Shown here piece by piece: positions 1-20,064 of a stretch of 20,064 nucleotides of DNA. Numbering within the stretch: the first letter of the stretch is position 1; each line of letters opens with the position of its first letter. The stretch lies in the IMG/VR virus record IMGVR_UViG_3300022074_000489, positions 1-20,064 of that record, one strand, 5' to 3'. The notes below the pieces were generated by a model that was given only the letters and a program-made list of their open reading frames with translations, was not told the DNA's origin and did not search any database. This DNA is from a virus. The position numbers and the translations under genes are program-made.

Positions 1-5
1 AGAAC

Positions 6-40
6 AGATTACATTACTAACATCACCAAAACAAAGAGGT
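6..40 (+). promoter_or_regulatory. Early promoter and leader, first copy (partial)
   Basis: TACATT at 10-15 is the -10 element. It is followed by an AC-rich leader with almost no G and an AGAGGT ribosome binding site before the ATG at 45. The -35 element and any upstream palindrome would lie outside the window. It is recognised by its match to seven complete copies downstream. Confidence 0.7.
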
Positions 41-44
41 TCCA

Positions 45-293
45 ATGAGAATATCAAGTAAGCAAGGCGCAACAATGACACCTAAGTGTGCAAACCTTAT
101 CAGAGACATGTACAAGTTAGTGAAGGATGGCTTCACGATTGATGAGGCAAAACAGTATCTTGAACTTGACGGTTGGCGATGCGACAAAGGCTATCTCCCG
201 ACAAAAGGAGACTGGAATAAAGCATCACAGCGTATCCGAATGGTTCAGGCCAGAAGACAGGCAGGAATGACCAACATCAAAGGCAGATGGTAG
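45..293 (+). CDS. Small early phage protein, unknown function
   Basis: This gene encodes 82 residues. The start at 45 is set by AGAGGT at 36-41 and the shared early leader. The protein is basic, with a helical middle (LIRDMYKLVKDGFTIDEAKQYL) and an Arg-rich C-terminal third. A small helix-turn-helix fold with nucleic-acid contact is conceivable, but I do not recognise the family. It is probably co-transcribed with the gene at 298, which starts 4 nt after its stop. Confidence 0.75.
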   Translation: MRISSKQGATMTPKCANLIRDMYKLVKDGFTIDEAKQYLELDGWRCDKGYLPTKGDWNKASQRIRMVQARRQAGMTNIKGRW

Positions 294-297
294 AACA

Positions 298-471
298 ATG
301 ATTGGTAAACTTTACACATTAAAGGTTGATTATGACTTTGGTAAGAAGGGAGACATAGTCTTGTATCTACGAGAAGATACACGATATGCTCAGCAACATT
401 GGGTTGTGCCACCAGATGGAAGACAACAATCAGTATGGGAAGGTCACTTAGAACCAGTGACCGCAGACTAA
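298..471 (+). CDS. Small SH3-like early protein
   Basis: This gene encodes 57 residues, with ATG at 298 and TAA at 469-471. It sits 4 nt behind the upstream gene and ends 2 nt before the GGACA-N5-TGTCC palindrome. The sequence (KKGDIVLYLRED near residue 16, then HWVVPPDG and WEGHLEPV) is mostly beta strands. It resembles the 'GD-hydrophobic-V' SH3-like proteins further right, where a Gly-Asp turn begins a small barrel. Upstream purines (GGCAGATGG) make only a weak ribosome binding site, so it may depend on translational coupling. No function can be assigned. Confidence 0.65.
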   Translation: MIGKLYTLKVDYDFGKKGDIVLYLREDTRYAQQHWVVPPDGRQQSVWEGHLEPVTAD

Positions 472-473
472 CC

Positions 474-516
474 GGACAAATTCTGTCCTTGCAATATCCA
501 ACCAACAGATTATATT
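474..516 (+). promoter_or_regulatory. Palindromic operator plus sigma70-like promoter
   Basis: GGACA 474-478, AATTC, TGTCC 484-488 form the palindrome. TTGCAA 489-494 directly abuts it as -35, followed by 16 nt and TATATT 511-516 as -10. The palindrome centre lies 30 nt before the -10 element. The promoter drives the gene at 547. Confidence 0.75.
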
Positions 517-546
517 ACTAACATCACTCAAACAAACGAGGTCATT

Positions 547-750
547 ATGTTAAAGCGTAGCAAGTACTCACCAAGATTCACAACACTCAAAGAGGCTCAA
601 GAATGGGGTCGTAATCAAACCTTTGATGATGTATGGTTCTTGATCCACAACAGAGAAGATGAGGACTATCAGATGGTTAATGACAGTCGGCTTCACTATC
701 TCCAACATTGTTGGGGATTGGATATGAGAATACTTGAGACTTGGGAGTAA
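547..750 (+). CDS. Small early phage protein, unknown
   Basis: This gene encodes 67 residues, starting after GAGG at 538-541. It is rich in aromatic and charged residues (WFLIHNREDEDY, LHYLQHCWGLDMRILETWE). There is no membrane segment and no motif I recognise. It heads a two-gene unit with the protein at 753, two bases downstream. Cytoplasmic location is inferred from composition only. Confidence 0.75.
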   Translation: MLKRSKYSPRFTTLKEAQEWGRNQTFDDVWFLIHNREDEDYQMVNDSRLHYLQHCWGLDMRILETWE

Positions 751-752
751 AC

Positions 753-962
753 ATGTTGAATAGCCTCTACAAAGTCGGAGACTTATACACATACAACAAC
801 AAGGGTGCGACTACACTGTGTGATACATTGGTCGTGATACTGGGTCATGATCCCTACAGTGATAAGCATGTAAAGATCCAGTTCTTAAAGAACGGAATGA
901 TCGCACGAGGATGTTGGATAGGGTACTTGCTTCCAGTAGAAACGGACATATTTTGTCCTTGA
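753..962 (+). CDS. SH3-like 'KVGDLY' early protein
   Basis: This gene encodes 69 residues. ATG 753 is preferred to the upstream TTG at 741 because GGGAG at 743-747 has good spacing. YKVGDLYTY at residues 6-14 opens a predicted small beta barrel like those at 1015, 1294, 1473 and 1643. The last codons (encoding TDIFCP) overlap the palindrome at 944-958, so coding and regulatory DNA share bases. Function is unknown; such folds often bind protein or nucleic acid. Confidence 0.7.
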   Translation: MLNSLYKVGDLYTYNNKGATTLCDTLVVILGHDPYSDKHVKIQFLKNGMIARGCWIGYLLPVETDIFCP

Positions 963-986
963 TTATTTTCGACAACAGATTACATT
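944..986 (+). promoter_or_regulatory. Palindromic operator plus sigma70-like promoter
   Basis: GGACA 944-948, TATTT, TGTCC 954-958 form the palindrome. TTGATT 959-964 is -35, 16 nt follow, and TACATT 981-986 is -10. The palindrome overlaps the end of the preceding gene. Centre-to--10 distance is 30 nt. It drives the gene at 1015. Confidence 0.75.
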
Positions 987-1014
987 ATATACATCAACAA
1001 CAAACGAGGTCATT

Positions 1015-1239
1015 ATGAACATCAATGTAGGCAACTTAGTAAGAGTAAATTTAGGATTCTTTTCAGTCGAGGGCGATCCGCTCAGATGTGAACGCAAGTA
1101 TGCTTGGGGATTGGTCAAGGAGATCCGCAGAGAAGGCGAGCGATTTATGGTTCATTTCATAGAAGATAATCGAGAGTACCTTATCAAGAGATTCGACATA
1201 AAAACAGTTGTCACAGACGATGGACAAATTCTGTCCTAG
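1015..1239 (+). CDS. SH3-like 'VGNLVRV' early protein
   Basis: This gene encodes 74 residues, starting after ACGAGG in the shared leader. VGNLVRVNLG at residues 5-14, then WGLVKEI, RFMVHFIED and REYLIKRFDIKTV, give alternating strands with basic patches, consistent with an SH3/KOW-like barrel. The final codons (DGQILS and stop) form the next palindrome. It appears to be a single-gene unit between two early promoters. Nucleic-acid binding is possible but unproven. Confidence 0.75.
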   Translation: MNINVGNLVRVNLGFFSVEGDPLRCERKYAWGLVKEIRREGERFMVHFIEDNREYLIKRFDIKTVVTDDGQILS

Positions 1240-1265
1240 ACAAAACCAACCCAACTGATTATATT
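1222..1265 (+). promoter_or_regulatory. Palindromic operator plus sigma70-like promoter
   Basis: GGACA 1222-1226, AATTC, TGTCC 1232-1236 form the palindrome. TAGACA 1237-1242 is a weak -35, 17 nt follow, and TATATT 1260-1265 is -10. Centre-to--10 distance is 31 nt. It drives the three-gene unit starting at 1294. Confidence 0.75.
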
Positions 1266-1293
1266 ATAGACATCAACAGCAGAGAGGTATTCA

Positions 1294-1476
1294 ATGTGGA
1301 CAGAACAATTCAAACTCGGCAACTTGGTTAAGTACATAGATCCTTGTGACAAACATGGCATAGGAACCGGAGCCATAGGGATCATAACCGAGAAGATAAA
1401 CCGACATGGCAGATACGGAATACTGATTGGATACAGAACAGTTTATATTCAACACTGGCTATTGGTGAGACAATGA
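1294..1476 (+). CDS. SH3-like 'LGNLVKY' early protein
   Basis: This gene encodes 60 residues, starting after AGAGAGG. FKLGNLVKYIDP at residues 6-17, GAIGIITEK and YGILIGYRTVYIQHWLLV match the barrel pattern of its neighbours. The gene heads an operon whose next member starts inside its stop codon (ATGA at 1473-1476). It is probably a diverged paralogue of the proteins at 1473 and 1643. Role unknown. Confidence 0.75.
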   Translation: MWTEQFKLGNLVKYIDPCDKHGIGTGAIGIITEKINRHGRYGILIGYRTVYIQHWLLVRQ

Positions 1477-1661
1477 AAAGATTTAGTGTAGGGGACTTGG
1501 TGATATGTGATGATGGGCTTGTAGCCAGATACGATCGACTCTATCTCATCATCCAACGGTTCACTCAAACCCTTGTGCGGATACAATGTGTGAGAACAGG
1601 TAAAAAAGATATTGTTAATATTGACTGGTTAAGGGAGGCCCCATGCTCAAGTACAAGATAG
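1473..1661 (+). CDS. SH3-like 'VGDLVIC' early protein
   Basis: This gene encodes 62 residues and shares a 4-nt ATGA overlap with the gene before it, typical of translational coupling. FSVGDLVICDDG at residues 4-15 is followed by strand-like segments (LYLIIQRF, LVRIQCV) and the closing KDIVNIDWLRE. This matches the local 'GDLV' family pattern. The end overlaps the next gene by 19 nt. Function is not known. Confidence 0.75.
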   Translation: MKRFSVGDLVICDDGLVARYDRLYLIIQRFTQTLVRIQCVRTGKKDIVNIDWLREAPCSSTR

Positions 1662-1855
1662 GTGACCTAGTAGAATGGAACTGTTGGTATGATGAGTGGG
1701 CACTAGCCATAATCACAGAAGAAGAAACACCATATACTAAACTAGGATACAGGATAAAGTTTGTCCAAGTGGACTCCTCCATCTATGTAGGTCAACACTC
1801 TCTAAGGCTACCCACCTACTACCCTACCCCTATGGGGTATCCAAAACTCCCATAA
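1643..1855 (+). CDS. SH3-like 'IGDLVEW' early protein
   Basis: This gene encodes 70 residues. ATG 1643 follows GGGAGG at 1633-1638, itself inside the preceding gene. YKIGDLVEWNCWYDEW at residues 4-19 closely parallels the KVGDYVEW start of the protein at 14448, linking early and late copies of the fold. The C-terminal tail is Pro-rich (YYPTPMGYPKLP) and its codons include a 6-bp hairpin (1825-1839, TACCCC/GGGGTA with TAT loop) that might slow transcription at the end of the unit. Confidence 0.75.
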   Translation: MLKYKIGDLVEWNCWYDEWALAIITEEETPYTKLGYRIKFVQVDSSIYVGQHSLRLPTYYPTPMGYPKLP

Positions 1856-1978
1856 ACGGTCATTTATAGGCCCTAAACGCTAAACTGGTGTCTATGCACA
1901 TATGAACGGATACAACGCTTGTATGACTGTATCTGAGGCATCTACGGTATAACTATTAACTACAACAAGGATTCGACA

Positions 1979-2203
1979 ATGAACCGACAAGATTCCCCCG
2001 AAAAACCACAGCAACCCTTATTTCAGCAGGTCACAAGCGTAATCCAAGCGATTGAGATCATAGAGGGCGATTGCGAAAGCGCAAGCTACGCTCAAGCGTT
2101 CCAATACCTCATAGACACAGGTGTCGTGTGGACATTGCAAGGATGGTATGGGCGCACCGCAACGGGCTTGATCAACTTGAGGATATGCAAGCGTAAGTCT
2201 TGA
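1979..2203 (+). CDS. Small conserved phage protein (DUF7417-like)
   Basis: This gene encodes 74 residues, starting after AAGGA at 1968-1972. The core AFQYLIDTGVVWTLQGWYGR at about residues 40-59 resembles a short helical protein I recall from many phages, where 'LIDTG..W.LQG.YGR.A..LI' is conserved. The molecular role of that family is unknown to me. The gene stands alone: 123 nt of unassigned DNA precede it, with no convincing promoter, and a structured regulatory gap follows. Its stop overlaps a TTGACA-containing 12-mer repeat. Confidence 0.75.
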   Translation: MNRQDSPEKPQQPLFQQVTSVIQAIEIIEGDCESASYAQAFQYLIDTGVVWTLQGWYGRTATGLINLRICKRKS

Positions 2204-2287
2204 CACGCGCTTATCTCTCTTAGGGAGAGATCTTATGCCACTTGCGTAACGCACCCCGTTTTTAAGGAACTTAAAAAGTCTTGACAC
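2195..2287 (+). repeat. AAGTCTTGACAC direct repeats flanking hairpins
   Basis: The 12-mer AAGTCTTGACAC occurs at 2195-2206 and 2276-2287. Between them lie a 7-bp hairpin (ATCTCTC 2213-2219 with GAGAGAT 2225-2231) and an 8-bp A/T-rich hairpin (TTTTTAAG 2259-2266 with CTTAAAAA 2270-2277). The TTGACA part could be a -35 element, but no -10 stands at the right distance from either copy. The hairpins may end transcription of the gene before. Confidence 0.5.
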
Positions 2288-2296
2288 ATGCGCATG

Positions 2297-2314
2297 TTAT
2301 GCCATTTGGCATAA
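2297..2314. promoter_or_regulatory. Perfect TTATGCCA palindrome (second operator type)
   Basis: TTATGCCA-TT-TGGCATAA is an 18-bp perfect palindrome, typical of a dimeric repressor site. A degenerate copy begins at 2233 (TTATGCCA, then CT and TGCGTAA). A copy with one mismatch lies at 5817-5834. The binding protein is not identifiable here. Confidence 0.55.
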
Positions 2315-2318
2315 AGAT

Positions 2319-2364
2319 AAATACTTTACATTTCGATATTATATAAAATACTTTACATTTCGAT
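2319..2364 (+). repeat. Tandem AAATACTTTACATTTCGAT repeat
   Basis: The 19-mer AAATACTTTACATTTCGAT occurs exactly at 2319-2337 and 2346-2364, a period of 27 bp, separated by A/T-only sequence. A third exact copy is at 3705-3723. All are noncoding and lie upstream of an early promoter cassette. They may be protein-binding iterons or an unrecognised promoter class. Confidence 0.7.
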
Positions 2365-2409
2365 ATACAAACGCTCCAAATCCACAAACCAGCAGGCCAC
2401 GACCAATGC

Positions 2410-2469
2410 GGACAGATTATGTCCAAAGTAAACAAAGTGATTTGACAAATCTCCAGAACTGATTATATT
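2410..2469 (+). promoter_or_regulatory. Palindromic operator plus consensus sigma70 promoter
   Basis: GGACA 2410-2414, GATTA, TGTCC 2420-2424 form the palindrome. TTGACA 2442-2447 is a perfect -35, 16 nt follow, and TATATT 2464-2469 is -10. The palindrome centre is 47 nt before -10, the longest distance in the set, and this copy has the best -35. It drives the gene at 2500. Confidence 0.8.
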
Positions 2470-2499
2470 ACTAACATCACAAACAACAACGAGGTTTTT

Positions 2500-2826
2500 A
2501 TGAATATCGAAACTCTAACCACTACTCAACTTGAAACTGTTATCTCTAACTATCGTTACCTAGTAGAAGCCAAGATGATCAAAGCAAACTGGACTGATCA
2601 ACTAGGAAACTCTCTTCTCGATTGGGTTCTTGCTTGTGCTTCAGAACTAGAGATCAGACAAGACGACACCGATTATCTAACTAGGGATCAGATGGCCGAC
2701 ATCTTAGGGAATGACGCTTATATCCATGTTAATGACTATGAGGATCTTGAGTATGTCTCAGAACAGATGAGAAAGGTCACTTATGTGGAAGGTCTTTCTG
2801 GTCGTAGAAACATGGTACTCTGCTAA
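2500..2826 (+). CDS. Acidic helical early protein, unknown
   Basis: This gene encodes 108 residues, starting after ACGAGG. The protein is acidic and mostly helical: LTTTQLETVISNYRYLVEAK at residues 6-25, then LLDWVLACASELEIR, then a DQMADILGNDAYIHVNDYEDLEYVSEQM stretch. There is no membrane segment or catalytic motif. It is a single-gene unit between its own promoter and the palindrome at 2833. Family not recognised. Confidence 0.8.
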   Translation: MNIETLTTTQLETVISNYRYLVEAKMIKANWTDQLGNSLLDWVLACASELEIRQDDTDYLTRDQMADILGNDAYIHVNDYEDLEYVSEQMRKVTYVEGLSGRRNMVLC

Positions 2827-2832
2827 CAACCC

Positions 2833-2885
2833 GGACAGAAAGTGTCCAAAACCTTTCTTGCTTATTCTCCAGAACTGATTATATT
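2833..2885 (+). promoter_or_regulatory. Palindromic operator plus sigma70-like promoter
   Basis: GGACA 2833-2837, GAAAG, TGTCC 2843-2847 form the palindrome. TTGCTT 2858-2863 is -35, 16 nt follow, and TATATT 2880-2885 is -10. Centre-to--10 distance is 40 nt. It drives the gene at 2916. Confidence 0.75.
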
Positions 2886-2915
2886 ATATACATCAAACAA
2901 ACAAACGAGGTCTTT

Positions 2916-3182
2916 ATGACAAACGAACAAATCATCCGCTCTTTCCTCTCCGATCGTTCATCAGATACTAACAAGCGCAAAGCACTTTCGATCAGAGATG
3001 GTAAACTCTACTCCTATAACCTAATGATAGGGGAGTATATCCATACTCCAGATCAAGGCTTCAGCGGACTGCTTATCCATGACCATACTGCCACAGGACA
3101 AGGATTCGTCTCAATGACAACCTCTCAGCATGTGAGTCTCCTCAAGAGACTTACCGAATGGCATCCCAGACAGATCAAGTAA
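2916..3182 (+). CDS. Small early phage protein, unknown
   Basis: This gene encodes 88 residues, starting after ACGAGG in the shared leader. The order is a charged N-terminal helix (NEQIIRSFLSDRSSDTNKRK), strands (LSIRDGKLYSYNLMIGEYI), a Gly/His-containing loop (LLIHDHTATGQGFVSM) and a C-terminal helix. The layout suggests a compact alpha-beta domain. I recognise no family and see no export signal. Confidence 0.8.
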   Translation: MTNEQIIRSFLSDRSSDTNKRKALSIRDGKLYSYNLMIGEYIHTPDQGFSGLLIHDHTATGQGFVSMTTSQHVSLLKRLTEWHPRQIK

Positions 3183-3238
3183 CTGCTACCGTCCTACCCC
3201 TTACCCCTTAACCAATAACCATTAATACAGAGGTTCAC

Positions 3239-3424
3239 ATGAACACATCATATTATTTATTACTCTCTTATATTGTCCTCGGCTTTACAACAATCCTCTC
3301 CGCTTGCTTCTCAGCAAACGCCGGAACTCACTCCGATCAACTGCCTTCGGCCACAGTCGAGATCGTTGATGCAGAGATCGAGATTATTGATAACACCGTT
3401 GGCTATGCCATCATCTTGGACTAA
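3239..3424 (+). CDS. Small predicted lipoprotein
   Basis: This gene encodes 61 residues, starting after AGAGG. A hydrophobic N-terminal segment (YYLLLSYIVLGFTTILSAC, residues 5-23) ends in ILSAC, an acceptable lipobox with Cys 23, followed by a small-residue linker and an acidic tail rich in E, I and V. The n-region lacks a positive charge, which weakens the call; a plain membrane anchor is the alternative. Small phage lipoproteins are known to act in superinfection exclusion, but nothing here proves that role. Confidence 0.6.
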   Translation: MNTSYYLLLSYIVLGFTTILSACFSANAGTHSDQLPSATVEIVDAEIEIIDNTVGYAIILD

Positions 3425-3434
3425 GGAGTTACAC

Positions 3435-3662
3435 ATGAGCAGTTCATTTTTCGCTAAGTTTTCAAAGCCAACATCAAACAACTCTTTAGGAGTTACCACA
3501 CGAGAAGCGCGAGCACTCGCAGAGGAATTACGCATGCGTGTCTATGTGATCTATTTTTCAGCAACTGACGAATTTGATTACACTGAGATTCAGCCGGATG
3601 CTTCAGCCACGATCATGCGTGTCGTACGCCCTCCCGCCTTCAAAGATGAAGATTGGGACTAA
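3435..3662 (+). CDS. Small early phage protein, unknown
   Basis: This gene encodes 75 residues. ATG 3435 follows AAGGAG at 3423-3428, ten bases after the lipoprotein gene stops, so the two are probably one operon. A longer reading from further upstream in this frame would overlap the lipoprotein gene and has no ribosome site. The middle (TTREARALAEELRMRVYVIYFSA) suggests a helix then a strand, and the C-terminus is acidic. Not recognised. Confidence 0.75.
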   Translation: MSSSFFAKFSKPTSNNSLGVTTREARALAEELRMRVYVIYFSATDEFDYTEIQPDASATIMRVVRPPAFKDEDWD

Positions 3663-3672
3663 CCCATAACCG

Positions 3673-3690
3673 AGGGGCCGCAAGGCCCTT
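3673..3690 (+). terminator. GNRA-capped hairpin after an early operon
   Basis: GGGCC 3675-3679, GCAA loop, GGCCC 3684-3688, with A-U and G-U pairs extending the stem outward, lie 13 nt past a stop codon. No U-tract follows, so this may act as an RNA end-stabiliser or a weak terminator. Confidence 0.45.
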
Positions 3691-3704
3691 CACAGGGAGC
3701 CCCC

Positions 3705-3723
3705 AAATACTTTACATTTCGAT
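3705..3723 (+). repeat. Third AAATACTTTACATTTCGAT copy
   Basis: This is an exact copy of the tandem 19-mer at 2319 and 2346. It stands immediately before a GC-rich structured stretch (3723-3803). Confidence 0.65.
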
Positions 3724-3803
3724 GCGCAGCAGCGCACGTGGGAGCATCTTCACTTCGTTACGGCAGAAATTCCCGCTCTGCGGCGGATCAAAAATCTGCC
3801 GTA
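3723..3803 (+). other. GC-rich noncoding stretch with nested hairpins
   Basis: TGCGC 3723-3727 pairs with GCGCA 3732-3736. TACGGCAGA 3759-3767 pairs with TCTGCCGTA 3795-3803, and inside that loop CCGC 3773-3776 pairs with GCGG 3780-3783. Composition is clearly more GC-rich than its surroundings. It could be a structured RNA or a protein-binding region. The weak reading frames across it have no ribosome site. Confidence 0.45.
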
Positions 3804-3827
3804 TGAAGTGGAAAGGTTATTTCAAGC

Positions 3828-3880
3828 GGACAAATTATGTCCGTTTCCAAGTAGACGATCTCTTCAAAATCGATTAAATT
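3828..3880 (+). promoter_or_regulatory. Palindromic operator plus promoter variant
   Basis: GGACA 3828-3832, AATTA, TGTCC 3838-3842 form the palindrome. TAGACG 3852-3857 is a weak -35, 17 nt follow, and TAAATT 3875-3880 is -10. Centre-to--10 distance is 40 nt. The leader differs from the others and carries AAAAGGAG. Confidence 0.7.
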
Positions 3881-3906
3881 ATATACATAACGAAAAGGAG
3901 TTATTT

Positions 3907-4485
3907 ATGAGAACATTCACTATCACGATTTCACCTCTTAGAATTGGCTATGTTGAAGAGCGATCTGTGTTCCGTCCGTCCCCAGTTAAAAAGCGAAAAG
4001 GTTACAAGTATGTTGCTGAATGGCGTACAGCATGGGGCCAGGCTCATGGAGTTATGGATCAGACTAAAGCAGGAAAAGAGGAAATGATCCGCTTGATGGT
4101 TGAACCCTTAGAGCGAGCCATGCAAGCACTCAAGAAAGCACAAGCCCGATTTGATGCAAAGTATAAAGGCTTCAGATATGAAGATCATATCACCGGATAC
4201 GAGATCCCTTATCCAGAAATTCCATCCGCTCGGCGACCAATCATGTCTAGAGCATGGAATAGCATGACACGAGAATCGTTGATCTTAGAGCAGGCTGAGC
4301 AGCAGGCCAAAGGAAAGATTCGCAATGTGATCCAAGCGTATCAAAGCAGAGAATTTGCAACCGCAAAGGGATGCTATTTTGATCTGAATCAGTGGTACTT
4401 GAAATTGTGTATGGTCGCTAGACCGGATCACCATGATGTAACTTTCAAAAACAATGACAAGTTTATTCAATCTTTTCGTAAATAA
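3907..4485 (+). CDS. Basic helical early protein, unknown
   Basis: This gene encodes 192 residues. ATG 3907 follows AAAAGGAG. An in-frame ATG at 3808 is rejected because it would place coding sequence across the palindrome and promoter. The N-terminal part is strand-rich (RTFTITISPLRIGYVEERSVF), followed by a long helical region with A/K/E-rich stretches (RAMQALKKAQARFDAK, RESLILEQAEQQAKGKIRNVIQAYQ). It is the largest early protein here. No enzyme motif is visible and the family is not recognised. Confidence 0.8.
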   Translation: MRTFTITISPLRIGYVEERSVFRPSPVKKRKGYKYVAEWRTAWGQAHGVMDQTKAGKEEMIRLMVEPLERAMQALKKAQARFDAKYKGFRYEDHITGYEIPYPEIPSARRPIMSRAWNSMTRESLILEQAEQQAKGKIRNVIQAYQSREFATAKGCYFDLNQWYLKLCMVARPDHHDVTFKNNDKFIQSFRK

Positions 4486-4543
4486 CCTGTCTGTATTTTT
4501 AAAACCTTCCCTAATCTCTGTATAACATCAAAAGGAGTAAAGC

Positions 4544-4669
4544 ATGATAGACTTTATTATTTTCAACTCAGTTATGACTTTCGGTCTGATTTCTGCATTC
4601 GTAATCATCTATGGTTCATTTGTTGTAATGAACAACGAGTTCGAAAGCCGGACAAATTCTGTCCAATAA
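4544..4669 (+). CDS. Tiny single-span membrane protein
   Basis: This gene encodes 41 residues, with AAAGGAG at 4531-4537 and ATG at 4544. The hydrophobic segment covers about residues 4-29 (FIIFNSVMTFGLISAFVIIY and following), then a short charged tail ending NEFESRTNSVQ. It is a likely inner-membrane peptide. Its last codons contain the GGACA-N5-TGTCC palindrome at 4650-4664. Function unknown; small phage membrane peptides often affect host membrane proteins or lysis timing. Confidence 0.7.
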   Translation: MIDFIIFNSVMTFGLISAFVIIYGSFVVMNNEFESRTNSVQ

Positions 4670-4702
4670 GGATTTGACGATCCCTTCAAAATCGATTAAA
4701 TT
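4650..4702 (+). promoter_or_regulatory. Palindromic operator plus promoter variant
   Basis: GGACA 4650-4654, AATTC, TGTCC 4660-4664 form the palindrome. TTGACG 4674-4679 is -35, 17 nt follow, and TAAATT 4697-4702 is -10. Centre-to--10 distance is 40 nt. It drives the gene at 4730 and probably the following tiny genes. Confidence 0.75.
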
Positions 4703-4729
4703 ATATATATAAACAACCAAGAGGTAAAT

Positions 4730-5017
4730 ATGAAATTCACTAAAGCAAAGAACTCTCAAGATATGATCGCATCAGCCGAGCGAATCGACAGACTCGGATC
4801 TAAGCGGTTCGCAACTAACACTAGCGATCAACGACTTAACGATCTGAACGCTCGTTTAAACAAGGTCTGTGCGTTCATGGAGGATTTAGCCCTTGATCTT
4901 CTAGACAATGACAACAAGAGATCATACGGTGGCTCTCTCATGAAACTCAATGCAGAAGAGGCCGCGAGTCTTCAGAGCGAGATCAACGAAGAATGTGGCG
5001 TCGAGGTACAACAATGA
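4730..5017 (+). CDS. Small charged early protein, unknown
   Basis: This gene encodes 95 residues, starting after AAGAGGT. The protein is hydrophilic and helical, with heptad-like spacing in RLNDLNARLNKVCAFMEDLALDLLD (about residues 41-65), suggesting a coiled coil, and a Glu-rich C-terminus. The stop overlaps the next start (ATGA at 5014-5017). No recognised domain. Confidence 0.75.
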   Translation: MKFTKAKNSQDMIASAERIDRLGSKRFATNTSDQRLNDLNARLNKVCAFMEDLALDLLDNDNKRSYGGSLMKLNAEEAASLQSEINEECGVEVQQ

Positions 5018-5100
5018 CAATACAGGAAATCGCCATGCTCTTTCCCTTGCTTATTTGCATCGGATACATTTGGGCACTCATCCACGATATGATATTTTAA
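5014..5100 (+). CDS. Tiny membrane peptide
   Basis: This gene encodes 28 residues and is coupled by ATGA to the gene before it. Almost the whole chain is one hydrophobic span (IAMLFPLLICIGYIWALI, residues 6-23) with an acidic start and a short end. Evidence is the tight overlap, the clear transmembrane composition and two similar neighbours. A chance reading frame cannot be excluded. Confidence 0.55.
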   Translation: MTIQEIAMLFPLLICIGYIWALIHDMIF

Positions 5101-5135
5101 CTTAAACTTTTTTAACTCAAAACACTGGAGATCAC

Positions 5136-5444
5136 ATGATCCGATTCAATCCTTCACTTAATAATTATATTGCAACCGTTAACGGAGTTGAGATCAACTG
5201 CCATAACCGATCAACCGCTGAGACCCTTCTTAACAATGAAACTGCTCAGCAAGTGTACCGCATGCGTGGTGTTGATCAACTTGACTTTGAGCAGATCTTT
5301 GGCTGCGGATTGGTATGGCATAACGGTCGCCCTGCTATTCAGTGGAACCTAACCGGCAGAGTAGAACCCGTCCATAACTGGGCAACTGCTAGAACCATTC
5401 AAAACGATTCAATGAACCTTCTCGATCAATGGCTCAAAGGATAA
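5136..5444 (+). CDS. Small early protein, unknown
   Basis: This gene encodes 102 residues, with GGAG at 5127-5130 before ATG 5136. The N-terminal part reads like strands (FNPSLNNYIATVNGVEINCH), then a helix (STAETLLNNETAQQVYRMRG), a DFEQIFGCGLVWHNGRPAIQWN stretch and a C-terminal helix. It looks like a compact alpha-beta protein with two Cys and several Trp. No known family is recognised. Confidence 0.75.
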   Translation: MIRFNPSLNNYIATVNGVEINCHNRSTAETLLNNETAQQVYRMRGVDQLDFEQIFGCGLVWHNGRPAIQWNLTGRVEPVHNWATARTIQNDSMNLLDQWLKG

Positions 5445-5448
5445 CAAC

Positions 5449-5610
5449 ATGGAAACATCTATTAACGCTGAAAACTTGGCGCTTATGTTGGCGCTCAATG
5501 AACTACTTAAAAAACTTGACGATCTGGCGGAGGAGGATCAACTCCTCGCCTCTGTGCTTCGAGAAGAAGCAATGAAAGAGATCCTTAACCTTCCAACCGC
5601 AGAGGCATAG
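5449..5610 (+). CDS. Small acidic helical protein
   Basis: This gene encodes 53 residues, with AAAGGA at 5436-5441 and ATG 5449. It is almost entirely helical, Leu/Glu/Ala-rich (NLALMLALNELLKKLDDLAE, then VLREEAMKEIL), with heptad spacing that suggests dimerisation. It starts 4 nt after the previous stop and ends 3 nt before the next start, so it sits in one operon. Function unknown. Confidence 0.7.
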   Translation: METSINAENLALMLALNELLKKLDDLAEEDQLLASVLREEAMKEILNLPTAEA

Positions 5611-5613
5611 ACT

Positions 5614-5703
5614 ATGACCCCGATCCCTTTTATCGTTTGCTTCCTTTTCTTATTCGTTATGCTTTCAATCTTCGGATTGTTAGCGTCGATCAAATTGGGG
5701 TGA
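5614..5703 (+). CDS. Tiny membrane peptide
   Basis: This gene encodes 29 residues, with AGAGG at 5601-5605 and ATG 5614. The residues PFIVCFLFLFVMLSIFGLLA (5-24) form a single membrane span followed by a basic end (SIKLG). It is the third such peptide in 1.2 kb and the last early-type gene before the regulatory gap. Confidence 0.6.
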   Translation: MTPIPFIVCFLFLFVMLSIFGLLASIKLG

Positions 5704-5949
5704 TCCCCCTCCTCCCCCTACCGGTTGACCCTTAGAATAAGTACTTACAAACTAGCTTTTCGGCTGTCGCCGCCTAGGTACACGTGACACACACGGAAAA
5801 TTTCCCAGATTTGAGTTTATGCCAAGTGGTATAAAGTTATGTAAAATAAGTGGCATAAAAATACGCGCCAAAAATTTTCCCCAAATTAGAGCAAGAATAT
5901 ACTATTTACACCGAGACTTGCGCTATAAAGTCTTGCCCATGGAGAAACA
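5704..5949 (+). promoter_or_regulatory. Regulatory gap between early and late regions
   Basis: This stretch has no convincing gene. It holds a TTATGCCA-AG-TGGTATAA palindrome (5817-5834, one mismatch), a second half-site TGGCATAA (5851-5858), AAGTGG(T/C)ATAAA twice at 24-bp spacing (5824-5835, 5848-5859), two similar AAATTTCCC-type stretches, and the AGAATATACTATTTA element at 5894-5908. It separates the small early genes from the charged late-type genes. Confidence 0.55.
5894..5908 (+). promoter_or_regulatory. AGAATATACTATTTA element, candidate late promoter
   Basis: This 15-mer recurs exactly at 8601-8615. Both copies precede the first gene after a gap. It contains TATACT, a fair -10, but no good -35 stands upstream here. 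A phage-modified or phage-encoded sigma specificity is one explanation. Confidence 0.45.
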
Positions 5950-6111
5950 ATGCTTAGGCCTGATGAACAAAAGTTATATCAAGAGCGCATCGACGCTTAC
6001 AATCGGATGATAAAATATTGTGAAAAGGAGATAGCAAAACTCCAGTCCCGCATGCCGCACGAACGTTGCTGCTTTGAAAACAAAACAATAAAGAGGTTAC
6101 CAATAAAATGA
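5950..6111 (+). CDS. Small charged helical protein
   Basis: This gene encodes 53 residues, with GGAG at 5941-5944 and ATG at 5950. The chain is a charged helix (PDEQKLYQERIDAYNRMIKY, then CEKEIAKLQSRM) with heptad spacing, then a short Cys-containing tail (HERCCFE). TGA overlaps the ATG of the next gene (6108-6111). It is the first gene after the AGAATATACTATTTA element. Function unknown; coiled-coil assembly is plausible. Confidence 0.7.
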   Translation: MLRPDEQKLYQERIDAYNRMIKYCEKEIAKLQSRMPHERCCFENKTIKRLPIK

Positions 6112-6401
6112 AAATTACAAAACAAAGGTTGATTCAAATAATCAAAGAAGAGCTTGAAATAGCCCAAGAAGGTCATATGGATGGTATGATGAAACAAGCC
6201 GTTGATGCAAAAATGGCCGGCGAGGAAAACGTCATCCAGGATATTATCAATATGCATTTCGGCGGTGACGCAGAAGCATTCGATAAGGCCGCAAAAGCTT
6301 ATATGGACAGCAAGTATCCCTCAGTAATGCCGGAACCCGAAATGGACCCCTTGAAGAAGTTTGGACCTGGGGCGACAAGAGTCCGTATGAAAGAAGAGTA
6401 G
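6108..6401 (+). CDS. Phage protein with N-terminal KITK-type tag
   Basis: This gene encodes 97 residues. The N-terminus KITKQRLIQIIKEELE matches the starts of the proteins at 6404 and 14102. It is an amphipathic helix that ends in acidic residues, reminiscent of the short N-terminal capsid targeting sequences of T4 internal head proteins. The rest is helical, Met/Ala/Asp-rich, ending in a Pro-rich segment (PSVMPEPEMDPLKKFGPG) and a basic tail. Prohead or virion location is inferred, not shown. It is translationally coupled to its neighbours. Confidence 0.75.
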   Translation: MKITKQRLIQIIKEELEIAQEGHMDGMMKQAVDAKMAGEENVIQDIINMHFGGDAEAFDKAAKAYMDSKYPSVMPEPEMDPLKKFGPGATRVRMKEE

Positions 6402-6403
6402 CG

Positions 6404-6943
6404 ATGCGACTCACAAAGCAAATTCTGTTCGAAATGATTGAGGAAGGGATTCTTGACTATGCCAAGCAAGAGCCCTACCCTTATAAAATTGCTATGGAAC
6501 GAGATGGCGGAACCTTTTATACAATCCAGTATGAGTTTGTGGCTAGAAAAGATGATGAAAGCCCAACGTTTAACTATAACGTCGAACTTGAACTGGATCT
6601 TGAGAGTCCTTTAGGCGAGCCAAGTTGGCATGTTAATTTTATCGCCGAAGGCGGAGGTCGAACAAATGTTCTTTCGGCAACGGATCAAGACGATGGACGT
6701 GTAACAAAAACCATCATTGCGATTATATTTGACTTTGCATACAACAAGCGTCCGGAGCTAAGACCGAAGTATGCCAAGATTGAAAAGTTTAGTGCGTCGG
6801 CTGCCGCCGAAAAGCAGAGCGAGATTGTTCCCGGTGGAAGAAACCGAAGACTAATATTGTACAAGCGTTTGTTAAAGAACTTCGGTGCGCAAAACATTGA
6901 AATCGATGGGTCCGACATTGAATGGGATTTACCGGCTAAATGA
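6404..6943 (+). CDS. Tagged phage protein, possible alpha-beta domain
   Basis: This gene encodes 179 residues and starts 2 nt after the previous stop. It begins with the KITK-type tag (RLTKQILFEMIEEGI). A strand-rich domain follows (FYTIQYEFVA, TFNYNVELELDLE, WHVNFIAEGG), then TIIAIIFDFAYNKRPELRPK and a SASAAAEKQSE...RRLILYKRLLKNF segment. The order of a 'strand, FDF helix, FSA, R..LYKRL' pattern resembles a small uncharacterised phage protein type I recall from T7-like genomes. Its biochemical role is unknown to me. Confidence 0.75.
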   Translation: MRLTKQILFEMIEEGILDYAKQEPYPYKIAMERDGGTFYTIQYEFVARKDDESPTFNYNVELELDLESPLGEPSWHVNFIAEGGGRTNVLSATDQDDGRVTKTIIAIIFDFAYNKRPELRPKYAKIEKFSASAAAEKQSEIVPGGRNRRLILYKRLLKNFGAQNIEIDGSDIEWDLPAK

Positions 6944-7046
6944 TGTAAAATTTTTTAGGCGAGAGATGTTGCACAACATTGAGCGTAAATAAACAATTAA
7001 GCGACATAGTTACTTTAGAGGGGTGTGGGGCCCCGGAGGGTATAAT

Positions 7047-7604
7047 ATGTGGTTTATTTTTAATTTATGGGCGTGCACAGCCGCGCAATTTGATGACGAG
7101 GTGAAGGATGTTCCTGAAAAGATAGAGGAACCCGATCCGATATACTGGGAGGCCTGCTCCTATCAGGAAGGTGATCACATTTGTGATTTTACTTATGCAA
7201 ATGCGATGGATACTACAACCACTCTGTATGATTATTATGGAGAGATTGTGGTGATAAAATATATGACCGAGTGGTGTCCTTATTGTAGAGATGCTGCTGA
7301 GGGTGAGGAGTATTATATTAAAGATGGTACTGTGATGCTTAGTGTGATGATTGAGAACCAATATGGTTTAGATCCTCGGCAAGAAGACGCAGAACGATGG
7401 TCTAATGCATATGGCCTAGATCCAGAGGAAGTTTTAAGGGCCGGTGATTACATCTTGGACTCAAGCGCAGAGTGGGGACCTGATATAGCTGGGTTTCCGA
7501 GTTTTATCATTGTTGATCAAGATATGAATATTACACATAAAATTCGTGGTTGGTCTCTGCAATTAATGAAAGATTCGATTGCCGAACTGAAATCCGACGA
7601 ATAG
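7047..7604 (+). CDS. Thioredoxin-like protein with possible lipoprotein signal
   Basis: This gene encodes 185 residues. ATG 7047 follows GGAGGG at 7035-7040 with ideal spacing; an upstream GTG at 7023 is less likely. CPYC at residues 77-80 in the setting EWCPYC is a thioredoxin/TlpA-type redox centre, and GFPSFIIVD further on supplies the cis-Pro loop and core strand. The start MWFIFNLWAC may be a very short lipoprotein signal, but it lacks basic residues. Family knowledge suggests thiol-disulfide exchange in the host envelope. It forms a pair with the VWA protein just downstream. Confidence 0.75.
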   Translation: MWFIFNLWACTAAQFDDEVKDVPEKIEEPDPIYWEACSYQEGDHICDFTYANAMDTTTTLYDYYGEIVVIKYMTEWCPYCRDAAEGEEYYIKDGTVMLSVMIENQYGLDPRQEDAERWSNAYGLDPEEVLRAGDYILDSSAEWGPDIAGFPSFIIVDQDMNITHKIRGWSLQLMKDSIAELKSDE

Positions 7605-7624
7605 TTATTGATGGAGGGTTGTTT

Positions 7625-8602
7625 ATGTTTGCATTATTATTTTTTCTTCTGGGCTGTTGGTCCGATCAGGGTTTAACCCACGAGGTCATTAAGGAGGTTG
7701 AAGTAGTAGTCTACGATACAGCCTATGTCGAGGTTGAGGTTGAGGTAGAAGTCGAGGTTGAAGTAGAGGTCGAGGTGCTCGTACCAGAGCAATATCCTCT
7801 TTGGGTTCAAGCCATTATCCAACCAAAGCTTATGAATGGTATCGACATTCTGTGGGTTGTTGACCCTTCTGGTTCTATGACAAATGATATGCCACGAGTT
7901 GCCGATGGCGTTACGCAGATGATGAATGCTTTGCCAACAAACGTATTCTGGAGACTTGAGATTCTTTCAACTGATTACATATCTGCTTTGAATATGGCTT
8001 CATTTCCTTTACTGCCTGGAGATTCTGCCAATGATGCTCAAGCTCAACTAAACAACAACGTTCATGGCCATCGTGAAGGTGGGCTTGAAGCTGCTAAGTT
8101 TTTTATGTCTCAAAATATTGATGCCTATCAATGGTTGCGAAGCGATGCGGCCTTGTTGATTGTTTTCGTCTCTGATGAGGACGACCGAAGTATTGGGTGG
8201 GATGGACAAGCGTTCATACAATGGATTAAGTTCGTTAGAGAAACGGTCTACGTTACAGCCATCGTGAACCAAGACAACTCTATTAGCGAATGCCCAGGTC
8301 AATTCAGCGCAGTTAATGATGTTGGGCATGAATATATGGATGTTGCGAATCATTTTGGTGGAGTCATCATTGACATTTGTGCAGATGATTGGAGCCAAGG
8401 GGTTGCGCAAGCCTCAAGTCAGTTACAGCTTATTGAGGAAATAAAGTTGGACTATACTCCTGTCTCTGACCAGCATATCGAAGTTTTTGTCGATAGTGTT
8501 ATATGGCCAGATTGGACTTACGATGCGACGACAAATATAATTACATTTACGGTTGTACCACCAGAAGAGTCTCTGATAGAAGTTGTGTATAATTACCAAT
8601 AG
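7625..8602 (+). CDS. von Willebrand A-domain lipoprotein-like protein
   Basis: This gene encodes 325 residues, with GGAGGG at 7613-7618 and ATG 7625. The N-terminus FALLFFLLGC gives a lipobox-like LLGC (Cys 11). Then comes a run of alternating Val-Glu from about V35 to V51. The VWA domain has DPSGS (D80, S82, S84) as metal-ion site residues and an Asp in VSDEDD (D184). A C-terminal beta domain (WPDWTYDATTNIITFTVVPP) follows. VWA domains bind protein ligands through the metal site; similar lipoproteins are common in Myxococcota-like bacteria, so host origin is likely. It could be a surface or virion adhesin. Confidence 0.8.
   Translation: MFALLFFLLGCWSDQGLTHEVIKEVEVVVYDTAYVEVEVEVEVEVEVEVEVLVPEQYPLWVQAIIQPKLMNGIDILWVVDPSGSMTNDMPRVADGVTQMMNALPTNVFWRLEILSTDYISALNMASFPLLPGDSANDAQAQLNNNVHGHREGGLEAAKFFMSQNIDAYQWLRSDAALLIVFVSDEDDRSIGWDGQAFIQWIKFVRETVYVTAIVNQDNSISECPGQFSAVNDVGHEYMDVANHFGGVIIDICADDWSQGVAQASSQLQLIEEIKLDYTPVSDQHIEVFVDSVIWPDWTYDATTNIITFTVVPPEESLIEVVYNYQ
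7727..7777 (+). repeat. GAGGTN-type hexamer repeat encoding Val-Glu run
   Basis: About eight and a half copies of a GTN-GAR unit encode alternating Val and Glu. Synonymous third bases vary between copies, so the peptide pattern rather than the DNA seems to be kept. An extended, charged stalk between lipid anchor and VWA domain is a reasonable reading. Confidence 0.75.
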
Positions 8603-8615
8603 AATATACTATTTA
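8601..8615 (+). promoter_or_regulatory. AGAATATACTATTTA element, second copy
   Basis: This is identical over 15 bases to 5894-5908. It begins at the last two bases of the VWA gene and ends 16 nt before the kinase ATG. TTGTGT at 8584-8589 with a 16-nt spacer to TATACT could serve as -35 here. Confidence 0.45.
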
Positions 8616-8631
8616 TTGCTGAGGAAACGCA

Positions 8632-10650
8632 ATGAAAGTTAAGGTAAAAAGAAAAGTTGTAAAAGAACAGGAAGCATCTGAGCCTACTTGGATGGGAATG
8701 ATGGGCGGCGACGCAGGTACAGCGGACCCTGATCTTAGTACGATGAGTCCAGCTTCTACAATCCCAATTACAAAGGATACAGAGAAGAAAGAGGTTCCTG
8801 AAATTAACAAGATAAAAGAACTAGGGTATGACGTTAAGAAGAAACTTGGGCAAGGAAAGTACGGTACCGTATATCTGGTAATGAAAGATAACACTGAGTA
8901 TGCTATGAAAGTTGTGGGAACAAACCCCGATGATCAGGGTGCACAACAAAGAGAAGTTGAGAATTATAAAAAAGTACAAATGGCAAGAGTAAAAAATCCT
9001 CTGATTGCGAAACACTTCCCTAAAACAATGTTTGCCAAAGTCATCGATGGTTACGGCTATATCGTGATGGAGAAGCTTGAATTTGGTTCTAAGTCTTATA
9101 TAATAGATGATATGTTTCAAGGCCCGGAAGCTACCGTTCCGGCCGATAAAGAACAGCAACACAAGTCAATGGCGAAGAAAGCTTACCAGGTTTTGACGAA
9201 TAAAGATTCTAGAGAAGCTTTACTTGATTCTATGTTTACACTTGTTGTGTTACCAGAAGATGTCGAAAAGCAAATACAAGGTGAGATGGAAGTTGTTACT
9301 TATCTGAATAGGGCGGACTTAGGTTCAGAAAAGCCTGAGAGTGAAGAACAGCTTATAAGGATGGCTGCTGATATAATATCTCCGGCAGCTTACGAATATA
9401 TATTCAACACTCCTGCTGGAGATACACCCCAGCCTGGAGATCTAAGAGCAATATATTATTTCAATCCTGGTCTTCTCGTGTTTTTGCTTAAGGCTCTGAA
9501 GACGGTCAAAAAAATACAACCAGACCAATATATGAGAACTGAGTATTCGGCTGTTGTTGAATATGCTAATTTTTTAAGAAAAGCAAGCCCGGTGCCCTTG
9601 CATTACAAACACAAGTACGGTAAAGGTAGTGGGGCTAGTGATAAGGTGGCCGGAGCGTTTAAAGAAGCAACTAGCATAAGAAAAGCCCTAGATGCTTTAA
9701 GGCAGGAGTCTGGGCTTGTGGGTAGAGATATGCACGATCAAAATGCGATGATTAGACCCCGTACTGGTGACGTTGTTATTGTCGACTTGGGTTTGTTTAG
9801 GCCTGCTGGTGGCTCTTTGGAAGAAAAAAGAAAGAAACGAAAGAAGCGCCGAAAGTCTAGAAACAAATATCATTGGAACGTTGGAAGTTGGTACTACGGT
9901 GGTGGTTATGGAGACCACGGAGACGCCGGCGGTGATGGTGGCGGTGGTGACGGCAAGCGTGATGACAAAAAGAAAATTAAAATTAAGATTGTAAAGAGCT
10001 TAGAAGAAAAATGTCAGAAAGGTTATAAGACTCACCCAACAAGAAAAACAAAAAAGATGTTTGGGAAAACGTATCGTAACTGTGTTAAAGCAGAAGGGCA
10101 AGTTGAAGAAGTGTATTCGGATAAACAAAGGCGATATATGTGTGCAATGGCAGAGCCGGATGCTGATAGGCCAGAGGGGCTATCGAAAGCAGAAGCAGAA
10201 GAAATGTGTAAAGGTCCAATGAAAGAAGGGTGGTCCGATAAGTACAAAAAGTCAATCGATTGCAGTAACCCAAAAGGCTTTTCTCAAAAAGCTCACTGCG
10301 ATGGCAGAAAAAAGAAAGAAGGCAAAGACCCAGCGAAAGGCACCGGTAAGAAGCCGAAGGGTTCTGGTCGTAGATTGTACACAGATGAGGACCCAAGTGA
10401 CACTGTATCGGTAAGTTTCAAGTCTGTCTCGGCAATACAGAAGACGTTATCTAAAAAATCTTTTAAGTCAAAGAGTCATAAACGACAATCACAGATAATT
10501 AATCTGATACACCAAAGAGCGAGAGCGGCTTATCAGAACGCCAAAGACCCAAAAGTCAAGGCAAGACTCAAGAAAGCATATGAGTACGCTAAGAAGCGAA
10601 AAGAAGCTTCTAAAAAGAAAACCATTCGAATGAGGAAAAATAAAAAATGA
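8632..10650 (+). CDS. Protein kinase fused to basic Cys modules
   Basis: This gene encodes 672 residues, with GAGG before ATG 8632. A kinase-like domain covers about residues 65-395: glycine loop LGQGKYGTVYL (72-82), Lys 93 in AMKVV, catalytic GRDMHDQNAM (Asp 366, Asn 371) and VDLG (Asp 385) as the metal-binding motif. The usual HRD is GRD, and the stretch between Lys and the catalytic loop is long. An Arg/Lys-rich and Gly-rich linker follows (400-445), then basic modules with Cys pairs: KCQKGYKTHPTRKTKKMFGK and SIDCSNPKGFSQKAHCDGRK. Such modules recur in marine phages; their role is unclear. Its end overlaps the next gene (ATGA). Virion delivery of the kinase is a hypothesis. Confidence 0.8.
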   Translation: MKVKVKRKVVKEQEASEPTWMGMMGGDAGTADPDLSTMSPASTIPITKDTEKKEVPEINKIKELGYDVKKKLGQGKYGTVYLVMKDNTEYAMKVVGTNPDDQGAQQREVENYKKVQMARVKNPLIAKHFPKTMFAKVIDGYGYIVMEKLEFGSKSYIIDDMFQGPEATVPADKEQQHKSMAKKAYQVLTNKDSREALLDSMFTLVVLPEDVEKQIQGEMEVVTYLNRADLGSEKPESEEQLIRMAADIISPAAYEYIFNTPAGDTPQPGDLRAIYYFNPGLLVFLLKALKTVKKIQPDQYMRTEYSAVVEYANFLRKASPVPLHYKHKYGKGSGASDKVAGAFKEATSIRKALDALRQESGLVGRDMHDQNAMIRPRTGDVVIVDLGLFRPAGGSLEEKRKKRKKRRKSRNKYHWNVGSWYYGGGYGDHGDAGGDGGGGDGKRDDKKKIKIKIVKSLEEKCQKGYKTHPTRKTKKMFGKTYRNCVKAEGQVEEVYSDKQRRYMCAMAEPDADRPEGLSKAEAEEMCKGPMKEGWSDKYKKSIDCSNPKGFSQKAHCDGRKKKEGKDPAKGTGKKPKGSGRRLYTDEDPSDTVSVSFKSVSAIQKTLSKKSFKSKSHKRQSQIINLIHQRARAAYQNAKDPKVKARLKKAYEYAKKRKEASKKKTIRMRKNKK

Positions 10651-11141
10651 GCAAAGAAGAACTCGAAGAGAAAAGAAAAAAGAGTAAAGGACGAAAGAAA
10701 AAAGTAAAAAAGAAAAAGGGAAAGCGTGATGCATGTTACCACAAGGTACGGTCTCGATACGACGTATGGCCCTCAGCATACGCATCTGGTGCTCTTGTAA
10801 AGTGTCGCAAAGTTGGTGCAAAGAATTGGGGAAACAAATCTAAAAAGAAAAGGAAAAATGAATCAATGGATAAAGAAGATATAAAAAGAATCGAAGATGA
10901 AATCTTAGATACACTTGAAAAAGAAGGTGGTGCTGCTGGTATGGACCCTCTTAAGAAAGCTGCTGATGTTACGTCCTCGAAAGTTAAAGATGTTATCGAC
11001 GACATGGAAGATGTTGGACAACATGAAGATGGGGACTACATTGCTGATGATGGCGATGAGATAAATGTTCAAAAAGAAGAAATGGGTCCAAAGAAAATGA
11101 TAAAAGTTAGAATAATAAGAAGAGTAGAGGAAGGCACATGA
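10647..11141 (+). CDS. Basic Cys-module protein with acidic tail domain
   Basis: This gene encodes 164 residues and overlaps the kinase stop by ATGA. A Lys-rich start leads into DACYHKVRSRYDVWPSAYAS...VKCRKVGAKNWG (about residues 30-58), a module I recall as widespread in marine T4-type phages. From Met 74 the composition switches to acidic and helical (ESMDKEDIKRIEDEILDTLE), ending in KKMIKVRIIRRVEEGT. The second part has an in-frame ATG at 10866 behind AAAGGAAA, so a separate shorter product is possible. Probably structural or nucleic-acid binding. Confidence 0.8.
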   Translation: MSKEELEEKRKKSKGRKKKVKKKKGKRDACYHKVRSRYDVWPSAYASGALVKCRKVGAKNWGNKSKKKRKNESMDKEDIKRIEDEILDTLEKEGGAAGMDPLKKAADVTSSKVKDVIDDMEDVGQHEDGDYIADDGDEINVQKEEMGPKKMIKVRIIRRVEEGT

Positions 11142-12076
11142 CCGGATCTGATGTAGAACAGGATGTTCTTGAAGAAGAAAAGAAGATTGTTTGCCCAAAC
11201 TGTGGTCACCATAATGAACCAGGGGTAGACAAGTGTTCTAATTGTGGACATTCTCGAAACAAAGGGCAATGGAAAGAAGTCGTTGACGAAAAGAAAAAAA
11301 AGAAGAAGAAAAAGAAGAGCAAGAAAGGTGGAACCAAAGATGGCAAAGGAGCGAGCAGTAAGGGGTATTCTTTGCGCGATTGGTTTAAAGGCGGAGGATG
11401 GGTCCAAGCTGGTGGAAAGTACGATGGTAAGCCCTGTGCGAAGCAACCAGGACAGAAAACTAAGCCTTATTGTAGAGATCCCGATGACAGAGCTAAGTTA
11501 AGCAAGAAAGATAGGAACAAACGTGCTAAAAAGAAGCGCAGAGAAGATCCAAACCCTAATAGAAAAGGTAAAGCCAAGAATGTTAGGCAAAAAAAGACCA
11601 AAAGGAAGAATGAAAGCATGATAACACCAGATTATATACTTATGTTAATTGAACAGGAGGTTCAAGAAGCACTAAACGACCAAATAATGTATGAACATTA
11701 TATCTTGGAAGACGCAACGTACGAAGATGGCTCTCCTCTAGAGGAAGACTTCGAGTTTTTTGAAGTTTTAAGCGAAGAAGAACTCGAAGAAGCTGTTTAT
11801 CAAGGCAAAACTGTCAAGTTGAACAAGCCAACTAGGGGTGACGTCAAGAAATTTAAGGTATATGTTAACTCTGGTCGTAAAGATGCAAAGGGTCGTGTTC
11901 TTGCCAAGAAGGTAAACTTTGGTCATGGTGGATCAAGTGCTAAATCTAAAGGCGAAAAAACCATGAGGATTAGAAAAAGCAATCCAAAAGCTAGAAGAAA
12001 TTTCAGAAAAAGGCACAATTGCGCAACACCCGGACCAAAAACTAAGGCACGATATTGGTCTTGCAAGAAATGGTAG
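11138..12076 (+). CDS. Zinc-ribbon and Cys-module multidomain protein
   Basis: This gene encodes 312 residues and is ATGA-coupled to the previous gene. Order: zinc ribbon CPNCGHH...CSNCGHS (about residues 19-37, two CxxC pairs); a Lys run (53-61); SLRDWFKGGGWVQAGGKYDG...PCAKQPGQK...YCRDPDDRAK (about 75-130), a basic module seen in marine phages; then from Met 161 an acidic helical segment (ITPDYILMLIEQEVQEAL) like the tags elsewhere; and a C-terminal VKLNKPTRGDVKKFKVYV...RRNFRKRHNC...RYWSCKKW module. AAGGAAG at 11602-11608 before the in-frame ATG at 11618 could allow internal initiation. Likely virion-associated. Confidence 0.8.
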   Translation: MTGSDVEQDVLEEEKKIVCPNCGHHNEPGVDKCSNCGHSRNKGQWKEVVDEKKKKKKKKKSKKGGTKDGKGASSKGYSLRDWFKGGGWVQAGGKYDGKPCAKQPGQKTKPYCRDPDDRAKLSKKDRNKRAKKKRREDPNPNRKGKAKNVRQKKTKRKNESMITPDYILMLIEQEVQEALNDQIMYEHYILEDATYEDGSPLEEDFEFFEVLSEEELEEAVYQGKTVKLNKPTRGDVKKFKVYVNSGRKDAKGRVLAKKVNFGHGGSSAKSKGEKTMRIRKSNPKARRNFRKRHNCATPGPKTKARYWSCKKW

Positions 12077-12112
12077 ATATTTACTATTACCAGCAAGGAG
12101 GATATATGCGTT

Positions 12113-12367
12113 ATGGAAATTTTAATGGAATCACTGGCTCAGTACGGGCCATTAGGTCTCTGGACTGCTTCACTTCTGTATGCCAACTATCAAACCCGCA
12201 AAGATGCCAAAGAGGAAGAGCGTCTTTTGCAAGATAAGGTCATAGATAAACTTGAGAAACAACATACAATGCTTGAAAGAGCGTTGGATAAGTTGGATCT
12301 AGGGTTAGATATGAAAAAACAGATGCATCAGGAAGCTAGGATCAGAGAACTGAACACTAAAACCTAA
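12113..12367 (+). CDS. Small membrane protein, possible BhlA/UviB-type holin
   Basis: This gene encodes 84 residues. ATG 12113 lies 11 nt after AAGGAGG (12095-12101); the nearer ATG at 12106 opens an unrelated short frame. Residues 7-25 (LAQYGPLGLWTASLLYANY) form one weakly hydrophobic span, followed by a long charged coiled coil (KDAKEEERLLQDKVIDKLEK onward). One N-terminal span plus a charged helical tail is the layout of BhlA/UviB-like holins, but a structural membrane protein is equally possible. It stops at the start of an A/T-only palindrome. Confidence 0.7.
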   Translation: MEILMESLAQYGPLGLWTASLLYANYQTRKDAKEEERLLQDKVIDKLEKQHTMLERALDKLDLGLDMKKQMHQEARIRELNTKT

Positions 12368-12389
12368 TATTTAAATATTATATAATATT
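12365..12389 (+). promoter_or_regulatory. A/T-only overlapping palindromes, UP-like element
   Basis: TAATATTTAAATATTA (12365-12380) and AATATTATATAATATT (12374-12389) are overlapping perfect palindromes just before TTGACA at 12395. The position fits an A/T-rich UP element that contacts polymerase alpha subunits. A weak terminator for the preceding gene is the alternative. Confidence 0.45.
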
Positions 12390-12394
12390 TTCAT

Positions 12395-12423
12395 TTGACA
12401 AACCCTCCCAAGTATGTTATATT
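12395..12423 (+). promoter_or_regulatory. Strong sigma70-type promoter for HAD-Nudix gene
   Basis: TTGACA 12395-12400, a 17-nt spacer and TATATT 12418-12423, preceded by TGT (extended -10). The untranslated leader is about 70 nt and carries three TATAAC motifs. No GGACA palindrome is present, unlike the early promoters. Confidence 0.8.
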
Positions 12424-12501
12424 GTAATTGTTACAGTGGAATATAACGAAAAACTATTTATGATATAACAATATTATAACATATCTTGAGGAGGATGTCA
12501 A

Positions 12502-13962
12502 GTGAAATATAAAAAAATATCTTTTGATTGGGATAATACTATCGCAATGAGCTATATGGTTGATTCTGATGACTCAGAACTTCCTGTATATACATTTCAA
12601 GGACATAATAATAAATTAATAGATTTAATTAAAGATTATTATAATCAAAATATAGAATTATTCATAGTAACTTCTAGGAAAAGACAATTAGAACAGTATT
12701 ATCCTGAAGATTCAGTGCTTTACCAACTCAGGTTACTCAAATTAGACCATATCTTCCCTCCAGCAAGAGTTCACTTCACTGAAGGTGACCTAAAAGCTAA
12801 GACTTTACGCAGTCTTGGTATTGATTTACACTACGATGACAGTATGGAAGAGGTTTTGGAGTGTAAAAAAGCAGGAATTGAAGTGATTCCCTCCATGGAC
12901 TTCCATCCAGACACCAATGTTATAGCAAAAGGTGTCATCAGAGACATAAATGGTGATGTTTTGTTACTAAAACGTACTGATGAGGGTACAAAGTGGGACA
13001 TTCCCGGTGGTCATATCAAGAAAATTGAAGATGATAGGGGTCTAAAAGGCCTAGCAGACGGTTTGGAGCGTGAAGTAGCAGAAGAAACAGGTATTTTAGT
13101 ACCAAATTCTAAGCTGATTGACAAGTATGAACACACTTGGAAGGAACATCATAACCAAATGAACATACTTTTAGTCGATATTGAGTTTGAAAAGCCCTCT
13201 GTGGACCTAAATGTTCAGAAATTCCAAGAAAACTCGGAATATGTTTGGGCCACTAACGAAGAATTAGAGCAATATTTACCACAAATGACCGAGGCTGCTA
13301 AGATTGCAATCCAAAATTACCTTGAAAACAAGGATAAACCAGTTGTAACAGAGGCAGCCTACCTTCCATCACAAGCTCGATCGTGGGCAAAGATGAAGAA
13401 AAGGCTAATTGGTATGGGTAAGAACAAGCATACTGGCGGAGGCTCTGGCCATAGTAGACCAAAAATGACAAAAGGCAAGGCTGCACCACCTGAATTTGCT
13501 GTTTTAGAGTCCGATGAAGCAAAAAAAAAAGAATTAAAGTCAAAATTGTCCGAAAGTCTGGACAAGGTAATCAATAAAGCCCGAAAAACCAAGGATGATC
13601 CGTCTGCAAGAAGGGCTCAACGCATAATTGACGCTATGGATAGGCTTTTAGGTAGTAAATCTAAGTCCATATTGTCTCTAGAAGAGGAAAACCTACTATT
13701 TGCCGAGACATTAGAGACATTCATCAAGGATTCTAAGGGCAATCCACTCGAAATGGTCACAATTAAGGGCTCCGGCTCTGGATATTACTACTCTATGAGC
13801 GATAAAAAGCCAATCTTGGTGCCTAGAGCCGGAGAATACTACCTAGTTTCCGAAAAACCAGACGATTTAGGCAGATTAAAGGTATATTCTCACTACAAAT
13901 TTACATCTGGGGTCGTTTTATTGATACCAAAAGATGAAATTCAACGGATTGGGTGGAATTAG
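12502..13962 (+). CDS. HAD-like and Nudix hydrolase fusion with phage tail domain
   Basis: This gene encodes 486 residues. GTG 12502 follows GAGGAGG (12488-12494). Residues 1-135: HAD-like phosphatase with FDWDNT (Asp 9, Asp 11), TSRK (57-60) and DDS (112-114). Residues 138-285: Nudix domain, PGGHIKKIE ... REVAEETG (190-197). Between the first Glu and REVAEE there are 13 residues instead of the usual 7, an insertion in the Nudix box. Residues 286-486: a basic linker (AKMKKRLIGMGKNKHTGGG) and a region without known fold. The enzymes would hydrolyse phosphate and nucleoside-diphosphate-linked substrates, not identified here. The first 200 nt look more A/T-rich than the rest. Confidence 0.85.
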   Translation: MKYKKISFDWDNTIAMSYMVDSDDSELPVYTFQGHNNKLIDLIKDYYNQNIELFIVTSRKRQLEQYYPEDSVLYQLRLLKLDHIFPPARVHFTEGDLKAKTLRSLGIDLHYDDSMEEVLECKKAGIEVIPSMDFHPDTNVIAKGVIRDINGDVLLLKRTDEGTKWDIPGGHIKKIEDDRGLKGLADGLEREVAEETGILVPNSKLIDKYEHTWKEHHNQMNILLVDIEFEKPSVDLNVQKFQENSEYVWATNEELEQYLPQMTEAAKIAIQNYLENKDKPVVTEAAYLPSQARSWAKMKKRLIGMGKNKHTGGGSGHSRPKMTKGKAAPPEFAVLESDEAKKKELKSKLSESLDKVINKARKTKDDPSARRAQRIIDAMDRLLGSKSKSILSLEEENLLFAETLETFIKDSKGNPLEMVTIKGSGSGYYYSMSDKKPILVPRAGEYYLVSEKPDDLGRLKVYSHYKFTSGVVLLIPKDEIQRIGWN

Positions 13963-14093
13963 TGACCGAGATCTTAGAAAAATGGCTTATTTTCACCGCA
14001 TCGGTCGTATTTTTTATGACTTTTTATCATTTTGTTGGCTTTGAGACCACAATCATAGTGATTTTACTAGTTATATTGAGCAAAATGAGGTAA
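13962..14093 (+). CDS. Small two-span membrane protein
   Basis: This gene encodes 43 residues. GTG 13962 shares one base with the previous TAG (TAGTG), and GGGTGG lies just upstream. Two hydrophobic segments (WLIFTASVVFFMTFYHFVGF and TTIIVILLVILS) suggest a hairpin in the membrane. The tight overlap and clear composition support a real gene. A holin, antiholin or unrelated small membrane role cannot be told apart from sequence. Confidence 0.65.
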   Translation: MTEILEKWLIFTASVVFFMTFYHFVGFETTIIVILLVILSKMR

Positions 14094-14101
14094 ATCTAGC
14101 C

Positions 14102-14455
14102 ATGAAAATAACAAAAGAGCAGCTAAAAGCGATAATTCAAGAGGAATATGCCCTTGTAAAAGCCCAAATTCCGCAAGAAAAGAGCGATTATTTCGAGTAT
14201 CCAGACGAAGAAGGTAAGATGGCTAAGAGGCAATTAGAGAGTATAATTGAGTATTCACAGCAACTTGTATCAATGTTGGGGGATAAAACACAACTTGAGT
14301 CCTGGGTTCAAAGCAAATTGACCAAGGCTGAAGACTATATCTCTACTGTTAAGCACTATCTTGAGTATGAAATGGGTCATATGCCAAATGATGGACCAAA
14401 TCCTCACGATATGGACCCAGAAAAAGCACATATGTACGAAGAGGGAGATGAGTAG
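14102..14455 (+). CDS. Tagged helical phage structural-type protein
   Basis: This gene encodes 117 residues. It starts 8 nt after the previous stop, behind GAGG. The N-terminus KITKEQLKAIIQEEYALVK is the clearest copy of the shared tag. The body EGKMAKRQLESIIEYSQQLV and LESWVQSKLTKAEDYISTVKHYLEYE matches a helical protein I recall in many marine T4-type phages, usually annotated as hypothetical or structural. Its end overlaps the next gene by 8 nt. A role in prohead or virion assembly is inferred. Confidence 0.8.
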   Translation: MKITKEQLKAIIQEEYALVKAQIPQEKSDYFEYPDEEGKMAKRQLESIIEYSQQLVSMLGDKTQLESWVQSKLTKAEDYISTVKHYLEYEMGHMPNDGPNPHDMDPEKAHMYEEGDE

Positions 14456-14690
14456 GTCTTTAGAAGAAAAATTTAAAGGACTAAAGGTAGGAGACTACGT
14501 TGAATGGTCGGAATTTGACCCGTATAGCGAACTAGCTGACAGAACAGTGCGAAAAGAAGGACTTATAGTTGGTTTTGGCGATGTAAGTGAGTTTGTAAGA
14601 CCGTTTATATATGTTATGGTGCTAGAAACAACAACTGGAAAAAGAACACCCGTTTTAGTTCATAGATTACACAAACTGGAGACTAATTAG
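14448..14690 (+). CDS. SH3-like 'KVGDYVEW' late protein
   Basis: This gene encodes 80 residues. ATG 14448 lies inside the end of the previous gene, behind GAAGAGG. LKVGDYVEWSEF at about residues 11-22, then EGLIVGFG, IYVMVLETTTGKRTPVLVHRLHKLE, gives the same small-barrel pattern as the early 'GDLV' proteins, with a longer loop. It sits between a tagged protein and the metallopeptidase, so virion association is possible. Function unknown. Confidence 0.75.
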   Translation: MSRSLEEKFKGLKVGDYVEWSEFDPYSELADRTVRKEGLIVGFGDVSEFVRPFIYVMVLETTTGKRTPVLVHRLHKLETN

Positions 14691-14693
14691 AAT

Positions 14694-15551
14694 ATGTCTT
14701 GTGAAATACATAATAAGTCCAATTACGATATATCAGGAATGAAGCCTTTGGTTCAAGATATGTACTCGTTTGCTGATAAAAGGTTTGGTTTCAACAAACC
14801 TCCGTCAATAAACTTTGTCTCTGACTCAAATAACCACCCATTGCTCGGAAAGACAGCACACTATGACCCGTCTTCTATGGAGATAGTGGTATATGCCGAC
14901 GGTAGGCATCCAAAAGATATGATGCGCTCAATAGCCCATGAACTTGTTCACCACAAGCAGAACCTGGATGGTCATTTTGACGGTGAGAGTGCCTGCGGTG
15001 CTCAATATGCTCAAAAAGATCCGCATTTAAGAAAAATGGAAAAACAAGCCTATTTACAGGGTAATATGTGCTTTCGCGATTGGGAAGATGGCTATAAAGC
15101 ACAGCACAAAGATATTTTTTATGAAAGGAGAATACGCAAAATGTCTATAAAGAAATGGAAAGATAATGAATTAAACACTTTGTTGAATGAACGTTGGGGA
15201 TTCTCTATGGATCTTAACAAACTTAACGAAAACAAAATGCCTATGAAGGATGAGCCACCAGGCGAAGACCTCAATGATGATGGAAAGAAAGGGCACGGAA
15301 AAGTACCTGCATTTTTAGAAGAAGAAGAAGTCGAAGAAGATTTGACCAAACTCAAAGGTGGTCTTAAAGACTACATGATGAAGAAGCAAGGCAAAGAAGA
15401 TAACGACGAAGAAAAAGAAGAGCAAAACGAAATAAAGATGGGCTTGATGTCTGACGATATTCCTGCTGCTCTTAAGAAAGCAACAGTTAAGGAATTAGAA
15501 GCAGCTTTAAAAGCTAAAAAAGAAGAGAAAGATGACAAAAAAGATAGTTGA
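14694..15551 (+). CDS. Zinc metallopeptidase with phage C-terminal module
   Basis: This gene encodes 285 residues, with CTGGAG before ATG 14694. HELVH at residues 82-86 is an HExxH zinc site, and EKQAY starting at Glu 116 fits the ExxA third-ligand pattern of gluzincin-like peptidases. Residues 150-285 form a separate part: MSIKKWKDNELNTLLNERWG, then an acidic, Lys/Glu-rich tail. Its ATG (15141) has its own AAAGGAG at 15124-15130, so a 136-residue product could be made alone. I recall that second module as a stand-alone protein in marine phages. The target of the peptidase is unknown; head maturation or host targets are options. Confidence 0.8.
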   Translation: MSCEIHNKSNYDISGMKPLVQDMYSFADKRFGFNKPPSINFVSDSNNHPLLGKTAHYDPSSMEIVVYADGRHPKDMMRSIAHELVHHKQNLDGHFDGESACGAQYAQKDPHLRKMEKQAYLQGNMCFRDWEDGYKAQHKDIFYERRIRKMSIKKWKDNELNTLLNERWGFSMDLNKLNENKMPMKDEPPGEDLNDDGKKGHGKVPAFLEEEEVEEDLTKLKGGLKDYMMKKQGKEDNDEEKEEQNEIKMGLMSDDIPAALKKATVKELEAALKAKKEEKDDKKDS

Positions 15552-16479
15552 AATAACATCACTCAAGGAATTGATAGAGATAGCCCAGATGGATGAGTAC
15601 TCTTCATCCGCCGCTATCTCAGGCATGGCTGCAATTCCACCTAAAGAAAAAATAAGGAAGCGTAATAATATGAGAAGAGAAATGCAAACCGAGCAACTTC
15701 TAAGACAACACATTAGAAAAAAGATTAAAGCACACCTTAAAGAACAAAGTGGACAAGAAGAACAACTTCGCTTAGTGATTCGTTCTCTTATCCAAGAGGC
15801 AAAAGATACAGCCAATCCTCACCCAAGTACCGGTATCAATAAATTGCGTGATGCTTTTCGCAAAGCAAAACCCTCTATCAAAACCAAGTTCCAGCAACTA
15901 ACGACTTCACAAGAACAACGACAGTCGTTTACAGCTCACTTACTCAATGCCTTTATGAGTCTATATGATCAGCTCGATGCTCTCAACGCTCAAGGTGCTG
16001 CTCCTGATATTGACGCACCAAGTGGAGGCGATGCTGCGATTGATGGTTTAGCGCCACCACCGGAAGACACCGATATCGAAGCTGATGTAGAAGCTGAGGT
16101 TGCAAAAATAATAAGTGAAATTGAGGTAAAGATTGAGGATGATGACGAAGAAATTGATGTAGTCTCAGATGAAAAGCCAAAGGAAAAAAGCCAAGTTGAA
16201 AAAGACGTTGATAAAAAGAAAGACCTTGAAGCTGAAAGAGAAGCATTTGGTTCTGGAGTCGGCGAAATGGACAAAACTGGTCGTAACCAGTCCTTTGACG
16301 CATTCAGACTTGTACAATCCTATTTCTCAGACGCTTATCTTGATCTAGATAACGAAGCTGATCGCGAGATGTTTAAAACTTGGATGCTTTACAATCTAGA
16401 CCTGCTATTGAAGTCGTATGAATCAGAATTGAACCCTGACTTAGCTAAACCTGACATTCCGAATCCGGAAGGTGCCTAG
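15532..16479 (+). CDS. Acidic scaffold-like phage protein
   Basis: This gene encodes 315 residues and overlaps the peptidase gene by 20 nt. After an N-terminal segment with AAISGMAAIPPKEK comes a basic helix (LLRQHIRKKIKAHLKE) and LVIRSLIQEA, helical repeats to about residue 160, then a strongly acidic stretch (DIEADVEAEVAKIISEIE, EDDDEEIDVVSDEK) and a conserved-looking end (FDAFRLVQSYFSDAYLDLDN). This composition resembles prohead scaffold or core proteins. IQEA would fit the T4 prohead protease rule (I/L-x-E before a small residue). Assignment is tentative. Confidence 0.75.
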   Translation: MTKKIVEITSLKELIEIAQMDEYSSSAAISGMAAIPPKEKIRKRNNMRREMQTEQLLRQHIRKKIKAHLKEQSGQEEQLRLVIRSLIQEAKDTANPHPSTGINKLRDAFRKAKPSIKTKFQQLTTSQEQRQSFTAHLLNAFMSLYDQLDALNAQGAAPDIDAPSGGDAAIDGLAPPPEDTDIEADVEAEVAKIISEIEVKIEDDDEEIDVVSDEKPKEKSQVEKDVDKKKDLEAEREAFGSGVGEMDKTGRNQSFDAFRLVQSYFSDAYLDLDNEADREMFKTWMLYNLDLLLKSYESELNPDLAKPDIPNPEGA

Positions 16480-16832
16480 TGTGGCAAAAAAAGAATAATG
16501 AGTACAAGGGCAAGTCGTACTATTACTCAACCGTCAATAAATTAAGAAAAGAAAAGAAGATAGATGATCAGTTTGAAGTCATGCTATCTTCTTTATCTTT
16601 AGAGGAACTTATATCTGTTAAGCTAGAACTATCAGCAAGGTATCTTAATAACAGGATGTATAACTTTCCTATATGGAAATCTATTGAAGCAATATGTCGA
16701 GAAGCCGTGGTTAGGTTTGCTTTGTCAACTTGTCGTTCCAAGCTTGACGCCGCCTCTTTTCTAGGCCTCAGCCTTGGCGATCTGAATCTTAATTTGAAAA
16801 AAATGAAAATAAAATTTGACAATGAAAACTAA
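16479..16832 (+). CDS. Fis-like DNA-binding protein
   Basis: This gene encodes 117 residues. GTG 16479 shares a base with the previous TAG, and GGAAGG stands upstream. The N-terminal half is basic then helical (LSLEELISVKLELSARYLNN). Residues 76-110 (VVRFALSTCRSKLDAASFLG and following) match the Fis-type helix-turn-helix 'AL..C..N...AA..LG.S...L...L', with the second helix at AASFLG. I recall similar small regulators in marine phages. It may control transcription or DNA packaging. The end of the gene contains the promoter of the downstream RNA element. Confidence 0.75.
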   Translation: MWQKKNNEYKGKSYYYSTVNKLRKEKKIDDQFEVMLSSLSLEELISVKLELSARYLNNRMYNFPIWKSIEAICREAVVRFALSTCRSKLDAASFLGLSLGDLNLNLKKMKIKFDNEN

Positions 16833-16844
16833 ACGTGTTATATT
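16816..16844 (+). promoter_or_regulatory. Strong sigma70-type promoter for RNA element
   Basis: TTGACA 16816-16821, a 17-nt spacer and TATATT 16839-16844, preceded by TGT. It has the same design as the promoter at 12395. It overlaps the stop codon of the Fis-like gene. Transcription should start near 16851. Confidence 0.85.
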
Positions 16845-16850
16845 AAAGGA

Positions 16851-16989
16851 AAGAGTTTAGGACTGCTGTCTGAGATTAAGATGACAATATTATGTATTCC
16901 TCCCTATAATGGCACACATATTATCCTCCTCCCAAATCTGCCAACTAATATTGTAATACATTTTAACCCCAGGCAGCAGCTCCTTTTTT
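16851..16989 (+). ncRNA. Candidate small RNA with CCUCC loops and terminator
   Basis: The predicted fold is one long hairpin. The outer stem is 16860-16872 with 16970-16983 (13 bp, one bulged C, one G-U), followed by six T (16984-16989). Then a 3x3 internal loop, TTAAGATG 16876-16883 with CATTTTAA 16959-16966 (8 bp, one G-U), and ACAATATTA 16884-16892 with TAATATTGT 16946-16954 (9 bp). The apical part has a 6-bp hairpin (16906-16911 with 16919-16924) flanked by unpaired CCTCCC 16899-16904 and CCTCCTCCC 16925-16933. These two motifs complement GGAGG ribosome sites. It could instead be a structured leader for the gene at 17002. Confidence 0.65.
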
Positions 16990-17001
16990 AAGTGATAAGT
17001 G

Positions 17002-17436
17002 ATGGACGATAAATTAAAAAAAGAACTTAAGGATACCATACTCAAGACCATAGCAAATGGAATAGCTTATGCTTTTATGACTCCCGACCAGAGAGATAAA
17101 AAAGAACAAGAGCTGGTAGAGTACTTAAAAGAGCGAGAGTATCAAGTCTTGATCGAAAACTGTATGATTTACGTCCTATCAGACGATTGGGAAAAGATCC
17201 TAATGATGGAAATGACAAGGAACACTTTGTATTTCAATCCAGTAGATATGAAGCAAACATCAGAAGTTATTTACTATGTGCTTCAGTTCACAGCAAAAAG
17301 TTATTTAGACCAGTTAATGCCTCTGCCGAAAAAAAAGAAAAAAGAGGTAATTAAAAAAGAGGAGGATGAAGTCAATTTTGATGAGGAAGAGGAAACAGAA
17401 GATGATAAGCCCACCCCGTCATTCGACTTCTTATAA
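17002..17436 (+). CDS. Helical protein with acidic C-terminal tail
   Basis: This gene encodes 144 residues from ATG 17002; GTG 16999 would add one residue. No ribosome site is visible: the start lies 12 nt after the U-tract of the RNA element. The body is helical (LKDTILKTIANGIAYAFMTP, VIYYVLQFTAKSYLDQLM), then a Lys stretch and a Glu/Asp-rich tail ending TPSFDFL. A short hydrophobic-acidic C-terminus is how T4 late-transcription factors and polymerase contact the sliding clamp, so a clamp-binding tail is conceivable but unproven. Family not recognised. Confidence 0.75.
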   Translation: MDDKLKKELKDTILKTIANGIAYAFMTPDQRDKKEQELVEYLKEREYQVLIENCMIYVLSDDWEKILMMEMTRNTLYFNPVDMKQTSEVIYYVLQFTAKSYLDQLMPLPKKKKKEVIKKEEDEVNFDEEEETEDDKPTPSFDFL

Positions 17437-17440
17437 AACT

Positions 17441-17764
17441 ATGAAAATATTTTATTTAAAAAGAGTAGAAGATGAGTCAGGAGTTTCCGGGACCGGACGA
17501 GTGGCCCAAGGGTTTATCTTTGATAATGGTAAGGTTGCCGTAACCTGGTTATCAGAGCACCCCTCTGTCACTATCTACGACAGCATTGGAGAGATTCACG
17601 CAATCCATTCTCACGAAGGGAAGACCGAGATAATAATGGAACCAGATTACAAACGTGCATTTGGTGAGTTAAAGTCTTTTGTTGAGAACTTCAGCCTAGC
17701 AGATGCTTGCCTTACTAAGTTATCTCCAGAATCAGCAGCGGGTAAACTGATAACTAAAAACTAG
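17441..17764 (+). CDS. Small conserved-looking domain protein
   Basis: This gene encodes 107 residues. ATG 17441 stands 4 nt after the preceding stop with no ribosome site, so translation is probably coupled. The section FIFDNGKVAVTWLSEHPSVT and IYDSIGEIHAIHSHEGKTEI resembles a short domain I recall from phages and some bacteria, where 'W....S...Y.SI....IHGHEG.T' is kept. The C-terminal part is helical. Function not known. Confidence 0.75.
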   Translation: MKIFYLKRVEDESGVSGTGRVAQGFIFDNGKVAVTWLSEHPSVTIYDSIGEIHAIHSHEGKTEIIMEPDYKRAFGELKSFVENFSLADACLTKLSPESAAGKLITKN

Positions 17765-17771
17765 TTATTTA

Positions 17772-18263
17772 GTGGAACCCAAATATACTCTCAAACTCGA
17801 TGCAGCATACCGACCTATAGAAGTTATAAGCGCTTATAAAGCCTTCTGTATGGTGTATTCTGGCCGTGCAAAGATGTTGGAGGGCTATGACACCGGTCCG
17901 ATAAAACAGGCCGCTTATCCGTCCGTTATCGTCCTTAAAAACTACATCTCCAATAGACACCACCAAATGTCCTGCAACAGAAGAAATGTTATATGGAGAG
18001 ATAAGAACACCTGCCAATATTGTGGAGGTGTTTTTTTACATAAGGATCTTACGATGGATCATGTTTATCCAAGATGCAAAGGTGGAGAAAAGTCATGGGA
18101 CAATATTGTTACAAGCTGTAAACGTTGCAATGGTCGCAAGGGACACAAAACAATTGAAGAATTTGGAAAAAAACCCTTGACAAACCCGAAAAAACCTGTT
18201 ATAACTATAAGAGAGTATTATCGTAATATTCACTTTCCAATTTCATGGGACAAGTTTATCTAG
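17772..18263 (+). CDS. HNH endonuclease
   Basis: This gene encodes 163 residues from GTG 17772, 7 nt after the upstream stop, with no clear ribosome site. The C-terminal HNH fold has CQYC (Cys 81, 84) and CKRC (Cys 116, 119) for zinc, MDHVYPRCKGG with His 97 in the catalytic position, and Asn 111 and Asn 120. An N-terminal domain (LDAAYRPIEVISAYKAFCMV) is usual in this family. HNH proteins cut DNA. In phages they are free-standing homing enzymes, packaging cofactors or nucleases against competing DNA; context does not decide. Confidence 0.9.
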   Translation: MEPKYTLKLDAAYRPIEVISAYKAFCMVYSGRAKMLEGYDTGPIKQAAYPSVIVLKNYISNRHHQMSCNRRNVIWRDKNTCQYCGGVFLHKDLTMDHVYPRCKGGEKSWDNIVTSCKRCNGRKGHKTIEEFGKKPLTNPKKPVITIREYYRNIHFPISWDKFI

Positions 18264-18271
18264 GAGAAATC

Positions 18272-18517
18272 ATGAATATAGCAGACCAACTCGAAGCGGT
18301 AACCAGAATGCTTCAGAACGCAGATGCAGAAACAAGAGCAGCATTTGGTGAGTGCTTTCAGGCTGCAAGGATCTTGGGAGACAAAGGCTTTACGATTGAG
18401 CAGGTTCAAGTAATCGCTCTTATGGGGCAGCAATGTTCGCAGAACAAAGAGCTTAAGGGAATGTTCGAGTACCTTCAGACCCTGACGACGTTTGACCCAT
18501 CCGCAGGTTTTAATTAA
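18272..18517 (+). CDS. Small helical phage protein, unknown
   Basis: This gene encodes 81 residues. ATG 18272 has TAGGAG just upstream; an in-frame ATG at 18245 would overlap the HNH gene and has no ribosome site. The chain is helical (IADQLEAVTRMLQNADAETR, IEQVQVIALMGQQCSQNKEL) with Gln and Ala enrichment and two Cys. No motif is recognised. Its position before a large helical protein suggests a structural helper role. Confidence 0.7.
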   Translation: MNIADQLEAVTRMLQNADAETRAAFGECFQAARILGDKGFTIEQVQVIALMGQQCSQNKELKGMFEYLQTLTTFDPSAGFN

Positions 18518-18524
18518 AAGATGA

Positions 18525-18557
18525 TAAGGCAAAAAGCCTATTATTTTTCTATTTAGG
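18525..18557 (+). terminator. Possible weak terminator with alternative pairings
   Basis: AGGC-AAAAA-GCCT followed by ATTATTTTT gives a short hairpin and T-rich tail just after a stop. CCTA and TAGG further on could pair instead, so two structures compete. The stem is short. Confidence 0.35.
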
Positions 18558-18579
18558 TTATCTTGATAGAGGTAGGTTT

Positions 18580-20064
18580 ATGATTAATGAAATAACAATC
18601 GCTGATGTTCTGGAAGAGCTGTTGGATGAGAGCCCGTTGGCGAGAATGAAGAGCATGAAGACTAGCACAGCCCAGGATACCTCTGCTCAGGAACAAGGCC
18701 CTACCGGCAAAATGGACCCGAAAGAATTTGAAGCGGCCTACCTTGAAATACTAGACACAGTTTTAAAGAAGAATATAAACATACTCAGAGACAGAGAAAA
18801 AGACGATTTCTTATTCACCCAGGCTGAATACATTGGTAGGTCTATTGACGGCATCCACAGAGAGGTAGGAATGGACCACAACAAAACTGCGACTTTAGAT
18901 GGAGCAGTTGTAGAGCTATTTGATAAAGTAAATAATGAAATTAAAAAGCTTTTCAGCAATGAAGCAATCACGACTTTTGATCAAGCAAGAGCTGAGATTG
19001 TAACCACATCGGCATATAAAGATCTAATTCAAATACCCGGCCTCGAAACTTTGAAACAACTAGGAGACAGCGCAAAGAGCTTAGGAGAAAGGTTCCCAGC
19101 TGCTTTAGTAGATAAATTCTTATCTGTATTTTATAAAAGAGAAGGCGCGGAGCCACCTAAAGACAAAAACCAAGGACTCACAGACACTTCATCCCAAGTG
19201 TTAGATAACCTTGCCAACAACGACGAAGCTGCTAAAAAAGCTGCTAACAAACTAGTTGTTCAAAGCAACGGAGACAAGGAAGAGGCCAAAAACAAAGGGC
19301 AAGAAGCGGTTGCACAATCTAAAGAAAAAGCCAATAAAGAGAATCCTAACAATAAGGAACAAAATGACGCAAATGCTGAGACAGCGGAAGAAAAACTCAA
19401 TAGAGCTATTGATGATACCCAAGCCGACGAACAGTCCGCACAACTCGACCGTGAAGCAATAGCCGACAGATACACCTCGCCCCAAGAAGGTTCTGAAGTC
19501 TCCTTGCAAGATGCGTTTGATTACTTCCTTGATAACTTCTTGGAAACTCGATTGCTGAAGGACCAAGTAAAAGCAATAACAGATTTGGAGACATCGATAG
19601 CAGCGTTTGAAACAGCATTCAGAGCAGGTGCTGGAGACGCTCAAAGAGGATTGTCTGAGAGTTTGTTGAGAGAGCAACCACTCACAACAGACCAAATGAA
19701 AACATATATACAAGCGGTTGAAGATGGAGCGCCGGCTGCATTTGACAAACTTGAAAAAGAGCGTCAAGAAAGAATAAAGGAAAAGTACAAACAACTTAGA
19801 GATGAAGAACCCGAAAAACTTGATAAAATTAAACAGGACCTAAAAGCCGAGAAAGAGAAAAAACTTCGTAAAAAGAGCATAGTAATGCTTAGAGAATTGA
19901 AAAAACAAATCATCGATACACTTAAAAATATGGCAGTAAAGCTAAAGTCCTTAGACGACCCAGGTGCAAATTCTGCCTTTAGAAAATTCGATAAAGATTT
20001 AATCAAAAAAGAAGCAGACAAGCTTCAAAAGCTTCTATTCCTAATGAAGAAAGAATTAGGAATA
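18580..20064 (+). CDS. Long helical protein, runs off the window
   Basis: ATG 18580 follows GAGGTAG, and the frame stays open for 495 codons to the window end, so the C-terminus is missing. The N-terminus (INEITIADVLEELLDES) resembles the shared KITK-type tag with T, hydrophobic and acidic positions in step. The rest is strongly helical, rich in Ala, Glu, Lys and Gln, with a polar middle (NKENPNNKEQNDANAETAEE) and a coiled-coil C-terminal half (KLEKERQERIKEKYKQLRDE). There is no membrane span. It may be a large prohead-core or internal virion protein. No catalytic motif is visible. Confidence 0.8.
   Translation, partial: MINEITIADVLEELLDESPLARMKSMKTSTAQDTSAQEQGPTGKMDPKEFEAAYLEILDTVLKKNINILRDREKDDFLFTQAEYIGRSIDGIHREVGMDHNKTATLDGAVVELFDKVNNEIKKLFSNEAITTFDQARAEIVTTSAYKDLIQIPGLETLKQLGDSAKSLGERFPAALVDKFLSVFYKREGAEPPKDKNQGLTDTSSQVLDNLANNDEAAKKAANKLVVQSNGDKEEAKNKGQEAVAQSKEKANKENPNNKEQNDANAETAEEKLNRAIDDTQADEQSAQLDREAIADRYTSPQEGSEVSLQDAFDYFLDNFLETRLLKDQVKAITDLETSIAAFETAFRAGAGDAQRGLSESLLREQPLTTDQMKTYIQAVEDGAPAAFDKLEKERQERIKEKYKQLRDEEPEKLDKIKQDLKAEKEKKLRKKSIVMLRELKKQIIDTLKNMAVKLKSLDDPGANSAFRKFDKDLIKKEADKLQKLLFLMKKELGI

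What the first reader, a model, noticed from the sequence alone, without database searches (positions are those of the whole stretch)
16816..16989. Phage-encoded small RNA candidate with its own promoter, long hairpin and U-tract
A near-consensus extended -10 promoter is followed by about 135 nt in which the first and last bases pair. The outer stem is 13 bp with one bulge, then 8-bp and 9-bp helices continue inward, and six T follow. Two CCUCC-type motifs sit unpaired on both sides of a small apical hairpin. Helices nested in register over about 30 bp are unlikely by chance. The shape matches an independent small RNA better than a normal leader, though a read-through leader for the gene at 17002 is possible.
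Basis: partly seen in the sequence, partly recalled or inferred. Interest (0 to 1): 0.8.

Follow-up and report, generated by a model that had tools for sequence, protein, structure and literature searches.

The report
RNA element surviving its host gene
A folded RNA signal that related marine phages carry inside a sugar-enzyme gene (phosphomannomutase) is kept by this phage after the gene itself has gone, right behind the gene's old promoter, so it looks like a small RNA left over from a gene and probably still useful on its own.

Summary
The hairpin is real: 16851-16989 folds at -37.6 kcal/mol, z -5.35, 0/200 shuffles as good, behind an 11/12 sigma-70 promoter. In the closest relatives the same promoter, between the same neighbours, drives an intact ~270-aa phosphomannomutase (PMM) gene. 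The window keeps only a piece of that gene (codons ~52-83), without a start codon and frameshifted: exactly a region that behaves as a structured RNA inside the intact genes. There a long helix (P1) joins codons 53-58 to 111-117. It beats all 400 synonymous-codon shuffles in 7 of 7 genes and recurs in the same register in three PMM subclades through compensatory changes (7 of 18 pairs changed on both sides). The CCUCC loop is almost invariant at silent sites. Whether it is a free trans-acting RNA (favoured), a cis-acting leader for gene B, or a relic is unproven: no transcript data, one lineage only, no target found, origin of the window's 3' strand unresolved. No Rfam family matches. New variant of a known kind (dual-function or intragenic regulatory RNA).

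The parts
16816..16844 (+). sigma-70 promoter (TTGACA-17-TATATT, TG-extended -10); syntenic with the promoter of the PMM gene in relatives
   Evidence: same box behind gene A in L004, L006, L007, L010, L013, L014, L040 and in the L032-L038 group
16851..16989 (+). predicted RNA, about 139 nt, MFE -37.6, z -5.35
   Evidence: transcript ends are inferred, not measured
16859..16872 (+). 5' strand of outer helix P1 (AGGACUGCUGUCUG); collinear with PMM codons ~52-57
   Evidence: sequence match alone marginal (17-23 of 300 shuffles)
16876..16892 (+). 5' strand of inner helices P2a and P2b
   Evidence: (P2b 3/2000, P2a 120/2000)
16889..16945 (+). best conserved part: CCUCCC, apical helix P3 and C-rich loop; homologous to PMM codons 64-83 with a 1-nt frameshift
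   Evidence: 0/300 shuffles, all 7 relatives; model R1, built without the window, hits 16910-16950, E 5e-5
16899..16904 (+). first C-rich motif CCUCCC, unpaired in the window fold
16910..16943 (+). apical helix P3 (UGGCA/UGCCA) with a 24-nt loop
16920..16933 (+). loop motif AUUAUCCUCCUCCC; core AUUAUCCUCC occurs once in each of 9 contigs
16946..16984 (+). 3' strands of P2b, P2a and P1; evolutionary origin ambiguous (PMM codons 207-224 or 101-119)
16984..16989 (+). six T after the stem: terminator-like, unproven
   Evidence: one search finds no classical short-loop terminator
16479..16832 (+). gene A (117 aa, unknown), upstream neighbour conserved in PMM-bearing relatives
17002..17436 (+). gene B (144 aa from the ATG, unknown), next gene downstream; follows or overlaps the end of PMM in the close relatives

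Best explanation
SHOWN: in a family of marine phages the phosphomannomutase (PMM) mRNA contains a structured RNA element. A long helix P1 joins codons ~53-58 to ~111-117 and encloses a conserved C-rich stretch and a small hairpin P3 whose loop carries AUUAUCCUCC. The window lineage has lost PMM as a coding gene at this place but keeps the promoter and the central part of this element, again closed by long helices. INFERRED: the element has a job of its own, separate from the protein. With start codon and flanks deleted, the old PMM promoter now makes a compact ~140-nt RNA beginning just before the P1 strand and followed by a U-run. MOST LIKELY MECHANISM (weakest step): the rigid stem presents unpaired CCUCC motifs, identical to the anti-Shine-Dalgarno core of 16S rRNA, as pairing seeds against G-rich ribosome binding sites, as the C-rich sRNAs of S. 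aureus do. In relatives the same surface would act from within the PMM mRNA or from a piece cut out of it.
For: Same promoter and neighbours, PMM (PF03332, 6.8e-38) in place of the element. Window 16889-16945 homologous to PMM codons 64-83, 0/300 shuffles. Intact genes: P1 duplex -26 to -31 kcal/mol against -7 to -9 for synonymous shuffles, 0/400 in 7 of 7; the stretch starting at codon 51 has the lowest score along 8 of 9 genes. Covariation on 9 sequences: 7/18 P1 pairs changed on both sides, score 0.234 against 0.138 +/- 0.019, 0/500, slid versions 0.06-0.15. Between the two close subclades the loop is 42/45 nt identical with 6-7 of 7 fourfold sites kept, P1 arms 27-32/51 with 0/3 fourfold sites kept yet still paired, rest of gene fourfold 26-52%. 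TATTATCCTCCTCCC is unchanged in the window although the frame shifts just before it. U-G pairs in P1 (column pair 12/189 in 7 of 9 sequences) would be A-C mismatches on the other strand, so the + strand is the RNA. C-rich seeds pairing with Shine-Dalgarno sequences: PMC3961350.
Against: No RNA data. The gene-less form is known in one lineage only (window and L001, nearly identical). The window's 3' strand cannot be traced safely to the PMM P1 3' strand. No 10-nt perfect complement of the core motif was found elsewhere in the nine contigs searched; two RBS in the window pair well (12113, -22.6; 12502, -19.8; background -10.3 +/- 4.3) but any CCUCC RNA pairs with strong RBS. The L032-L038 group lacks PMM at this place and has no element. 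U6 after a >100-nt hairpin may terminate poorly.
Confidence: 0.5

Rival explanations
1. Cis-acting leader: the element works on the transcript that carries it (processing by RNase III, attenuation or antitermination, mRNA stability) for the genes B, C, HNH downstream, in relatives from inside PMM and in the window as an untranslated leader.
For: Same promoter and same operon position in both forms; gene B starts ~10 nt after the U-run with no room for another promoter; in PMM bearers B follows or overlaps PMM; P1 and P2 together form about 30 bp in the window, a size RNase III could cut (general knowledge).
Against: The L032-L038 group keeps A, the promoter and C without the element. Gene B has no clear Shine-Dalgarno for the C-rich loop to mask. 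The U-run argues for stopping rather than reading on.
Confidence: 0.28
2. Neutral relic: the gene was lost not long ago, the fragment still folds because the ancestral mRNA did, and it has no function now.
For: Single lineage; the 3' part may come from PMM codons 207-224; loss may be recent.
Against: Several indels have accumulated (start codon deletion, 1-nt frameshift, loss of at least 50 nt inside) while the C-rich loop and base pairing stayed; the helices together are strong; flanking genes have diverged to 50-58% fourfold identity from the closest PMM bearers. If the 3' strand is new, pairing was rebuilt, which points to selection or to a templated inverted-repeat mutation.
Confidence: 0.18
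3. Short peptide gene: ATG 16881 opens a 36-aa frame MTILCIPPYNGTHIILLPNLPTNIVIHFNPRQQLLF.
For: Open frame present, weak GAG spaced before the ATG.
Against: The frame leaves the PMM frame at the 1-nt deletion, so only the nucleotides are kept; the start lies inside the helix; no homologue can test it.
Confidence: 0.04

Closest known systems
Dual-function RNA SgrS/SgrT (enterobacteria)
   Same: One RNA carries a coding frame and a separate RNA function; in some species the frame is gone while the RNA stays (Yersinia SgrS lacks sgrT; PMC4021124).
   Different: Here the frame is a ~270-aa enzyme and the structured element overlaps the codons; RNA function untested; no sequence relation.
S. aureus C-rich sRNAs (RsaA, RNAIII)
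   Same: Unpaired conserved C-rich seeds, suited to pair with Shine-Dalgarno sequences (PMC3961350).
   Different: No shared sequence or fold was tested or is evident; no target demonstrated here.
T4 gene e/soc/49 type RBS-sequestering leaders
   Same: Phage mRNA helix close to a promoter.
   Different: No ribosome binding site lies in the hairpin; that arrangement fits window 12389-12507 instead (PMC3014915).
Rfam 15 families
   Same: None at gathering score.
   Different: The sub-threshold matches (Clostridium-PBP 24 of 94 bits, MIR4378 24 of 90 bits and others) are far below gathering and read as chance.

Membership tests
Phosphomannomutase gene (PF03332) | Intact PMM reading frame | tested here: not met
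   Start codon and most of the gene absent, 1-nt frameshift; intact in relatives
Conserved structured RNA element | Pairing beyond what the protein sequence demands | tested here: met
   0/400 synonymous shuffles in 7 of 7 genes; also L054 0/300, L052 only 18/300
Conserved structured RNA element | Compensatory changes above control | tested here: met
   with the two close subclades alone only 2 pairs covary
Trans-acting sRNA | Separate transcript with own 5' and 3' ends | not testable with these tools
   Promoter and U-run only
Trans-acting sRNA | Conserved unpaired seed | tested here: met
   AUUAUCCUCC in all P1-bearing genes but the L013 variant (AUACUAUCCUCC), and in the window
Trans-acting sRNA | Complementary target | tested here: inconclusive
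   host unknown
Intrinsic terminator | Short-loop G+C-rich hairpin followed by a U-run | tested here: not met
   none; U6 follows a hairpin with about 100 nt between its outer strands
Dual-function RNA | RNA function persists without the frame | tested here: inconclusive
   Loop sequence conserved and long helices present without the frame in one lineage; function not measured
T4-type RBS-sequestering leader | Shine-Dalgarno or start codon in the helix | tested here: not met
   B start 16999/17002 lies outside the hairpin
Any Rfam family | Score at or above gathering | tested here: not met

The most novel reading that the evidence does not exclude
A phage gene caught turning into a small RNA: a functional RNA nested in the coding region of an auxiliary enzyme gene outlived the protein, and the deletions left it between the old promoter and a U-run as a free-standing regulatory RNA.
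Probability: 0.42. Interest if true: 0.75.

Novelty: new variant of a known kind. Interest (0 to 1): 0.62.

Why it matters
Where phage small RNAs come from is poorly known. Here related phages show both states side by side: an enzyme gene with a conserved RNA helix hidden in its codons, and a phage with only the RNA part. It gives a concrete, testable case that 'auxiliary metabolic' genes of marine phages can carry an RNA function besides the enzyme, and that gene loss can release such an RNA. It also defines a structured RNA element that is not in Rfam.

Tried and rejected
Rfam, at gathering and permissive thresholds: nothing. tRNA/tmRNA: none. DNA similarity to named phages: only chance matches; PMM in named phages only at 22-29% identity. 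Minus-strand RNA: rejected, because U-G pairs in P1 become mismatches and the model scores 13-20 bits there against 208-236 on the plus strand. Autoregulation of PMM by masking its own Shine-Dalgarno: sites differ between subclades and match poorly in the L004 clade (by eye). Phage-internal targets: no perfect 10-nt complement conserved outside the element; RBS pairing energies not decisive. Most more distant PMMs among 78 genes show no P1, so the element is not general to PMM. A looser loop pattern gave many hits without specificity; many share one spacing that would fit a ribosome binding site before a start codon, and they were not followed up. Other gene-less copies: none in 16 contigs searched whole with the model nor in 16 further gene-A loci. 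Papers on PMM with an RNA element in phages: none recognised in the titles listed.

Full report
Observation. The sequence is as described. The strand 16851-16989 folds at -37.6 kcal/mol against -20.2 +/- 3.3 for shuffles, z -5.35, 0 of 200. The promoter TTGACA-17-TATATT with extended -10 lies at 16816-16844. Tested one by one against shuffled 3' strands, P1 (0/2000), P2b (3/2000) and P3 (31/2000) hold up and P2a (120/2000) does not. The second C-rich motif sits in the apical loop, not beside it. Other stretches of the window also fold strongly, so folding energy alone would not make this special. The record is viral, and another contig has the same sequence over 5.6 kb with one mismatch.

What stands there in relatives. 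Neighbouring genes were used to find related loci. In the closest ones (L004, L006, L007, L010; gene A 83-87% identical) and in a second group (L013, L014, L040; 58-60%) the interval behind gene A starts with the same promoter but holds an intact gene of ~270 aa. Pfam identifies the product as phosphomannomutase, PF03332, E 6.8e-38. Window 16889-16945 aligns with codons 64-83 of this gene in all seven relatives tested (score 64-72, shuffles about 24, 0/300). The 5' strand of the hairpin continues collinearly into codons 52-65 with a weak match. The start codon, the first ~50 codons and most of the rest of the gene are missing, and a 1-nt deletion breaks the frame after NGT. The 3' strand of the window hairpin matches either codons 207-224 (L010, 2/300) or the natural 3' strand region around codons 101-119 (weaker); its origin is unresolved. 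The window is a 20-kb fragment, so a PMM gene elsewhere in this phage cannot be excluded.

The fragment is a structured element in the intact genes. Folding the intact genes showed a long helix P1 at the place corresponding to the window hairpin. In the L004 group it is UGCUGCUGGAGAAG with CUUCUCCAGCGGCA; in the L013 group GGGCUUGUUG-A-UGGAGAAU with AUUCUUCAACGACAAGCCC. The codons differ (CTG CTG / CAG CGG CAG against TTG TTG / CAA CGA CAA) but the register is identical. Permuting synonymous codons within each gene never gave arms that pair as well (0/400 in each of 7 genes; -26 to -31 against -7 to -9 kcal/mol). A scan along nine genes has its lowest score in the stretch that begins at codon 51 in eight of them. 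A further, more distant group shows P1 in the same register with other codons: L054 (0/300), and L052 more weakly (18/300). On the model-based alignment of nine sequences 7 of 18 P1 pairs have changes on both sides, 13 cells in all, covariation 0.234 against 0.138 +/- 0.019 (0/500) and 0.06-0.15 for slid versions. That alignment was fitted to the structure, which favours it somewhat; the ungapped alignment of the two close groups alone gives only two such pairs. Most more distant PMM genes do not have P1.

Loop against stem. Between the two close groups the 45 nt of codons 66-80 are 42/45 identical with 6-7 of 7 fourfold sites kept. The P1 arms are only 27-32 of 51 identical with none of 3 fourfold sites kept, and the rest of the gene keeps 26-52% of fourfold sites. 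Conserved loop with covarying stem is the usual mark of a functional RNA. The strand is the coding strand: P1 contains conserved U-G pairs that would be mismatches in the complement, and the model scores the minus strand at 13-20 bits against 208-236. The core AUUAUCCUCC occurs once in each of nine contigs searched, including those of the L052 and L054 type, and only in the element.

The gene-less state. A covariance model built without the window still finds the apical part in the window (16910-16950, E 5e-5) but not the stem, because the spacing changed and the 3' strand differs. The window differs from the L004 group at 42-50% of fourfold sites in flanking genes, so the lineages have been apart for some time; when the gene was lost is unknown. 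What is left of the gene is essentially the element: promoter, a few bases, 5' strand, C-rich stretch, P3 and loop, closing strand, U6, gene B. The L032-L038 group lacks PMM at this place and has no trace of the element, so the element is not needed by every phage with this gene order.

How it may work. This is the least certain part. A stem that holds CCUCC motifs open resembles the C-rich sRNAs of Staphylococcus aureus, whose seeds mask Shine-Dalgarno sequences (PMC3961350). In the window two ribosome binding sites pair well with the loops (genes at 12113 and 12502), but any CCUCC RNA would do so, and no perfect 10-nt complement conserved among the phage contigs was found. The target could be in the unknown host, or a protein. 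The cis rival is serious because gene B has no other evident promoter. The neutral rival is weakened, not removed, by the retained pairing and loop.

Comparison. No Rfam family matches. The nearest functional parallel is the dual-function RNA SgrS/SgrT, where some species keep the RNA without the coding frame (PMC4021124). Phage-encoded sRNAs as such are known (review PMC12197685, outline read only). A structured RNA overlapping an enzyme's codons in phages and then found without the enzyme was not recognised in the literature searched, but that search was limited to open-access papers.

Noticed in passing
window 12389-12507: 33-nt imperfect palindrome (z -6.2) made of two convergent sigma-70 promoters (12395-12423 +, 12501-12473 -); the 3' strand holds the Shine-Dalgarno GAGGAGG of the HAD/Nudix gene starting at 12502 and the 5' strand a matching CCCTCCC. 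Read-through RNA would mask the RBS, RNA started at the + promoter would not, as in T4 gene e. Convergent promoter pairs also lie before this gene in L141, L144 and L145.
   Followed up: partly
window 3690-3835: Very stable hairpin (CACTTCGTTACGGCAGA.../TCTGCCGTATGAAGTG) in a stretch without an obvious gene; lowest z (-6.4) in the window scan for the segment starting at 3711.
   Followed up: no
window 741-1855: Five consecutive small ORFs (about 60-74 aa) share a VGDLV/LGNLV-like start (KVGDLYTY, NVGNLVRV, KLGNLVKY, SVGDLVIC, KIGDLVEW): possibly a tandem family of small paralogues.
   Followed up: no
window 2442-2469: Another exact TTGACA/TATATT promoter match, about 30 nt before the ORF that starts at 2500.
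   Followed up: no
L032, L034, L036, L038 behind gene A: The same promoter drives a different ~90-aa gene (MLDEQIDRIIAKFKGKGGDEEAECILVDNN...) where others have PMM: a promoter with exchangeable cargo.
   Followed up: no
L139 and its record IMGVR 3300017739_000239, contig 7453-8909, minus strand: In the near-identical contig the HAD/Nudix gene appears split by a frameshift or stop near codon 350; in the contigs of L010, L014 and L040 its two halves are also found as separate matches.
   Followed up: no
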